From Streptomyces formicae (GTDB lineage: Bacteria; Actinomycetota; Actinomycetes; Streptomycetales; Streptomycetaceae), in the NCBI RefSeq assembly GCF_002556545.1, contig NZ_CP022685.1, forward strand, positions 5,930,001-5,994,000: 64,000 bases of DNA, read 5' to 3'. The number at the start of each line of letters is the position of its first letter. Position 1 is the stretch's first letter. The position numbers and the translations under genes were made by a program. Positions 1 through 64,000 of the stretch are shown in pieces. The notes under the pieces were generated by a model. That model ran no database searches, was not told where the DNA came from, and worked only from the letters and a program-made list of their open reading frames with translations.

Positions 1-407
1 GCGTCCAGGTAGCCGCCGACCGTGCGCCACGTGAAGTCGATGTCGCTGCCGTCGCCGTTCCAGCCGGTGATGGCTTGGCGGACCTGGGCGAGGGTGCGGT
101 CGTCCACGGGGGCGTAGCTCAGGCCGTCCTGGCCGATGACCTCCAGGGTGACGCCCTGGGCGGCTTTCGCGGTGTGCGCGGGGTCTCTGAGCAGGGCGAG
201 GTCGCTGTGCGCGTGCATGTCGATGAAACCGGGTGCTAGCGCCAGGCCCTGGGCGTCCAGGTTGCTCTGCCCCGTCGGGCGGGGGCCTGTGCTCTCCCCC
301 TCCCGGTGGATCGTGGTGATCCTGCCCTCGTGTACGCCGACGTCGGCGCGGTAGGAGGCACCTCCGGTGCCGTCTATGACGCGTGCGTCTCGGATCACCA
401 GGTCCAT
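1..407 (-). CDS. N-acyl-D-amino-acid deacylase (D-aminoacylase family), partial at left edge
   Basis: Only the first ~135 residues are in the window; the 3' part lies beyond position 1. The start ATG at 407 follows an AAGGAGAGG ribosome site. The N-terminus (MDLVIRDARVIDGTGG) is the small beta-sandwich of amidohydrolases, then GFIDMHAHSDLALL near residue 70 carries the metal-binding H-x-H of the TIM barrel. Members hydrolyse N-acyl groups from D-amino acids in the cytoplasm. It lies on the same strand as the PLP deaminase at 699-2006 and would supply it with free amino substrate; given the sugar kinase across the divergent promoter, an N-acetylated amino-sugar acid is a possible substrate (inference). 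Family call is firm, substrate is not. Confidence 0.85.
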   Translation of the reverse strand, partial: MDLVIRDARVIDGTGGASYRADVGVHEGRITTIHREGESTGPRPTGQSNLDAQGLALAPGFIDMHAHSDLALLRDPAHTAKAAQGVTLEVIGQDGLSYAPVDDRTLAQVRQAITGWNGDGSDIDFTWRTVGGYLD

Positions 408-479
408 GGGTGCCTCTCCTTGTTCGTTCGGCTGCGGCTCTGCTGTGGTGCACCCGACCTCCGGCCGGGTATTTCGTTC

Positions 480-617
480 CCACCCGCACCACCCGTGCGG
501 GTTTCGTCGCCGGGTGCGGGTGGCCCCGGCGGGGGTTGCCCACCGCCGGCGGCTGACGGGCGGGGGGCCTCCGACGCCCCTACGCCGAGGGTGCGGTCCC
601 TACGCCCACGGTGCGGT
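480..617. repeat. Inverted and tandem repeats between deaminase and deacylase genes
   Basis: The 291-base gap between the two minus-strand genes has a 10-base inverted repeat (480-489 with 514-523, CCACCCGCAC/GTGCGGGTGG) enclosing a smaller ACCCG/CGGGT hairpin, and a 20-base tandem duplication (578-597 and 598-617) differing at two positions. It is likely to fold strongly in the transcript; no coding potential is convincing. Confidence 0.5.
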
Positions 618-649
618 GCGGAGCAATCGGGTGGGCGGGTGGGGGTGAT

Positions 650-666
650 CCGCCGCGGAGCGGCGG
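650..666 (-). terminator. Possible weak hairpin terminator after the deaminase gene
   Basis: CCGCCGC, a GGA loop, then GCGGCGG, 33 bases downstream of the deaminase stop on the minus strand. There is no T-run, as is usual in Streptomyces, so this could also be only a pause or an RNA stabilising structure. Confidence 0.35.
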
Positions 667-698
667 GCCTGTTCCTACCCCCGCCCAAGACCCCCCGG

Positions 699-2006
699 TC
701 AGAAATACGTGCGGATGTAGTCGACGACCGTCCCGTCCCCCTCGACCAGAGGAATCAGCTGCCACTTGTCGAACGCCGTGCACGGGTGCGAGAGGCCCAT
801 CCCGATCCAGTCGCCCACGGCGAGTTCCGCCTCGGGGGCCGTACGGACCCACCCGTGCTGGTCGGAGAGCCCGGTGACCGTGACCCCGGTCGCGGGGCGC
901 TCGAGCCCACCGCGCCGTACGACCTGCGCTTCGGGCAGATCGAGGTCGTACGCCGCGTCCCGCTTGCCCGCGTTGGTGAACGCCTGCTCGGCGGAGGGCC
1001 GGGAGACCACCTGGGCCCAGAGCCGGAAGGCGGGCTCAAGAGCGCCCTCGTCGGGCACGCGGTTGAACGGGGTGAGATGCCGGTAGTGGCCGTCGTCGTG
1101 CGAGACGTACGCGCCGGAGCGCAGCAACTTCAGGACGGGCAGGGAGAGTTCGGGGATCTCCGCGAAGACATCGGCGACCGCGTCGAACCACGCGCTGCCG
1201 CCCGCGCTGACCACGACCTCCGGCAGATCGGCGAACCGCCCCGCCTTGTCGAACTCGACGAGCAGCGCGACGAGCCGGCGCAGCCACGCGGTGACCGTCG
1301 CGGTCGACGCCTCGGGGACCTCGCCCTCGTACCCGGCGACGCCCACGAGCCGCAGCGTGTCCGCGCCCGCGACGGCGTTGGCGATCTCGAAGCACTCGAC
1401 CTCGGTCCGCGCGCCGGTCCGCGCCCCGTCGCCCGCGGCCAGTTCGACCACGACGTCGACCGGACGGGTGGCGCCCGCCTCGCTGAGGGCGGCGTGCATG
1501 AGGTCGGCTCCGCGTACGGAATCGACGTAACAGACGAAGCGGAAGCCGGGGTCGGCGGTGAGTTCACCGGCGAGCCAGCGCAGCGCGGCCGCGTCGACGA
1601 GTTCGTTGGCGAGGAAGATCCGCGAGACGCCGAACTCCCTTGCCACGCGCACCTGGTGGGGCACCGCGAGCGTGATGCCCCAGGCGCCGCGCGCCAGTTG
1701 GCGGTGGAAGAGCTGCGGGGCCATGGACGTCTTGCCGTGCGGGGCGAAGGCGAGGCCGTGCCGCTCGGCGTACGTCTCCATGAGCGCGAGGTTGTGCTCG
1801 AGGCGCTCGGCGGAGAGCGCGAGGACCGGGGTGGTGAAGCCGCCGGTGAAGAGGTTCCTGCGCTGGGCCGCGAGCTCGCCGACGGTGAGCCCTTCCGCGT
1901 CCGGCGGCAGACCCTTGAAGCGGTGGTCCACGCGCTCGTCGGCGAGCCGGGCGAGCCTGTCGTCCGGTGACTCGGCGGGACGGTCGACGGCGTTGTCGGC
2001 GGCCAT
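699..2006 (-). CDS. Fold-type III PLP amino-acid deaminase (D-serine dehydratase / D-threonine aldolase-like)
   Basis: 435 residues. The alanine-racemase-like N-terminal barrel carries the PLP lysine in APHGKT (Lys92), and the C-terminal domain ends with SHPCTAFDKW (His407, Cys409), the zinc-binding pair of eukaryote-type D-serine dehydratases and D-threonine aldolases. The family removes ammonia from, or cleaves, D-configured 3-hydroxy amino acids; D-glucosaminate dehydratases work on the same chemical arrangement. It is transcribed divergently from the kinase-IclR-RidA genes with a 129-base shared promoter region. The start ATG follows GAAGGAGA. A RidA protein in the same cluster fits an enamine-releasing reaction. 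Substrate (D-serine or D-glucosaminate) is inference. Confidence 0.85.
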   Translation of the reverse strand: MAADNAVDRPAESPDDRLARLADERVDHRFKGLPPDAEGLTVGELAAQRRNLFTGGFTTPVLALSAERLEHNLALMETYAERHGLAFAPHGKTSMAPQLFHRQLARGAWGITLAVPHQVRVAREFGVSRIFLANELVDAAALRWLAGELTADPGFRFVCYVDSVRGADLMHAALSEAGATRPVDVVVELAAGDGARTGARTEVECFEIANAVAGADTLRLVGVAGYEGEVPEASTATVTAWLRRLVALLVEFDKAGRFADLPEVVVSAGGSAWFDAVADVFAEIPELSLPVLKLLRSGAYVSHDDGHYRHLTPFNRVPDEGALEPAFRLWAQVVSRPSAEQAFTNAGKRDAAYDLDLPEAQVVRRGGLERPATGVTVTGLSDQHGWVRTAPEAELAVGDWIGMGLSHPCTAFDKWQLIPLVEGDGTVVDYIRTYF

Positions 2007-2027
2007 GGGCGTCTCCTTCAGGAGTGC

Positions 2028-2044
2028 GTTGCATCATGTGCAAC
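2028..2044. promoter_or_regulatory. Palindrome in divergent promoter, candidate IclR operator
   Basis: GTTGCA, five bases, TGCAAC: a perfect 17-base inverted repeat about 22 bases upstream of the deaminase start and 92 bases upstream of the kinase start. Position and symmetry suit the IclR regulator encoded at 3203-3967 acting on both directions. No promoter hexamers are obvious. Confidence 0.5.
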
Positions 2045-2135
2045 GGTCATTGCGTATGTCGCTTACTGCTGTCTAACATCCGAGCCAACGCCGGGTCAAC
2101 GGATCCGGAGAGTCGGTTGAGGGGCTGAAGAGATC

Positions 2136-3206
2136 GTGACCGCACAGGCAGCCGCACAGGCGGCCGCACCCGCAGCAGTGGATGTCGTGGCGCTCGGCGA
2201 GTCCATGGTCACGTTCCTGCCCGCGCGGCCCGGACGCCTCGCCGACGTGCCGTCCTTCGACCGGGGGATCGGCGGCGCCGAGTCGAACGTCGCCTGCGCC
2301 CTCGCCGCCGCCGGACACACCGCCCGCTGGGTCAGCCGGGTCGGCACCGACGGCTTCGGCGACCACCTCGTGGAGACGATCGCCCGCTACGGAGTGGACA
2401 CCTCCGCCGTGGGCCGCGACCCGCACCGCCCCACCGGCATCTACTTCCGCACCGCGGACGACCGCGACACCGACGCCCACGAGGTCGTCTACTACCGCGC
2501 GGGCTCCGCGGCCTCCGCCATGTCACCGGGCTCCCTGGACGGGGACGCGCTCACCTCGGGCCGCATCCTGCACCTGTCGGGCATCACCCCCGCGCTCTCC
2601 GCCGACTGCCTGGACCTCGTACGCCACCTCTGCGCCCCGAGCGCAGGGCGCCGCACCCTGGTCTCCTTCGACGTCAACCACCGCCCCGGCCTGTGGAAGG
2701 ACGCGGGCGCGGGCCCCGACGTCCTGCTCGACCTCGCCCGGGGCGCCGACCTGGTCTTCGTCGGCGAGGACGAGGCGGCCGCGGCCTGGGGCGTGACCGG
2801 CGGCCCCGACGCCATCCGCGCCGCCCTGCCCGAGCCCGCCACCCTCGTCGTCAAACAGGGCAGCCGGGGCGCCACCGTCCTGCGGCACGGCGAGGACCCC
2901 GTCTTCCAGGCCGCCCTGCGCGTCGACGTCGTCGCGCCCGTCGGCGCGGGCGACGCCTTCGCGGCCGGGTTCCTCTCCGCCACCCTGCGCGGCCTGACCG
3001 CCGCGCAGCGCCTGCGGCACGGCCACCTCATGGCCGCCGCCGCGCTCACCGTCCCCGGTGACCTCGCCGCTCCACCTTCCCGCGCACACGCCGACCGCCT
3101 CGCCGCCCTGGACGACGCCGCCTGGGGGAGACTGCGTCTCGGCCCCGGCTGGACGGCACCCGTCCCGGAGGACGCCGAGGCCGAGGAGGAGGTACGTACC
3201 CCATGA
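2136..3206 (+). CDS. PfkB-family carbohydrate kinase, probably 2-keto-3-deoxygluconate kinase type
   Basis: 356 residues from a GTG start (GAGGGG about 15 bases upstream). The N-terminus VVALGESMVTFLP and the GG-containing GIGGAESNVA motif are typical of ribokinase/KDG kinases; DVNHRPGLW near residue 175 and the anion-hole/catalytic signature VGAGDAFAAGFLS near residue 270 mark an active PfkB kinase. KDG kinases phosphorylate 2-keto-3-deoxygluconate for KDPG aldolase. The gene overlaps the next by four bases (ATGA), so it is translationally coupled to the IclR regulator. The C-terminus ends in an acidic tail. Fructokinase-like specificity is an alternative. Confidence 0.85.
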   Translation: MTAQAAAQAAAPAAVDVVALGESMVTFLPARPGRLADVPSFDRGIGGAESNVACALAAAGHTARWVSRVGTDGFGDHLVETIARYGVDTSAVGRDPHRPTGIYFRTADDRDTDAHEVVYYRAGSAASAMSPGSLDGDALTSGRILHLSGITPALSADCLDLVRHLCAPSAGRRTLVSFDVNHRPGLWKDAGAGPDVLLDLARGADLVFVGEDEAAAAWGVTGGPDAIRAALPEPATLVVKQGSRGATVLRHGEDPVFQAALRVDVVAPVGAGDAFAAGFLSATLRGLTAAQRLRHGHLMAAAALTVPGDLAAPPSRAHADRLAALDDAAWGRLRLGPGWTAPVPEDAEAEEEVRTP

Positions 3207-3967
3207 GCCAGACCGTCGACCGCGCTCTCTCGATCCTGCCGCTGCTCGCCGAGGGCCCCGCCGACCTGGGCCAGGTCGCCGACCGGCTCGGCGTCCACAA
3301 GTCCACGGCGCTCAGGCTGCTCCGCACCCTCCTCGAACACGGCCTGGTCTTCCGCCAGTCCGACCAGCGCTACCGCCTCGGCGCGCGGCTCTTCGCGCTC
3401 GCCCAGGAGGCCGTCGAGAACCTCGACGTGCGCGAGATCGCCCACCCCCACCTCCTCGCCCTCAACGAGAAGTGCGGCCACACGGTCCACCTCGCCGTCT
3501 ACGAGGAGCAGGAGGTCGTCTACATCGACAAGGTCGAGAGCCGCTATCCGGTGCGGATGTACTCGCGCATCGGCAAGCCGGTGGCCATCACCGTCGCCGC
3601 CGTCGCCAAGCTGCTGCTCTCCGACTTCCCGGAAGCCGAGCGCCGCGCCATCGCGGAGAAGCTCGACTACCCCACCTACACGTCCCGTTCGACGCCCAAC
3701 GCCGCTGCCTTCCTCAGGGAGCTGGACAAGGTGCGCGAACAGGGCTGGGCCACCGACCTCGGTGGCCACGAGGAGTCCATCAACTGCATCGGGGCCCCCA
3801 TCCGCGGTGCGGACGGCCGTCTCGTCGCCGCCATGTCGGTCTCCGCGCCGAACGTGGTCGTCACGGCCGAGGAACTCCTCACCCTGCTTCCGCTGGTGCG
3901 CCGCACGGCGGACGCCATCAGCAGGGAGTACTCCGGCAACGCCCCTATGAAGGAAGCAAGTTCATGA
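3203..3967 (+). CDS. IclR-family transcriptional regulator
   Basis: 254 residues. An N-terminal winged helix-turn-helix (about 1-70; LGVHKSTALRLLRTL is the recognition helix) is followed by the IclR effector domain (about 80-245), with the usual MYSRIGKPVAITVAAVAKLLL stretch and the INCIGAPIRGADGRLVAAMSVS motif. It overlaps both neighbours by four bases, so it is expressed with the kinase and RidA. It probably controls the divergent deaminase/deacylase genes and its own operon through the palindrome at 2028-2044, with a pathway intermediate such as KDG as effector (inference). Confidence 0.9.
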   Translation: MSQTVDRALSILPLLAEGPADLGQVADRLGVHKSTALRLLRTLLEHGLVFRQSDQRYRLGARLFALAQEAVENLDVREIAHPHLLALNEKCGHTVHLAVYEEQEVVYIDKVESRYPVRMYSRIGKPVAITVAAVAKLLLSDFPEAERRAIAEKLDYPTYTSRSTPNAAAFLRELDKVREQGWATDLGGHEESINCIGAPIRGADGRLVAAMSVSAPNVVVTAEELLTLLPLVRRTADAISREYSGNAPMKEASS

Positions 3968-4374
3968 CCGAGAAGATCGCCCTCACCCCGGCCACCCACA
4001 CCACCCCGCCCGCGAAGTTCTCCCACGGCGTGAAGAAGGGCAACATCCTTCAGGTCGCCGGGCAGGTCGGCTTCCTCCCGGCCGAGGAGGGCAAGGCCCC
4101 CACCCCCGCGGGCCCGACCCTGCGCGAGCAGACCCTCCAGACCTTCGCCAACGTCAAGGCGATCCTCGAAGAGGGCGGCGCGACCTGGGACGACGTGATG
4201 ATGATGCGCGTCTACCTCACGGACGTGGACCACTTCGCCGAGATGAACGAGATCTACAACTCGTACTTCGAGGAGCAGGGCCTGAAGGCCCCGGCCTCCG
4301 CCCGCACCACCGTCTACGTGGGTCTGCCCAAGGGTCTGCTCATCGAGATCGACGCGCTCGCCGTCCTGAGCTGA
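3964..4374 (+). CDS. RidA family reactive-intermediate deaminase
   Basis: 136 residues, starting at the ATG that overlaps the IclR stop (ATGA). The YjgF/YER057c fold is recognisable from GNILQVAGQVGF, the TLQTFANVKAILEEGG helix, and the catalytic Arg-containing PASARTTVYVGLPKGLLIEIDALA C-terminal strand. RidA proteins hydrolyse enamine/imine intermediates released by PLP dehydratases, so its place beside the fold-III deaminase is functionally sensible. The last codons and the stop are part of a 22-base tandem repeat (4351-4420). Confidence 0.88.
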   Translation: MTEKIALTPATHTTPPAKFSHGVKKGNILQVAGQVGFLPAEEGKAPTPAGPTLREQTLQTFANVKAILEEGGATWDDVMMMRVYLTDVDHFAEMNEIYNSYFEEQGLKAPASARTTVYVGLPKGLLIEIDALAVLS

Positions 4375-4420
4375 CGCGCTCGCCGTCCTGAGTCGACGCG
4401 CTCGCCGTCCTGAGGACGCG
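4351..4420 (+). repeat. 22-base tandem repeat covering the ridA stop codon
   Basis: Three full copies of GACGCGCTCGCCGTCCTGAG plus two spacer bases start at 4351, 4373 and 4395, followed by a partial GACGCG at 4415. The first copy is coding (DALAVLS) and the stop TGA lies at the junction with the second. The downstream copies are non-coding duplicates of the gene end. Confidence 0.9.
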
Positions 4421-4450
4421 CATCACCACCCAGCAAGCCGTACGTCGTCA

Positions 4451-4483
4451 CGGCACGGCGCCCACCCCCGGGGCGCCGTGCCG
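4451..4483 (+). terminator. Hairpin between ridA-family gene and permease gene
   Basis: A 13-base perfect stem CGGCACGGCGCCC / GGGCGCCGTGCCG with a 7-base loop, 46 bases before the permease start. It may terminate or attenuate transcription so that the permease is expressed differently from the kinase operon. Confidence 0.65.
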
Positions 4484-4528
4484 CGATCCCCCCTTCCCTG
4501 AAAGCTCCATGCACTTACGAGGTCAAAG

Positions 4529-6019
4529 ATGTCCCCGTCGCCCCTCTCCGCGCTCGCGGCCGCCCCCGCCACCGAGCCGCCACCGCACACCGGTGGAATC
4601 CTCACCCTGATCGACGGCACGGCGGGTCTGCTGACCGTCGCCGCGCTCGGCATCGTGCTCCTGCTCTTCCTGATCATCAAGATCAGGCTGCAGCCCTTCG
4701 TGGCGCTGCTCGCGGTCTCCATAGTCGTCGGCCTCTCGGCCGGCCTCTCCGTCACCGAACTCTTCGGCACGGTCCAGAAGTCCGACGCGGTCTCGGTCAT
4801 CGAATCGGGCATGGGCGGCATCCTCGGCCATGTGGCGATCATCATCGGCCTCGGTACGATGCTCGGCGCGATCCTCGAAGTCTCCGGCGGCGCCGAGGCG
4901 TTGGCCTCCCGACTGCTCGGCCTCTTCGGCGAGAAGCGCGCCCCCCTGGCGATGGGCCTGACGGGCCTCATCTTCGGTGTCCCCGTCTTCTTCGACGTCG
5001 GCATCTTCGTCCTCGCACCGATCGTCTACGCCGCCGCCAAGCGCTCCGGCAAGTCGATCCTCCTCTACTGCCTCCCCCTGCTCGCGGGTCTCTCCATGAC
5101 CCACGCGTTCCTGCCCCCGCACCCCGGCCCCGTGGCCGCGGCGGGCCTCCTGAAGGTCGACCTCGGCTGGGTCATCCTCATGGGCATCGTCTGCGGCATC
5201 CCCGCGGTCCTCGCCGCCTGGGCCTTCTCCGCGTGGATCGGCAAGCGCATCTTCGTGCCCGTGCCGCAGGACATGGTCGAGGCCGCCGACGAGGCGAAGG
5301 CCGCGGTCGTCGCCGAGCAGCGCGCGGCGGGCGTACAGCCCAGCGAGAAGCCGGTGCCGCTCGGCATCGTCTTCACCATCATCGGTACGCCGCTGCTCCT
5401 GATCCTCCTGGCGACCTTCTCCTCGATCGCCTTCGACCCCTCCACCTTCCGGTCGGTCATCGAGTTCTTCGGCAGCCCCTTCGTCGCCCTGACGATCGCG
5501 CTCCTCATGGCCTACTACCTGCTCGGCATCCGGCGCGGCTGGTCCCGCAAGTCCCTGGAGACGGTGTCGACCTCGTCCCTCAAGCCGGTCGGCAACATCC
5601 TCCTGGTGGTCGGCGCGGGCGGGATCTTCGGCGCGGTCCTCAAGGCCAGCGGCGTCGCCACGGCCATCTCGGACACCTTCCAGGACGTGGGCCTGCCGAT
5701 CATCGTCCTCGCCTACCTGCTCTCCCTGATCCTGCGCGTCGCGCAGGGCTCGGCGACGGTGGCGATCGTCACCACGGCGGGCATCGTGGCCCCGCTCCTC
5801 TCCGAGGGCGACTACTCCCAGGCCTTCGTGGCCCTGGTCATCATGGCGATCTCGGCGGGCTCGATCTTCGCCTCGCACGTCAACGACGGCGGGTTCTGGA
5901 TGGTGGCGAAGTACTTCGGCATCTCGGAGCGGGATACGCTGAAGACGTGGACGGTCCTGGAGTCGGTCCTCTCGGTGGCCGGGTTCGCGGTGGCGGGCGC
6001 GGTCAGCCTGTTCGTCTAG
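4529..6019 (+). CDS. GntP-family (gluconate / D-serine type) H+ symporter
   Basis: 496 residues, integral membrane protein with about 12-14 hydrophobic segments. GntP hallmarks are visible: IKIRLQPFVALLAVSI near the N-terminus, GMGGILGHVAIIIGLGTMLG, FGVPVFFDVGIFVLAPI, HAFLPPHPGPVAAAGLL near residue 195 and VAQGSATVAIVTTAGI near 420. The family imports gluconate, D-serine, or related hydroxy acids. As last gene of the cluster it is the likely importer of the substrate used by the deaminase and kinase. It converges with the minus-strand protease gene with only nine bases between stops and no clear terminator. Confidence 0.9.
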   Translation: MSPSPLSALAAAPATEPPPHTGGILTLIDGTAGLLTVAALGIVLLLFLIIKIRLQPFVALLAVSIVVGLSAGLSVTELFGTVQKSDAVSVIESGMGGILGHVAIIIGLGTMLGAILEVSGGAEALASRLLGLFGEKRAPLAMGLTGLIFGVPVFFDVGIFVLAPIVYAAAKRSGKSILLYCLPLLAGLSMTHAFLPPHPGPVAAAGLLKVDLGWVILMGIVCGIPAVLAAWAFSAWIGKRIFVPVPQDMVEAADEAKAAVVAEQRAAGVQPSEKPVPLGIVFTIIGTPLLLILLATFSSIAFDPSTFRSVIEFFGSPFVALTIALLMAYYLLGIRRGWSRKSLETVSTSSLKPVGNILLVVGAGGIFGAVLKASGVATAISDTFQDVGLPIIVLAYLLSLILRVAQGSATVAIVTTAGIVAPLLSEGDYSQAFVALVIMAISAGSIFASHVNDGGFWMVAKYFGISERDTLKTWTVLESVLSVAGFAVAGAVSLFV

Positions 6020-6028
6020 CGGCTCGCC

Positions 6029-7588
6029 CTAGCCGGTCTGCTGGGAGCAGGTCCGGTCGCCTGCGGGCAGCTTGCCGGTGGCCAGGTAGCGGTTGACCTG
6101 GTTGTCGACGCAGGCGTTCTCGTAGAGGCCGTAGACCGCGTGCCGGTTGGCACCCTTGACGGTGATCAGCTTGGAGCTCGCCAGCAGGCCGTGCAGGGCG
6201 ACGGCGCCCTTGTGCGGGGTGCGCGGGTCGCCCGTGGCGGACACGATCAGCGCCTTCGCGTCGTGCTCGACCCGGGTGGGCCGCTCGCGGGGCCGGTCCC
6301 AGAAGGCGCACGGGCCGATGTTGTTGTTCAGCGCGCCGAAGCGCGGGTAGGCGGCGCGGCTGCGCTCGATGGTCCGCCAGTAGACCTCCGGGTCGCGCGG
6401 GGCGGCCGCGTCCCCGCAGATGACGGCGGTCTGCGCACTGCCCATGGCCGACTGCTCGCCGGTCGTCGCGAGCCGCAGGAGCCCGGCGAACTGGGGTGAG
6501 AGCGTGGTCGGTTGCCCGGCCGCCGCCTTGTTCAGCACGGACAGCTGCTCGCCGAGGGACGCCCGTGACGCGTCGGTGTCGCTGTCCAGCCCGGCGAGGA
6601 GCACGAACGGGACCTGGCTGTCGTCGAGCCGGAAGGCGTCCGGCGCGGTGCCGACGGTCAGCGGGCCGCGCGCGGACTTCTTGATGACGCGGTCGACGGT
6701 GGCGAGGACCTGGGCGCGGGTGCGTCCCAGGCCGTAGGCGTCGTTCCGCCCGGCCGCCCAGGTGGCCCAGGCGGCGAGGGCCCGCTCGTTCTCGCCGACG
6801 GACTCCGCCAGCAGGCGGGGACCGAACTCGCGCGGGTCGATGGCGCCGTCCAGGACCACGCGGTCGGTGCGTCCCGGGAACATCTGGGTGTACACGGTGC
6901 CCAGGTAAGTGCCGTACGAGTAGCCGAAGTAGGAGATCTTCCTCTCGCCGAGCGCGCCGCGGATGACGTCCATGTCGCGGGCCGTGTTGCGGGTGCTCAC
7001 GTGCGGCAGCACGTCGGCGTCGGTGGCCCGGCATTTGGCGGCCAGCCCCTTGTGCAGGTCGACCTGGCGCTCGAAGCCCGCCCGGCCGAGGCCCGCGGAG
7101 AAGAGCGTGGTGCCGACGTTCCAGCCGCAGTCCAGCGGGGTGCTGCGGCCGACGAAGCGCGGGTCGAAGCCGACGATGTCGTACCGCGGTCCCGTCTTCT
7201 TCATCCACCCGTGGAACTCCGGCGGGGACTGGACGGCGCCGTTGCCGGGGCCGCCGTTGTTGAGCAGCATCGAGCCGATGCGGTGGCGGGTGTCGGTGGC
7301 CTTGAGCCGGGATATCGCGACCGTGATCGTACGGCCACGGGGCTTGGAGTAGTCGAGCGGCACGGTGACGTCGGCGCACTGGACGCCCGCCTTGTCCAGG
7401 TCGCGGCCCATGGTGTCGTCCGGGCTCTTGGCGCATCCGCCCCAGCTCAGGTGCTGGTCGTAGTAACGGCCGAGCCCGGCGGGGGAGTTCGCCGGGGTGG
7501 TGGCCGTCGTGCCGGTCGCGGCGGTCGCCGCGGGGGCCGCGCCGAGGCAGGCGGCGAGGACGAGGCCGACGTTCCGTATATGTCTCAT
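6029..7588 (-). CDS. Secreted alpha/beta hydrolase, tripeptidyl-aminopeptidase (TAP/SlpD-like) family
   Basis: 519 residues. A Sec signal peptide spans about residues 1-24 (ends ATAA). An alpha/beta hydrolase core has NNGGPGNGA (oxyanion region), the nucleophile elbow GYSYGTYLG (Ser224), a C-terminal TAP-like segment with the acid in SATGDPRTP and the base in GANRHAVYG. Streptomyces enzymes of this family remove tripeptides from N-termini outside the cell. Its upstream neighbour on the same strand is a carboxypeptidase, so the pair would digest extracellular peptides from both ends. No lipobox is seen. Confidence 0.88.
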   Translation of the reverse strand: MRHIRNVGLVLAACLGAAPAATAATGTTATTPANSPAGLGRYYDQHLSWGGCAKSPDDTMGRDLDKAGVQCADVTVPLDYSKPRGRTITVAISRLKATDTRHRIGSMLLNNGGPGNGAVQSPPEFHGWMKKTGPRYDIVGFDPRFVGRSTPLDCGWNVGTTLFSAGLGRAGFERQVDLHKGLAAKCRATDADVLPHVSTRNTARDMDVIRGALGERKISYFGYSYGTYLGTVYTQMFPGRTDRVVLDGAIDPREFGPRLLAESVGENERALAAWATWAAGRNDAYGLGRTRAQVLATVDRVIKKSARGPLTVGTAPDAFRLDDSQVPFVLLAGLDSDTDASRASLGEQLSVLNKAAAGQPTTLSPQFAGLLRLATTGEQSAMGSAQTAVICGDAAAPRDPEVYWRTIERSRAAYPRFGALNNNIGPCAFWDRPRERPTRVEHDAKALIVSATGDPRTPHKGAVALHGLLASSKLITVKGANRHAVYGLYENACVDNQVNRYLATGKLPAGDRTCSQQTG

Positions 7589-7696
7589 ACCGTCAGACGC
7601 TAAGTGGAACCGCTTCCCCCGTTCACTACGGCTGGCCCCCGGCTTTCGCTGGGGGCTGCCCCCGGCGCAACGATCCGGCAGGGGCCGGGCGGGTGA

Positions 7697-7732
7697 CGCG
7701 GCCCCGGACCCCTGCGTGGGCCCGGGGCCGCG
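7697..7732 (-). terminator. Hairpin terminator after carboxypeptidase gene
   Basis: An 11-base perfect stem CGCGGCCCCGG / CCGGGGCCGCG with a 14-base loop lies 13 bases past the carboxypeptidase stop on the minus strand. A second, weaker hairpin (CCCCCGGC, TTTC, GCTGGGGG) is at 7636-7655. No T-run. Confidence 0.65.
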
Positions 7733-7744
7733 CTGCCGCGAGCG

Positions 7745-9082
7745 TCAGCTCGTGCAGTACTGCTGCTCCTTGCCGATGGACCGGTACATGCAGTCGGAGT
7801 TCTCCAGGAGTTGGAGCACCGCGTCCCGGTTCCTGGACGTCTCGCGCTCGATGACCTCGTCGGGCGGGTAGAAGCCGCCGCCACCGGATCGCGGGTACAT
7901 CTCGAAGGTGTAGCTGAAGATCTTCTGGTTGCCCCACAGCCAGTCGTCGATCGTGCCGTCCGTGATGTAGAGGTCACTGGACTGCTCGGGCGTGTAGCCG
8001 TTGCTCGCGGCCATCTTCTTCCCGACGGCGGCGTGCGCGTCACGGTCGTCCTGGGTCAGGCCCGGGGCCGTGTCGTTGTACGTGTAGCCGTACGGCCACA
8101 GGACCAGTTCGCTGTACGTGTGGAAGTCGATCGCGGCCTTGATCTGCTGCTTGCCGCCGACGACGCGGCTGCGCACGAAGTCGGCGACGACCTTCACCTC
8201 GGGTGCCGACTCGGCGGCCGAACCCCGGTAGGTCTCGGATCCGGGCGTGCTCGAAGAGCCGCCGCAGCAGCCCCACTTGTAGCCCCAGTTGCGGTTCAGG
8301 TCGGTGCCGGTGCGCCCGTTGGAGTTGGGCTGCCGGTTCAGCCGCCAGCTGCGGTAGGAGCCGGTCGCGATGTCGTACTCGCCGCCGTCCGGGTTCATGT
8401 CCGGGACGATCCAGATCTCGCGCGAGTCCACCATCTTCTTGATGCGCGCGTCGGAGCCGTAGCCCGCGCCGAGTTCGCGCAGCAGGTACAGCGCCATCTC
8501 GACCGTCAGGTGCTCGCGGGCGTGCTGGTGGTGGGTGAAGAGCACCTCGGGCTCGGCCTCGTCGGTCCCGACGTTGTCGCTGATCTTGATGGCGACGATG
8601 TCCCTGCCGGAGTACGACTTGCCGATGACCTTCTTCGTCATCAGGCTCGGGTACGCCGCGATGCGCTGGTCGATCTCCGCGTTCATCTCGGCGTAGTTGT
8701 GGTACTTCGCGTCGGCGGGCGGGAAGTCCTTGGGCTCGATCGCGTGGCCGCCCGTACGCTTCGGGGGCCCTGCCAGGGCCTTGAGCTCGTAGCCCAACTC
8801 CCTCAGTTTCGCCGCCTCTCGACCGTCGGCCGAGACGACCACCGCGCGGGCGTCGACCTCGTCGATGGCGACGCCGGTGCGGGCGAGCGCGGTGCGGGCC
8901 GCGCGGTCGTCGCGCAGCGGGATCTGGTACTGGCGTATTTCGCTGTCGTCCGTGGCGGCCGCCTTCCGGGGAGCCTGGTCGGCCGGGCCCGGTGAGGCGT
9001 TGGCGGTGATGGGTGCCGCCACGGCGAGCGCGAGAAGTGCCGCGAGCGCGGCCGATCTTCTGCCGCGTATCCGAAGTCGCAT
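7745..9082 (-). CDS. Secreted M14-family zinc carboxypeptidase
   Basis: 445 residues. Signal peptide about 1-30 ([17 protein letters not shown]), then an N-terminal propeptide to ~115, then the carboxypeptidase domain. Zinc ligands are visible as [12 protein letters not shown] (His187, Glu190) and [15 protein letters not shown]; the catalytic glutamate is in YTFEMYP near residue 400, and [11 protein letters not shown] is the substrate-binding Asn-Arg loop. The size and the CC-GG loop match Streptomyces carboxypeptidase T-like enzymes, which remove C-terminal residues. The start ATG has GAGGAG five bases upstream. Shares a 180-base divergent promoter region with the Nramp-like gene. Confidence 0.93.
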
Positions 9083-9262
9083 GAAGTCTCCTCGGGGGTG
9101 GGGGTGGGTTCAGTGCGACGCGTGCGGTGCGGGCCCATCGTGGATGCGTGGCATGCTCCGGTCAACGCTGTCTTTGGCCAAACCGGCAGGCACCGCGCTG
9201 ACCGGCACGCCCGCCCCGCCCGCCCCCTTGTGCCCCGGCTGTCTTTGCGCTTTCTTGATCGC

Positions 9263-10594
9263 ATGGCTGAAACCACTGGCAGCGCCACCGGCACGGGAGA
9301 AGCGACCCCCCAACCCCGCAAGTCGAGTTGGAAGTACATCGGCCCCGGCATCGTCGTCGCCGCGACCGGCGTCGGCGCGGGTGACCTCGTCGCGACCCTC
9401 ATCGCGGGCAGCAACTTCGGGTACACGCTGCTGTGGGCCGCCGTGATCGGCTGCGTCGTGAAGATCTCGCTCGCGGAGGCCGCGGGCCGCTGGCATCTGG
9501 CCACCGGGCGCACCCTCTTCGACGGCTGGGCGAGCCTGGGCCGCTGGACCACCTGGTTCTTCGTCGTCTACGTCGTGATCTGGGGGTACGTCTACGGCGC
9601 TGCCGCCATGTCGTCGTCCGGGCTGCCGCTCCAGGCGCTGTTCCCCGACGTCATGGAGCTCAAGTGGTGGTCGATCCTCACCGGGATCGTCGGTCTGGTC
9701 TTCGTCTGGTTCAACAAGTACGCCGTCTTCGAGAAGGTCATGACGGTCCTCGTCGGCGTGATGTTCGTCGTCACCGTCTACCTAGCGATCCGCGTCACCC
9801 CGCACCTGGGCGACGCCTTCGCGGGCCTGCTGCCCGTGCTGCCCGACGAGAAGGACTCGATCCTCAACACGCTCGGCCTGATCGGCGGCGTCGGCGGCAC
9901 CATCACCCTCGCCGCGTACGGCTATTGGGTCAACGCCAAGGGGTGGACCAACACCGGCTGGATGAAGGTGATGCGGCTCGACAACCGCGTCGCGTACATC
10001 ACCACCGGCATCTTCGTCGTCGCCATGCTCTTCGTCGGCGCCGAACTCCTGCACTCCGCCAACGTGGCCATCGCGAGCGGCGACAAGGGCCTGGTCCAGC
10101 TCTCCGACATCCTGGAGAAGGAGTACGGCTCGGCCACCGCCAAGCTCTTCCTCATCGGCTTCCTCGCCACCTCGTTCACCTCGCTGATCGGCGTGTGGCA
10201 CGGCGTGAGCCTGATGTTCGCCGACTTCGTGGAGCGCTACCGCAGGGACCGCGTCGGCGCCGAGGGCGCGAAGCCGACCGGTGAGGCGGTGGCGTCGGGC
10301 ACGCACGAGAAGTCCGTGCCGTTCCGCGCGTACCTGCTGTGGCTGACGTTCCCGCCGATGATCCTGCTCTTCCAGGGGCAGCCGTTCCGCCTGATCATCC
10401 TCTACGGCGTCCTCGGCGCGGCCTTCATGCCCTTCCTCTCGCTCACCCTGGTCTGGCTGCTCAACTCCTCGCGCACGCCCAGGGAATGGCGCAACGGCTG
10501 GCTCAGCAACGGCATGCTGGCCATCGCGGGGCTGCTGTTCCTGGTCCTGTGCGTCAAGCAGATCACCGACCAGGACTGGGGCAGCTTCTTCTAG
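9263..10594 (+). CDS. Nramp-family divalent metal transporter homologue
   Basis: 443 residues, about 11 membrane segments. The first segment carries WKYIGPGIVVAATGVGAGDLVATLIAGS, the Nramp TM1 region where DPGN is replaced by GAGD, and the transport signature region GVWHGVSLMFADF occurs near residue 315. The ATG at 9263 is preferred over in-frame upstream codons because the conserved part begins right after it and the preceding residues are Arg/Pro-rich junk. The changed TM1 metal motif suggests this is one of the divergent Nramp-like proteins whose substrate is not settled (Mg, Mn or an organic ion). Confidence 0.8.
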   Translation: MAETTGSATGTGEATPQPRKSSWKYIGPGIVVAATGVGAGDLVATLIAGSNFGYTLLWAAVIGCVVKISLAEAAGRWHLATGRTLFDGWASLGRWTTWFFVVYVVIWGYVYGAAAMSSSGLPLQALFPDVMELKWWSILTGIVGLVFVWFNKYAVFEKVMTVLVGVMFVVTVYLAIRVTPHLGDAFAGLLPVLPDEKDSILNTLGLIGGVGGTITLAAYGYWVNAKGWTNTGWMKVMRLDNRVAYITTGIFVVAMLFVGAELLHSANVAIASGDKGLVQLSDILEKEYGSATAKLFLIGFLATSFTSLIGVWHGVSLMFADFVERYRRDRVGAEGAKPTGEAVASGTHEKSVPFRAYLLWLTFPPMILLFQGQPFRLIILYGVLGAAFMPFLSLTLVWLLNSSRTPREWRNGWLSNGMLAIAGLLFLVLCVKQITDQDWGSFF

Positions 10595-10621
10595 CGGCCC
10601 GCCGACGGCGGGCGACGGACG

Positions 10622-10651
10622 GCAGCGCCGCCGGGGGAGCGGCGGCGCTGC
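10622..10651. terminator. Bidirectional hairpin between convergent genes
   Basis: Stem GCAGCGCCGCC / GGCGGCGCTGC with an 8-base loop between the Nramp-like and chitinase stops. It can serve both directions. Confidence 0.65.
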
Positions 10652-10674
10652 GGTTCTCGGGGTGGGGGGACGGG

Positions 10675-11691
10675 CTACGGAAGCCCGTGGACGTGCGCGC
10701 CGACCGACGTGGACCACGCGCTGCCCGCCGTCGCGTCCCAGTTGGTGGACCAGGCCATCGCGCCCCGGATGCCCGGGTACGTCCTGGACGGCTTGAACGA
10801 GCCGCAGCCGGTGCCCTTGGCGAGACAGTCGAGCGCGCTGTTCACGACGTCGGGCGAGGCGTAGCCGCCACCGGCCGCGCGCGACGACGCGGGCACGCCG
10901 ATGCCGACCTGGGGCGGCGCGAGGCCGTTCTCCAGCTGGATGCAGGCGAGTCCGGTGAGGAAGTCGACCGTGCCCTGGCTGTAGACCTTGCCGTCGCAGC
11001 CCAGCATCGAACCGCTGTTGTAGTACTGCATGTTGACCACCGTGAGGATGTCCTTCACGGCGAGCGCGGTCTTGAAGTACTCGTTCGAGGGGGACTGCAT
11101 GTCGATGGTCTGCGGCGCCATGGTCAGGACGAGGCCCGAACCGGCCTTGGCGGCCAGCGATTTGAGCGCCTGGGTCATATAGGTGGAGTTGAGGCCGTTC
11201 TCCAGGTCGATGTCGACGCCGTCGAAGCCGTACTCCCGCATGAGCTTGTACGTGGAGTCGGCGAACGCGTTCGCCGAGGCGGAGTCGTTGACCGCGACCG
11301 CGCCCTTCTCGCCGCCGACGGAGATGATCACCGACTTGCCCGCGGCCTGCTTGGCCTTGATGTCCGCCTTGAACTCGTCGACCGTGTAGCCGCCGAGCCC
11401 GGCCGAGTCGAGGTTGAAGGTGATCTCGCCCTGGGTGGCGGTCGCGTCGGCGAAGGCGACGGCGACGATGTCGTACTCGTCCTGCACGTCGGCCAGCTTC
11501 TGCACCTGGGCGCCGTTGTCGAAGTTCTGCCAGTAGCCGGTCACCGCGTGCTTCGGCACGGCGCGGGTCCCTGCGTCCGTGCTGTCCGCGTTCGCGCTGC
11601 CCGCGCCGCCGGTGAACAGTCCGGTGAGGGCGAGGGCCAGGGCCGTGAGGGACCCGACTACTGCTCCCGTTCTGCTCCGTGTGCGGTCCAC
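10675..11691 (-). CDS. Secreted GH18 chitinase
   Basis: 338 residues from a GTG start with GGAGG five bases upstream. Signal peptide about 1-36 (AGSANA). The mature enzyme is a single GH18 TIM barrel: SVGG strand near 125, catalytic DxxDxDxE as FDGVDIDLE (Glu164), the MAPQ and MQYYN substrate-binding motifs, and AMAWSTNWD near the end. No carbohydrate-binding module is attached. It hydrolyses chitin outside the cell. Control by DasR/GlcNAc is strongly suggested by the operator-like palindrome 118 bases upstream, lying between candidate promoter boxes. Confidence 0.93.
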   Translation of the reverse strand: MDRTRSRTGAVVGSLTALALALTGLFTGGAGSANADSTDAGTRAVPKHAVTGYWQNFDNGAQVQKLADVQDEYDIVAVAFADATATQGEITFNLDSAGLGGYTVDEFKADIKAKQAAGKSVIISVGGEKGAVAVNDSASANAFADSTYKLMREYGFDGVDIDLENGLNSTYMTQALKSLAAKAGSGLVLTMAPQTIDMQSPSNEYFKTALAVKDILTVVNMQYYNSGSMLGCDGKVYSQGTVDFLTGLACIQLENGLAPPQVGIGVPASSRAAGGGYASPDVVNSALDCLAKGTGCGSFKPSRTYPGIRGAMAWSTNWDATAGSAWSTSVGAHVHGLP

Positions 11692-11808
11692 TGCTGCCTC
11701 CGGTGGGGGGAGTTGGGGGGGGGAGGTGGTGCTGCGGGAACGGTGGCCACCGTCGTTCGCCAGGGTGGTGCCCGCTCGGCATGGTGTCCCTGGCTTGGTC
11801 GTACAAGT

Positions 11809-11820
11809 TGGTCCAGACCA
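11809..11820 (-). promoter_or_regulatory. DasR-responsive (dre) type operator upstream of chitinase
   Basis: TGGTCCAGACCA is a near-perfect match to the dre core TGGTCTAGACCA and to the 12-base operator repeat known from Streptomyces chitinase promoters (TGGTCCAGACCT). Flanks extend it to TTGGTC..GACCAA (11808-11821). On the minus strand a TTGACA box (complement of 11828-11833) sits just upstream, so bound DasR would block the core promoter. Motif seen directly; DasR binding is inferred from the known regulon. Confidence 0.75.
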
Positions 11821-11957
11821 ATTGAGTTGTCAAGGGCTCAAGCGCCACTCGGTTCACGCCGGACGACGTCCACCTCCACATGAACAGTGCGAAGTTGGGT
11901 GTTGAGGCGACCATGACGTGGATATGGTGCTGAGGCAGGAGTGCACGAGGACCGGGG

Positions 11958-12917
11958 GTGTACGCGTTGCCGACCGCCATAGCCGTCACCGGCCCCGATC
12001 TCGTGCTGCCCTCGCCCGACCGGCACACCCCGTCCGCCGCCGTCCTGCGGTGCGCGGCGCCGCCCCCCGGGGCGTACTCGCTGGACCAGTCGATCACCGA
12101 GATGGACACGCTCATCGAGCACCACGGCTATGTGGTCGTGCTGTGCCCGGCCTCCGCGCCCGCGGCCGTCACCCAGCGGTTGCACGCGGTCCGTTCGGTC
12201 CTGGAGAGCGACCGCATCGCCGTGCTCCGCTCCGACCTGCCGCCGCTCGGCATCGCCGTACTCGCGCTCCAGCTGCGGCAGTTGTCGATCTGCGACTTCA
12301 GTCCCGGCGTGCTCGCCTCCGCCGCGCGGCTGCTCTCGCACTACATCTACGCGGGCGCCCTGCTCGGCTCCGTCGCCAAGCTCGACCGGGTGCCCGTCAC
12401 CCTCCAGTCGCACGCCAAGTCCTGGATGCCCGGTACCCAGTTCGCCGTCCTCGCGACGCCGAGGCCCGCGCTGGTCAAGGTCACCGGCGACGGCGAGGCC
12501 CACCTCCAGGGACCCGGATTCAGTACCAAGCTGCTCTACGCGCCGGGGCGCGTCGCCGCCGACTGGGTCACCACGACGCTCGCCCCCGCGTGGGGGACCC
12601 AGGGAGTCGAGGAGACGCGGCTGCCCGCGGAGTCCGCGCGCTGGTGGGCGACCGGCAAGCTGGTCGAGTTCGCCGCCGCCATCCCGGACATCTCCGTCCT
12701 CTACCAACTGGTGTCCTCCGTGCGCCGCGAGGACTGCCACTGGTGCGGGCTCGAACTCATCGGTGACCGCTGCGCGTTCTGCGCCGCGCCCCTGCCGCCG
12801 CCCGGCGAACGCCCCGCGCAACCGGCCCGCGCCCTGGCACCGCAGGGCCCCAGGGCCCGCCCCTCGGGAGCGAGTCCCGGGCGGGGCCCGACAGCCCTGC
12901 CCAGAGGCGCGACCTAG
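11958..12917 (+). CDS. Conserved actinobacterial hypothetical protein with C-terminal zinc ribbon
   Basis: 319 residues from a GTG start. I do not recognise a named family. No signal peptide or membrane segment is evident. An alpha/beta region (about 25-260) is followed by CHWCGLELIGDRCAFCAAP near residue 265, a C-x2-C...C-x2-C zinc ribbon, then a Pro/Arg-rich tail. It sits 129 bases upstream of cpaB on the same strand at the head of the Tad pilus locus, so it may be a cytoplasmic accessory or regulator of that locus (inference). The start could also be a few codons later. Confidence 0.6.
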   Translation: MYALPTAIAVTGPDLVLPSPDRHTPSAAVLRCAAPPPGAYSLDQSITEMDTLIEHHGYVVVLCPASAPAAVTQRLHAVRSVLESDRIAVLRSDLPPLGIAVLALQLRQLSICDFSPGVLASAARLLSHYIYAGALLGSVAKLDRVPVTLQSHAKSWMPGTQFAVLATPRPALVKVTGDGEAHLQGPGFSTKLLYAPGRVAADWVTTTLAPAWGTQGVEETRLPAESARWWATGKLVEFAAAIPDISVLYQLVSSVRREDCHWCGLELIGDRCAFCAAPLPPPGERPAQPARALAPQGPRARPSGASPGRGPTALPRGAT

Positions 12918-13046
12918 CCCGCAAGCCCGGCCCGCTCCAGCCGCTCCACCCGCCAGGCCCGCACCTCGTACGCGACCGACGAACGCACACGCGCCACCCC
13001 GCTCACTGTCCGTAGCCAGCCGCACCCGATCGAGGTAGTCAGGACC

Positions 13047-13757
13047 ATGAACTCACGCCAGCGCCGAGGCGTCATCCTGCTGGTCCTTTCGGTCCTGTGC
13101 GCGCTCGGCGCGTTCGCGGGCGTCCTCTCGGTGATCCGCGACGTGAACTCCAAGGTGGGTCCCGAGGTCGCCGCGTACAAGCTCAAGGGCGACATCGCGC
13201 CCTACAAGGAGCTGAGCTCCGACCAGTTCGAGAAGGTCGAGATGCCCGAGCGGTGGCTCTCCGACAACGCCGTCACCGACCTGCGCGCCATCCGCGGCAA
13301 GATCGCCGTCACCCAGCTCCGCAAGGGCTCGCTGCTCCAGTCCGACATGATCGTCAAGCGGCCCGAACTCGGCCCGGGCCAGCAGGAGATCGCCATCATG
13401 ATCGACGCGGCCACCGGCGTCGCGGGCAAGATCACCCCGGGCTCGACGGTCAACATCTACGCCACGTTCAAGGGCGAGACCGACAAGGCGAAGGACCAGT
13501 CCAAAGTCATCGTGGAGGGCGCCAAGGTGCTCGACGTCGGCAAGCTGACCCCGCTCGAACCGAACCAGGACGACCGCACGCGCCGCAAGGCGACGGAGGC
13601 CGTGCCGATCACGTTCGCCCTCGGCACGGCGGACGCGCAGCGCGTCGCGTACGCCGAGTCGTTCGCGACCCACGTCCGGCTCGCGCTCGTCGGCGCGGGC
13701 GGCGACGCCACCGTGCCGCCGCGGGACCGGACGTACACCCTCGACGAGGACAAGTAA
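13047..13757 (+). CDS. cpaB: CpaB/RcpC-type Flp pilus assembly protein (SAF domain)
   Basis: 236 residues. One N-terminal membrane helix (about 8-30, GVILLVLSVLCALGAFAGVL), then a SAF domain (about 45-110: APYKELSSDQFEKVEMPERW..., LRKGSLLQSDMI) and a RcpC/CpaB-like beta domain (PGSTVNIYATFKG). CpaB proteins sit at the envelope and help the pilus pass the cell wall. First clear Tad gene; followed 10 bases later by the CpaE-like gene. Confidence 0.85.
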   Translation: MNSRQRRGVILLVLSVLCALGAFAGVLSVIRDVNSKVGPEVAAYKLKGDIAPYKELSSDQFEKVEMPERWLSDNAVTDLRAIRGKIAVTQLRKGSLLQSDMIVKRPELGPGQQEIAIMIDAATGVAGKITPGSTVNIYATFKGETDKAKDQSKVIVEGAKVLDVGKLTPLEPNQDDRTRRKATEAVPITFALGTADAQRVAYAESFATHVRLALVGAGGDATVPPRDRTYTLDEDK

Positions 13758-13767
13758 GGGGTCTCGT

Positions 13768-15393
13768 ATGACCACTCGGATCCTCCCCGCCGTCGGCGAC
13801 ATCGACGCCGCTCGGGCGCTGTCCACGCTCGTGGGACAACTGCCCGACGCGGAACCCGCGCTGCCCGTCGGCGACTCCACCGCGCTGCTCGACACCCTCG
13901 CCAGGCTCGCCGCGGAGTCCCTCGACGAACTGCCCGAGGTCGTCCTGGTCCACGAACGCATCGGCCCCGTCCCCGCGCTCGACCTCATCCGCGACCTCGT
14001 CCTGCGCTTCCCCGCCGTCGGCGTCGTCCTGATCACCGCCGACACCAGCCCCGGGCTGCTCACCGCCGCCATGGACTCGGGGGCGCGGGGCATCGTCACC
14101 TTCCCGCTCGCCTACGACGCCCTCGCCGAGCGCGTCCAGGCCGCCGCCGCCTGGTCCACCGGGATGCGGCGCCACCTGGGCAGCGGGGGCATCGAGCTGT
14201 ACGCGGGCGGGGGCGCTCCCGGGGCGCCCGGCGCGGGCACCGTCGTCGCGGTCAGCGGGGCCAAGGGCGGCGTCGGCGCGACCGTCACCGCCGTCCAGCT
14301 CGCCCTCGCCGCGCAGGCGTCGGGGCGCTCGGTGGCCCTGCTCGACTTCGACCTCCAGTCCGGCGACGTCGCCTCCTACCTCGACGTGCAGTTCCGGCGT
14401 TCCGTCGCCGACCTCGCGGCCATCACCGACATCACGCCCCGGGTCCTCCAGGACGCCGTCTACACCCACGAGAGCGGCCTGGGCCTGCTCCTCGCCCCCG
14501 CCGACGGCGAACGCGGCGAAGAGGTCACCGACCGGGTCGCCCGCCAGACCGTCAGCGCCCTGCGCGCCCGCTACGACGTCGTCGTCGTTGACTGCGGCGC
14601 CTTCGTCACCGCCGCGAGCGCGGTGGCCGTCGAACTCGCCGACCAGGCGCTCCTGTTGGTCACCCCCGACGTCGTCGCCGTGCGCGCCGCCAAGCGCATG
14701 GTGCGGCTCTGGGACCGCCTTCAGATCCGCAAGGCGGAGGAGACCGTCACCGTCGTCAACCGGCACGGAAAAGCCTCCGAGATCCAGCCCTCGCTGGTCG
14801 AGCGCGTCACCGGCACCCGGACCGCCACGTCCACGGTGCCCGCCGCCTTCAAGGAGCTCCAGGGCGCCGTCGACGCCGGACGCATGCAGGACCTCGACAG
14901 CCGCTCCTCGGTGAAACAGGCGCTGTGGGGCCTGGCCGGCGAGCTCGGCCTGATCGACCAGGAGGCCGCGGGCCACGGCAGGCGCGGCGGCCTGGCCCTG
15001 CGCAGGAAGGCGGCGGCCGCCGACCGGGGCGCGGTCACGCTGGAATTCGCCGGGATGTTCCCGCTGCTGCTCGTCGTCATGACCCTGCTGTGGCAGTGCG
15101 CGCTCTACGGCTACTCGTACTCCCTCGCGGGCAACGCGGCCGACGAAGCGGCACGGGCGGCCACCGCGGCGTACGCGATGGGCGACGGCGGAGGCGCGGC
15201 GTGCGCGGCGGCGGCCAAGAAGCACCTCCCTGACGCCTGGCAGGACGCGGCGGTCTCCTGCACGGACGAGGGCCCCGTGTGGAAGGCCCGCGTCTCGGTC
15301 GAGGTCCCGGTGTTCTTCCCGGGCTTCGACGCCGGCTGGACGGTGAAGGGGGAGGCCGGGGCGGCGAAGGAGGGGGATGAGGGTGACTCCTGA
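13768..15393 (+). CDS. CpaE/TadZ-like ATPase fused to a TadE-like pseudopilin domain
   Basis: 541 residues. Residues ~1-140 form a degenerate receiver-like domain (FPAVGVVLITADTSP, GARGIVTFPLAYDALAERV). Residues ~155-400 are a MinD/ParA-type ATPase: deviant Walker A GAKGGVGATVTA near 165, DFDLQSGD, and the VVVDCGAF Walker B strand. CpaE/TadZ proteins localise the pilus machine. From ~418 the frame continues without a stop into DRGAVTLEFAGMFPLLLVVM, a TadE-type pilin helix with the conserved Glu, then an extracytoplasmic tail with cysteines. I find no internal stop, and the only in-frame canonical start near the junction is a GTG at 14911, so a true fusion is likely unless a CTG initiates the pilin part. 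Confidence 0.85.
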   Translation: MTTRILPAVGDIDAARALSTLVGQLPDAEPALPVGDSTALLDTLARLAAESLDELPEVVLVHERIGPVPALDLIRDLVLRFPAVGVVLITADTSPGLLTAAMDSGARGIVTFPLAYDALAERVQAAAAWSTGMRRHLGSGGIELYAGGGAPGAPGAGTVVAVSGAKGGVGATVTAVQLALAAQASGRSVALLDFDLQSGDVASYLDVQFRRSVADLAAITDITPRVLQDAVYTHESGLGLLLAPADGERGEEVTDRVARQTVSALRARYDVVVVDCGAFVTAASAVAVELADQALLLVTPDVVAVRAAKRMVRLWDRLQIRKAEETVTVVNRHGKASEIQPSLVERVTGTRTATSTVPAAFKELQGAVDAGRMQDLDSRSSVKQALWGLAGELGLIDQEAAGHGRRGGLALRRKAAAADRGAVTLEFAGMFPLLLVVMTLLWQCALYGYSYSLAGNAADEAARAATAAYAMGDGGGAACAAAAKKHLPDAWQDAAVSCTDEGPVWKARVSVEVPVFFPGFDAGWTVKGEAGAAKEGDEGDS

Positions 15394-15859
15394 GCACGCT
15401 CGGGCGCCCCTCAAGGGGCGCGGGGAACTGGGCGAGCAACCCCGACGGACCCGCGGTCGCGGGACGACGGACGCCGTAGGGCGAGTGGCGTCTCGAATGT
15501 CCAGGCGGCGCCGCTGGGACGACCGAGGAGTGTCCATCCTGGAGTTCGCGGGATTCCTGCCGATCCTGCTCCTCGTGGGGCTTGCCGCGATCCAACTGGG
15601 ACTCGTCGGCTACGCCGCGAACCAGGCCGGTTCCGGCGCCCGCGCGGCGGCCCGCGCGGCCTCTCAGGGGGACTCGGGCACAGCCGCGGGCACGGCGGCG
15701 ATGGACGAAGGGCTGGACGCCGACGTCAACGTCGGCCAGGGCGGCACCACGACGACAGCCACCGTCAAAGTCCACGTGCCCACACTCCTCCCCTTCATCG
15801 ACACGGACTGGAGCGTCACCAAGGAGGCCACCATGCCCAACGACGACGACGGCAGCTGA
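15377..15859 (+). CDS. TadE-like pseudopilin
   Basis: 160 residues from ATG 15377, which overlaps the preceding stop and has a strong AAGGAGGGGG site. The pilin part begins at DDRGVSILEFAGFLPILLL near residue 48: a TadE helix with Glu, then a short extracytoplasmic domain. Residues ~5-38 are encoded by a dispersed hairpin repeat (15404-15447) and look non-functional (Arg/Gly/Pro-rich), so translation may instead begin at ATG 15497 (MSRRRRWDDRG), giving 120 residues. TadE proteins are minor pilins cleaved by the prepilin peptidase. Confidence 0.75.
   Translation: MRVTPEHARAPLKGRGELGEQPRRTRGRGTTDAVGRVASRMSRRRRWDDRGVSILEFAGFLPILLLVGLAAIQLGLVGYAANQAGSGARAAARAASQGDSGTAAGTAAMDEGLDADVNVGQGGTTTTATVKVHVPTLLPFIDTDWSVTKEATMPNDDDGS
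15404..15447 (+). repeat. Dispersed hairpin element, copy A
   Basis: GCGCCCC TCAA GGGGCGC followed by GGGGAACTGGGCGAGCAACC. Same element as 33484-33522, 47974-48017 and 55374-55426. This copy begins 11 bases after the CpaE-TadE stop and lies in the 5' part of the tadE frame. Confidence 0.8.
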
Positions 15860-15893
15860 ACAGGTCCACGCAACAGGGAGGTTGAAGCACGAC

Positions 15894-17231
15894 ATGAGCC
15901 TGCGCGACCGCGTGGCCCCCACCCACCAGACCGAGCCGAGCCGCGACGACGGCCTCGTCGCCATATACCGCTCCAAACTCCTCGAAGAGATCGACCTCGC
16001 CGAGATGTCCTCGCTCGCCGCCGCGGACCGCCGTGTCCGCCTGGAGCGCGTACTCGGCCACATCATCAGCCGCGAGGGACCGGTCCTCTCCACCTCGGAG
16101 CGCTCCCAGCTGATCCGCCGCGTCGTCGACGAGGCACTCGGCCTCGGCGTCCTCGAACCGCTCCTCGCCGACGCGTCCATCACCGAGATCATGGTCAACG
16201 GCCCCGACTCGGTCTTCGTCGAGCGCAACGGCCGCGTGGAGCAGCTCCCGCTCCGCTTCGCCTCCAACGACCAGCTCATGCAGACCATCGAGCGCATCGT
16301 GTCGACCGTCAACCGCCGCGTGGACGAGTCGAATCCGATGGTCGACGCCCGGCTGCCCACCGGCGAGCGCGTCAACGTGATCATTCCGCCGCTCGCCCTC
16401 ACGGGCGCGACCCTCACCATCCGCCGCTTCCCGCGCGCCTACACGCTGCCCGAACTCATCGGCCTGGGCTCGCTCGACGAGCACATGCTGATGCTGCTCG
16501 CCGCGTTCGTCCGGGCCCGCTTCAACCTCATCGTCAGCGGCGGCACCGGCACCGGCAAGACGACCCTGCTCAACGCGCTCTCCGGGCTGATCCCCGCCCA
16601 CGAACGCATCATCACCATCGAGGACTCGGCGGAGCTCCAGCTCCAGCAGGAGCACGTCATCCGCCTCGAATCGCGCCCCCCGAACGTCGAGGGCAAGGGC
16701 CAGATCACCATCCGCGACCTCGTCCGCAACAGCCTGCGCATGCGCCCCGACCGCATCATCGTCGGCGAGGTCCGCGGCGGCGAGACCCTCGACATGCTCC
16801 AGGCGATGTCCACGGGCCACGACGGCTCGCTCGCCACCGTCCACGCCAACACGGCCGAGGACGCCCTGATGCGCCTGCAGACCCTCGGCTCCATGTCGGA
16901 GGTGCAGATCCCCTTCGAGGCGCTCAAGGACCAGATCAACTCGGCCGTGGACGTGGTCATCCAGCTCTCCCGGCACGGCGACGGCTCCCGCAAGGTCTCC
17001 GAGATCGTCCTGCTCGTCTCGCACGGCCGCCAGAACTTCCGGATAGTGCCGGTCACCCGCTTCGTGCCGCGTCCGCTCGGCGCCGACCGCGTCGTGCACG
17101 GCTACTTCGAACACCTGCCGCTGCCGCGCGAGATCGCGGACAAGCTGTACGTCGCCAACGAACCGGTGCCACCGGCGTTCGGCGTGGCGGAGGCCATCGA
17201 CGTACTGAACACGCGCGAAGCGATCGGTTGA
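15894..17231 (+). CDS. tadA: CpaF/TadA pilus assembly ATPase
   Basis: 445 residues; ATG 15894 follows GGGAGG. The N-terminal domain (1-130) includes VLEPLLADASITEIMVNGPD, typical of CpaF. Walker A is GGTGTGKTTLLNALSG near residue 215, the Asp box IRLESRPPNVEGKG, Walker B MRPDRIIVGEVRGGETLDML and the His box GHDGSLATVHANTAEDALMR follow. It is the hexameric cytoplasmic motor that drives Flp pilus assembly with TadB and TadC. Confidence 0.95.
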   Translation: MSLRDRVAPTHQTEPSRDDGLVAIYRSKLLEEIDLAEMSSLAAADRRVRLERVLGHIISREGPVLSTSERSQLIRRVVDEALGLGVLEPLLADASITEIMVNGPDSVFVERNGRVEQLPLRFASNDQLMQTIERIVSTVNRRVDESNPMVDARLPTGERVNVIIPPLALTGATLTIRRFPRAYTLPELIGLGSLDEHMLMLLAAFVRARFNLIVSGGTGTGKTTLLNALSGLIPAHERIITIEDSAELQLQQEHVIRLESRPPNVEGKGQITIRDLVRNSLRMRPDRIIVGEVRGGETLDMLQAMSTGHDGSLATVHANTAEDALMRLQTLGSMSEVQIPFEALKDQINSAVDVVIQLSRHGDGSRKVSEIVLLVSHGRQNFRIVPVTRFVPRPLGADRVVHGYFEHLPLPREIADKLYVANEPVPPAFGVAEAIDVLNTREAIG

Positions 17232-17235
17232 GGGG

Positions 17236-18189
17236 ATGCCGATGAACAACCCCGCCCTCCTTGCGCTCGGCGCCACGATCCTGACCGGCACGCTCGCCGT
17301 CGCGGGCATCCATACGTACGCCTCGGGCCACGCCCAACGCCAGGCTCTGGTCGACCGGTTGGCGCTGGGCCCCGGCAGCGGCGACGGGGGCCGTCCCGGC
17401 CGCACCCGCCGCTTCGCCGCCGTCGACCGCAGACTGCGCCGCACCCGCCTCGGCCGCTCGATCCACCTGCGGCTCTCCTCGACAGGACTCGACCTGACGG
17501 CGGGCGAGTTCTTCACGTACGTCGTGGCGGTCGTCGCCGCGCTCTGGCTGATCGCGGCCGCGACCCTCGCCCCCTTCTTCGGCCCGATCGCGGGCATCGT
17601 GGCGATATGGGGCGCGGCCGCCTTCCTCAACTGGCAGCGGCAGAAGCGCATCGAGGCGTTCATCAACCAACTCCCCGACGTGGCCCGCATCCTGGCGAAC
17701 GCGACGGCGGCGGGTCTGGCCCTGCGGACGTCGCTGGCGATGGCGGCGGAGGAGCTCGAGGCCCCAGCGGGCGAGGAACTCTCCCACGTCGCCGACCAGT
17801 TGACCCTCGGCCGCTCCATCGACGACACCCTCGGCGAACTGGCCGAACGACTCCCGTCCCGGGAGCTGATCGTCCTGGTCACCACCTTGGTCCTGTCCAA
17901 CAAGGCGGGCGGCACGGTGGTCAACTCGCTCCGCAACCTCACCCAGACCCTGGAGGACCGCAAGGAAACGCGCCGCGAGGTCCGCACCATGCTCTCGGAG
18001 GTCCACGCGACGGCCTTCACGGTGCCGCTGCTCGGCCTCGGCTCCCTGCTCCTCATCAACTCCTCGAACGAGGGCGCGCTGGAGCGGGTGACCGGCTCAC
18101 CGGTGGGACAGACGCTGATCCTGATCTCGCTGGGCCTGTACGGCGTCGGCTTCTTCGTGATCAGACGCCTCGGCAAGATCGAAGTCTAG
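17236..18189 (+). CDS. tadB: TadB-like inner-membrane platform protein
   Basis: 317 residues; starts five bases after the tadA stop. One N-terminal helix, two helices near 95-130, then the T2SSF domain (about 150-280: LPDVARILANATAAGLALRTSL, ELIVLVTTLVLSNKAGGTV) and C-terminal helices. With TadC it forms the membrane platform that passes pilin subunits to the growing fibre. A second ATG at 17242 is possible. Confidence 0.9.
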   Translation: MPMNNPALLALGATILTGTLAVAGIHTYASGHAQRQALVDRLALGPGSGDGGRPGRTRRFAAVDRRLRRTRLGRSIHLRLSSTGLDLTAGEFFTYVVAVVAALWLIAAATLAPFFGPIAGIVAIWGAAAFLNWQRQKRIEAFINQLPDVARILANATAAGLALRTSLAMAAEELEAPAGEELSHVADQLTLGRSIDDTLGELAERLPSRELIVLVTTLVLSNKAGGTVVNSLRNLTQTLEDRKETRREVRTMLSEVHATAFTVPLLGLGSLLLINSSNEGALERVTGSPVGQTLILISLGLYGVGFFVIRRLGKIEV

Positions 18190-18217
18190 AAACCACCTAC
18201 GGGACCAGGGAGGTACG

Positions 18218-19108
18218 TTGATCGCGCTGGCGCTTGCGGCCGTGATGGGCCTGGCGGTGGCGGGTGTCTGCCAGGGCATCCGCATGTACCGCGCGGAGGC
18301 GAAGCTCCCCACCGACCTGGCCGTCGCCCTGGAGGTGGGCGCGACCCGCGTCTCTGCGGCGGGCTCCGCCGTGGACCGCCTGGGCATGCGCTTCGCGCCC
18401 CTCGTCCTGCGCCTGATGGGTCCGCGCCGGGTGGACGCCAAGCGCCGCAGGATAGACATGGCGGGCAACCCCGGCGGCCTCACCATCGACCGCTACGCGG
18501 CCCGCCGCGCGGTCTACGGCATCTTCGGCGTGGTTCTCGGCCTCGTCTTCCTGACCAACGGCTCCCCCCTCTTCGGCCTGTTGACCCTCGCCTTCGGCGC
18601 GACCGCGGCGGACGGACTGATCTGGCAGGCGATCAGGGAACGCAAAGAAGTCATCGACCGCACCCTGCCCGACTTCCTCGACGTGCTCGCGGTGGTGGTC
18701 TCGGCGGGCCTGGGCTTCCGCCAGGCGCTCGACCGCGTCGCGGAGAAGTACGAGGGTCCGTGGGCGGACGAACTCCGCATCACCCTGCGCCAGATGGACA
18801 TGGGTGTGAGCCGCCGCCAGGCCTTCGACGAACTGCGCCGCCGCAACGCGTCCGAGCAGGTCGCCCAGTTCGTCTCGGCCCTCCAGCAGGGCGAGGAGCT
18901 GGGCTCCCCGATCGCGGAGACCCTGATCCAACTCGCCACGGACATGCGCCGCACGGACGCACAGAACTCCCGCCGAAGAGCGGCGAAGACGATCCCGAAG
19001 GCGACGATGGTGACGCTCGTCTTCATGCTCCCGGCCACGATGATCCTGATCGCGGCGGGCATGTTCCTCGGTTCGGGCTCCGACTTCGGCTCCATCCTGG
19101 GGCGTTGA
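18218..19108 (+). CDS. tadC: TadC-like inner-membrane platform protein
   Basis: 296 residues from a TTG start with GGGAGG well placed. N-terminal helix, paired helices about 100-130, then the T2SSF domain (LPDFLDVLAVVVSAGLGFRQAL, VAQFVSALQQGEELGSPIAETL) and a C-terminal helix (TLVFMLPATMILIAAGMF). Partner of TadB. Confidence 0.9.
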   Translation: MIALALAAVMGLAVAGVCQGIRMYRAEAKLPTDLAVALEVGATRVSAAGSAVDRLGMRFAPLVLRLMGPRRVDAKRRRIDMAGNPGGLTIDRYAARRAVYGIFGVVLGLVFLTNGSPLFGLLTLAFGATAADGLIWQAIRERKEVIDRTLPDFLDVLAVVVSAGLGFRQALDRVAEKYEGPWADELRITLRQMDMGVSRRQAFDELRRRNASEQVAQFVSALQQGEELGSPIAETLIQLATDMRRTDAQNSRRRAAKTIPKATMVTLVFMLPATMILIAAGMFLGSGSDFGSILGR

Positions 19109-19380
19109 AGTGCGCCGGGCCACCGCGGTGAAGCGGACTCCGCGAAAACCCTTCGCGGATGCAACTCGATGTGGGACAGTCGGCTCTGAGTTCACGGTTC
19201 ACGGGAAGGGGACTTCGTGCATGGTGATCTCGACGAGGGGGAAGAGAACCCGCCAACTTACGGGCCGGGCAACCGGGATACCGCATACGTTGCGCAGAGT
19301 TGCTGCCGATGCACGCCTTGTGGCGTACGTTTCCTCTGACCACAAAGGGCGCGGTATCTGGTGGGAGAGAAGGAGCCGTC
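19109..19380 (+). other. Upstream region of the flp pilin gene
   Basis: 272 bases without a convincing gene. It holds a CCGCGAA/TTCGCGG hairpin at 19140-19158 (possible processing or termination site after tadC) and a TTGTGG/CCACAA inverted pair around 19320-19345. The pilin gene is probably transcribed from its own promoter here, as befits a major subunit, but I see no clear -10/-35 pair. Confidence 0.4.
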
Positions 19381-19599
19381 GTGCTGAAGGAACGCGTGCT
19401 CAGAGTCTGGGTGGACTGGACGGTGGCGGTCGCTTCCCGTGTGCGGGGGAGGGACCGGGACGCGGGTGCCGGGTTTGTGGAGTATGCGGGGCTCATGATT
19501 CTCATTGCGGGGATCTATACGTTGATCGACCAACTGGGGCTCGACGGCAAGATCTCGCAGGCGATCGGCAACGCGGTCAACGACGTGATCGGCGCCTGA
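19381..19599 (+). CDS. flp: Flp-type major pilin
   Basis: 72 residues from GTG 19381, with AAGGAG five bases upstream. The N-terminal leader is positively charged; DAGAGFVEYAGLMILIAGIY has the prepilin cleavage context (Gly before the hydrophobic helix) and the Glu-Tyr pair at +4/+5 that defines Flp pilins. The processed pilin would be about 40 residues, almost all helix. It lies between tadC and the TadG-like gene. Confidence 0.85.
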   Translation: MLKERVLRVWVDWTVAVASRVRGRDRDAGAGFVEYAGLMILIAGIYTLIDQLGLDGKISQAIGNAVNDVIGA

Positions 19600-20201
19600 C
19601 AGCCACCTGGTGGCGCGGTGACCGCGGGCAGACCCTGCCCATCTATATCTGGCTGACGGGAATCCTGCTCTTCGTCGCGTTCGCCTTCTTCGCGTTCGCC
19701 CAGGCCGCCTCTGCGCGAAACGGCGCCCAAACAGCCGCCGATGCGGCGGCGTTGGCCGCGGCCCAGGATGCCAGGGACGAACTCGTCGATGGATTGGTGC
19801 TGTCCATCGGCGAGGGGGACGACTGGCTGGACTGGCTGGCCGGAGACAAGTTCACCGGTGAAGGGGCCCAGCAGGCGGCCGACGCGCTGGCCGCGGAGAA
19901 CGACTCGACCGCTGTCGTCGAACCCACCGAAGTGAACGGCTATCCGGGCTTCCGCGCGGAGATCGAGACCAATTACACCGTTGGCGACTCGATCATCCCG
20001 GGCACGGAGTCGAAGCACGCCAAGGCCGACGCCACGGCAATCATCAAGCCGCGCTGTGACTTCGACCCGTCGGCCGACCCGGAAAAGGTCGTGGAACTCG
20101 ACTGCGACGGTGAAGGCCCCATCGAGATCGACCCCGATGATTTCGAACCTGGTGACCTGCCGGACCCGTCCGTCCTCTTCTCTGTCCACCTGGCCGACTG
20201 A
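19596..20201 (+). CDS. TadG-like pilus-associated membrane protein with probable CTG start
   Basis: 201 residues if started at CTG 19596, which overlaps the flp stop (C-TGA). The frame has no ATG, GTG or TTG close to the conserved part: upstream codons back to ~19400 contain none, and TATWWRGDRGQTLPIYIWLT begins within six codons of the CTG. The N-terminal helix (LTGILLFVAFAFFAFAQAASA) followed by ARNGAQTAADAAALAAAQ is the TadG/Tad_N signature; the rest is an acidic extracytoplasmic domain with two cysteines. Translation is probably coupled to flp. Confidence 0.7.
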   Translation: MTATWWRGDRGQTLPIYIWLTGILLFVAFAFFAFAQAASARNGAQTAADAAALAAAQDARDELVDGLVLSIGEGDDWLDWLAGDKFTGEGAQQAADALAAENDSTAVVEPTEVNGYPGFRAEIETNYTVGDSIIPGTESKHAKADATAIIKPRCDFDPSADPEKVVELDCDGEGPIEIDPDDFEPGDLPDPSVLFSVHLAD

Positions 20202-20233
20202 CCGGCGATCGACGAAAGAAGGAAGCCGTAGCC

Positions 20234-20833
20234 ATGAATACTCGGCGCACCATGGTCGCTGCTCGTAGGGCGATGACCGCTGTGGCGATCACGACCGGGC
20301 TGGTCCTCACGGTCGCCGGTTGCGGCGGTGGCGGAGACGAGGGCAAGTCCGACAAGGGCTCCTCTCCCACCGCATCGGCCAAGAAGGGTGACGACGGCGA
20401 GGACAAGGGTGAGCCAGAGGCGCCGGAAGCCGACAAGGCATTGGCCGAGGTGAAGAGCAACGGCATCACACTCACGATCACCTCGGTGTCCCGTGACGAA
20501 GGTGGCTTCCTCACCATCAACGGCAAGGTGACGAACGGCACTTCCGGCATCTGGGTCGGCAGCGAGTGGCGCAGCGACGAGAACGAGCTGAAGAAGAACG
20601 GCGGATCCCTGGCGGGCGCGAGCATCATCGATCAGCAGGGGAAGAAGAAGTACCTCGTACTCAGGGACACCATGGGACGGTGTCTGTGCACCAAATTCGA
20701 GGGCGGTATCAACGAGAGTCAGTCGGTCGACTGGTACGCGCAGTTCCCGGCGCCGCCGGAGGGGACCTCCAAGGTGGAGTTCCAGGTACCGACCATGCCC
20801 CCCGCCCCCATCGAGATCTCCGAGGGCGAGTGA
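20234..20833 (+). CDS. Secreted lipoprotein of the Tad locus
   Basis: 199 residues. Signal peptide ends in a lipobox LTVAGC (Cys ~31), then a Gly/Lys/Glu-rich linker to ~65, then a small beta-rich domain (GITLTITSVSRDEGGFLTINGKVTNG; one CLCT pair near 155). I do not recognise the domain; the pattern resembles extracellular immunoglobulin-like or DUF4352-like folds. It follows the TadG-like gene by 32 bases and precedes the OmpA-domain gene by three, so it belongs to the pilus operon. Confidence 0.75.
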   Translation: MNTRRTMVAARRAMTAVAITTGLVLTVAGCGGGGDEGKSDKGSSPTASAKKGDDGEDKGEPEAPEADKALAEVKSNGITLTITSVSRDEGGFLTINGKVTNGTSGIWVGSEWRSDENELKKNGGSLAGASIIDQQGKKKYLVLRDTMGRCLCTKFEGGINESQSVDWYAQFPAPPEGTSKVEFQVPTMPPAPIEISEGE

Positions 20834-20836
20834 CCC

Positions 20837-21472
20837 ATGACCCGCCACCCCCTCACCCGCACCGCGGGCGCGGCCACCCTCACGGCCCTGGTCCTCCTGC
20901 TCGCCCCGCTCCCAGCGGTCGCCGACGATGACGACCCCTCCACGCCCCCCGGCAGCACCACCACATCCCCACCCCCCGAAGTCGACTCCAACAGCCCGGG
21001 CCTCAAGCTCGCCGACGGTGCCACCCTCGCGCCGGCCAAGGTCCTGGACATCAAGTCCGTCGTCGAGGACCTCGGCGGTGAGGAGCGGCGCGAGGACACC
21101 AATACGGATGTGAAGTTCGCGCTCCAGGCGGAGGTGCTGTTCCCCAAGGACAGTTCCAAGCTGAATCCCGAGGCCAACGCCCGGATCAAGGCGATCGCGG
21201 AGGAGGCGAAGAACCAGAAGGCCACGGACGTACGGGTATTCGGGTTCACGGACGACCTCGGCTCGTACTCCCACGGCAAGAAGCTCTCCCGCGAGCGCGC
21301 GGAAGCCGTGCACGACCAGATGTCGAAGTTCCTCGGCCCGGAGGTCACCTACGCCGTACGCGGCTACAGCGAGGACTACCCGATCGCGGACAACGGCTCC
21401 GAGGAGGGCCGCAAGAAGAACCGCAGGGTAGAGGTCTCCTTCCCCCGGGGCGCGACCGGGACTAGCGGCTGA
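20837..21472 (+). CDS. Secreted OmpA-C domain protein
   Basis: 211 residues. Signal peptide ~1-28 (LLLAPLPAVA), acidic Pro/Thr linker, then an OmpA/MotB peptidoglycan-binding domain (about 95-205): EVLFPKDSSKLNPEANARIK, DVRVFGFTDDLGSYSHGKKLS and NRRVEVSF. The domain binds peptidoglycan stem peptides; in a monoderm it can only anchor to the cell wall. As last gene of the locus it may hold the pilus base to the wall. Its 3' end overlaps the convergent NTF2-like gene by 11 bases. Confidence 0.85.
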   Translation: MTRHPLTRTAGAATLTALVLLLAPLPAVADDDDPSTPPGSTTTSPPPEVDSNSPGLKLADGATLAPAKVLDIKSVVEDLGGEERREDTNTDVKFALQAEVLFPKDSSKLNPEANARIKAIAEEAKNQKATDVRVFGFTDDLGSYSHGKKLSRERAEAVHDQMSKFLGPEVTYAVRGYSEDYPIADNGSEEGRKKNRRVEVSFPRGATGTSG

Positions 21473-21965
21473 TCCACGGATACCGCTCCACGTCACCGCC
21501 CGCGTAGTCCGGATCCAGGTAGATGAAGCACCGCTGGATCAGCCCGTCCCTGATCTCGAAGACGTCGCAGAAACGGCCCGCGCCCCACGCGGGCAGATCC
21601 GCCCGCCACGGCCCGTCCCTGTGCTCCCCGTGGCTGCTGCCCTCGCAGACCACGGTGTCCGTGCCGGAGAACACCCAGTTGAAATCGGCGTAGTGGTGGG
21701 TGATGGCACGGAGCGTGCCGCCCACGTCGGCGAACATCCTGGTGATCTCCGCCTTGCCGTCGGCTAGGCCCCACTTGGGGAAGTACACCTGGGCGTCGTC
21801 CGCGAAGAGGTCGAGGAGCGGGACGCCCTCGACGGTCCTGCCGCCGTGGTCGAACGCCTTGAGATAGGCGAGCGCGACCGACTTGCGCTGTTCGTCGGTC
21901 ATGGCGTTCGCGGCCCGGTTGCTCGCGGCCCGGTCGTTCGCGGCCCGGTCGGTGGTCTCCGTCAT
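21462..21965 (-). CDS. SnoaL/NTF2-like domain protein
   Basis: 167 residues from ATG 21965 (GGGAGG upstream). The SnoaL-like fold is recognised from RKSVALAYLKAFDHGG, LLDLFADDAQVYFPKWG, AITHHYADFNWVFSGTDTVVCEG and the terminal FCDVFEIRDGLIQRCFIYLDPDYA. Members are cyclases, isomerases or binding proteins; function here is unknown. Residues ~6-20 (repeated RAA units) are encoded by three 15-base tandem repeats at 21906-21950, so the ATG at 21902 (MTDEQRKS) is a plausible alternative start. Confidence 0.75.
   Translation of the reverse strand: MTETTDRAANDRAASNRAANAMTDEQRKSVALAYLKAFDHGGRTVEGVPLLDLFADDAQVYFPKWGLADGKAEITRMFADVGGTLRAITHHYADFNWVFSGTDTVVCEGSSHGEHRDGPWRADLPAWGAGRFCDVFEIRDGLIQRCFIYLDPDYAGGDVERYPWISR
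21906..21950. repeat. Three 15-base tandem repeats in the 5' end of the NTF2-like gene
   Basis: Units of GTTCGCGGCCCGGTT/C, with one unit beginning GCTCGC. They encode a repeated RAA-N/S peptide near the N-terminus, a site prone to length change. Confidence 0.85.
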
Positions 21966-22064
21966 GGCGTGGCCCTCCCGTCCTTCGGAGTGTGACGGCT
22001 CGGCCGCGCCGACGTACAGCCCGACGTACAACCGTGCTCCCGCCCCCGATGCGATCATGGCCCC

Positions 22065-22844
22065 ATGAGTTCCCCGAACACCGACAACCCCCGCAGCTTC
22101 GACGAGCTCGTCGAGGAAGCCGTCGCCGCGCCCACCGCGGGATGGGACTTCTCCTGGTTCGACGGCAGGGCCACCGAGGCGCGGCCCTCGTGGCGGTACG
22201 CCGAGGCCATGGCCGGGCGGCTCGCCGGGGCCGGTGCCTCGCTCGACATCCAGACCGGCGGCGGTGAGGTCCTCGCCTCCGCGCCGACGCTGCCCCCGCT
22301 GGCCGTCGCCACCGAGGGCTGGCCCGCGAACGTCGCCAAGGCCACCGCCCTGCTGCATCCGCGCGGCGTCGCCGTCGTCGCGTCCCCGGAGGACGCCCCG
22401 CTGCCGTTCGCGGCCGAGGCGTTCGACCTGGTGACCTCCCGGCACCCGGTGAAGGCCCACTTCGACGAGATCGCCCGCGTGCTGCGCCCCGGTGGTACGT
22501 ACTTCGCGCAGCACGTCGGGCCCGCCAGCGTCTTCGAGGTCGTCGAGTACTTCCTGGGGCCGCAGTCGCCGGAGACGAGGAACGCGCGCCACCCCGACCT
22601 GGAGCGCGCCGAGGCGGCGGCGGCCGGTCTCGAGGTCGTCGATCTGCGGTCCGAGCGGCTGCGGATGGAGTTCTTCGACGTGGGCGCCGTCGTGCACTTC
22701 CTGCGCAAGGTCATCTGGATGGTGCCCGACTTCAGCGTCGAGAAGTACCGGTCGGTCCTCATCGAGCTGGACGAGCGGATCCGGGCCGACGGCCCGTTCG
22801 TGGCGCACAGCGCCCGCCACCTCTTCGAACTCCGCAAGCCCTAG
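22065..22844 (+). CDS. Class I SAM-dependent methyltransferase
   Basis: 259 residues. LDIQTGGGEVLAS near residue 66 is the SAM-binding glycine loop (a variant of DxGxG), followed by the acidic strand end VATEGWP, AFDLVTSRHP and HFDEIARVLRPGGTYFAQHVG (post-motif III). The hydrophobic C-terminus (KVIWMVPDFSVEKY) fits the UbiE/methyltransferase 11 group. Substrate unknown; it is divergent from the NTF2-like gene with a 99-base gap. Confidence 0.85.
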   Translation: MSSPNTDNPRSFDELVEEAVAAPTAGWDFSWFDGRATEARPSWRYAEAMAGRLAGAGASLDIQTGGGEVLASAPTLPPLAVATEGWPANVAKATALLHPRGVAVVASPEDAPLPFAAEAFDLVTSRHPVKAHFDEIARVLRPGGTYFAQHVGPASVFEVVEYFLGPQSPETRNARHPDLERAEAAAAGLEVVDLRSERLRMEFFDVGAVVHFLRKVIWMVPDFSVEKYRSVLIELDERIRADGPFVAHSARHLFELRKP

Positions 22845-22930
22845 CGCCGACGGCCTTCCGCCGTCAGCTCCGTCACGCCCTTGGGTACTGTCGATCGGAC
22901 AAGGGACCGGGCGGATCAGAGGAGTTGACC

Positions 22931-23302
22931 ATGCGAAAGGACAACGAGCCGTACTCCTGCGGACTCGACGCCGCGGTGGATGTCGTCGGCGGCAAGTGGA
23001 AGCCCATGATCCTGTGGGCGTTGCACGAGGGGAAGACGCTGCGCTTCGGCGAGCTGCGGCGGCAGATCGCCGGGGTCAGCGAGAAGGTGCTGATCCAGCA
23101 GCTGCGCGAGCTGGAGTCGGACGGCATCGTGCACCGTGAGGTGTACCGGGAGGTGCCGCCGAAGGTCGAGTACTCACTGACCGCGCTCGGCGACTCCCTC
23201 AACACCGCACTCGTTCCCCTCGGGTTGTGGGGCGACGAGCACATGCACCAGGTGATCGCCAACAAGGCGAGGGCGGAGGAAGCCGCCGCCGTCGCGGGGT
23301 AG
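22931..23302 (+). CDS. HxlR-family transcriptional regulator
   Basis: 123 residues from ATG 22931 with GAGGAG seven bases upstream; a TTG six bases earlier is not needed. The winged helix is typical: CGLDAAVDVVGGKWKPMILW, LRFGELRRQIAGVSEKVLIQQL, LESDGIVHREVYREVPPKVEY. HxlR proteins sense electrophiles or redox state and usually control an adjacent gene. No adjacent oxidoreductase is present; the candidates are itself, the methyltransferase upstream, or a gene elsewhere. Confidence 0.92.
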   Translation: MRKDNEPYSCGLDAAVDVVGGKWKPMILWALHEGKTLRFGELRRQIAGVSEKVLIQQLRELESDGIVHREVYREVPPKVEYSLTALGDSLNTALVPLGLWGDEHMHQVIANKARAEEAAAVAG

Positions 23303-23543
23303 ACCGGGGCGGAGCGGCGGCATTTCCGGCATACGGTTTATTTTCTGTATGGCGAGCGAATTTCGCATAGGGCGCAGACAGTGACGTAAGCCCCGGAATC
23401 GAAGCCTTGATTCCGCATCGTTATCGAGACTGGCTCGATCCGCCCCTAAGCGTCACGTAAGTTCAGACCAAGGCTAATTCGCGTGAGCAAAGCTCCGTGT
23501 GCGGTGCCGTGCGATGGAGGGGGTCGCGCGGCACCGCGAGCCG
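23303..23543. other. AT-richer intergenic region with small inverted repeats
   Basis: 241 bases between convergent genes. Notably AT-rich for this genome around 23335-23480. It contains GGAATC/GATTCC (23395-23413), ATCGAG/CTCGAT (23423-23439) hairpins and the related sequences GTGACGTAAG (23381) and GTCACGTAAG (23452). No gene is evident; the hairpins may end the HxlR transcript. Confidence 0.4.
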
Positions 23544-23927
23544 TCACTCCGTACCGTGTACGGCGATCTGCGCGCCCCGGCGTACGCCCCACCGGGCCAT
23601 CGCCCCGGCCTCGGCCTCCAGCACGTGCCGGGCCCGCACCCGCGGCACCCCCACCCGCCCGGGGCGCATCGTCCGCACGGACAGCACGCGCAACTCCCGG
23701 TCCAGGTACGCCACATCAAGGGCGAACCGCATTCCGAGGGTGTGCACACCGCGCGCCGGAGTCAGCAGGAGCGCCCCCGCGATCCCCGCGCGCCCGAGCA
23801 GCCCGCGCCGCCGCGCCCGCGCCGAGTCCGCGATCTCCACCTCGATCTCCACCGCGCTCTCCGGGGCCGCCGCCCCGCTCTCCCACGGCGTTCCTTCCGG
23901 GGCCCCGGAGACCGTCATCGTCGCCAT
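23544..23927 (-). CDS. DUF192 family protein
   Basis: 127 residues from ATG 23927 (an in-frame ATG at 23917 is also possible). The DUF192 fold is identified by IADSARARRRGLLGRAG, LLLTPARGVHTLGMRFALDVAYLD and the terminal ARHVLEAEAGAMARWGV. No signal peptide or lipobox is seen. Biochemical role is not established for the family; many genomes carry it as a small envelope-associated or cytoplasmic protein. Confidence 0.85.
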   Translation of the reverse strand: MATMTVSGAPEGTPWESGAAAPESAVEIEVEIADSARARRRGLLGRAGIAGALLLTPARGVHTLGMRFALDVAYLDRELRVLSVRTMRPGRVGVPRVRARHVLEAEAGAMARWGVRRGAQIAVHGTE

Positions 23928-24277
23928 GGCCGCGACGGTAGCGGCCGGGCGTCCCGATGCGTCAAGCGCGCGAACCTCGCCGGGGTCCCTCTTGGGGGGT
24001 ATCGCCGCGCCCGGCCGAAATCCGCCGCAGAACGCGGAATTCCGCCGTGAGAACGGGGTCTCGCAGTCGTCGGCCGGTCTCGGAGAGTAGTTGTGGCACG
24101 CCAATGCACGCAGCATCACTTACGAAGGGTTATGGTGGAAACCCCCCCTCGGGCCGGTCCGTCTCCCCCCCCACGGACCGGCCCGATTTTTTTGTCCCCG
24201 CGCGCCGCGGCACCCACCGGCCCCGCGCGACGGCCCGTCCGGCGGCGGAAGATCGACATCCAGTTATGGTCAGGGGC
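23928..24277 (+). other. Intergenic region with orphan intrinsic terminator
   Basis: 350 bases between the divergent DUF192 and membrane-protein genes. The only strong element is the terminator at 24150-24193. Between 24080 and 24150 a short transcript could be encoded (small RNA or leader). A reading frame from ATG 24105 runs in frame into the membrane-protein gene, but its residues are low-complexity and it would translate the terminator stem. Confidence 0.45.
24150..24193 (+). terminator. Strong intrinsic terminator with T-run, no plus-strand gene directly upstream
   Basis: A perfect 13-base stem CGGGCCGGTCCGT / ACGGACCGGCCCG with a 10-base C-rich loop, followed by A and seven T. On the minus strand no T-run follows, so it acts on plus-strand transcripts only. 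The nearest plus-strand gene upstream ends at 23302. It therefore ends a small RNA or attenuates the gene at 24278. Confidence 0.85.
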
Positions 24278-24808
24278 ATGTCGAACCAGTTCCCCCCACC
24301 GCCCGGCCCGGGACAGGACCCCCAGTCCCAGCCGCAGTCCCACCCCCAGCACAACCCCCAGCTCAACCCCCAGGCGGGTCTCCCTACTTACACCGGTCCC
24401 GCGCAGGACCCCGCAGGCGCGTACGGCTACGGCTACGGCCCGGTGCCCCCGCAGCAGATGCCCGGCGTCGTCCGCGCCGCACAGATAGTCCTGTGGGTCC
24501 TCGGCGGACTCGTCGTGCTCGGCACGATCGGCCTGATCTTCACGGTCAACCCGGAGACGGCGGGCGCCGCGCTCGGCGTCAACCTCTGCCTGCTGGTCTC
24601 CGCGGGCATGGCCTTCCGCTACGGGACCGCGGGCAACGGCATCCGCGTCACGTGCATCGTCCTGATGAGCGTGCAGATCGCCTTCGCCCTCGGCGGCGCG
24701 GCCAGCGGCAACCCGGCGGGCCTGCTGCCGCTGCTCGCCGCCATCGCCGTCGTCGTCCTGCTCTCCCAGGGCGCGGCGGGCGCGTGGTTCAAGCGCCCGC
24801 GCGCCTGA
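24278..24808 (+). CDS. Pro/Gln-rich small membrane protein
   Basis: 176 residues. Residues ~1-60 are a cytoplasmic Pro/Gln/Tyr-rich region (PPPPGPGQ, GYGYGPVPPQQ), then four hydrophobic helices (VLWVLGGLVVLGTIGLIF, LGVNLCLLVSAGMAF, GIRVTCIVLMSVQIAFALGG, LLPLLAAIAVVVLLSQ). Such proteins are common in Streptomyces; function unknown. ATG 24266 is an alternative start. Expression may be limited by the terminator 85 bases upstream. Confidence 0.75.
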   Translation: MSNQFPPPPGPGQDPQSQPQSHPQHNPQLNPQAGLPTYTGPAQDPAGAYGYGYGPVPPQQMPGVVRAAQIVLWVLGGLVVLGTIGLIFTVNPETAGAALGVNLCLLVSAGMAFRYGTAGNGIRVTCIVLMSVQIAFALGGAASGNPAGLLPLLAAIAVVVLLSQGAAGAWFKRPRA

Positions 24809-24840
24809 CGTACCACCTGACGTACGGCCTGACGTACGAC
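24805..24840 (+). repeat. Three 12-base tandem repeats covering the stop codon
   Basis: Units CTGACGTACCAC, CTGACGTACGGC, CTGACGTACGAC; the first TGA is the stop codon of the membrane-protein gene. Similar in kind to the repeats at 4351 and 39607. Confidence 0.85.
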
Positions 24841-24842
24841 AA

Positions 24843-24877
24843 GGAGCCCCGGCCGGAACGCATCCGGCCGGGGCTCC
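24843..24877. terminator. Bidirectional hairpin terminator
   Basis: A 15-base perfect stem GGAGCCCCGGCCGGA / TCCGGCCGGGGCTCC, 5-base loop, between the convergent membrane-protein and aldo/keto reductase genes. Confidence 0.8.
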
Positions 24878-24905
24878 CGTGCACGGTCCGGGGCCGCTCC
24901 GGGCC

Positions 24906-25943
24906 CTAGCCCCGCCCGGCCCAGATGTTGGTGCCCGGCGTCGACACCGCGAACGTGTCGATGGCCTTCAGTTCCTCGTCCGTCAGCTTCGGACCCGCGA
25001 GGGCCGCCACGTTCTCCTCCAGCTGCTTGACGCTGGAGGCGCCGATCAGCGCCGAGGTCATCCGCTCGTCGCGGAGCACCCAGTTGAGGGCGAGCTGGGC
25101 CAGGGACTGGTCACGGCCCGCGGCGATGTCGTTCAGGCCGCCCAGGCGTCGCAGGACCTCGTCGCTCAGGAGGCCCGGGTCCAGCGACTTGTTCTGCGTC
25201 GCGCGCGAGCCCTCCGGGATGCCCTTCAGGTACTTGTTCGTGAGCAGGCCCTGGGCCAGCGGCACGAAGGAGATGCAGCCCATGCCCGCCGCCTCCAGGG
25301 TGTCGAGCAGGCCGTCCTCCTCCGTCCAGCGGTTGATCATCGAGTACGACGGCTGGTGGATGAGCGCGGGCACGCCCATCTCCCGCAGCAGGCGCGCCGC
25401 TTCCGCGGTCTGCTCGCTGTTGTAGGAGGAGACGCCGACGTACAGCGCCTTGCCCTGCTGGACGGCGGAGGCGAGCGCGCCCATCGTCTCTTCCAGCGGG
25501 GTGTCCGGGTCGAAGCGGTGCGAGTAGAAGATGTCGACGTAGTCCACGCCCATCCGCGCCAGGGAGGCGTCGAGCGAGGAGAGCAGGTACTTGCGGCTGC
25601 CCCACTCGCCGTACGGACCGGGGTGCATCATGTAGCCGGCCTTGGTGGAGAGGACCAGCTCGTCGCGGTAGGGCGCGAAGTCCTGCGCGAAGATCTTGCC
25701 GAAGTTCAGCTCCGCGGAACCGGGCGGCGGACCGTAGTTGTTCGCCAGGTCGAAGTGGGTGACGCCCAGGTCGAAGGCGCGGCGCAGGATGGAGCGCTGG
25801 GTGTCGAGGGCCTTGTCGTCGCCGAAGTTGTGCCAGAGGCCGAGCGAGACCGCGGGCAGCTTCAGGCCGCTGCGGCCGGTGCGCCGGTACTCCATCGAGT
25901 CGTAACGGTTCGCCGATGCGGCGTAGGGAGAGGTGTCGTTCAT
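24906..25943 (-). CDS. Aldo/keto reductase, L-glyceraldehyde-3-phosphate reductase-like
   Basis: 345 residues from ATG 25943. TIM-barrel AKR with the catalytic tetrad: HFDLANNYG (Asp, Tyr), STKAGY (Lys) and IFYSHRFDPDTP (His). The long form with WGSRKYLLSSLDASL, RWTEEDGLLDTL and FVPLAQGLLTNKYL is characteristic of YghZ/Mgr enzymes, which reduce small aldehydes with NADPH. Divergent from uppS (110-base gap). Confidence 0.9.
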   Translation of the reverse strand: MNDTSPYAASANRYDSMEYRRTGRSGLKLPAVSLGLWHNFGDDKALDTQRSILRRAFDLGVTHFDLANNYGPPPGSAELNFGKIFAQDFAPYRDELVLSTKAGYMMHPGPYGEWGSRKYLLSSLDASLARMGVDYVDIFYSHRFDPDTPLEETMGALASAVQQGKALYVGVSSYNSEQTAEAARLLREMGVPALIHQPSYSMINRWTEEDGLLDTLEAAGMGCISFVPLAQGLLTNKYLKGIPEGSRATQNKSLDPGLLSDEVLRRLGGLNDIAAGRDQSLAQLALNWVLRDERMTSALIGASSVKQLEENVAALAGPKLTDEELKAIDTFAVSTPGTNIWAGRG

Positions 25944-26053
25944 GGTGACGAAGCTACGACAGTCCACCGTCACCGCGTGGCGCTCGCCCCCGTTTCACGG
26001 CGGTAGGCTTTCGCCTTCGGGGACTGCCGTCTGCACGGAGGGGCTGAAAGACC

Positions 26054-26827
26054 GTGAACCTGCGGGACAGGCTGCGCGGCCTGCTGGTCAGGCTGTACGC
26101 ACGCAGGGTGGAAGGCCACCTGGACCACGACCAGGTGCCCAAGCACATCGGGGTCATCATGGATGGCAACCGACGCTGGGCCAAGGCCGCCGGATCCACC
26201 ACCGCCCAGGGCCACCAGGCGGGCGCGGACAACATCGGGGAGTTCCTCGGCTGGTGCAGCGAGACGGACGTCGAGGTCGTCACGCTGTGGCTGCTCTCGA
26301 CGGACAACTTCGACCGTCCCAAGGAAGAGCTGGGCCCGCTGCTCGGCATCATCGAGGACACCGTCCGCTCGCTGGGCCGCGACGGCCGCTGGCGCGTCCA
26401 GCACGTCGGCGCCACCGACATCCTGCCGTCGGAGATGCGCAACGTCCTCAAGGAGGCGGCCGAGGCCACGGCCGACGTCGACGGGATAGTGGTCAACGTC
26501 GCGATCGGCTACGGCGGCCGCCAGGAGATCGCCGACGCCGTCCGCTCGATGCTGCTTGACGCCGCCGACAAGGGCGAGTCGCTCGAACAGGTGGCCGACA
26601 AGGTGGATGTCGACCTGATCGGCAAGCACCTCTACACCAGGGCCCAGCCGGACCCGGACCTGGTGATCCGTACGAGTGGTGAACAGCGGCTGTCCGGATT
26701 CATGCTCTGGCAGACCGCTCACTCCGAGTACTACTTCTGCGAGGTCTTCTGGCCGGCCTTCCGGAAGGTCGACTTCCTGCGCGCGCTGCGGGATTACGCG
26801 GCGCGGCACCGTCGCTACGGTGGCTGA
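26054..26827 (+). CDS. uppS: cis-isoprenyl diphosphate synthase (undecaprenyl type)
   Basis: 257 residues from a GTG start (GGAGGGG about 10 bases upstream). Family motifs: IGVIMDGNRRWA (catalytic Asp37), GHQAGADNIGEFLGWC, TLWLLSTDNFDRP, VNVAIGYGGRQEIADAV, DPDLVIRTSGEQRLSGFMLWQ and the terminal EVFWPAFRKVDF. It condenses isopentenyl diphosphate units to the lipid carrier used in wall synthesis. Streptomyces usually has two such genes; I cannot tell chain length. TAGGCT at 26004-26009 is a plausible -10. Confidence 0.93.
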   Translation: MNLRDRLRGLLVRLYARRVEGHLDHDQVPKHIGVIMDGNRRWAKAAGSTTAQGHQAGADNIGEFLGWCSETDVEVVTLWLLSTDNFDRPKEELGPLLGIIEDTVRSLGRDGRWRVQHVGATDILPSEMRNVLKEAAEATADVDGIVVNVAIGYGGRQEIADAVRSMLLDAADKGESLEQVADKVDVDLIGKHLYTRAQPDPDLVIRTSGEQRLSGFMLWQTAHSEYYFCEVFWPAFRKVDFLRALRDYAARHRRYGG

Positions 26828-27161
26828 CTCCCGCTCGCCCCTGAGGTCGGGGTAACCCAGAGTTAACCAACGCGTCGTCATATGCCCTGGCATGGCTGCG
26901 CTTGTTCGAGGGAATAAGCCTTCCAGGCCGACAACCGATTCACGGATGTCGGATCTCAGCGGACGGCACGGGGCCGTCCGCCCGGGAGGCCCTTTGCACC
27001 AGGACGACCGCACGGAGAGCACGTACTCCGTCGGGAATCGGGAGGGCCGGATTCCGGCCCGCGCATCGCGGTCCGAGACCGGCCGGGATTCCTCCCGCCC
27101 GACCCCGGCCCAGCAAACCCTCCGTCGCTCCCCGACCTCATCCGAGGGGGTACGTCCTTCC
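26828..27161 (+). other. Long leader region before the PhoH gene
   Basis: 334 bases. An in-frame open stretch runs from ATG 26892 into phoH but is Arg/Ser/Pro-rich and not convincing as protein. Two hairpins stand out: GCGGACGGC/GCCGTCCGC (26959-26981) and GGGCCGG/CCGGCCC (27044-27060). GGTAAC, 16 bases, CGTC at 26851-26876 has the form of an ECF sigma promoter. Confidence 0.4.
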
Positions 27162-28484
27162 GTGGTGACCAGCACAAAGCGCCGCATGCCCGACAGGCGC
27201 ACCTATGTTCTCGACACCAGCGTCCTGCTGGCCGACCCCAACGCCCTGACCCGCTTCGACGAGCACGAAGTCGTGCTGCCGATCGTCGTGGTGACGGAAC
27301 TGGAGGCCAAGCGGCACCATCCGGAGCTCGGTTACTTCGCCCGGCAGGCGCTGCGTCTGCTGGACGACTTCCGCATCCGGCACGGCCGGCTCGACGCCCC
27401 GATCCCCATCGGGGACCTCGGCGGCTCGCTGCGCGTCGAGCTCAACCACTCCGATCCCGGCGTGCTCCCGGCCGGCTACCGGTTGGGGGACAACGACTCA
27501 CGGATCCTCGCCGTCGCCCGCAACCTCCAGGCGGAGGGGTACGACGTCACGGTCGTGTCGAAGGACCTGCCGCTCAGAATCAAGGCGTCGTCGGTCGGTC
27601 TCCTCGCCGAGGAGTACCGCGCCGAACTCGCCATCACGGACTCCGGCTGGACCGGAATGTCCGAACTACCCCTCTCCGGTGAGCAGGTCGACCTCCTCTT
27701 CGAGGAAGACACCCTGTACGTCCCCGAGGCCGCCGACCTGCCGGTGCACACGGGCCTCACCATCCAGTCCGAGCGCGGCAAGGCGCTCGGCCGCGTCACG
27801 GCCGAGGGCAACGTGCGCCTCGTGCGCGGCGACCGGGAGGCATTCGGCCTCAAGGGCCGCAGCGCCGAGCAGCGCATCGCGCTCGATCTCCTCCTGGACC
27901 CGGACATCGGCATCATGTCGATGGGTGGGCGCGCGGGCACCGGCAAGTCGGCGCTCGCGCTCTGCGCGGGCCTGGAGGCCGTCCTGGAGCGCAGGCAGCA
28001 CCAGAAGGTGATGGTCTTCCGGCCGCTGTACGCGGTGGGCGGGCAGGAGCTCGGCTATCTGCCCGGCACCGAGGCCGAGAAGATGGGGCCCTGGGCGCAG
28101 GCCGTCTTCGACACGCTCGGCTCGGTGGCGGGCAAGGAGGTCATCGAGGAGGTCACGGCGCGCGGGATGCTGGAAGTGCTTCCGCTCACCCACATCCGCG
28201 GGCGCTCGCTGCACGACGCGTTCGTGATCGTGGACGAGGCGCAATCCCTGGAACGGAACGTCCTGTTGACCGTTCTGTCCCGGATCGGGGCGAACTCCCG
28301 GGTCGTCCTGACCCATGACGTGGCCCAGCGCGACAACCTGCGCGTGGGGCGGTACGACGGAGTGGTCGCCGTCGTCGAGAAGCTGAAGGGCCATCCGCTC
28401 TTCGCCCACGTCACGCTCACGCGCTCGGAGCGTTCGCAGATCGCGGCCCTGGTGACCGAAATGCTGGAGGACGGTCAGATCTGA
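27162..28484 (+). CDS. PIN-PhoH family ATPase (PhoH2 type)
   Basis: 440 residues from GTG 27162 (GAGGGGG upstream; GTG 27165 equally possible). An N-terminal PIN domain (about 8-140) has the acidic [22 protein letters not shown] and [11 protein letters not shown] motifs of a nuclease; the C-terminal PhoH ATPase has [15 protein letters not shown] (Walker A, near residue 260) and [24 protein letters not shown] (Walker B). PhoH2 proteins are RNA helicase/ribonucleases. Here it stands as a single gene without a recognisable antitoxin. Confidence 0.92.
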
Positions 28485-28515
28485 GGCATTGAGCGGCAGT
28501 TGTGCCGCACGAGGC

Positions 28516-28557
28516 GCCGCCCGGCAAAGCGAAGGAGCTTAGCCGGGCGGCTTCTTG
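28516..28557 (+). terminator. Terminator after the PhoH gene
   Basis: Stem GCCGCCCGGC / GCCGGGCGGC with a 16-base loop, followed by TTCTT, 31 bases after the phoH stop. Confidence 0.75.
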
Positions 28558-28672
28558 ATGCGCCCCGGTTTCCAGAAAACTCCTGGGGCAAACGGGGTGT
28601 GAGCTTTCCCACGCAACAGATAATTGCCTTGCGGCGTACGGCTGGGGCAGAGTCTGGGTCCTGTCAGGCCCC

Positions 28673-28800
28673 GCATGCGACACACGTGTACCCCCAGCGG
28701 TACAGCACAACAGAACTTCATAGTGGCCGTCGCATGCCGCCCGAAGCACCACGCGGCGCTCCCACCACGGGAGTTGTCCACCGGGCCCGTGCCTCCCGTG
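28673..28800 (+). promoter_or_regulatory. Candidate structured leader RNA of the lytic enzyme gene
   Basis: GCATGCGAC (28673-28681) pairs exactly with GTCGCATGC (28729-28737), closing a 47-base region that holds GTACC/GGTAC (28688-28703). Further on, GGGAG 28769-28773 can pair either with CTCCC 28759-28763 or, as part of CACGGGAG 28766-28773, with CTCCCGTG 28793-28800. Mutually exclusive hairpins between a closed domain and the gene are typical of riboswitches or attenuators. I do not find the conserved motifs of the cyclic di-AMP riboswitch that often precedes such genes. Confidence 0.45.
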
Positions 28801-28884
28801 ACCGAGTAGCAAGCGGAGGCCAGCGCCAGGGGCACGATTGCGTCCGCGAGGTCACCTATGCGGGCGATGCTGGAAGGAAACCGT

Positions 28885-29604
28885 GTGAGCCGGATTTCGG
28901 TCCGGGGATTCGCCGTGGCATCCGCCACCGCGGTCACCACCGTCGGCGCTGTCGTGGGTGTGGCTTCGGGCGACACCCAGCCCTCGAACACGAACGACCT
29001 CGAGGCAGCGGCAAGCGACGCGACGCTCCTCGCAGACATACCCGCGGGCCAGCAGGCCCAGGTCCAGACCGCTTCTCTGACGCAGCAGGCCGACGCGCAG
29101 GCGATGGCCGCCGACACCGCTGCCAAGAAGACCGCCGCGGAGGAGGCCCGCAAGCAGGCCGCCGCATCGGCGATCGAGAAGCAGAAGGCCGCGGAGAAGG
29201 CAGAGGCGGCCAAGAAGGCCGCCGCGAAGAAGGAACGCGAGGAGAAGGCCGAGACCAAGGCCAGCCGTTCCTCCGGACGCGATGCCTCCAGCTTCGCTCC
29301 TCAGAGCTCCTACAGCGTCTCGCAGGTCCAGGCGATGGCACGGCAGATGATCCCCGGGGATCAGTTCCAGTGCTTCAGCAACATCGTCAACCACGAGTCG
29401 ACGTGGAACTACAAGGCCACCAACGCCTCTTCGGGCGCGTACGGCCTCGTCCAGGCGCTGCCGGGTTCCAAGATGTCGTCGGCCGGCGCCGACTGGCAGA
29501 CGAACCCCGCCACCCAGATCAAGTGGGGCCTGAACTACATGAACGACCGCTACGGCAGCCCGTGCGGTGCCTGGAGCTTCTGGCAGGCCAACAACTGGTA
29601 CTAG
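28885..29604 (+). CDS. Secreted lytic transglycosylase-like protein
   Basis: 239 residues from GTG 28885 (GGAAGGA six bases upstream; preferred over ATG 28858, which has no site). Signal peptide ~1-35, then a long Ala/Lys/Glu-rich coiled coil (about 60-135, with EEARKQAAASAIEKQKAAEK) and a C-terminal transglycosylase-like domain (150-239): FSNIVNHESTWNYKATN with the catalytic Glu, SGAYGLVQALPGSKM, WGLNYMNDRYGSPCGAWSFW and the terminal NNWY. It resembles aggregation-promoting-factor/SLT enzymes that cut peptidoglycan glycan strands. Confidence 0.88.
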   Translation: MSRISVRGFAVASATAVTTVGAVVGVASGDTQPSNTNDLEAAASDATLLADIPAGQQAQVQTASLTQQADAQAMAADTAAKKTAAEEARKQAAASAIEKQKAAEKAEAAKKAAAKKEREEKAETKASRSSGRDASSFAPQSSYSVSQVQAMARQMIPGDQFQCFSNIVNHESTWNYKATNASSGAYGLVQALPGSKMSSAGADWQTNPATQIKWGLNYMNDRYGSPCGAWSFWQANNWY

Positions 29605-29641
29605 GCCCTCACGGGTCACTGCCGTGCTCAACCTTTCGAGG

Positions 29642-29668
29642 CCCCTCACCGTCCTTCGGTGAGGGGTC
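29642..29668 (+). terminator. Terminator after the lytic enzyme gene
   Basis: CCCCTCACCG, TCCTT loop, CGGTGAGGGG then TCTC, 38 bases past the stop. Confidence 0.75.
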
Positions 29669-29740
29669 TCGCACGTGTACGGTCGGTCCGGACAGCTCCA
29701 GGGGGGAGTGGTGGGGAAAGACGGGGGAAGAGGACGGATC

Positions 29741-31141
29741 ATGTCGCGAGTGCCAGGGTGGCTCGGGCGGCTCGGCGCGGGCCTGAGCGAGATGAGCGAG
29801 CGGTTGAACGAGCAGCGCCGCGACAAGGACGTCGACGACGGCGACGACGTGGAGCGTGAGGTCCGCGACGACCTGGCCAGGGAGGCCAGGGAGCGCGACG
29901 GCGGTCACGAGCACCGCCGCGGCCACGACCACGTCGACGACGACGCGGAGGAGCACGGCGGCGACCACGAGCACGTGCCCCCGCCGCCCGCCTACGCGCC
30001 GGCCATAGCGGCCAGGCCCGACCCCGTCGCGGCCGTGCCGTGGGGGATGCGGGTCGCGGCCGAGGCCGGATGGCGGCTGCTCGTCCTCGCGGGCACGCTC
30101 TGGGTGTTGATGAAGGTCATCAGCGCGGTGCAGCTGGTGGTGCTCGCCTTCGTGGCCGCCTTGCTGATCACCGCGATGCTGCAGCCCACGGTGGCCAGGC
30201 TCAAGCGCCTCGGGCTGCCGCGCGGGCTCGCGACGGCCGTCACCGCGATCCTCGGCTTCGTCATCATGGGCCTGGTCGGCTGGTTCGTGGTCTGGCAGGT
30301 CATGGACAACGTCGACGAACTGTCGCGGCAGGTCCAGGACGGCATCGAGGACCTGCGCAAGTGGCTGCTGAACAGCCCCTTCCACGTGACCGAGGACCAG
30401 ATCAACGACATCGCCAAGAGCCTGCGCGACGCGGTCGGCGCCAACACGGAGGAACTCACCTCCGCGGGCCTCGAAGGCGTCACGGTCATCGTCGAGGCGA
30501 TGACCGGCATCCTGCTCGCGATGTTCTCGACGCTCTTCCTGCTGTACGACGGCAAGCGGATCTGGCAGTGGACGCTGAAGCTGGTGCCCGCCCAGGCGCG
30601 GCCCGGTGTGGAGGGCGCGGGCCCGCGGGCCTGGCGCACGCTCACCGCGTACGTGCGCGGCACGGTGATAGTGGCTCTGATCGACGCCATCTTCATCGGC
30701 CTCGGCATCTACTTCCTCGGGGTGCCGATGGCGGTGCCGCTCGCCGTCTTCATCTTCCTGTTCGCGTTCATCCCGCTGGTCGGCGCCGTGGTCTCCGGCG
30801 CGCTCGCGGTGGTCGTCGCGCTGGTCACGCAGGGCGTGTTCACCGCGGTGATGGCGCTGGCCGTGGTCCTCGCCGTCCAGCAGATCGAGGGCCACATCCT
30901 GCAGCCGTTCATCCTGGGCCGGGCGGTGCGGGTGCATCCGCTGGCGGTCGTGCTCTCGGTCGCCGCGGGCGGTCTCGTCGCCGGGATCGGCGGCGCGGTC
31001 GTGGCGGTGCCGCTGGTCGCCGTGACGAACACGGTCGTGGGCTATCTGCGGGCGTACTCCCGCGAGGCGGCGCTCAAGCAGTCGCCGCAGCCGCGGGGGG
31101 CGTCGGCGACGGACGTCGCTCCCGTGGAGCCGCAGAAGTAG
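29741..31141 (+). CDS. AI-2E family (PerM/YdiK) membrane transporter
   Basis: 466 residues from ATG 29741. A charged, His/Asp-rich cytoplasmic N-terminus (about 1-85) precedes an eight-helix membrane domain typical of the AI-2E permease family: QLVVLAFVAALLITAMLQPTV, LGFVIMGLVGWFVVW, the amphipathic segment with VDELSRQVQDGIEDLRKWL, and the conserved GVPMAVPLAVFIFLFAFIPLVG and QQIEGHILQPFILGRAV. Some members export AI-2, others Na+; substrate cannot be read here. Confidence 0.88.
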   Translation: MSRVPGWLGRLGAGLSEMSERLNEQRRDKDVDDGDDVEREVRDDLAREARERDGGHEHRRGHDHVDDDAEEHGGDHEHVPPPPAYAPAIAARPDPVAAVPWGMRVAAEAGWRLLVLAGTLWVLMKVISAVQLVVLAFVAALLITAMLQPTVARLKRLGLPRGLATAVTAILGFVIMGLVGWFVVWQVMDNVDELSRQVQDGIEDLRKWLLNSPFHVTEDQINDIAKSLRDAVGANTEELTSAGLEGVTVIVEAMTGILLAMFSTLFLLYDGKRIWQWTLKLVPAQARPGVEGAGPRAWRTLTAYVRGTVIVALIDAIFIGLGIYFLGVPMAVPLAVFIFLFAFIPLVGAVVSGALAVVVALVTQGVFTAVMALAVVLAVQQIEGHILQPFILGRAVRVHPLAVVLSVAAGGLVAGIGGAVVAVPLVAVTNTVVGYLRAYSREAALKQSPQPRGASATDVAPVEPQK

Positions 31142-31153
31142 CGCGGGGCATGC

Positions 31154-31188
31154 GGAAGGGGCCGGAACCACCCAGTGGTTCCGGCCCC
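31154..31188. terminator. Bidirectional hairpin terminator
   Basis: A 16-base perfect stem (AAGGGGCCGGAACCAC / GTGGTTCCGGCCCCTT) with a 3-base loop, between the permease and the convergent ahpD gene. Confidence 0.85.
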
Positions 31189-31207
31189 TTCTTCGCGTCC
31201 GTGCGAG

Positions 31208-31738
31208 TTACGCGAGGACGTCCTCGGAGTCAAGCGTCACGCCGACCGCCTGGATGACCGAGGCGACCTTGAAGGCCTCCTGGATCGTCTCGCGGTCGAC
31301 GCCGGCCTTGCGCAGGACCTGCTCGTGCGAGTCCAGGCACTGGCCGCAGCCGTTGATCGCGGAGACCGCGAGGGACCACAGCTCAAAGTCGACCTTCTCG
31401 ACACCCGGGTTGCCGATGACGTTCATCCGCAGACCGGCACGCATCGTCCCGTACTCCGCGTCGGAGAGCAGGTGGCGCGTGCGGTAGAAGACGTTGTTCA
31501 TCGCCATGATGGCGGCGGCCGACTTGGCAGCCGTGTACGCCTCGGGGGAGAGGTTCGCCTTCGCCTCGGGCTCCAGCTCGCGCAGCACCTTCGGGGAGCG
31601 GGAGGCGATCGCGCAGGCGAGCACCGTGCCCCAGAGCTGCTGCTTGGGCAGGTCCGAGTTGCCGATGACCGAGCCCAGGTTCAGGCGGAGGTCCTTGGCG
31701 TAGTCCGGTATGGCGGACTTCAGTTCGTCGAGTGCCAT
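31208..31738 (-). CDS. ahpD: Alkyl hydroperoxide reductase D (AhpD)
   Basis: 176 residues. Alpha-helical AhpD fold with the CxxC redox pair in [17 protein letters not shown] near residue 130 and the proton-relay Glu/His around it. It regenerates AhpC, taking electrons from lipoylated partners. It lies 15 bases after ahpC on the same strand, so the two form an operon divergent from oxyR. Confidence 0.96.
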
Positions 31739-31753
31739 GTCAGAAGGCTCCGT

Positions 31754-32308
31754 TCACTCGCCCGAGAGCAGCGCGACCGGGTCGAGGGTCTCGTCGCCCT
31801 TGGACCAGTTGCACGGGCAGAGCTCGTCGGTCTGCAGGGCGTCGAGGACCCGGAGGACCTCCTTGGGGTTACGGCCCACGGAACCGGCGGTCACCATCGT
31901 GAACTGGATCTCGTTGTTCTGGTCGACGATGAAGACGGCGCGCTGCGCGAAGCCGTCCTCGCCCTCGATGCCGAGGTCACGCATGAGCTCGTGCTTCGAG
32001 TCGGCCAGCATCGGGAAGGGCAGGTCGGTGAGGTCCGGGTGGTCCTTGCGCCAGGCGTGGTGCACGAACTCGGAGTCACCGGAGAAGCCGAGGATCTGGG
32101 CGTCACGGTCGGCGAACTCGTCGTTCAGCTTGCCGAAGGCCGCGATCTCGGTCGGGCACACGAAGGTGAAGTCCTTGGGCCACGCGAAGACGATCTTCCA
32201 CTTGCCCTCGTAGGTCTTGTGGTTGATCTGCTCGAACTCCGAGCCCTTCTCCAGCGAGACACAGGCAGTCAGGTCGAACTCGGGGAACTTGTCACCGACA
32301 GTGAGCAC
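31754..32308 (-). CDS. ahpC: Alkyl hydroperoxide reductase C (peroxiredoxin AhpC)
   Basis: 184 residues from GTG 32308, preceded by AAGGAG. Peroxidatic Cys51 is in FTFVCPTE; the resolving Cys is in LCPCNWSKGD near residue 170; the active-site Arg lies in FIVDQNNEI..TAGSVGRN. It reduces H2O2 and organic peroxides, being re-reduced by AhpD. First gene of ahpC-ahpD, controlled by the divergent oxyR. Confidence 0.97.
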   Translation of the reverse strand: MLTVGDKFPEFDLTACVSLEKGSEFEQINHKTYEGKWKIVFAWPKDFTFVCPTEIAAFGKLNDEFADRDAQILGFSGDSEFVHHAWRKDHPDLTDLPFPMLADSKHELMRDLGIEGEDGFAQRAVFIVDQNNEIQFTMVTAGSVGRNPKEVLRVLDALQTDELCPCNWSKGDETLDPVALLSGE

Positions 32309-32400
32309 GCGCTCTCCTTGCAGCAAAGAAAATCCCTTTTGGGGAGTTTCCTGGGGGGTTGGACTGCTGTCGATGGTGGCACAGGGTGCATTGATTAGGG

Positions 32401-32440
32401 AAATAGCTAGAGTGGGTCGTGTTGATCGGTTCCAGCTATC
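32401..32440. promoter_or_regulatory. Probable OxyR operator between ahpC and oxyR
   Basis: GATCGGTTCCAGCTATC (32424-32440) is an imperfect ATAG-N7-CTAT type dyad with its left half one base off; ATAGCTAG at 32403-32410 is a second related half-site about two turns away. Tandem spaced dyads between divergent oxyR and ahpC are what tetrameric OxyR binds. Confidence 0.45.
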
Positions 32441-32466
32441 AGTCCCCGTCCTATAGAGGAGAGCCC

Positions 32467-33429
32467 GTGGCCAGCCCCAAGGCCGTCACTGCCGTCGCCA
32501 AGAGGGGCGCGCGCCAGCCGAGCCTCGCCCAGCTGCGGGCCTTCGCCGCCGTCGCGGAACACCTGCACTTCAGGGACGCGGCCGCCGCGATAGGGATGAG
32601 CCAGCCCGCGCTGTCCGGCGCCGTCTCCGCGCTGGAGGACGTACTCGGGGTGACCCTCCTGGAGCGTACGACGCGCAAGGTGCTGCTCTCGTCGGCGGGG
32701 GAGCGGCTCGCGGTGCGCGCCAAGGCGGTGCTCGACGAGGTGGGCGCGCTGCTGGAGGAGGCCGACGCGGTCCGCGCGCCGTTCACCGGGGCGCTGCGGC
32801 TCGGCGTGATCCCGACCGTGGCGCCGTACCTGCTGCCGACGGTGATCGCGCTGGTCCACGAGAAGTACCCGGACCTCGATCTCCAGGTGCACGAGGAGCA
32901 GACGTCCTCGCTTCTCGAAGGGCTCGCGGCGGGACGGCTCGACCTGCTGCTGCTCGCCGTGCCGCTCGGTGTGCCCGGGGTGACCGAACTGCCGTTGTTC
33001 GACGAGGACTTCGTGCTCGTCACGCCGCTCGACCACTGGCTCGGCGGCCGCGAGGGCATTCCGCGCGAGGCGCTCAAGGAGCTGAACCTGCTGCTCCTGG
33101 ACGAGGGGCACTGTCTGCGCGATCAGGCGCTGGACATCTGCCGCGAGGCGGGCCGTGCGGACGCCCCGGTGACCACGACCGCCGCCGGGCTCTCCACCCT
33201 CGTTCAACTGGTGGCCGGGGGGCTCGGGGTGACGCTGCTTCCGCGTACGGCGGTGCGGGTCGAGACGAGTCGGAGCAATCAACTCCTGACCGGGTACTTC
33301 GCTGATCCGGCGCCGACTCGGCGGATCGCGCTCGCGATGCGGGCGGGTGCCGCGCGGGGGGCGGAGTACGAGGAGTTGGCGCTTGCCCTCAAGGAGGCGG
33401 TGCGGCCGTTGCCGGTGCGGGTCGTGTGA
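32467..33429 (+). CDS. oxyR: Hydrogen-peroxide sensing LysR regulator OxyR
   Basis: 320 residues from GTG 32467 with GAGGAG six bases upstream. N-terminal LysR helix-turn-helix (LAQLRAFAAVAEHLHFRDAAAAIGMSQPALSGAVSALE), then the effector domain. The redox cysteines are in EGHCLRDQALDIC: Cys216 and Cys225, the same nine-residue spacing as Cys199/Cys208 of E. coli OxyR, so this is a true peroxide sensor. It is divergent from ahpCD and likely activates that operon. Confidence 0.96.
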   Translation: MASPKAVTAVAKRGARQPSLAQLRAFAAVAEHLHFRDAAAAIGMSQPALSGAVSALEDVLGVTLLERTTRKVLLSSAGERLAVRAKAVLDEVGALLEEADAVRAPFTGALRLGVIPTVAPYLLPTVIALVHEKYPDLDLQVHEEQTSSLLEGLAAGRLDLLLLAVPLGVPGVTELPLFDEDFVLVTPLDHWLGGREGIPREALKELNLLLLDEGHCLRDQALDICREAGRADAPVTTTAAGLSTLVQLVAGGLGVTLLPRTAVRVETSRSNQLLTGYFADPAPTRRIALAMRAGAARGAEYEELALALKEAVRPLPVRVV

Positions 33430-33483
33430 ACCCGCACCGGCGTTCCGTTGCGACGGCCGTCTCCCGGTACTCCGCGGGCCGTG

Positions 33484-33522
33484 TGTGGCTGGGCGCGCAG
33501 TTCCCCGCGTCCCTTCGGGCGC
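33484..33522 (-). repeat. Dispersed hairpin element, copy B
   Basis: On the minus strand GCGCCCGAAGGGACGCGGGG then AACTGCGCGCCCAGCCAC. It abuts the stop codon of the FtsX-like permease gene and reads in the same direction. Confidence 0.75.
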
Positions 33523-35933
33523 TACTCCGTGCGCAGGCCGTCCGGGCGCATCATGCGGCGCAGGGGCGGCAGGCTCAGGAGCGTCACGATCGCCACCATC
33601 GCCGCGCCCGCGCCCGTCAGGGGCAGGAACGACCACCAGTCGGTGACGCCCTTGTCGATCATGCGGGTCATCACCACGCCGAGGCCGAGGCCGCCGACGA
33701 TCGCGAGGCCGAGGCCCAGGGCGACCGGGAGCGCCGTCTGCCACAGGAGTGACCAGCCCATCGACGAGCGGCGCGTGCCGAACGCGGTGAGGACCGCCAA
33801 CAGCCGCTTGCGCTCGCGCAGTTGCTCGATCATCGACACCAGCATGGACGCCGCGATCAGCGCCATCGTGGCGCTCGCGCCGATCTGCAGGCCGCGCGCG
33901 ATGGACGCGTACTGCTTGTCGCGGTCGACCGACTTCAGGGTGTCCACGCCGGTGAACGGGTCGATGCGGGCCGCCGTGTTGCGTACGTATTCCTCGGCGT
34001 CCGCCACCTTCGGGTCGGTCTGCACCCAGGAGGTCGTCGACGCGTCGTCCAGCTTCTTGATGTCGATGGCGCTCGGCGTCGCGAAGATGCCGTCGATCTT
34101 CCTGCCGGACGGGTTGTTCCGCGCGTCGACGGTGCGCGTGTCCTTGGGCAGGGTCCACAGGACCTGCTTGGCGTTCTTGTTGAAGTCGGGGTCGGGCCCG
34201 ATGTTGACCGGCTTGCCGGGGCGCGCCGTCTGGTCCACCCAGCCGTCCTGCTCCTTGCTGCCGGTGTGCACGACGAAGGCGTCGCCGTCCTCGCAGGAGC
34301 GGAGGTGGGCCAGCTCGCGCAGCGTCGCGCAGGTGCCGATGGTCACCTCCGTGGTCGGCGTGAGGTCGTTGACCTTCTTGCCGTCGGGGCGGGTGACGAA
34401 CGCCTGCACGGTCCCGATGACCTTGGTGACGCCCTTGGTCGCGGCGAAGTCGTCGATCATCTGCTGGGTGAGGGGGCCGCTGGCCTTCCCGCTGCGGACC
34501 GTGAGCTGGGCGCGCGTGGTGTCCTGGCCCGTGATCTCGTTGAAGTCGTCGTGCATGGACGCGAACATCATCTGCAGCGCCACCGCGCCCGCCACCGCGA
34601 CGGTGATCCCGCTGACCGCGCGGGAGGCGGTGCCGGTGGTCAACTGCAGCCTGCGGACGGCGAGCTGCCAGGGCACGGGGCCGCCGCGCAGCCGTCCCAC
34701 GACGGCCTCGACGAGCCAGGGGAGCAGTGCGCTGAGCCCGATCAGGGAGAGCGCCGAACCCGCGGCGATCGCCGTCACGTTGACCGCTTCGTTGCCCATG
34801 TCGCGGTCGATGCGGCCGGAGTAGAGCAGGATGCCGATGCCGAGGACCGGCAGCACGAGCCGCCACCACAGGCGGCGCTTGCGCTGCTTGGTGCCCCGGA
34901 ACACGCCGAGCGGTTCGATGGCGACCGAGCGCAGCGAGATCAGCGTCACCAGGACCGCCGACACCGGCACGCCTGCCGCGACGAGCGCGACCAGGCCGGG
35001 CGAGGGCACCATGTCCGTCGGGTAGGCGCTGACGTTCGTCATGTCGACCACGCCCACCAGCTCCCGCAGGAGCAGGAAGAGGGCGGCGCCCACGACGAGG
35101 CCGAGCAGCGCGCCGAACAGCGCCTCGCCCGCCGCGATCCTGCGCACGGCGCGGGAGTCCGCGCCGACCAGGCGCAGGGCCGCGAGCCGCCGGTCGCGCC
35201 GGTCGCCGCCGAACCGCACGGCCGTACCGATGAAGATCGCCACCGGGGTGAGCAGGACGACGCAGATCAGGACGACGAGTGCCATCAGGAACGGGTCGAG
35301 GGGCAGAGAGTTGTCCTGCCCGAAGCTCTGGACGCGGTAGTTGTTGCCCGTCGCGGTGATCTTGTCGCTGCCCACGTAGTAGTAGAGCTCGACCGGGGAG
35401 AGGAGGCCCGCCTTGCCGATGGTGCCGGTCACGCGGTAGTTGCTGAAGCGTTCCTTCAGGAGCTTGTTCGCCGGGTCGTCGAGCAGGTCGCGCATCGCGG
35501 GCGAGACGACCATCTCGTCGGGTCCGGGGATCTTGTCGAGTCCCGGCGGCAGCACCGGGTTCTTGCCGTCGGCGCGCAGGACGACGCCACTTGGGCTCTT
35601 CCCGCGGAAGGTGGTGCCGGTGTTGCGTATGACCACCGTCGAGTCGCTCGCCTTGACGGGACCGCCGTCGAAGGAGGAGTGCGGCGTGCGCGCGACGGAC
35701 CGGTCGTCGCGGTTCTGCATCATGTTCGGCACCGAGGCGGCGCCGAGCAGCAGGGCGACGCCGAGGCCGACGCCGACGGCGGTCAGGATCGTGCGGATCC
35801 AGCCCTCGCGGCCGCCGCCCGTCGCGAACCGCATGCCCATGCCCAGGTCGCGCACCCAGGCGGCGGCTCCGGTCGGCGCCACGGCGGTCGGCGCCGCGAT
35901 CGGGGTCCTGGAGCGCACGTGGGTGCCGCTCAT
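33522..35933 (-). CDS. FtsX-like ABC transporter permease
   Basis: 803 residues. A MacB/LolC-type topology duplicated: helix at ~50-70 (TILTAVGVGLGVALLLGAAS), a periplasm-type domain, three helices with an FtsX domain (about 215-345: RDRRLAALRLVGADSRAVRRIAAGEALFGALLGLVVG), a second long extracytoplasmic domain (about 445-665), and a second FtsX domain (LRERKRLLAVLTAFGTRRSSMGWSLLWQ) at the C-terminus. It overlaps the ATPase gene by four bases. Such exporters act on lipids, peptides or cell-wall stress. Confidence 0.92.
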   Translation of the reverse strand: MSGTHVRSRTPIAAPTAVAPTGAAAWVRDLGMGMRFATGGGREGWIRTILTAVGVGLGVALLLGAASVPNMMQNRDDRSVARTPHSSFDGGPVKASDSTVVIRNTGTTFRGKSPSGVVLRADGKNPVLPPGLDKIPGPDEMVVSPAMRDLLDDPANKLLKERFSNYRVTGTIGKAGLLSPVELYYYVGSDKITATGNNYRVQSFGQDNSLPLDPFLMALVVLICVVLLTPVAIFIGTAVRFGGDRRDRRLAALRLVGADSRAVRRIAAGEALFGALLGLVVGAALFLLLRELVGVVDMTNVSAYPTDMVPSPGLVALVAAGVPVSAVLVTLISLRSVAIEPLGVFRGTKQRKRRLWWRLVLPVLGIGILLYSGRIDRDMGNEAVNVTAIAAGSALSLIGLSALLPWLVEAVVGRLRGGPVPWQLAVRRLQLTTGTASRAVSGITVAVAGAVALQMMFASMHDDFNEITGQDTTRAQLTVRSGKASGPLTQQMIDDFAATKGVTKVIGTVQAFVTRPDGKKVNDLTPTTEVTIGTCATLRELAHLRSCEDGDAFVVHTGSKEQDGWVDQTARPGKPVNIGPDPDFNKNAKQVLWTLPKDTRTVDARNNPSGRKIDGIFATPSAIDIKKLDDASTTSWVQTDPKVADAEEYVRNTAARIDPFTGVDTLKSVDRDKQYASIARGLQIGASATMALIAASMLVSMIEQLRERKRLLAVLTAFGTRRSSMGWSLLWQTALPVALGLGLAIVGGLGLGVVMTRMIDKGVTDWWSFLPLTGAGAAMVAIVTLLSLPPLRRMMRPDGLRTE

Positions 35934-36616
35934 GAGGCCCGCTCCATGTCGCGGGACTTGCCGTCGCGCACGACGATCTCGCGGTCCGAGTACGCGGCGA
36001 CCCGGGTCTCGTGGGTGACGAGCACGACGGCGGCGTTGGTGGAGCGGGCGGCGTCCGTGAGCATCTCCATGACGCGCTCGCCGTTGAGGGAGTCCAGCGC
36101 GCCGGTCGGCTCGTCGGCGAAGATCACGCGCGGGCTCGGGGCGAGGGAGCGGGCCACGGCGACGCGCTGGCCCTGACCGCCGGAGACCTCGCCGGGCCGC
36201 TTGTCGCGCACCTCGGCGACGTCGAGCCGGTCCATCCAGGCCAGCGCGGTGGCCTCGGCCTCCTTGCGCTTCACGCCGTTCATCCGCAGGGGCAGGGCGA
36301 CGTTCTCCACGCAGGTGAGCTCGGGGACGAGCTGGCCGAACTGGAAGACGAAGCCGAACTCGCTGCGGCGCAGGGCGCTGAGCTGGGTGTCGGACATGCC
36401 GGTCAGCTCACGGCCGCCGTACGTGATGGAGCCGGAGTCGGGCCGGACGATGCCCGCCAGACAGTGCAGCAGCGTCGACTTGCCGGAGCCGGAGGGGCCC
36501 ATGACGGCGACGACCTCGCCGGGGTGGATGGAGAAGTCGGCGCCGTCGAGCGCGGTCGTGGGGCCGTAGACCTTGCGGAGTCCGTCGGCCACGAGGAGAG
36601 AACCTGCGGGGGTCAT
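35930..36616 (-). CDS. ABC transporter ATP-binding protein (LolD/MacB type)
   Basis: 228 residues, complete ATPase: Walker A MGPSGSGKST (near residue 42), Q-loop FQFGQLVPELT, signature VSGGQGQRVAVA, Walker B VIFADEPTGALD and H-loop VLVTHE. It energises the permease encoded downstream, and overlaps both its neighbours by four bases (ATGA), so PadR regulator, ATPase and permease are one coupled operon. Confidence 0.95.
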   Translation of the reverse strand: MTPAGSLLVADGLRKVYGPTTALDGADFSIHPGEVVAVMGPSGSGKSTLLHCLAGIVRPDSGSITYGGRELTGMSDTQLSALRRSEFGFVFQFGQLVPELTCVENVALPLRMNGVKRKEAEATALAWMDRLDVAEVRDKRPGEVSGGQGQRVAVARSLAPSPRVIFADEPTGALDSLNGERVMEMLTDAARSTNAAVVLVTHETRVAAYSDREIVVRDGKSRDMERAS

Positions 36617-37140
36617 GCGGAGCGCACCTCCTGGGCGAGCTTGCCGAGCCGCGCGGTGGCCAGTTCCAGCCAGCGCAGATCGGCTTCGAGATGGAAGAGC
36701 GCGTGGTCGCAGATGAGCTGATCGGCGAGATCACCCTTGCGCTTGCGGTCGGTGAGTATGCGCATCAGGCGCAGGTGTTCGGCGCGCTGTACGTCGAGGA
36801 GCTCGCCGGCGTCGCGGCCGGTGAGCAGGGCCAGGACGACCTTGGTGTAGAGGGTCGACTGGAGGTAGGGCTCCGGCTTCTCCGGGGTGGCCAGCCACTG
36901 CTGGACGTCGGTGATGCCGGCCTCGGTGATCGCGTACCGCTTGCGCTCGGGGCCCTCGCCCGCCTCTATGCCGTCGACCTCGACGAGGCCGTTCTTCAGC
37001 AGCCGGGACATGGTCGAGTAGACCTGCCCGTAGTGCAGGGGCTTGTCGTGCCCGAACCGCTCGTCGAAGGCGCGTTTGAGGTCGTAGCCGTGCCGGGGGC
37101 CCGACTCGAGGAGTCCCAGAAGGGTGTGGCCAATGGACAT
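36613..37140 (-). CDS. PadR-family transcriptional regulator
   Basis: 175 residues from ATG 37140 (GTG 37149 is in frame and possible). N-terminal winged helix (HTLLGLLESGPRHGYDLKRAFDERFG, LHYGQVYSTMSRLLKNGLVEV) and a C-terminal helical dimerisation domain (PadR subfamily 2 with VirulenceActivator-like C-terminus). Represses efflux genes until a drug or phenolic ligand binds. It leads the operon with the ABC exporter, and the palindrome at 37149-37193 is its likely operator. Confidence 0.93.
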   Translation of the reverse strand: MSIGHTLLGLLESGPRHGYDLKRAFDERFGHDKPLHYGQVYSTMSRLLKNGLVEVDGIEAGEGPERKRYAITEAGITDVQQWLATPEKPEPYLQSTLYTKVVLALLTGRDAGELLDVQRAEHLRLMRILTDRKRKGDLADQLICDHALFHLEADLRWLELATARLGKLAQEVRSA

Positions 37141-37148
37141 GCGGAGCA

Positions 37149-37193
37149 CTCTACACGGTGTGTATACCTGCGATGTATACCCCTCGTGTAGAG
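37149..37193. promoter_or_regulatory. Nested symmetric operator of the PadR regulator
   Basis: CTCTACAC (37149-37156) and GTGTAGAG (37186-37193) form the outer arms, and GTATAC occurs at 37162-37167 and 37175-37180. Both pairs are centred on 37171. The element starts nine bases upstream of the PadR ATG, so binding would block its own transcript. Confidence 0.7.
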
Positions 37194-37378
37194 CTCACGG
37201 GTTCGATATCTGGGCAACCATCCGAGCCCTGTGTTCGTCGGTTTCATAGGGACAGGTGCTCATTGTCACGTCCGGAAAAGACCGGATCGGCAGGAGTTTG
37301 CCCCGAGGTGCGGTGTTAGCTTCATGAGCTGACTCGACGTACGCATGAGGACTAGACGGAAGCGGAGCACTCTCAGTC

Positions 37379-39619
37379 ATGGGCCGAGCCGAAGCACGAC
37401 AAGCGCGGACGCGCGGTGCCCGCAGGGCAGCGCGCCGTGGGCGCCCGTCCGGCGGCAAGCGCACCGGCATACGCCGCTTCTTCACCTGGAAGAAGATCCT
37501 CGGGACGTTCTTCGGGTTCTGCCTGCTCGGCATGCTCGGTTTCGTGATCCTTTACCTCGTGGTGGACATCCCCGAGGGCAATGCCGCCGCGAAGAAGCAG
37601 AGCAACGTCTACCGGTACAGCAACGGCAAGGTCATCGCGCGCACGGGCGACGTGAACCGCGAGATCGTCGACCTGGACAAGGTCCCCGAGGACGTCCAGA
37701 AGACCTTCGTCGCCGCCGAGAACAAGTCCTTCTACAAGGACGAGGGCATCGACTTCAAGGGCACGGCCCGCGGCGTCCTCAACACGCTGACCGGCAAGGG
37801 CAAGCAGGGCGGCTCGACGATCACCCAGCAGTACGTGAAGAACTACTACCTCAGCCAGGACCAGACCGTCAGCCGCAAGCTGAAGGAGCTCGTCGTCTCG
37901 CTGAAGGTGGACCGCGAGACGAGCAAGGACGACATCCTCGCGGGCTACATCAACACCAGCTACTACGGCCGCGGCGCCTACGGCATCCAGGCCGCCGCCC
38001 AGGCGTACTACGGCATCGACGCCAAGAAGCTGAACGTGCGGCAGGGCGCCTACCTCGCCGCGCTGCTCCAGGCCCCGAGCCAGTACGACTGGGCGGCCGC
38101 GACGCCGACCGGCAAGAAGCTCGTGAAGCAGCGCTGGAACTACGTCCTCGACAACATGGTCGAGGAGGGCTGGCTGGACTCCGGCAAGCGCTCCGGGATG
38201 ACGTTCCCGACGCCCGAGAACCCCAAGGCGCCGCCAGGCCGTGAGGGCCAGATCGGCTACCTGGTGGAGGAGGCCAAGCGCGAGGTCCTGCGCAACAGCG
38301 GCCTCAGCGAGGCCGAGTTCGAGGCCGGTGGCTACACGGTCACGCTGAACATCGACCCGAAGAAGCAGAAGCAGCTCGAAAAGGCCGTCGACGCGAAGCT
38401 GAACGACAAGCTCGACCGCAAGAAGAACAAGGCGGACGCCCGGGTCCAGGCGGGCGCCGCGTCCGTCGACCCCAAGACGGGCAAGGTCCTCGCCATGTAC
38501 GGCGGCGAGGACTACGTGAAGCACTACACGAACAACGCCACCCGCCGCGACTACCAGTCGGCCTCCACCTTCAAGCCGCTGATCCTCGCCGCGGCCCTGG
38601 AGAACGGCTCCACGACGCAGGACGGCAAGCCGATCACGGCGAGCACCGTCTACGACGGCACCAGCGAGCGCCCGGTCAAGGGCGGCGACGTGGCCTTCGC
38701 ACCGCCCAACGAGGACGACGTCAGCTACGGACCCGTCACCGTCCAGAAGGCGATGAACAAGTCCGTCAACTCCGTCTTCGCGCAGATGGGCGTGGACGTG
38801 GGCATGCCCAAGGTCCTGGAGACGGCGGGCAAGCTCGGCATGGACGTCAAGGGCGTGCCCGCGGTGCCCGCCCAGACCCTCGGCTCCATGGGCGCGAGCC
38901 CGCTGGAGATGGCGGGCGTCTACGCCACGCTCGACAACCACGGCAAGAAGGTCACCCCGGCCCTCGTCGCCTCCGTCGAGCACAAGGACCGCACCGTCGA
39001 CCTGCCGGACCCGATCGGTGACGAGGTCATCAAGCGCGGCACCGCCGACTCGATCACCTCGGTCCTGACCGGCGTGGTCGACGACGGTACGGGCCGCGCG
39101 GTGCGCAACGCCTCGCAGGACATCGCGGGCAAGACCGGTACCTCCGACGACAACAAGTCGGCCTGGTTCACGGGCTACACGCCCAAGCTGGTCACCTCGG
39201 TCGGCCTGTTCGGCGAGGGGGAGAAGGGCAACCAGGTGTCCATGAGGGGCGCGGGCGGCTTCAAGCGCGTCAACGGCTCCGGCTTCCCCTCCGAGATCTG
39301 GGCCGCGTACACGTTCGACGCGATGGGCGCGCCGAGCGAGTTCGACCTCGACACGAGCATGGGCGCGGCCATCGCCCCGCCCGTGGAGCCGACGACCGGG
39401 GAGCCCAAGGAACCGACGAACGAGCCGACGAAGCCGGACGACGACCCGACGAAGAAGCCGACGACGAAGCCGACCGAGCCGACGCAGACGCCGACGACGC
39501 CCACGGCTCCGCCGACGACGCCGACTCCGACGACCAAGCCGCCCACCCAGGATCCGGACCCGTCGAGTTCCGCCGGGCTCCCTGACGATCCGGACGACTC
39601 ACTGTTGGACAGGGACTGA
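37379..39619 (+). CDS. Class A penicillin-binding protein (transglycosylase/transpeptidase)
   Basis: 746 residues. Basic cytoplasmic N-terminus, one helix (about 40-65), GT51 glycosyltransferase domain (about 85-260: VAAENKSFYKDEGID with the catalytic Glu, GGSTITQQYVKNYYL), then transpeptidase domain (about 350-630) with SxxK as STFK (Ser396), SVN near residue 461 and KTGT (Lys585). The C-terminus is a long Thr/Pro/Glu tail rich in EPT and TPTTP, without a PASTA domain. It polymerises and cross-links peptidoglycan outside the membrane. Confidence 0.96.
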   Translation: MGRAEARQARTRGARRAARRGRPSGGKRTGIRRFFTWKKILGTFFGFCLLGMLGFVILYLVVDIPEGNAAAKKQSNVYRYSNGKVIARTGDVNREIVDLDKVPEDVQKTFVAAENKSFYKDEGIDFKGTARGVLNTLTGKGKQGGSTITQQYVKNYYLSQDQTVSRKLKELVVSLKVDRETSKDDILAGYINTSYYGRGAYGIQAAAQAYYGIDAKKLNVRQGAYLAALLQAPSQYDWAAATPTGKKLVKQRWNYVLDNMVEEGWLDSGKRSGMTFPTPENPKAPPGREGQIGYLVEEAKREVLRNSGLSEAEFEAGGYTVTLNIDPKKQKQLEKAVDAKLNDKLDRKKNKADARVQAGAASVDPKTGKVLAMYGGEDYVKHYTNNATRRDYQSASTFKPLILAAALENGSTTQDGKPITASTVYDGTSERPVKGGDVAFAPPNEDDVSYGPVTVQKAMNKSVNSVFAQMGVDVGMPKVLETAGKLGMDVKGVPAVPAQTLGSMGASPLEMAGVYATLDNHGKKVTPALVASVEHKDRTVDLPDPIGDEVIKRGTADSITSVLTGVVDDGTGRAVRNASQDIAGKTGTSDDNKSAWFTGYTPKLVTSVGLFGEGEKGNQVSMRGAGGFKRVNGSGFPSEIWAAYTFDAMGAPSEFDLDTSMGAAIAPPVEPTTGEPKEPTNEPTKPDDDPTKKPTTKPTEPTQTPTTPTAPPTTPTPTTKPPTQDPDPSSSAGLPDDPDDSLLDRD

Positions 39620-39634
39620 TGGGCAGGGACTGAC
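39607..39634 (+). repeat. 14-base duplication covering the PBP stop codon
   Basis: GGACAGGGACTGAT followed by GGGCAGGGACTGAC (12 of 14 identical); the first TGA is the stop codon. Confidence 0.75.
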
Positions 39635-39649
39635 GCCCGCACGGCACGC

Positions 39650-39683
39650 AAGGCGCCCCGGACCGCGAGGTCCGGGGCGCCTT
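39650..39683. terminator. Bidirectional hairpin terminator
   Basis: A 15-base perfect stem AAGGCGCCCCGGACC / GGTCCGGGGCGCCTT with a GCGA loop, between the convergent PBP and catalase genes. Confidence 0.85.
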
Positions 39684-39703
39684 CGCGTCGTAGGGCGGGC
39701 CGG

Positions 39704-41146
39704 TCAGCCCTCGCTGACCTTGGCCGCGACCCGGTCGCCGAGGTCCTTGTCGACGTTGCGCCAGTACTGCAGGGCGCGGTCGAGCACCGGCTTGGAGACG
39801 CCGTCGAGCAGATGGCCGCTGATGTTGCCGACCAGACGCTCGCGCTGGGCGTCGTCGAGGACCTGCCTGACCTGCGTGCCCGCCTGGCCGAAGTCGTCGT
39901 CCTCGGCGTGCAGCGCGTACGCCTCGCGGACCATCTCGCCGACCACCTGCCAGCCCGCCGGGTCGACGGACTGCTGTACGGGCGCCGCGGGGCCTCCGTA
40001 GGAGTTCGGGGCGTAGGGGCGCGCCACGTTCGGGGGCTCGTAGCGCATCGCGCCGTCCTTGGCGTACGAGCTGATCGGCGCACGCGCGTGGTTGGGCGGC
40101 AGCTGCGCGTAGTTGGGGCCGATCCGGTAGCGGTGCGTGTCCGGATAGGAGAAGAGCCTGCCGAGCAGCATCTTGTCCGGCGACGGGCCGATGCCGGGCA
40201 CCATGTTGGAGGGCTCGAACGCGGCCTGCTCGATGTGGACGAAGAAATCCTCGGGGTTCTTGTTCAGCGTCATCCGGCCGACGTCGATCAGCGGGTAGTC
40301 GCCGTGCGGCCACACCTTCGTCAGGTCGAACGGGTTGAAGCGGTAGTCCGCCGCGTCCTCGAACGGCATGACCTGGACCTTCAGCGTCCAGCTCGGGTGC
40401 TCGCCGCGCGCGATCGCGTCGTGCAGATCGCGGCGGTGCGCGTCGCCGTCGGTGCCCGCCAGCGTGTCGGCCTCGTCCTGGGTGAGGAACTCGATGCCCT
40501 GGTCCGTCTTGAAGTGGTACTTCACCCAGAACTTCTCGCCGCCGCCGTTGATCCACATGTAGGTGTGCGAGCTGTACCCGTTCATGTGGCGGTACGTCCT
40601 CGGGATGCCCCGGTCGCCCATCAGCCACGTCACCATGTGCGCGGACTCGGGGGAGAGGGTCCAGAAGTCCCACTGCATGTCGTGGTCGCGCAGCGCGCTG
40701 CCGAACGTGCGCTTCTGCGAGCGGATGAAGTCCTGGAACTTGATCGGGTCACGGACGAAGAAGACCGGCGTGTTGTTGCCGACCATGTCGTAATTGCCGT
40801 GCTCGGTATAGAACTTCAGCGCGAAGCCGCGGGGGTCGCGCCAGGTGTCGGGGGAGCCCTGCTCGCCCGCGACGGTCGAGAAGCGCGCGAGCATCTCGGT
40901 GCGCCTGCCCGGTTGGAAGAGGTCGGCCTTGGTGAACTGGCTGACGTCGTTGGTCACTTCGAAGGTCCCGTACGCTCCGGAACCCTTGGCGTGCACCACC
41001 CGCTCGGGGACCCGTTCGCGGTTGAACTGGGCCATCTTCTCGATGAGGTAGTGATCGTGGAGCAGGATGGGGCCCGTCGAGCCGACGGTGAGCGAGTGCT
41101 CGTCGCTCTCGATCGGGATCCCGGCGTTGTTGGTCGTGTACGTCAT
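39704..41146 (-). CDS. katA: Monofunctional haem catalase
   Basis: 480 residues (small-subunit clade 3 size) from ATG 41146 with GGGAGGA upstream. Catalytic His in [13 protein letters not shown] near residue 54, Asn in [14 protein letters not shown] near 127, and the haem-ligand Tyr in [18 protein letters not shown] near 338. It destroys H2O2. No Fur-like CatR gene is adjacent, unlike several Streptomyces catalase loci; a perfect inverted repeat lies 49 bases upstream of the start. Confidence 0.97.
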
Positions 41147-41194
41147 GAGCGTCCTCCCTTTGGTGGCAGCTCGGGCACACACGCCAGTGAACGC

Positions 41195-41213
41195 TGCCGA
41201 CGGGATGTCGGCA
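41195..41213 (-). promoter_or_regulatory. Inverted repeat upstream of katA
   Basis: TGCCGAC, GGGAT, GTCGGCA: a perfect 7-base-arm dyad, 49 bases upstream of the catalase start and 16 bases after the phosphatase stop. It could be an operator for a peroxide regulator or a short terminator of the upstream gene; there is no T-run. Confidence 0.45.
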
Positions 41214-41228
41214 ACATTTGGACCGGGT

Positions 41229-43124
41229 CTAATTCCGGTTCAGTTCGAACCAGACCACCTTTCCGGTGCTCAGACGCGTGGCACCCCACCGCCGCGCCAT
41301 CTTGTTGACCAGGTACAGGCCGCGCCCGCCCTCGTCCGTCGCCCGCGCCTGCCGCAGCCTGGGCAGCTGCGGCACGTCGTCGCCGACCTCGCAGCGCAGC
41401 ACGTCGGTACGCAGGAGGCGCAGCGTGACGGGGCGCGACGCGTACCGCACGGCGTTGGTGACGACCTCGCTGACCAGCAGCTCCACCGAGTCCGTCATGT
41501 CCTCCAGGCCCCAGCGCACCAGGGCGCTGCGGGCCAGCCGGCGGGCCCGGGACGGCGTCGCGTCCTCGGGTTCCAGGAACCAGTACGCCACGTCGCTGGG
41601 CGCGATCCCGTCGAAGCGGGCGGCGAGCAGCGCGATGTCGTCGTCCCGGTCGCCAGGGCCGAGCATGTCGAGCACCTCGTCGCAGAGGGCCTCCAGGGGC
41701 GGCGGGTGGTCGGGGCCCGTCAACTGGGCGGTGGCGGCGAGCCGTTCCCGCAGCTGCTCTATGCCGGTCCACACGTCGCGCAGGCGGGACTCGACGAGCC
41801 CGTCCGTGTACAGGAGCAGCGTGGCGCCCGCGGGGGCGTCGAGCTCGACCGCCTCGAAGTCCACGCCGCCCACGCCGATCGGGGCGCCCGGCGGCACCCG
41901 GAGCACCTCGGCGCGGCCGCCCAGGTGCAGCAGGACGGGCGGCGGGTGGCCCGCGTTGGCGATGGTGATGCGGTGCGAGACCGGGTCGTAGACCGCGTAC
42001 AGGCAGGTCGCCATGCGGTCCGAGCCGAGCCGCTGGGCCTGCTCGTCCAGGTGGTGCAGGACCTCCTGGGGCGGCAGGTCGAGCCCCGCGAGGGTCTGCG
42101 CGGTCGTCCGCAGCTGGCCCATGATCGCCGCCGAGGTCATCGAGTGCCCCATGACGTCGCCCACGACCAGGGCGACCCGGCTGCCGGGCAGCGGGATCGC
42201 GTCGTACCAGTCGCCGCCGACCCGGGCCGTCTCCGCGGCGGGCAGATAGCGCGAGGCGAGCCGCACGCCGGTCGGGCGCGGCAGCGTCTCGGGCAGCATC
42301 GTGCGCTGCAGCTCGTCGGCGATGTACGCCTCGCGGCCGTACAGGACGGCCTTGTCGATGCCGAGCGCGCTGTGCGTGGCCAGCTGCGCCGCCACCAGCA
42401 GGTCGTCCGCCTCGAACGCGGGACGGTCGGGGCGGCGCAGGAAGACCGCGGCGCCGATCACCCGGCGCCTGCCCCGCAGCGGGGCCAGGATCGCCCGCTG
42501 CCCCGAGGGCACCGTGCGGCCCTCGCCGAGCAGCTCGGGCAGCGCGGCGCGGGCCGCCGCCGAGTCCGCGAAGACCGGACGCACGCCCCGCAGGACCTCG
42601 GCGAGCGCGCCGCCGGGACGCACCTCGCACAGCTCCGCGGTGGACATGACGTCGGTGATGTCGGGCTGCACGACCTGGAGCGCGGGCAGCGTGCCGCCGC
42701 TCTCGGTGTCCGGGTCCTCGGAGCTCTCGTCGATGGAGCGCAGCCGGTCGGTGCGGCGCAGGCGGAGCACCAGGGGTCCGGTGGGCCGCTCGTCGCCGAC
42801 CGGCAGCGGGTCGCGCAGGTAGACCAGGATCGCGTCGGAGAACGTCGGCACCGTCGCCCGGCACAGGCCCATCACGATCTCGTCGAGGTCGATGCCGCGC
42901 GCGATGCGCCGGGTGGCCGCGCCGACGTAGCGCAGCCGGTCGCCGTCGCGCCGCATCGCGGTGGGGCCTGTCCCCGGCGGCCTCGGCTGCCCGGTGCGCC
43001 GCTCCTCGCCGTCCGGCGGGCCCTGCGGGGCGGGGCCGCCCTCGGGCTCGGGGCGCGGCCGGTGCGGGTCGGGCTCGGCGGCGGAGTACGCGGAGGGCTG
43101 AGAGTGCTCGTCACCTGACGTCAT
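41229..43124 (-). CDS. GAF-PP2C-HATPase phosphatase/kinase (SpoIIE/RsbU-RsbW type)
   Basis: 631 residues from ATG 43124 (GGGAG upstream); a GTG at 43292 would add 56 Arg/Pro-rich residues. Order: disordered N-terminus, GAF domain (about 80-270), PP2C/SpoIIE phosphatase (about 290-490) with [32 protein letters not shown] and [13 protein letters not shown], then an anti-sigma kinase-like HATPase domain (about 510-631) with [17 protein letters not shown] and [15 protein letters not shown]. Such proteins set partner switching of anti-sigma-factor antagonists. The partners are not in the window. Confidence 0.88.
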
Positions 43125-43354
43125 CGGGGCTCCCGAGGGCGCGTCGCCCGTGCGTGCCTGTGCCGGTAGGGCGGCGCCCCCGCCCTGAGGCGTCTCGGGG
43201 GAACGCAGCAGCGCCCCGCGCGGGTCCGCGGGGGCGGTCGTCCTGGCACCTGGTGCCTTGCGACCCTCGTGGGGGGTGAGGTGCTCCGTCACGCGTTTCG
43301 AATCCGTCCGTCCGGGGCTGCGCGCCGTGCGCGCCGTCCAGCGTTGCACGTTGC

Positions 43355-43996
43355 TCAGCCGCGTCGGCAGTGCAGAAAGACCTGGTGTTCCGGTGGTGCG
43401 TCGGCGCTCGCGGGGGCGTACGAGTACGTGTCCTCGCCGGTGATCTCGAAGCCCGCGTCCTGTACGACCTGCCGCAGTTCGTCCCGCAGGTAACCCGATA
43501 CCCGGATCGTGTGCCCCAGGAACGGAATTGCCGAGTCGTCCAGGTCGGCCTCGACCATGGACAGCTCCATCAGGCCGCCGGGACGCAGCAGCGAGCGCAG
43601 GCGCCGCAGCGCGCCGGGGATCTCGGCGCGCGGCAGCATCAGCAGGGCGAAGAAGCACGCGACGGCGTCGAACGTACCGACCCCGTCCGGGCCTTCGGCC
43701 CTGAGGTCCGCGATGTCCAGTTGCCGGAACTCCGCTGCCGGGACGTTCTTTCCCGCCAGTTCGAGCATGCCCGAAGAGATGTCCGTGCCGAGCACCGTGT
43801 GACCCGATCCGGCCAGCTGCGCGGCGGTGGGCAGACCCGTTCCGCAGCCCACGTCCAGGATCCTGGAGCCGGGCGCGAGCGCGTCGAGCAGCAGGCGTCC
43901 CGCGGCCAACTGACCCTCTTTGTGCGGGAAGGCGTCGTCGTAGTGCTGCCCGATGGCGTCGAAGGCCTCGGCCTGACCCCTGCGGTCCTCGCTCAC
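43355..43996 (-). CDS. Class I SAM-dependent methyltransferase
   Basis: 213 residues. Motif I ILDVGCGTGLPTAAQL near residue 46, acidic strand end VLGTDISSGML, FDAVACFFALLMLP and the SLLRPGGLMELSMVE post-III strand are all intact. Substrate unknown. It lies upstream of the PP2C phosphatase on the same strand with a ~230-base gap, so co-transcription is uncertain. Confidence 0.9.
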   Translation of the reverse strand: MSEDRRGQAEAFDAIGQHYDDAFPHKEGQLAAGRLLLDALAPGSRILDVGCGTGLPTAAQLAGSGHTVLGTDISSGMLELAGKNVPAAEFRQLDIADLRAEGPDGVGTFDAVACFFALLMLPRAEIPGALRRLRSLLRPGGLMELSMVEADLDDSAIPFLGHTIRVSGYLRDELRQVVQDAGFEITGEDTYSYAPASADAPPEHQVFLHCRRG

Positions 43997-44112
43997 GTTC
44001 TGCCGCCCCTCGATGACTTCCTGTCAGGCACCGTGCAGACCCACCGAGTTACTGCTGTGCGCCCTTGCGGAGGACGATCCTACGTTTGAACCACGGGGGC
44101 GCATCAAGGGTC

Positions 44113-44796
44113 TCATGAGGACACATGCGCGGGCGTACGGTCCCAGTCATCCGGCAGGGAGGGTACGACCCAGGACGGATCGGGACGCCAGTGCTGCCAG
44201 CCGTCCGAAAAAGGTGCCCCCCACGCATCGATCACGTCAAGGGCGTCCCGGCCCGCCGCGCGGACGTCAGCGGCCTTTCCCGCGCCCATCAGGCCCACCC
44301 GGAGGGCCTGCGCGAACTCGTCCTCGTCGTGCCAGCGCCAGCTGCGGTCGGGGCGCACGGAGATGTCCAGAAAGTGATCCTCGGAATCCACCCCGCCATC
44401 CCAACGAGTGCGCGGCTCCTCGAGGTTCACGTACCAGTTCTTGAACGTCCAGTCGGCCTCCCAGAACAGCCAGACCGACCACGGCTCGGCGGGGCGGGCC
44501 AGCTTCAGGACGCCGGTGCCCGACCAGTGGTCCCTGCGGACGGCGCGCGGCTTGGTGTAGCGGGTGGCGAGCGGCTCGCGGTGCACCGGGGTCCCGTCGG
44601 CGATCACCGGCTTCATCAGCTCGGTGCCGGGGGCCATCCACACGGCGAGCAGGTCCGGGCTGTCCCGTACGACGGTGACGGGGCGACAGATGTGGAACCG
44701 GCGCCCGGCGTTCTCCCGGTACCGCCACAGGATGTGTTCCCCGGGCGCCCACCGGGCCGCCCCGTCCGCCGCCGTGTTCCCGTCGAGGTCTGTCAT
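44113..44796 (-). CDS. DUF402 (FomD-like) domain protein
   Basis: 227 residues. The DUF402 barrel is recognised by the central VWLFWEADWTFKNWYVNLEEP, then GVDSEDHFLDISVRPDRSWRWHDEDEF, whose acidic residues bind divalent metal in FomD, a cytidylyl-phosphonate hydrolase of fosfomycin biosynthesis. Here there is no phosphonate gene nearby, so a general nucleotide-conjugate hydrolase is likely (inference). Confidence 0.85.
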   Translation of the reverse strand: MTDLDGNTAADGAARWAPGEHILWRYRENAGRRFHICRPVTVVRDSPDLLAVWMAPGTELMKPVIADGTPVHREPLATRYTKPRAVRRDHWSGTGVLKLARPAEPWSVWLFWEADWTFKNWYVNLEEPRTRWDGGVDSEDHFLDISVRPDRSWRWHDEDEFAQALRVGLMGAGKAADVRAAGRDALDVIDAWGAPFSDGWQHWRPDPSWVVPSLPDDWDRTPAHVSS

Positions 44797-44869
44797 GAAC
44801 AGATATTAGACGCCGACCCGTCGCGGGCGGATGGAGATCGCTCAGCGGCGGGCCGACGCGGCGAGGGGC

Positions 44870-46282
44870 TCAGGGGTGCGTCATGCGCAACACGTCGAGC
44901 GCCTCGTCCAGTTGGTCGAGGGAGAGCGCGCCGCGGTCGACGTACCCCTCGTCGAGGACGACCTCGCGGATCGTCTTCCGCTCGGCGAGGGACTTCTTGG
45001 CGACCTTCGCCGCCTCCTCGTACCCGATGTACTTGTTCAGCGGCGTCACGACGGACGGCGAGGACTCGGCGTACTCCCGCGCCCGCTCCCGGTTCGCGGT
45101 GATCCCGTCGACGGTCCTGTCGGCGAGCAGCCGCGAGACGTTGGCGAGCAGCCGGATCGACTCCAGGACGTTCTTGGCGATGACGGGCAGCATGACGTTC
45201 AGCTCGAAGTTGCCCGCGGCGCCCGCCGCGGCGACGGTCGCGTCGTTCCCCGTGACCTGCGCGGCGACCATCAGCGCGGCCTCCGGGAGCACCGGGTTCA
45301 CCTTGCCCGGCATGATCGACGAACCGGGCTGCAGATCCGGCAGGCTGATCTCGGCGAGACCCGTGCGCGGCCCCGAGGCCATCCAGCGCAGGTCGTTCGC
45401 GATCTTCGTCAGGCCGACGCCGATCGTCCGCAGCTGGCCGCTCGTCTCGACGATGCCGTCCCGCGCGCCCTGTGCCTCGAAGTGGTCCCGCGCCTCGGTC
45501 AGCGGCAGCCCGGTCGCCCGCGCGACCTCGGCGATGACGGCGGCGGAGAAGCCGGGCGGGGTGTTGATGCCGGTGCCCACGGCCGTGCCGCCGAGCGGCA
45601 GTTCGGCCAGGCGCGGCAGCGAGGCGCGCAGCCGCTCGACGCCGTGGCGCACCTGCGCCGCGTACCCGCCGAACTCCTGGCCGAGGGTGACGGGCGTGGC
45701 GTCCATGAGGTGCGTGCGCCCGGACTTCACGACGTCCGCGAACTCCTCGGCCTTGCGCTCCAGGGCGGCGGCGAGGTGGTCGAGGGCGGGGATCAGGTCC
45801 CCGGTCACCGCGCCGGTGGCCGCGATGTGGATCGAGGACGGGAAGACGTCGTTCGAGGACTGCGAGGCGTTGACGTGGTCGTTGGGGTGCACGTCGCGGC
45901 CGAGCCGTTCGGTGGCGAGCGTGGCGATGACCTCGTTGGTGTTCATGTTGGACGAGGTGCCGGAGCCGGTCTGGAAGACGTCCACGGGGAAGTGGTCGTC
46001 CCAGCGCCCCTCGGCGACCTCGGCGGCCGCGCCGGCGATGGCGTCGGCGACGTCCTCGTCGAGCACCCCGAGCCCGGCGTTGACCTTGGCGGCGGCCGCC
46101 TTGATCTGTGCCAGGGCGGCGATGTGCGCCCGCTCCAGGGTCTGCCCCGAGATGGGGAAGTTCTCCACCGCGCGCTGGGTCTGCGCACGCCACTTGGCGT
46201 GCGCGGGAACCCGCACCTCGCCCATGGAGTCGTGCTCGGTCCGGTACTCGCCGGTGCGGTCGTCGCTGGCGTCGCTGGTCAT
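44870..46282 (-). CDS. fumC: Class II fumarate hydratase
   Basis: 470 residues from ATG 46282. Fumarase/aspartase superfamily: [51 protein letters not shown] and the signature [11 protein letters not shown] near residue 325 with the catalytic Ser loop. It is the iron-free, oxygen-stable TCA-cycle enzyme. A class I iron-sulphur fumarase lies 1.8 kb away at 48070, with a secreted esterase between. Confidence 0.96.
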
Positions 46283-46405
46283 GCTCTCGAACCTACCTCT
46301 CCGTCCAAACCCCGTAAAAAGTTGAGCACTTGTCTTGTTCCAGGTATTCCCAAGCCCTGCTACCGGCCAGTAAAACCCTGGGTAACACCACACCGGGGAG
46401 GCGCA

Positions 46406-47944
46406 ATGAAGCGCATCAGGCGCAGCGGACGGGGCCGTCTGCGAGGTTCGTTCGCGGCGGCGGTCGCGATGGCGGCCGTGCTCGGCACGGCGGCGGCGGT
46501 GCCCGCCCAGGCGGCGGACGGGGGCGCGGCGAAGGCGCCCGCGTCGACGCCGCTCCCGCCCGAGCTGGAGAAGATCCGGGCGGACGAGGCCACCAAGCTC
46601 TACGGCAGCCCGGGCGAGCGCCCCATGGCCGACCGCAAGACCGGCCTGATCTCGCTCGGCGACAGCGAGATCTCCGGCGAGGGCGTCGGCACGTACGAAC
46701 CCGGCACGGACGGCCCGGACAACTGGTGCCACCGCTCGCCGGACGCCGCGATACACCGCACGGGCATCCCGGCCGACGTGACGTACAACGTCGCGTGCTC
46801 GGGGGCGCAGACCGTCAACATCAAGATCGGCGGTCAGAAGCAGTACGCCGATGAGCTGGTGCAGAGCGACAACCTCGCGATCAAGGCCCGGAACACCAAG
46901 ATCAAGACGATTCTGCTCGTCATCGGCGCCAACGACGACCTGAACTTCTCCGGGGTGATGACGGACTGCGTCACCCGCTTCCTGCTCAGCCAGGGCGCGT
47001 GCGCGGGCAAGTACAACGACGGCTGGCAGGCGCGCGTCGACGGGCTCGTGCCCAAGGTCGAGCAGTCCATCCGCGACCTGAAGACCGTCATGAAGGACGC
47101 GGGCTACCAGGCGGGCGACTACAAGCTCGTCGCCATGGGGTACCCGAGCCCGATCGGCCCCGACTTCCGCGACAACCCCACGTTCCCCGGCAAGCTGGTC
47201 TGCGGCGGCCTCGGCTACGACTCCGACACCGAGTGGGGCCGCAACTACGCGGTGCCGACCTTCGCCACCGGCATGCGCAAGGCTGCCAAGAACGCGGGCG
47301 CGACCTACCTCGACAACTCGCGCCTCTTCCAGGGCCACGAGGTCTGCATGGAGGACACCTGGGCGCGCGGTCTGTACATCGACGTGTCCAACCCCTTCCC
47401 GCCGGACTCCAATTCGGTGCGCCAGTCCTTCCACCCGAACGCCCGCGGCCACGCGGCCTTCGCGTCCTGCCTGACCCAGATCTACAACTCGGGCTACGGC
47501 GAGGGAAGCTGCGCCGACCCGGCGAGCACGGGCAGCCCCAAGCTCTACAAGGGCGCCTGGGACGACGCGTACAAGCCCCTCAAGAACGAGGGCACAGGGA
47601 CCTGCGTGGACGTCGACGCGTCCAAGAGCCGCAACGGCACCAAGGTCCAGGGCTGGGACTGCACCGGCAACCGCAACCAGACCTGGTGGTACGACGACAC
47701 CCAGAAGTCGCTGCACACGGGCCTGACCCAGGACCGTTGCGTGGACGTGCCCGAAGGGTCGTACAAGGAGGGCACGGCCGTCACCCTGTGGAACTGCCAC
47801 GGCGGTGACAACCAGAAGTTCGTGCGCCAGTCGGGGACGGTTCGGCCCGCCGCCGAGGGCGGGCTCTGCCTGACCCTGGCGGGAGCGAAGGAGCCGGTGC
47901 GGCTCCAGAAGTGCACGGGGGCGGCGAACCAGCGGTTCGCCTGA
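46406..47944 (+). CDS. Secreted GDSL/SGNH esterase with ricin-type lectin domain
   Basis: 512 residues, signal peptide ~1-37 (AVPAQAA). SGNH hydrolase domain (about 75-365): nucleophile in [11 protein letters not shown] (Ser87), block [15 protein letters not shown], catalytic His in [16 protein letters not shown] near 345. A beta-trefoil ricin-B domain (about 375-512) has the repeated [16 protein letters not shown] and CVDVPEG..NQKF units. It is a wall- or polymer-bound esterase/lipase acting outside the cell. ATG 46406 follows GGGGAGG. Confidence 0.92.
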
Positions 47945-47973
47945 CGCCATCTGCCGGACCTCTTCCGCGGGTG

Positions 47974-48017
47974 CGTCGTGGCTGGTCGCGCGGTTCCCCG
48001 CGCCCCTTACGGGGCGC
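47974..48017 (-). repeat. Dispersed hairpin element, copy C
   Basis: On the minus strand GCGCCCCGTAAGGGGCGC then GGGGAACCGCGCGACCAGCC. It lies ~53 bases past the class I fumarase stop and reads in the same direction as that gene. Confidence 0.8.
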
Positions 48018-48035
48018 ACCCGAGGCCGGTCGCTC

Positions 48036-48062
48036 AGGGGCCCTCTCGCCGAGAGGGCCCCT
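48036..48062. terminator. Hairpin terminator between esterase and class I fumarase
   Basis: AGGGGCCCTCTC, GCC loop, GAGAGGGCCCCT: 12-base stem just after the fumarase stop; works for both convergent genes. Confidence 0.8.
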
Positions 48063-48069
48063 TCCCGTA

Positions 48070-49737
<1,668 letters not shown>

Positions 49738-49887
49738 TACGGCCATTCCTCACTCGGCAGACAGCGGCGCGGCCTCCATTGGCGACGCGCCAACCAGCGT
49801 AGAGCGCGTGGGGCGGGCCGGGTTTGTGAGGTAAGGCTCAGTACATCCGCCGCGATCGGTCCCCCCGGGTTGTCCACAGGGGGTAGT

Positions 49888-49913
49888 CGCGATCTATCGC
49901 GTTTGGGTACGCT
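49888..49913 (+). promoter_or_regulatory. Palindrome and -10 box of a probably leaderless promoter
   Basis: CGCGAT CT ATCGCG (49888-49901) is a perfect 14-base palindrome. TACGCT (49908-49913) is a good -10 box ending seven bases before the GTG at 49920, which would make the transcript leaderless. The palindrome lies where a -35/-10 spacer would be and may be an operator. Confidence 0.5.
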
Positions 49914-49919
49914 GCTGGT

Positions 49920-50609
49920 GTGGACCTCGAAAAGCGCCCCTCGCCGCCCGCTCCCGCCGCAACCGACGCGCCGGGCTCGCTCCGCGCCTCCGACGCCGAC
50001 AGGGACCGCACGGCGGACATCCTCCGCGAGGCCCTGGCCGAGGGCCGCCTCACCGCCGAGGAGCACGCGGAGCGGATCGAGGGGGTCTACGGCGCCAAGA
50101 CCATGGCCGAGCTGGAGCCCTTGGTCAGGGACCTGCCCGCGGCGCACGGCACCGCGCCCGCCGCGGCGCGCGCCGCCGACCCCGCCCCCGCGAGGCCGTC
50201 GCCGGGCGCCGTCCCGCCGGTCGCCGACGAGAACCTGGTCGCGGTGCTCAGCAGCAGCGTCCGCAAGGGCCGCTGGCGCGTGGGCCGCCGCACGCACGCG
50301 TACGCGATCTTCGGCAGCGTCGAGATCGACCTGAGCGAGGCGATCTTCGAGCAGCGCCAGGTGGTCATCAAGGCGGTCTCGATCTTCGGTTCGGTCGAGG
50401 TCCGCGTCCCGGAGAACGTGTCGCTGCGCGGCAGCGGCACGGGCATCCTCGGGAACTTCGAGGTGGACACGCTCGACTCCGCCGAGCAGGACGCCCCGGT
50501 CGTCTTCGTCGACGGCTTCGCGCTCCTCGGCAACATCGAGGCGCGGCCCAAGCGCGGCAGGATCGTCCGCGATCTGCACCGGCAGATGCGCAAACACCTC
50601 GGTCACTGA
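49920..50609 (+). CDS. DUF1707 / LiaF-like C-terminal protein
   Basis: 229 residues from GTG 49920. DUF1707 (about 20-72): LRASDADRDRTADILREALAEGRLTAEEHAERIEGVYGAKT. A Pro/Ala linker follows, then a LiaF-type cell-wall-active antibiotic response domain (about 100-225) with repeated beta turns FGSVEIDL, FGSVEVRVP, LGNFEVDT. No membrane helix. In LiaF-type proteins this domain senses envelope stress. It is just upstream of wblI. Confidence 0.88.
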   Translation: MDLEKRPSPPAPAATDAPGSLRASDADRDRTADILREALAEGRLTAEEHAERIEGVYGAKTMAELEPLVRDLPAAHGTAPAAARAADPAPARPSPGAVPPVADENLVAVLSSSVRKGRWRVGRRTHAYAIFGSVEIDLSEAIFEQRQVVIKAVSIFGSVEVRVPENVSLRGSGTGILGNFEVDTLDSAEQDAPVVFVDGFALLGNIEARPKRGRIVRDLHRQMRKHLGH

Positions 50610-50735
50610 CAACGGCACGCGCCGCACAGGGTAGTTGAACCTCCGTATATCGGAACTCAGTGCATAGGCGCGTACACAGCGGGTAGAGCTTGCTGCATCG
50701 TCTCTCGCTCGCGAAGCCGTCGTCAGGAGTAGACC

Positions 50736-51149
50736 GTGCTGCAACCGTCGCATCAGTCCCTGCAGGTCGCCGCCGTGCCGGCCGATGGGGTGTCCCCTGC
50801 ACGAGCGCAGTCGAGCGCTTGGGGAGGGGTGCCAGTGCGGGACAGGAACGATGACGCCCCATGGCACACGGAAGCCGTGTGCCGCCGAGACGAAGCCGGA
50901 CTGTTCTTCGCACCGTCCAAGGAGCCGACCGCGGCCAGGCTCTCCCGCGAAGAGGCGGCGAAGCGCGTCTGCGCCCGCTGCCCCGTGATGGTCGAGTGCC
51001 GCGAGCACGCCCTGCTCCAGCCCGAGCCGTACGGGGTGTGGGGCGGCCTCACCGCCGCCGAGCGCCGCGTGGTCCTGGCCCGGCGCCGCAGGCGTGACCT
51101 GGAGCTGAAGAAGGCCGCCCACACGGCGGGAATCGCCGCCGCGGGGTAG
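50736..51149 (+). CDS. wblI: WhiB-family iron-sulphur transcription regulator, WblI-like
   Basis: 137 residues from GTG 50736 with AGGAG seven bases upstream. Four conserved cysteines at 49, 79, 82 and 88 (AVCRRDEAGLFFAP, RVCARCPVMVEC) ligate the 4Fe-4S cluster; the GVWGGLTAAERR turn and the basic RRRRRDLELKK helix bind sigma factor and DNA. The symbol rests on recalled gene order (fumB, DUF1707 protein, wblI, glpX). Confidence 0.92.
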   Translation: MLQPSHQSLQVAAVPADGVSPARAQSSAWGGVPVRDRNDDAPWHTEAVCRRDEAGLFFAPSKEPTAARLSREEAAKRVCARCPVMVECREHALLQPEPYGVWGGLTAAERRVVLARRRRRDLELKKAAHTAGIAAAG

Positions 51150-51216
51150 GCGGGGCCACGTTCCGCGGGCCCGATTCCCTCAGGCCCGATTCACGCGGGC
51201 CCGATCGCGTACGCCG

Positions 51217-51248
51217 AAGGGGGCGCCCCCCGCACGGGGCGCCCCCTT
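51217..51248. terminator. Bidirectional hairpin terminator
   Basis: AAGGGGGCGCCCC / GGGGCGCCCCCTT, 13-base stem with CCGCAC loop, between wblI and the convergent glpX. Three GGCCCGAT repeats lie just upstream (51167-51206). Confidence 0.8.
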
Positions 51249-51282
51249 CGACGTATGCGGTGCTCGCTCCGGCGCGCGGCGC

Positions 51283-52314
51283 CTACTTGGCGCGGTCGAA
51301 GTCGATCGCGCTGTACGCGCGCAGCTTCGACAGCCGGTGATCGGAGTCGATCTTGCGGATCGTGCCCGACTTGGAGCGCATGACCAGCGAGGACGTCGAC
51401 GCGTTCGCCGCGCGGTAGCGCACGCCCTGGAGCAGCTCGCCGTCGGTGATGCCGGTCGCGACGAAGAAGACGTTGTCCCCGCGGACGAGGTCGTCCGTGG
51501 AGAGCGTGCGGTCCAGGTCGTGGCCCGCGTCGATGGCGCGCTGGCGCTCGGCGTCGTCCTGCGGCCACAGCTTGCCCTGGATCACACCGCCGAGGCACTT
51601 GATCGCACAGGCCGAGATGATGCCCTCGGGGGTGCCGCCGATGCCCATGAGCAGGTCGACGCCGGTGCCCTCGCGGACGGCCATGACCGAACCCGCGACG
51701 TCGCCGTCCGAGATGAACTTGATGCGGGCACCGGTCTCGCGGATCTCCTTGACGATGCCCTCGTGCCGGGGGCGGTCCAGGATCATGACCGTGACGTCCT
51801 CGGGCGAGGAGTTCTTGGCCTTGGCGACGCGGCGGATGTTGACCGAAGCGGGCGCGTTGATGTCGACGTAGTCCGCGGCCTCGGGGCCCGTGACCAGCTT
51901 GTCCATGTAGAAGACGGCCGACGGGTCGAACATGGCGCCGCGGTCGGCGGCGGCGAGCACGGCGATGGCGTTCGGCTGGCCCTTCGCGGTCAGCGTGGTG
52001 CCGTCGATCGGGTCGACGGCGATGTCGACCTCGGCGCCGGTGCCGTCGCCGATGTGCTCCCCGTTGAAGAGCATCGGGGCTTCGTCCTTCTCGCCCTCGC
52101 CGATGACGACGACGCCGTTCATCGAGACGGTGGAGACGAGGGTCCGCATGGCCCGGACGGCGGCGCCGTCGGCGCCGTTCTTGTCGCCGCGGCCGACCCA
52201 GCGGCCCGCGGCCATGGCGGCCGCCTCGGTGACCCGGACCAGCTCGAGGGCGAGGTTGCGGTCGGGAGCCTCGGGAGAAACCTCGAGCTCGGAGGGGAGA
52301 TGATGCTCGGTCAT
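51283..52314 (-). CDS. glpX: Class II fructose-1,6-bisphosphatase
   Basis: 343 residues from ATG 52314 (AAAGGTG upstream). GlpX hallmarks: [18 protein letters not shown] near 40, [12 protein letters not shown] (metal-binding acidic residues), [14 protein letters not shown] (lithium-sensitive phosphatase motif), [13 protein letters not shown] and [20 protein letters not shown]. It makes fructose 6-phosphate in gluconeogenesis. Confidence 0.97.
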
Positions 52315-52468
52315 CGGAGCGCACCTTTCTGCTTGATACGACGACGGCCGGATGAGGGATTTGTGAATGACTCTATCCGCAGGCTGACAAAATGAGCAGA
52401 GGGCCCCACGCATGAGCGGACCGGGCACCGGGGGAAGGGCTGGATCCGGCGCCTGAGAGCATGGGGGC

Positions 52469-52987
52469 GTGGCAGGAAGACAAGGCAACCAGACCGTCAA
52501 GAACATGCTGTGGTCGTTGGTGGTGATCGCCCTCGTCGCGGGTGTGATCTACCTCTTCATCCCGCATGACGAGTCCAAGACCCCGGTCGAGCGGAAGGAC
52601 TACCGCGTGGAGCTCCTGACGGCCCGCCGTGGCGCGCCCTATCCGGTGGCGGCGCCCGAGGGTCTCTCCAAGGGCTGGAAGGCGACGTCGGTGCGGTACA
52701 GGGGCGAGGAGCACAACAGCTGGCACCTCGGCTTCCTCGATCCGGACGGCGAGTACGTGGCGATCAAGCAGTCCACGGAGAAGCCGGCCAAGTTCGTCGA
52801 GGCCGTCACCAAGGAAGCCAAGCGCACCAAGGCCACCGAGGAGATCGGCGGCCAGGAGTGGCAGCGGTACGAGGGCGAGGCGTACGACGCCCTGGTGCGT
52901 ACCGAGAAGGGCGCCACGACGGTCGTCCTCGGCACGGCGTCGTTCGGTCAGTTGACGAAGATGGCCGAGTCGCTGAAGACGTCCTGA
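52469..52987 (+). CDS. DUF4245 membrane-anchored protein
   Basis: 172 residues from GTG 52469. One N-terminal helix (about 11-31, [21 protein letters not shown]), then an extracytoplasmic domain with [38 protein letters not shown] and [19 protein letters not shown], typical of DUF4245. It is usually next to glpX in Streptomyces; function unknown. Confidence 0.88.
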
Positions 52988-53015
52988 CCCGTTCTGACCA
53001 GTAAGAGCGCGCATG

Positions 53016-53054
53016 CGCGAAGGGCCCCCGGCGGTGTGCCGGGGGCCCTTCGCG
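53016..53054. terminator. Bidirectional hairpin terminator
   Basis: A 17-base perfect stem (CGCGAAGGGCCCCCGGC / GCCGGGGGCCCTTCGCG) with a 5-base loop between convergent genes. Confidence 0.85.
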
Positions 53055-53070
53055 TCGTTCGGGGGTTCGC

Positions 53071-53661
53071 TCAGACGGTCGTGACGACGTCGTCGTAGGC
53101 GAGGCGCGGGGAGCGCGGGAACCAGGCGTCGTCGCCCGGCTTGCCGATGTTGACGACCATCAGCGGGGTGTGGTCGTCGTCCAGGAACTCCTTCTGGACA
53201 CCGGCGAAGTCGAAGCCGGTCATCGGGCCTGCGGCCAGGCCGGCGGCGCGCACGCCGACGATGAAGTACGCGGCCTGGAGGCCGGCGTTGAGCGCGGCGG
53301 CCTGCTCGCGGACCGGACGCTCGGAGAAGAAGGCGTCCTTGGCCTGCGGGAAGTGCGGGAACAGCGCCGGGAGCTCCTCGTGGAACTCGTTGTCGGCGGA
53401 GAGGATCGCGACGAGCGGCGCGGTGGCGGTCTTCGGCCGGTTGCCCTCGGCCATGTGCGCGACCAGGCGCTCGCGGGCCTCGGGCGAGCGGACCAGGGTG
53501 ACGCGCAGCGGCGACTGGTTGAAGGCGGTCGGGCCGTACTTGACCAGGTCGTAGATCGCCTGAACCTGCTCGTCGGAGACCGGCTCGTCGGTGAAGGTGT
53601 TCGCGGTGCGGGCCTCGCGGAAGAGCAGGTCCTGGGCGGCGGGGTCAAGGGCGAGAGACAT
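53071..53661 (-). CDS. Nitroreductase family, malonic semialdehyde reductase (RutE)-like
   Basis: 196 residues from ATG 53661 (AAGG seven bases upstream). FMN-dependent nitroreductase fold: LFREARTANTFTDEPVSDEQ, YDLVKYGPTAFNQSPLRVTLV (FMN phosphate binding), NAGLQAAYFIVGVRAAGLAAGPMTGFD and the terminal VNIGKPG. This subgroup reduces malonic semialdehyde or quinones. No rut genes are nearby. Confidence 0.9.
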   Translation of the reverse strand: MSLALDPAAQDLLFREARTANTFTDEPVSDEQVQAIYDLVKYGPTAFNQSPLRVTLVRSPEARERLVAHMAEGNRPKTATAPLVAILSADNEFHEELPALFPHFPQAKDAFFSERPVREQAAALNAGLQAAYFIVGVRAAGLAAGPMTGFDFAGVQKEFLDDDHTPLMVVNIGKPGDDAWFPRSPRLAYDDVVTTV

Positions 53662-53809
53662 GATCAACCTTCTCGATACGTACGGGGGTGTCTGCCATGC
53701 CCGTTTCCGGGCTTGCGTCCATGACACTACGCCGTCACTGTTCAACTTTCAACCAAAGCTGGGGCTGCGTGATCCGCCTCACAGGGGCGCAGGTCAGGGT
53801 GGTGCCGTC

Positions 53810-54067
53810 TCAGGAGTCGGCGTCGTCCTCCGGGTCGCCGTCCGCCTCCGGAGCCGCGAGCGCCGCGTCCAGGCGGGCGCGGGCGCCGTCCAGCCAGCGG
53901 CGGCAGATCTTCGACAGCTCCTCGCCGCGCTCCCACAGGGCCAGCGACTCCTCCAGGGTCGTGCCACCGGCCTCCAGGCGGCGCACCACCTCGATGAGTT
54001 CGTCCCGCGCCTGCTCGTAGCCGAGGGCGTCCGCCGGGCCCGCGGCCTCGTCCGTTGTGCTGGTCAT
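53810..54067 (-). CDS. xseB: Exodeoxyribonuclease VII small subunit
   Basis: 85 residues. The XseB coiled hairpin is clear: LGYEQARDELIEVVRRLEAGGTTLEESLALWERGEEL. Acidic C-terminal tail. It lies nine bases after xseA and pairs with it in degradation of single-stranded DNA ends. Confidence 0.95.
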   Translation of the reverse strand: MTSTTDEAAGPADALGYEQARDELIEVVRRLEAGGTTLEESLALWERGEELSKICRRWLDGARARLDAALAAPEADGDPEDDADS

Positions 54068-54076
54068 GAGCCCACC

Positions 54077-55294
54077 CTAAATGTCGTCCTGTGTGGTTCG
54101 TACGGTGAATTCGCCCCCGGCGACGCGGGCCCGCAACTCCTCGTCGGCGCCCACCTCTTCGGGGTCGCGGACCACGGAGCCGTCCGTCTTCTGCAGCACC
54201 GCGTACCCCCGCTGGAGGGTCGCGGCGGGGGAGAGGGCCACCACGCGCGCGTGGGTGTGCGTCAGCTCGGAGCCCGCCCGGTCCAGGAGGTGCCCGAGCG
54301 TGCGGCGGCTGCGGTCGACGAGCGCGGCCACCTGCTCCTCGCGCTCCTCGATCATCCGGTGCGGATGCTCCATCGAGGGCCTGGCCAGGGCGTGCGCGAG
54401 GCCGCGCTCCTCGCGGTCGAGGTAGGCGTCCACGCTGCGCCGCGCGCGGTCCCGCAGCCACCGCACGCGCTCGTACTCCTCGCCGACGTCCGGCACGACC
54501 TTCTTGGCCGCGTCGGTCGGCGTGGAGGCGCGCAGGTCGGCCACGTGGTCGAGCAGGGGGTTGTCCGGTTCGTGGCCGATCGCCGACACGACGGGCGTAC
54601 GACAGGACGCCACCGCCCGCACCAGCTGCTCGTCCGAGAACGGCAGCAGGTCCTCCACGCTGCCGCCGCCCCGCGCCACGATGATCACGTCGACCGCGTC
54701 GAGCGCGTCGAGGTCCTGCACGGCCTGGACGACCTGCGGCACCGCGTGCACGCCCTGGACGGGCACGTTGCGCACCTCGAAGCGGACGGCGGGCCAGCGG
54801 TGGCGCGCGTTCTCCAAAACGTCGCGCTCGGCGGCCGACGCGCGGCCCGTGACGAGCCCGATGAGCTGCGGCAGGAAGGGCAGCGTCTTCTTGCGCTCGG
54901 GCGCGAAGAGCCCCTCGGCTGCCAGGCTCTTCTTCAACTGCTCGATCCGCGCGAGCAGTTCACCGACGCCGACCGGCTTTATCTCCGCGGCCCGCAGGGA
55001 GAGCTGGCCACGCGGCGCGTACCACTCGGGCTTGGCGTGCACCACGACGCGCGCGCCCTCGGAGACGACGTCCGCCACGGCGTCGAACACCTGGCGGTAA
55101 CAGGTCACGCTCACCGAGATGTCGTGCGACGGGTCGCGCAGCGTCATGAAGACGACGCCCGCGCCCGGCCTGCGGGACAGCTGCGTGATCTGCCCCTCGA
55201 CCCAGATGGCACCGAGCCGGTCGATCCAGCCGCCGATGAGGCGTGACACCTCCCCGACGGGTAGCGGGGTGTCCGCGGACGTGTTGAGAGCCAT
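54077..55294 (-). CDS. xseA: Exodeoxyribonuclease VII large subunit
   Basis: 405 residues. N-terminal OB fold (about 25-105: [45 protein letters not shown]), then the catalytic domain with [46 protein letters not shown] and [17 protein letters not shown], a helical region, and the C-terminal [13 protein letters not shown] strand. Forms an operon with xseB. Confidence 0.96.
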
Positions 55295-55373
55295 GTGGTG
55301 AGCGTAGTCGGCGGGTGTGACACGGACGCCGTGTCTTGGGGTGGGCGTGTGCGGTCGCTTCTGCGCGGGTCGC

Positions 55374-55426
55374 TCTGGGCTGGGCGCGCAGTTCCCCGCG
55401 CCCCTTGCGGGGCCCTTACGGGGCGC
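55374..55426 (-). repeat. Dispersed hairpin element, copy D
   Basis: On the minus strand GCGCCCCGTAAGGGCCCCGC, AAGGGGCGCGGGGAACTGCG, CGCCCAGCCC. The TAA stop codon of the APC permease is inside the first hairpin, so the element supplies the end of that gene. Confidence 0.8.
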
Positions 55427-56810
55427 TCGGCTCGCGGCGTCCGCGCCTCTGTACGAAGAGGACCACCAGGCCCACCGCCAGCCAGATCGCGCCGACCACC
55501 TGCGCGGATCCGGCCGCCTCCCAGATGACCGCCACCACGATCGCCGCGCCCAGGACGGGGATGAGGATGTGCCGCCACCAGCTGAACCCCGCGTCGCGCT
55601 GGCGCACCGCGAACCAGCCCACCACGCTCGCGTGCAGCAGCAGGAACGCGGTGAGCGCGCCGATGTCGACCACCGACACCAGGTGGTCCATCCCGTCGTC
55701 CCGCCGGGCCGCCCACACCGCGGCGACCATCGTGACCACGGCCGCGCACAGCAGCGCGATCCGCGGCGTCCCTGAGTCCGTCCTGGACAGGGCCTTGGGC
55801 AGCCGCCGGTCCCGCGCCATGGCGAACAGCAGCCGTCCGGCCGCGGCCTGCCCCGCGAGCGCGGCGAACGCCGCCCCGATCGCCTTGCTGACCGCCACCA
55901 GCTTGGACAGCCACACTCCGGAGGCCGCCTCCGACGTGTCGTAGAAAGCCGTCCCCTGCTTGGCCGGGTCCGCCGCGAGCTCGGCCGACGACAGCGGCTC
56001 GAGGAGCGCCACCAGGTACGTCTGGAGGATGAACAGGAAGCCCGCGAGCGCGAGACAGATCAGCACGGCGCGCGCGACCTTCGCCGAGCCGCCCGTCACT
56101 TCCTCGGCGAAGGTCGCGATCGCGTCGAAGCCCAGATAGGACAGGACGGCGATCGACACCGCGCCGACCACCGCCGACAGCGCGAACGCGCCCTGCGAAC
56201 CGTCACCGGTCAGCGGCGAGAGCCAGCCCCGCCGGGCCCCGTCCTGGACGAGCACGACGACGGCCGCGACCACGAAGACCAGCAGGACCACGACCTCCAT
56301 CGCGAGCACCGCGAAGCCGACCCGCGCGGCCGCCCGTACGCCCCACAGGTTCAGCGCCGTGGTGATGAGCACGGCGAGCGCCGTCCACACCCACCGCGAC
56401 ACCGAGGGGACCAGCGAGTTCATCGCGATGCCGGAGAAGAGATAGGCGACCGCGGGGATGAGGAGGTAGTCGAGCATCGCCATCCACCCGGCGATGAAAC
56501 CGGGCCCGTTCCCGAGCCCCACGCGCGCGTAGGCGAACACGGAGCCCGCCAGGGGGACCACCCGCACCATCTGCGCGTAGCTGAACGCGGTGAACGCCAT
56601 CGCGACCGTGGCGATCAGATAGACGAGGGCGACCGCGCCGTGCGACTTCGCGTCGAGCGTCCCGAAGACACCGACCGGGGCCATCGGAGCGATGAAGAGC
56701 AGGCCGTAGACCACGAGGTCCCGGAAGCCCAGACTTCGCCGCAGCCCTTCGCCATCGGCGGGTGTGGCGCCCCCTGCGGGGACTCCGGTACTTGCGGACT
56801 GTCCGGACAT
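55416..56810 (-). CDS. APC superfamily amino-acid permease
   Basis: 464 residues, 12 membrane helices. Family features: [28 protein letters not shown] (helix 1 with unwound Pro/Gly region), [43 protein letters not shown], and [19 protein letters not shown] in helix 6. It imports an amino acid or amine by proton coupling. The last residues (SAP) and the stop fall in a dispersed repeat. Confidence 0.9.
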
Positions 56811-56861
56811 GGTGCCTCCGTAGATCTACGCAGGCCCCCAGTCTCTCCAAGAAGGCGATCT

Positions 56862-56888
56862 TTGACGCGTTGAACGCGGCCTTACGAT
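56862..56888 (+). promoter_or_regulatory. ispH: Candidate promoter of ispH
   Basis: TTGACG (56862-56867) and TACGAT (56883-56888) with a 15-base spacer; the -10 ends seven bases before ATG 56896, so the mRNA would be leaderless. Confidence 0.45.
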
Positions 56889-56895
56889 GGTGGGT

Positions 56896-57879
56896 ATGAC
56901 TGCAACGCCTGGCACCCGCCGTGTCCTGCTCGCCGCTCCCCGTGGCTACTGCGCGGGCGTGGACCGTGCCGTGATCGCCGTCGAGAAGGCCCTGGAGCAG
57001 TACGGGGCCCCGATCTACGTCCGCCACGAGATCGTCCACAACAAGTACGTGGTGCAGACCCTGGAGAAGAAGGGCGCCATCTTCGTCGACCAGACGGTGG
57101 AGGTCCCCGAGGGCTCCATCGTGATGTTCTCGGCGCACGGCGTGGCCCCGACCGTCCACGCGGAGGCCGCGGAGCGCAAGCTCGCCACCATCGACGCCAC
57201 CTGCCCGCTGGTCACCAAGGTCCACAAGGAAGCGGTCCGGTTCGCCAAGGAGGACTACGACATCCTCCTGATCGGGCACGAGGGCCACGAGGAAGTCATC
57301 GGCACGTCCGGCGAGGCGCCCGACCACATCACGCTGGTCGACGGCCCCGACGACGTGGCGAACGTCGAGGTCCGCGACCCCGACAAGGTCGTCTGGCTCT
57401 CCCAGACCACCCTCTCCGTGGACGAGACCATGGAGACGGTCGACGCCCTCAAGGGCAAGTACCCGAACCTCCTCTCGCCGCCCAGCGACGACATCTGCTA
57501 CGCCACGCAGAACCGCCAGATCGCGGTGAAGAAGCTCGCCGAGGACGCCGAGCTCGTCATCGTCGTCGGCTCCAAGAACTCCTCGAACTCGATCCGCATG
57601 GTCGAGGTCGCCCTGGAGGCGGGCACGCCCGCGTCGCACCTGGTGGACAACGCCGAGGAGATCGACGAGGCCTGGCTGGAGGGCGTGACCACGGTCGGCC
57701 TGACCTCCGGCGCCTCCGTGCCGGACGTCCTGGTGGACGGCGTCATCGAATGGCTGGCCGAGCGCGGGTACGGCGACGTGGAGACCGTGAAGACCGCCGA
57801 GGAGTCGATCACCTTCTCGCTGCCCAAGGAGCTCCGCAGGGACCTGCGCGCCGAGGCGGCCGAGCTGTCACAGCGGTGA
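56896..57879 (+). CDS. ispH: 4-hydroxy-3-methylbut-2-enyl diphosphate reductase
   Basis: 327 residues from ATG 56896 (GTG/ATG codons nine bases upstream would overlap the likely -10 box). The three iron-sulphur cysteines are in [24 protein letters not shown] and [14 protein letters not shown]; the substrate-binding [17 protein letters not shown] and [15 protein letters not shown] are intact. Last step of the MEP isoprenoid pathway. Divergent from the APC permease. Confidence 0.97.
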
Positions 57880-57893
57880 CCGCCCCGTAACGT
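57865..57893 (+). promoter_or_regulatory. ppgK: Candidate promoter of ppgK inside the ispH 3' end
   Basis: CTGTCA (57865-57870), 17-base spacer, TAACGT (57888-57893); ATG 57901 follows seven bases later without a ribosome site, which suggests a leaderless transcript. Confidence 0.45.
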
Positions 57894-57900
57894 GGGGTCC

Positions 57901-58644
57901 ATGCAGATCTTCGGTGTGGACATCGGCGGATCAGGGATCAAGGGCGCTCCCGTGGACCTGGACCGCGGAGACCTGACGGCGGAACGGCACAAGGTACTGA
58001 CCCCGCATCCAGCCACCCCCGACGCGGTGGTCGGCGGCGTCCGCGAGGTCGTCGACCACTTCGGCTGGTCGGGGCCCGTCGGCGCGACCTTCCCCGGCGT
58101 GATCACGGACGGCACGGCGCGCACGGCGGCCAACGTCGACAAGAGCTGGATCGGCACGGACATCCAGTCCCTGGTCTCGGCACGCCTCGGCGGCGTCCCC
58201 GTCACGGTCCTGAACGACGCGGACGCGGCGGGCGTCGCCGAGATGCACTTCGGCGCGGGCGTCGGCCGCACCGGCACGGTCATCCTGCTCACCTTCGGCA
58301 CGGGCATCGGCAGCGCGCTGTTCACCGGCGGCCGCCTGGTGCCGAACACCGAGCTCGGCCACCTGGAGCTGCACGGCCACGACGCCGAGAAGCGGGCCTC
58401 CTCCAAGGCCCGCGAGGACGAGGACCTCAGCTGGGAGCACTGGGCCAGGCGCGTCCAGAAGTACCTGGCACACGTGGAGATGCTGTTCTCGCCCGAGCTG
58501 TTCATCATCGGCGGCGGCGTGAGCCGCAAGGCACACAAGTTCCTGCCGCTGATCGAGGGCATCAGGGCGGAGGTCGTCCCGGCCCAGCTGCAGAACAACG
58601 CGGGGATCGTGGGGGCGGCGATGGCGGCGGCGGGCAAGGCGTAG
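57901..58644 (+). CDS. ppgK: Polyphosphate glucokinase
   Basis: 247 residues. ROK-type ASKHA kinase with the polyphosphate-glucokinase signature [16 protein letters not shown] at the N-terminus, glucose-binding [14 protein letters not shown] (catalytic Asp), [15 protein letters not shown] phosphate loop and [11 protein letters not shown]. It phosphorylates glucose with polyphosphate or ATP. It lies 21 bases after ispH. Confidence 0.95.
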
Positions 58645-58667
58645 GCCCGGGCCCAGGACCGCCCCGG

Positions 58668-59327
58668 CTACGCGGTAGGCAGGCGCTTCCCAGGGGCGGC
58701 CCCCTGTGCCGGATGCCCCTGGCGCCCCTGGCGTCGCTGTGCCACCAGCCGGACCTTGCGTACGGTCACGACGATCCCGGCGACGAGCGTGCCGCCGTAC
58801 AGCCACCCCGCGTGCAGCGCGAGGGACGTCACGAGCCCCATGAAGTGGCCGCCGAACCCGCCGGTGCCCCCGGAGATCGGCAGGATCCCCGTGGCGAAGG
58901 CGATCGGCACAGCGATCGGCGCGGTGATCAGGTCGGCGGGGCGCACCCAGAACGCGGTGAGCGCGGCCACCGGCAGGAACAGCACGCCGTAGGTGACGGC
59001 GGACTCGCCGACGAGCAGCCAGATCAGGCAGGCGAGCAGGAACATCACCGCCGAGCAGAAGAGCCCGCTGCCGAGCCCGGTGAGCCGCGGGTTCGGCACC
59101 CGGCGCAGCGTCCGGTACAGGGGCGTTCTGCGCAGGGCGAGGACGAACGGCGGGACGGGGCGGCGGGGACGTGCCGCGGCCCGGTAGACCGTCGCGGACT
59201 CGGCGGACCGCTCGGCCGACCGGTCGGTGGGGCCGCCTTGCGGAGGCAACGGCGCGGTGCGCCGCTGCCGGGCCTTGGGGGTGGCCTTCTGCGCGGACTG
59301 AGGGGGACGAGTCCTGTGTTGCTCCAC
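58668..59327 (-). CDS. DUF6542-type membrane protein
   Basis: 219 residues. Basic, Pro-rich cytoplasmic N-terminus (about 1-75), then four hydrophobic helices (LFCSAVMFLLACLIWLLVG, YGVLFLPVAALTAFWV, LITAPIAVPIAFATGIL, GLVTSLALHAGWLYGGTLVAGIVVTV) and a basic tail. I recognise it as the protein usually found between ppgK and ychF in Streptomyces; function unknown. A 17-base palindrome sits 17 bases upstream of its start. Confidence 0.8.
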   Translation of the reverse strand: MEQHRTRPPQSAQKATPKARQRRTAPLPPQGGPTDRSAERSAESATVYRAAARPRRPVPPFVLALRRTPLYRTLRRVPNPRLTGLGSGLFCSAVMFLLACLIWLLVGESAVTYGVLFLPVAALTAFWVRPADLITAPIAVPIAFATGILPISGGTGGFGGHFMGLVTSLALHAGWLYGGTLVAGIVVTVRKVRLVAQRRQGRQGHPAQGAAPGKRLPTA

Positions 59328-59343
59328 CGGACCAACCTAGGTC

Positions 59344-59360
59344 GGTTCCCGTACGGAACC
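59344..59360. promoter_or_regulatory. Palindrome upstream of the DUF6542 gene
   Basis: GGTTCC, CGTAC, GGAACC: perfect 6-base arms, centred 25 bases before the DUF6542 start. Candidate operator. TAGACT near 59448 is a possible -10 of the divergent ychF. Confidence 0.45.
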
Positions 59361-59524
59361 GTGCGCGGGACACGCGCTTTGGCCGAGCTTGGCCATGCGT
59401 TCGATACGTAGCCGGTACGGAGACGGGGGCCTGGCCCGCACGCCGTAGACTGGGGGATCGCCCCACGGTCGCTACGGCCCTCCGGGCCGTCCACCCACAG
59501 CCCTCACGTACGGGAAGTCGCAAC

Positions 59525-60605
<1,081 letters not shown>

Positions 60606-60613
<8 letters not shown>

Positions 60614-60658
60614 CCACCCCCCTGCCGAGATGTAGCCATCTCGCTCCTGAGGTGTAGC
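60606..60658 (+). repeat. Imperfect repeats at the ychF stop
   Basis: CGTGTAGCCA (60607), GATGTAGCCA (~60629) and GGTGTAGCAA (60651) are spaced about 22 bases apart; the first TAG is the ychF stop. Confidence 0.55.
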
Positions 60659-60690
60659 AAAGGGCCGGACTCTCCCGAGTCCGGCCCTTT
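60659..60690 (+). terminator. ychF: Terminator after ychF
   Basis: A 14-base perfect stem AAAGGGCCGGACTC / GAGTCCGGCCCTTT with a TCCC loop ending in TTT. Confidence 0.85.
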
Positions 60691-60753
60691 CCCGTCGCCC
60701 GAGAAGGCCGATACCCGCCGGGAAACCCGTCGCCGCATGGGCAGACTCCCCGC

Positions 60754-62166
60754 ATGGACATCTGCCTGCTGGACGCCACCGAGCTCGTACGTCTCGTTCG
60801 TCGCCGGGAGCTTTCGGCGCGGGAGGTGGTCGCGGCTCATCTGGCGCGGATCGAGCGGGTCAATCCCGTCGTCAACGCCATCGTGACGCTCGATGGGGAC
60901 GGGGCGCTCGCCGCTGCGGCCGCTGCTGATGAGCGGGTCGTGCGTGGGGTGGAGCCCGGGCCCCTGCACGGGCTTCCCATCGCCTTCAAGGACACGCATC
61001 TCACGCGAGGCATGCGCACCACGCAGGGGTCGCCGTTGCTCGCCGACTTCGTGCCCGATGAGGATGAACTGCTCGTGCAGCGCATCGAGTTGGGTGGTGC
61101 GATTCGGGTGGGGAAGACCAACATTCCCGAGTTCGCCGCCGGGTCGCACACCTTCAATCCTGTTTTTGGGGCCACGCATAATCCGTACGGGCTCGATCGC
61201 AGTGCGGGGGGCAGCAGTGGGGGCGCGGCCGCCGCGCTCGCCGCCGGGCTTCAGCCGATCGCCGACGGCAGTGACATGGGTGGTTCGCTGCGCAATCCGG
61301 CCTCCTTCTGCAATGTCGTCGGGCTGCGTACGACGCCGGGGCGCGTGCCCGTCTACCCGGCGCTCGATCTGTGGGGGAGCCTGACCGTCGCCGGGCCGAT
61401 GGGGCGTACCGTCGCCGATGTCGCGCTGTTGCTCTCGGTGATGGCCGGGCCCGATCCGCGGTGTCCGCTCTCGTTGGAGACGCCCGGAGAGGTGTTCCGT
61501 GCGCCTCTAGAGCGTGATCTGAGAGGGCTGCGGGTCGCCTGGGCGCCCGATCTCGGGGGGAGGGTGCCCGTCGATCCGGATGTGCGCGCCGTGGTCGACG
61601 AACAGGCCAAGGTCTTCGAGGAGTTGGGGTGTCATGTGGAGGAGGCGTGCCCTGATCTCGACGGGGCCGATGAGGTGTTCCGTACGTTGCGTGCGCAGGC
61701 CTTCGAGCAGTCGCTCGGGGTGTTCTTGGAGGCGTCGCCCGGCGCGCTCAAGCCGAGCCTCGTGTGGAACATCGAGGAGGGGCGCAAGCTCACCGGCGCC
61801 GACCTCGCCCGTGCCACCACCGAGCGCACCCGCATTCATCTCGCGGTGGCCCGCTTCTTGGAGCGGTACGACGTGCTGCTCGCTCCGGTGAGTCAAGTGG
61901 CGCCATTTCCCGTCGAGTTGGAGTATCCGGTCGTCGTCGACGGGCAGCCGCAGCACACCTACATCGACTGGATGCGCTCGGCGTACCTCTTCTCCGTGCC
62001 CGCCACGCCCGCGCTCTCTGTGCCCGCCGGGTTCACGTCCGACGGGCTCCCTGTCGGGTTGCAGATCGTCGGACCCTCGCGCGCCGATCGGGCCGTCCTT
62101 GAAGTCGGCGCCGCCTACGAGGCCGCGACCGGGCACGGGAGGCGCAGGCCGCAACTGCCTGAGTGA
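60754..62166 (+). CDS. Amidase signature family hydrolase
   Basis: 470 residues. Catalytic triad Ser-cisSer-Lys: Lys in LPIAFKDTHLTRG near residue 78, GGSSGGAAAALAAG (cis-Ser) and SDMGGSLRNPASFCNVVGLR (nucleophile Ser). Typical six-residue GxSxG-free AS fold. It cleaves a small amide; not GatA, since no gatC/gatB is adjacent. Codon use is less GC-rich at third positions than neighbours (more GAT, CAT, GGT), suggesting weaker selection or later acquisition. Stops three bases before the convergent GH65 gene. Confidence 0.92.
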   Translation: MDICLLDATELVRLVRRRELSAREVVAAHLARIERVNPVVNAIVTLDGDGALAAAAAADERVVRGVEPGPLHGLPIAFKDTHLTRGMRTTQGSPLLADFVPDEDELLVQRIELGGAIRVGKTNIPEFAAGSHTFNPVFGATHNPYGLDRSAGGSSGGAAAALAAGLQPIADGSDMGGSLRNPASFCNVVGLRTTPGRVPVYPALDLWGSLTVAGPMGRTVADVALLLSVMAGPDPRCPLSLETPGEVFRAPLERDLRGLRVAWAPDLGGRVPVDPDVRAVVDEQAKVFEELGCHVEEACPDLDGADEVFRTLRAQAFEQSLGVFLEASPGALKPSLVWNIEEGRKLTGADLARATTERTRIHLAVARFLERYDVLLAPVSQVAPFPVELEYPVVVDGQPQHTYIDWMRSAYLFSVPATPALSVPAGFTSDGLPVGLQIVGPSRADRAVLEVGAAYEAATGHGRRRPQLPE

Positions 62167-62169
62167 GCG

Positions 62170-64000
62170 TCAGCCAGTACTAGGAGAGGCGTGTTTCACC
62201 GTGAGCTCCCGCAGCGATGGCGCCTTGTCGTCCGCCGCGCGGACCGTGATCCGTACGTAGCGGGCGGCCGGGGGGTTCGCGGTGGGTGTGTGCCAGGTGT
62301 GTCCGTTCGTCGAGGTCCGCACGCGCTGACTCGCGGGCCGCACCGCCCACTTGGGGGTGATCGCGCCGAGCCGGGTCGGGCGGCCCAGGTCGACGGTCAG
62401 GGAGGCGTTCCGTGCGGTCGGGGACCAGGTGGTGACCGGGTTGCCGTCCACCGCGGCCGCCGCGTACAGGCCCGGGTCCTCGGAGGTCGCCTTCGCCGGG
62501 CGGCAGCGCGCCGCGTTGGTGGTGGGGGTCAGGTCAGGGCGTCGGGTCGTGAGCGTGGCGGGGGAGTGCGGGGTGGCGGTGAGTGTGCCGTCGCGCGGTG
62601 AGGTGATGCGGAAGACGTCGCCCGAAGTCAGCCTGACCGTCGTCCTCTTGGGGCCGATCGTGATGTCGAACGTCCGCCCGCGCCACCGCATCCCGCGCAG
62701 CGTCACGCCCTTCGCGAGCTGCGGCGGCAGCGTCGGGTCCAGGCGCAGCGCGTCGCCCTCGTGCAGCCTGAGCCCCGTGAGGCCGTGCGTGAACACTTGC
62801 AGGAAGCCGCCCTTGCCGGTGAGGAAGTCCTGCGCGGGCGATCCGGCGAGCGCGTCGCCCGCGCCCGCCTTCGTGCCGCGCGACTCCGAGAAGAGCGCGA
62901 ACGGGCCGCGCATGAAGGGGCGTACGGACCGCTGGAGGTACGTGTACGAGGCGCAGCCGGGCTCGCCGATCGCGGCCGCGTCGATCGCGTGCACGGAGTC
63001 CGTCATCGCGGGCCCTTCCGGGTCGGTGCGGGCGCTGTAGTGGTCGAGGGTGGCGGCGGCCGCGCCCTTCGGCATGGGCCAGTCCAGCGGGTAGGTCAGC
63101 AGGACGGTGTCGGCCTGCTTGATGGTCGACCCGTCGTAACCGGCGTACTGGAGATAGATCTTGCGCTTCTTGTCGTACGGGATGCGGATCCGGTCGGCGG
63201 TCCGGGTCCAGGACGCCGGTGCCCTCTCGCCGAGGACGCGGGCCGCGCGAGCCGCCGCGCGCAGGGAGGTCGCGGCGACGGCGTTGGTGTAGACGCCGTC
63301 GGTGACGCCGTTGCTGTACTCGTCGGGGCCCGCCACGTTCTGGATCGAGTAACTCCCGTCCGTGTTACGGGTGATGCGGGACATCCAGTACTCGGCGATG
63401 CCCTTCAGGAGCGGTCCGCCGCGCTCGCGCAGCCAGGCGCGGTCGCCCGTCGCCAGGTAGTACTGCCAGGCGGCGAGCGCGATGTCGCCCTGGAGGTGGT
63501 TCTGTTGGACGCAGTGCGGCGGGTACCAGCTCTGGCACTCCGACCACAGGGCGCCCCGGCTCGCGCTGGTCCACGGGTAGAAGAGGCCCTTGACGGACGT
63601 CTTGCGGGCGTTCTCGCGGGCCGCGTCGCGGGTGAAGTGCCGGTAGGCGAGGACGGGTTCGGCCAGTTCGGGGCGGGTCGCGAGCAGCGCCGGGAGCATC
63701 CAGGTCTCGGCGTCCCAGAAGATCATGCCCGCGTAGTTGTCGCTGGTCAGACCGGCGGGCGCGATGCTGTCGCGGGAGCCCGCGCGGGTGGACGACAGTA
63801 GTCCGTACTGCGCCGCACGCGCCCAGAGTTGGAGGTCGGGGCGCCCGGGGAGTTCGATGTCGGAGGTCCACAGGCGCCGCCAGGCCGCCGCGTGCGAGGC
63901 GAACAGCGCGTCCCAGCCGAGGGCGGCGGCCCGGCGTGACGCGCGCTGGGCGGCGGCGCGGGGTGAGTGGGGCGTGTGTGTGGCGCGGGTGGTGTCGACG
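62170..64000 (-). CDS. GH65-family glycoside hydrolase with C-terminal discoidin domain, partial at right edge
   Basis: The 5' end is outside the window; the visible 610 residues include most of the (alpha/alpha)6 barrel. FWDAETWMLPALL, YQH-like LFYPWTSASRGALWSECQ, and GPDEYSNGVTDGVYTNAVA with the catalytic-acid Glu identify GH65 (acid trehalase or kojibiose/maltose-type hydrolase). The barrel ends near a jelly-roll segment (LRLHEGDALRLDPTLPPQLA), then an F5/8-C discoidin domain (last ~110 residues: AAAVDGNPVTTWSPTARNASLTVDLG, RYVRITVRA), which binds carbohydrate. Probably secreted; the signal peptide would lie outside. Confidence 0.85.
   Translation of the reverse strand, partial: VDTTRATHTPHSPRAAAQRASRRAAALGWDALFASHAAAWRRLWTSDIELPGRPDLQLWARAAQYGLLSSTRAGSRDSIAPAGLTSDNYAGMIFWDAETWMLPALLATRPELAEPVLAYRHFTRDAARENARKTSVKGLFYPWTSASRGALWSECQSWYPPHCVQQNHLQGDIALAAWQYYLATGDRAWLRERGGPLLKGIAEYWMSRITRNTDGSYSIQNVAGPDEYSNGVTDGVYTNAVAATSLRAAARAARVLGERAPASWTRTADRIRIPYDKKRKIYLQYAGYDGSTIKQADTVLLTYPLDWPMPKGAAAATLDHYSARTDPEGPAMTDSVHAIDAAAIGEPGCASYTYLQRSVRPFMRGPFALFSESRGTKAGAGDALAGSPAQDFLTGKGGFLQVFTHGLTGLRLHEGDALRLDPTLPPQLAKGVTLRGMRWRGRTFDITIGPKRTTVRLTSGDVFRITSPRDGTLTATPHSPATLTTRRPDLTPTTNAARCRPAKATSEDPGLYAAAAVDGNPVTTWSPTARNASLTVDLGRPTRLGAITPKWAVRPASQRVRTSTNGHTWHTPTANPPAARYVRITVRAADDKAPSLRELTVKHASPSTG

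What the first reader, a model, noticed from the sequence alone, without database searches (positions are those of the whole stretch)
1..6019. Gene set fits an oxidised-chitin / D-glucosaminate pathway in a Streptomyces
An N-acyl-D-amino-acid deacylase, a fold-III PLP deaminase, a KDG-type PfkB kinase, RidA, a GntP permease and an IclR regulator lie together. Read in order they would import N-acetyl-D-glucosaminate, deacetylate it, dehydrate/deaminate glucosaminate to 2-keto-3-deoxygluconate, and phosphorylate that for KDPG aldolase; RidA would clear the enamine intermediate. Such aldonic acids arise when chitin-cleaving lytic polysaccharide monooxygenases act. As I recall, a pathway with this logic has been described in marine Gammaproteobacteria. 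Plain D-serine use would not explain the sugar kinase. A chitinase gene with a DasR-type operator is 5 kb away.
Basis: partly seen in the sequence, partly recalled or inferred. Interest (0 to 1): 0.7.

Follow-up and report, generated by a model that had tools for sequence, protein, structure and literature searches.

The report
Streptomyces oxidised-chitin catabolic regulon
A gene cluster found in almost all Streptomyces, together with distant genes that share its DNA switch, looks like a dedicated route for eating the oxidised ends of chitin, a route so far described mainly in Gammaproteobacteria.

Summary
The six genes are real and as placed; the deacylase runs off the window's left edge. 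The divergent promoter holds a palindrome, RTTGCR-N5-YGCAAY. It is intact in 45 of 45 Streptomyces loci that show the cluster's IclR gene and in 1 of 10 that do not, so IclR very likely binds it. The window's genome has six such sites, reversed control none: the cluster, a KDPG aldolase 3.1 Mb away, a GH20 N-acetylhexosaminidase, a sugar-ABC importer (two), one unassigned. The aldolase site is intact in 31 of 33 genomes checked; in four other genomes one site heads an importer-GH20 operon. This matches the published ong oxidised-chitin pathway (PMC9537276), reported there almost only from Gammaproteobacteria. Differences: IclR not RpiR control, GntP/ABC uptake, and a deacylase lacking the OngB signature in 169 of 169 sequences, hence a non-orthologous enzyme. 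No activity has been measured. The deaminase could also serve D-serine or D-threonine, and 25 of 150 Streptomyces gave no kinase hit. New variant of a known pathway; chitin-derived N-acetylglucosaminate is the likeliest substrate, not a proven one.

The parts
1..407 (-). N-terminal 135 aa of the Amidohydro_3 deacylase (538 aa; the rest lies left of the window, L003:10791-12407)
699..2006 (-). Fold-III PLP amino-acid deaminase, OngC/D-serine-dehydratase type (PF14031); best solved relative 3gwq
2028..2044 (.). Operator palindrome GTTGCA-TCATG-TGCAAC, inferred IclR site; the other exact copy in the genome precedes the KDPG aldolase
2070..2099 (-). Promoter-like TTGACC-18 nt-TAGACA read towards the deaminase, with the operator just downstream (read by eye from the conserved block)
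   Evidence: sequence, positions checked; inference
2136..3206 (+). PfkB-family 2-keto-3-deoxygluconate (KDG) kinase
3203..3967 (+). IclR-family regulator, start overlapping the kinase stop; KdgR-like by best NCBIfam match (below cut-off)
3979..4374 (+). RidA-family enamine/imine deaminase
4529..6019 (+). GntP-family sugar-acid permease; probably corresponds to S. coelicolor SCO4991 (one of two published RT-PCR primers matches at 5219-5238 with 3 mismatches, the other does not match)

Best explanation
This is the core of an IclR-controlled regulon for catabolising N-acetyl-D-glucosaminate (GlcNAc1A), the aldonic end group that LPMOs leave on chitin. Proposed flow: oxidised chitooligosaccharides enter by the regulon's ABC importer, free GlcNAc1A by GntP; GH20 hexosaminidase trims to GlcNAc1A; the deacylase gives D-glucosaminate plus acetate; the PLP deaminase gives KDG plus ammonia, with RidA clearing the enamine/imine; the kinase gives KDPG; the regulon's KDPG aldolase gives pyruvate and glyceraldehyde-3-phosphate. 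IclR represses from the palindrome in the divergent promoter and at the distant genes, and is relieved by an intermediate (KDG or GlcNAc1A, inferred). Shown by sequence: gene families, shared operator, its co-variation with IclR, its conservation at the aldolase. Inferred: every substrate, binding and repression by IclR, the inducer.
For: Operator: both exact copies of GTTGCA-N5-TGCAAC in 9.61 Mb are at the cluster and ahead of a KDPG aldolase. RTTGCR-N5-YGCAAY: 6 sites in the own genome, reversed control 0; 35 against 9 in seven other genomes, with the cluster site in 7 of 7 and an aldolase site in 6 of 7. In the 56 cluster loci read (860,800 bases) there are 47 such sites and all 47 lie at the deaminase start. 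Upstream of ALD1-type aldolases 31 of 33 have 0 mismatches and 2 have 1; other PF01081 genes 0 of 9 with <= 2; other 520-nt windows 0 of 232 with <= 1; with the strict form fixed beforehand, 28 of 33 have <= 2 mismatches and 0 of 9 others <= 3. IclR gene and operator co-vary: 45 of 45 against 1 of 10, p = 1.6e-9, phylogeny uncorrected. GH20 (Pfam E 2e-118) and a sugar ABC importer carry the operator; in G127, G183, G181 and G234 one site heads an SBP-permease-permease-GH20 operon. Kinase: 17 of its 20 top-listed paralogues lie within about 1 kb of a PF01081 aldolase. Kinase and strong aldolase co-occur: 113 of 122 against 4 of 28. Published ong clusters hold the same kind of set; 78 of 80 OngB-type loci fetched have this deaminase family nearby and 4 carry GntP. 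Chitin link: six LPMO genes, three with DasR-like sites upstream; an exact DasR core also precedes the ABC importer here and in G209.
Against: No assay. Deacylase lacks OngB's Cys97, Glu226, Lys254 and Ser292. 25 of 150 genomes have no kinase hit at 1e-60 and GntP is absent from 9 of 31 kinase-bearing loci, two of them cut by contig ends and one with an assembly gap. Strict-pattern sites with <= 1 mismatch (7) do not exceed the reversed control (12). The importer here is not an orthologue of the one in four other genomes (32-35% identity); G140 and G206 show no importer/GH20 site at 0 mismatches, and 15 of the 35 sites in the other genomes are outside the proposed regulon. G205 shows no IclR in its cluster yet keeps the aldolase site. 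Jiang 2022 screened 12,220 terrestrial genomes for ong clusters and names no Streptomyces.
Confidence: 0.7

Rival explanations
1. N-acyl-D-amino-acid scavenging: the deacylase frees D-amino acids and the deaminase turns D-serine or D-threonine into keto acids; kinase and GntP are later add-ons.
For: Loci without kinase and GntP can keep deacylase, deaminase, RidA and IclR (12 of the 25 kinase-less loci read). OngC itself also deaminates D-serine and D-threonine (PMC9537276, passages). Recalled, not read: Sco4986, the orthologue of this deacylase, hydrolyses N-acetyl derivatives of hydrophobic D-amino acids.
Against: KDPG aldolase, GH20 and a sugar importer share the operator. A KDG-type kinase lies in the divergent operon in 31 of 56 loci read, a set chosen to hold 25 of the 28 kinase-less genomes. 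D-Phe or D-Trp cannot be beta-eliminated by this deaminase class (general knowledge).
Confidence: 0.13
2. Same logic, other sugar: the regulon handles another 2-acylamino aldonate (galactosaminate, mannosaminate) or a glycan whose uronate yields KDG while GH20 removes HexNAc.
For: Some KDG kinases accept the galacto epimer (the best NCBIfam hit is a bifunctional KDG/KDGal kinase, below cut-off). GH20 is not specific for chitin.
Against: I recognised no uronate lyase or isomerase in the cluster, and none among the open frames beside the other sites, which were mostly named by eye and not by a family search. A DasR core precedes the importer in two genomes. Deacylase plus deaminase is what GlcNAc1A needs.
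Confidence: 0.12
3. Accessory gluconate uptake and metabolism.
For: SCO4991 is a GntP homologue transcribed on gluconate and on glucose (PMC5425828, passages).
Against: No gluconate dehydratase among the six genes; deaminase, deacylase, RidA and GH20 unexplained; S. coelicolor has a separate gnt operon (same paper).
Confidence: 0.05

Closest known systems
ong oxidised-chitin pathway of Pseudoalteromonas prydzensis (Jiang 2022, PMC9537276)
   Same: Deacylase, fold-III PLP deaminase, RidA, KDG kinase and GH20 hexosaminidase; KDPG aldolase in some clusters; LPMOs in the genome.
   Different: IclR instead of MurR/RpiR regulator; GntP and ABC import instead of an SSS symporter and TonB receptors; gene set scattered over the chromosome; deacylase not OngB; actinobacterial.
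Beta/gammaproteobacterial ong-type clusters with GntP (L126 Andreprevotia, L130 Herbaspirillum, L098 Cellvibrio, L148 Pseudomonas)
   Same: L126 and L130 carry deaminase, GntP, deacylase, RidA and kinase homologues together.
   Different: Their deacylases carry the full OngB signature.
N-acyl-D-amino-acid deacylases of the amidohydrolase superfamily (Cummings 2009; title seen in a reference list, contents recalled)
   Same: Fold family; by gene order counted back from SCO4991 the deacylase should be the orthologue of Sco4986 (inferred).
   Different: Metal ligand Cys97 replaced by Asp and carboxylate Lys254 by Thr or Val in all 169 sequences examined.

Membership tests
ong oxidised-chitin pathway | OngB-type GlcNAc1A deacetylase (Cys97/His222/His252/Asp368; Lys254; Glu226; Ser290-292) | tested here: not met
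   15-position signature in 79 of 80 ong-locus proteins plus one with a single change; 0 of 169 cluster-type deacylases have Cys97, Glu226, Lys254 or Ser292
ong oxidised-chitin pathway | OngC-type fold-III PLP deaminase | tested here: inconclusive
   Homologous (34-44% identity); Streptomyces and ong-linked proteins form separate clades and no proven D-serine deaminase was in the tree
ong oxidised-chitin pathway | KDG kinase | tested here: met
   By family only: nearest solved relative is a KDG kinase; 17 of 20 paralogues lie near KDPG-type aldolases; activity not tested
ong oxidised-chitin pathway | RidA-family protein | tested here: met
ong oxidised-chitin pathway | GH20 hexosaminidase in the gene set | tested here: met
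   Not in the cluster, but a GH20 gene carries the cluster operator; common control itself not shown
ong oxidised-chitin pathway | MurR/RpiR repressor OngR | tested here: not met
   The cluster regulator is IclR family
ong oxidised-chitin pathway | SSS-family inner-membrane importer (OngIT) | tested here: not met
   GntP instead; GntP also occurs in 4 of 80 ong loci
ong oxidised-chitin pathway | LPMO in the genome | tested here: met
   Six AA10 matches over the family cut-off
ong oxidised-chitin pathway | Growth on GlcNAc1A dependent on the cluster | not testable with these tools
   needs mutants

The most novel reading that the evidence does not exclude
Nearly all Streptomyces carry a previously undescribed, IclR-controlled, chromosome-scattered regulon that imports and fully catabolises LPMO-oxidised chitin ends. 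Its first cytoplasmic step is done by a second, independently recruited GlcNAc1A deacetylase family unlike OngB in active-site signature. Oxidative chitin use would then be a general soil-actinobacterial trait, not a proteobacterial speciality.
Probability: 0.6. Interest if true: 0.75.

Novelty: new variant of a known kind. Interest (0 to 1): 0.63.

Why it matters
Streptomyces are major chitin degraders in soil and secrete LPMOs, but I found no paper saying what becomes of the oxidised ends in them (listings; open-licence papers only; 47 and 86 searched gene numbers). The known GlcNAc route is not expected to take an aldonic acid (general knowledge). If right, this fills that gap, gives each gene a testable role, names an operator and its regulon, and makes oxidative chitin use testable in S. 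coelicolor, where the locus appears to be SCO4986-SCO4991 (numbering inferred from SCO4991).

Tried and rejected
Footprint: an EM-style motif search over the deaminase-kinase intergenic found first the conserved promoter block; the palindrome was read by eye and then counted. The strict palindrome, or its short core, was found in only 15 of 45 intergenics there, partly because the stretches were cut too short at the deaminase end (one search shows it in all 45 loci with IclR). The degenerate form was set after seeing the aldolase sites, so the degenerate counts at aldolases and in the own genome are partly circular; the strict counts and the degenerate counts are the fairer tests, though within one genus.

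IclR 'absent' means absent from the stretch read, not from the genome. Phylum-wide co-occurrence was dropped because the deaminase is rare outside Streptomyces. L045 and L046 carry the deaminase without the rest; L047 has a kinase divergent from the deaminase but no deacylase. The deaminase tree could not separate OngC from D-serine deaminase. Position 298 of OngB lies in a loop I could not align and was not used. I looked for a replacement transporter next to RidA in some GntP-less loci and saw none, by eye (one locus has an assembly gap). The chitinase 5 kb away is weak evidence: it belongs to a neighbourhood that is itself often conserved. A DasR core was not found in the cluster. No structure prediction was run.

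Rows set aside: G246 in the IclR test (contig end); L256, a distant PF01081 hit, counted with the other aldolases; G229, G236 and G251 counted as kinase-less because their hits are paralogues elsewhere; G145's kinase row was not shown and it was left as kinase-bearing; the kinase-less G163, G167 and G255 were not read as loci (no deaminase hit, or a fragment).
Full report
THE OBSERVATION. The six genes exist at the stated places. The deacylase is cut by the window edge and was read whole from the genome (538 aa, L003). Deacylase and deaminase run left; kinase, IclR, RidA and GntP run right from a divergent promoter. No KDPG aldolase was seen to the left; the neighbours there include PEP carboxykinase, an aminotransferase, a GH5 enzyme and a protease-like gene (the last named by eye).

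CONSERVATION. In 150 Streptomyces genomes the deaminase is found in 148, the deacylase in 145 (E <= 1e-60, at least two of them only 38-39% paralogues) and a kinase in 125 (E <= 1e-60, three of them paralogues only). Across the phylum the deaminase is in 6 of 119, three of them Streptomyces. I read 56 Streptomyces loci, chosen to include 25 of the 28 kinase-less genomes. GntP is present in 22 of the 31 with a kinase and in none of the 25 without one; of the nine GntP-less kinase loci two are cut by contig ends and one has an assembly gap, and one kinase-less locus is cut too. Fourteen kinase-less loci keep IclR and RidA, and 12 of these keep the deacylase. So deaminase-deacylase(-RidA-IclR) is the more durable core and kinase-GntP a separable module.

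THE KINASE LOOKS LIKE A KDG KINASE. Its best solved relative is a KDG kinase (1v19). Of the 20 top-listed paralogues elsewhere in Streptomyces (46-51% identity), 17 lie within about 1 kb of a PF01081 aldolase. Genomes with the kinase nearly always have the strong (ALD1) aldolase, 113 of 122, those without it rarely, 4 of 28 (related species, so the p value overstates).

THE OPERATOR. The intergenic region holds a conserved block with a promoter-like TTGACC-18-TAGACA towards the deaminase and, downstream of it, a palindrome (window 2028-2044; positions checked). Strict form, own genome: exact copies only at the cluster and at 2809137-2809153, just ahead of the KDPG aldolase match at 2809213; with one mismatch allowed there are 7 sites against 12 for the reversed control, so the number alone proves nothing, the positions do. 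Strict form ahead of ALD1 aldolases: 28 of 33 genomes with <= 2 mismatches, all 33 with <= 3; nine other PF01081 genes none with <= 3. Degenerate form (set), own genome: 6 sites against 0. These are the cluster; the aldolase; two ahead of a sugar ABC binding-protein gene at about 2.40 Mb; one just ahead of a GH20 N-acetylhexosaminidase at 3.64 Mb that by eye has no signal peptide; and one unassigned.

In seven other genomes there are 35 sites against 9: the cluster in 7 of 7, the aldolase in 6 of 7, importer and/or GH20 in 5 of 7 (7 sites). Fifteen sites remain, five of which lie around another IclR-family gene with oxidoreductase-like neighbours in G127 and G183. In G127, G183, G181 and G234 one site heads an operon SBP-permease-permease-GH20. 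In the window's genome and in G209 the GH20 has its own site, and a different importer (88% identical between those two, 32-35% to the other four) carries two.

WHO BINDS IT. The palindrome upstream of the deaminase has 0 mismatches in 45 of 45 loci with IclR. Among 11 loci where no IclR was seen, 2 have it: G246, whose contig ends there, and G174, where the deacylase is a remnant. Leaving G246 out, 45 of 45 against 1 of 10, p = 1.6e-9 (relatedness not corrected). Those 47 are the only such sites in the 860,800 bases of the 56 loci. Upstream of ALD1 aldolases, degenerate form: 31 of 33 with 0 mismatches and 2 with 1; nine other PF01081 genes none with <= 2; 232 control windows none with <= 1.

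COMPARISON WITH ong. Jiang 2022 (PMC9537276; abstract, section 17 and 12 passages seen) showed in Pseudoalteromonas that OngB deacetylates GlcNAc1A, OngC deaminates glucosaminate to KDG and also acts on D-serine and D-threonine, KdgK makes KDG-6-phosphate, OngD (RidA) is essential and OngA is a hexosaminidase. All strains with the complete pathway were Gammaproteobacteria except one Betaproteobacterium, in a screen of 2,455 marine and 12,220 terrestrial genomes that asked for four co-occurring genes above 30% identity. Wang 2025 (PMC12017989; abstract, section 3 parts 1-3 of 4 and passages) gave the OngB residues. L126 and L130 hold deaminase, GntP, deacylase, RidA and kinase. So GntP occurs in genuine ong-type clusters.

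THE DEACYLASE DIFFERS. All 80 ong deacylases share the 15-residue signature, one with a single change. All 169 cluster-type deacylases examined (own, 48 from loci, 120 database relatives of 83% identity or more, nearly all named Streptomyces where named) lack Cys97 (Asp), Glu226 (Tyr), Lys254 (Thr or Val) and Ser292 (Thr), but keep the metal histidines and the catalytic Asp. PpOngB as query gave hits in 57 of 61 Streptomyces genomes; they fall on the deacylase, except that in G170, G172 and G175 a paralogue scored best, and those three paralogues carry D-aminoacylase residues with Thr292. From memory: Cummings 2009 assayed Sco4986 as a deacylase of hydrophobic N-acetyl-D-amino acids, and sugar acids were not in that library. 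SCO4991 is GntP, so by gene order this deacylase should be SCO4986. The deaminase beside it needs a beta-hydroxyl leaving group (general knowledge), so Phe or Trp is unlikely to be the joint substrate.

CHITIN LINK. The genome has six AA10 LPMO matches; three have DasR-like sites upstream. Genome-wide such sites number 26 against 14 for the reversed control, so single sites are weak. In all sequence then held (3.26 Mb, overlapping loci included) the exact core GGTCTAGACC occurred only ahead of two of those LPMOs and ahead of the regulon's ABC importer, here and in G209. The importers of G127, G183, G181 and G234 lack it.

VERDICT. Regulon membership is well supported by sequence; the substrate is inferred. 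Most likely an ong-like oxidised-chitin pathway with a different regulator, different importers and a non-orthologous deacylase. I found no description of it in Streptomyces (listings; open-licence papers only).

Noticed in passing
PDB 3gwq and loci L110, L137, L139, L143: The solved 'D-serine deaminase' 3gwq is about 95% identical to deaminases beside OngB-type deacylases in Paraburkholderia, so its name may hide a glucosaminate deaminase.
   Followed up: partly
PDB 9g5m/9gv8: An 'Amidohydrolase family protein' with the OngB residues, including Gln298 and Ser290-292: a likely GlcNAc1A deacetylase.
   Followed up: no
L286 (G127) and L296 (G183): A paralogous IclR gene (32% identity) with oxidoreductase-like neighbours, named by eye, has the same type of palindrome around it.
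   Followed up: no
L047 (G061), 7254-12106: A distant actinobacterium has a kinase divergent from the deaminase beside aminotransferase-like and glycosidase-like genes, without a deacylase (names by eye).
   Followed up: no
L262, 8147 and L285, 5222: An exact DasR core lies close to the two operators ahead of a sugar ABC binding-protein gene in two genomes, suggesting dual control by DasR and IclR.
   Followed up: partly
L041 (G174), L181 (G261): Decaying copies of the cluster: deacylase remnants, no IclR, kinase or GntP seen, operator intact or two mismatches away.
   Followed up: partly
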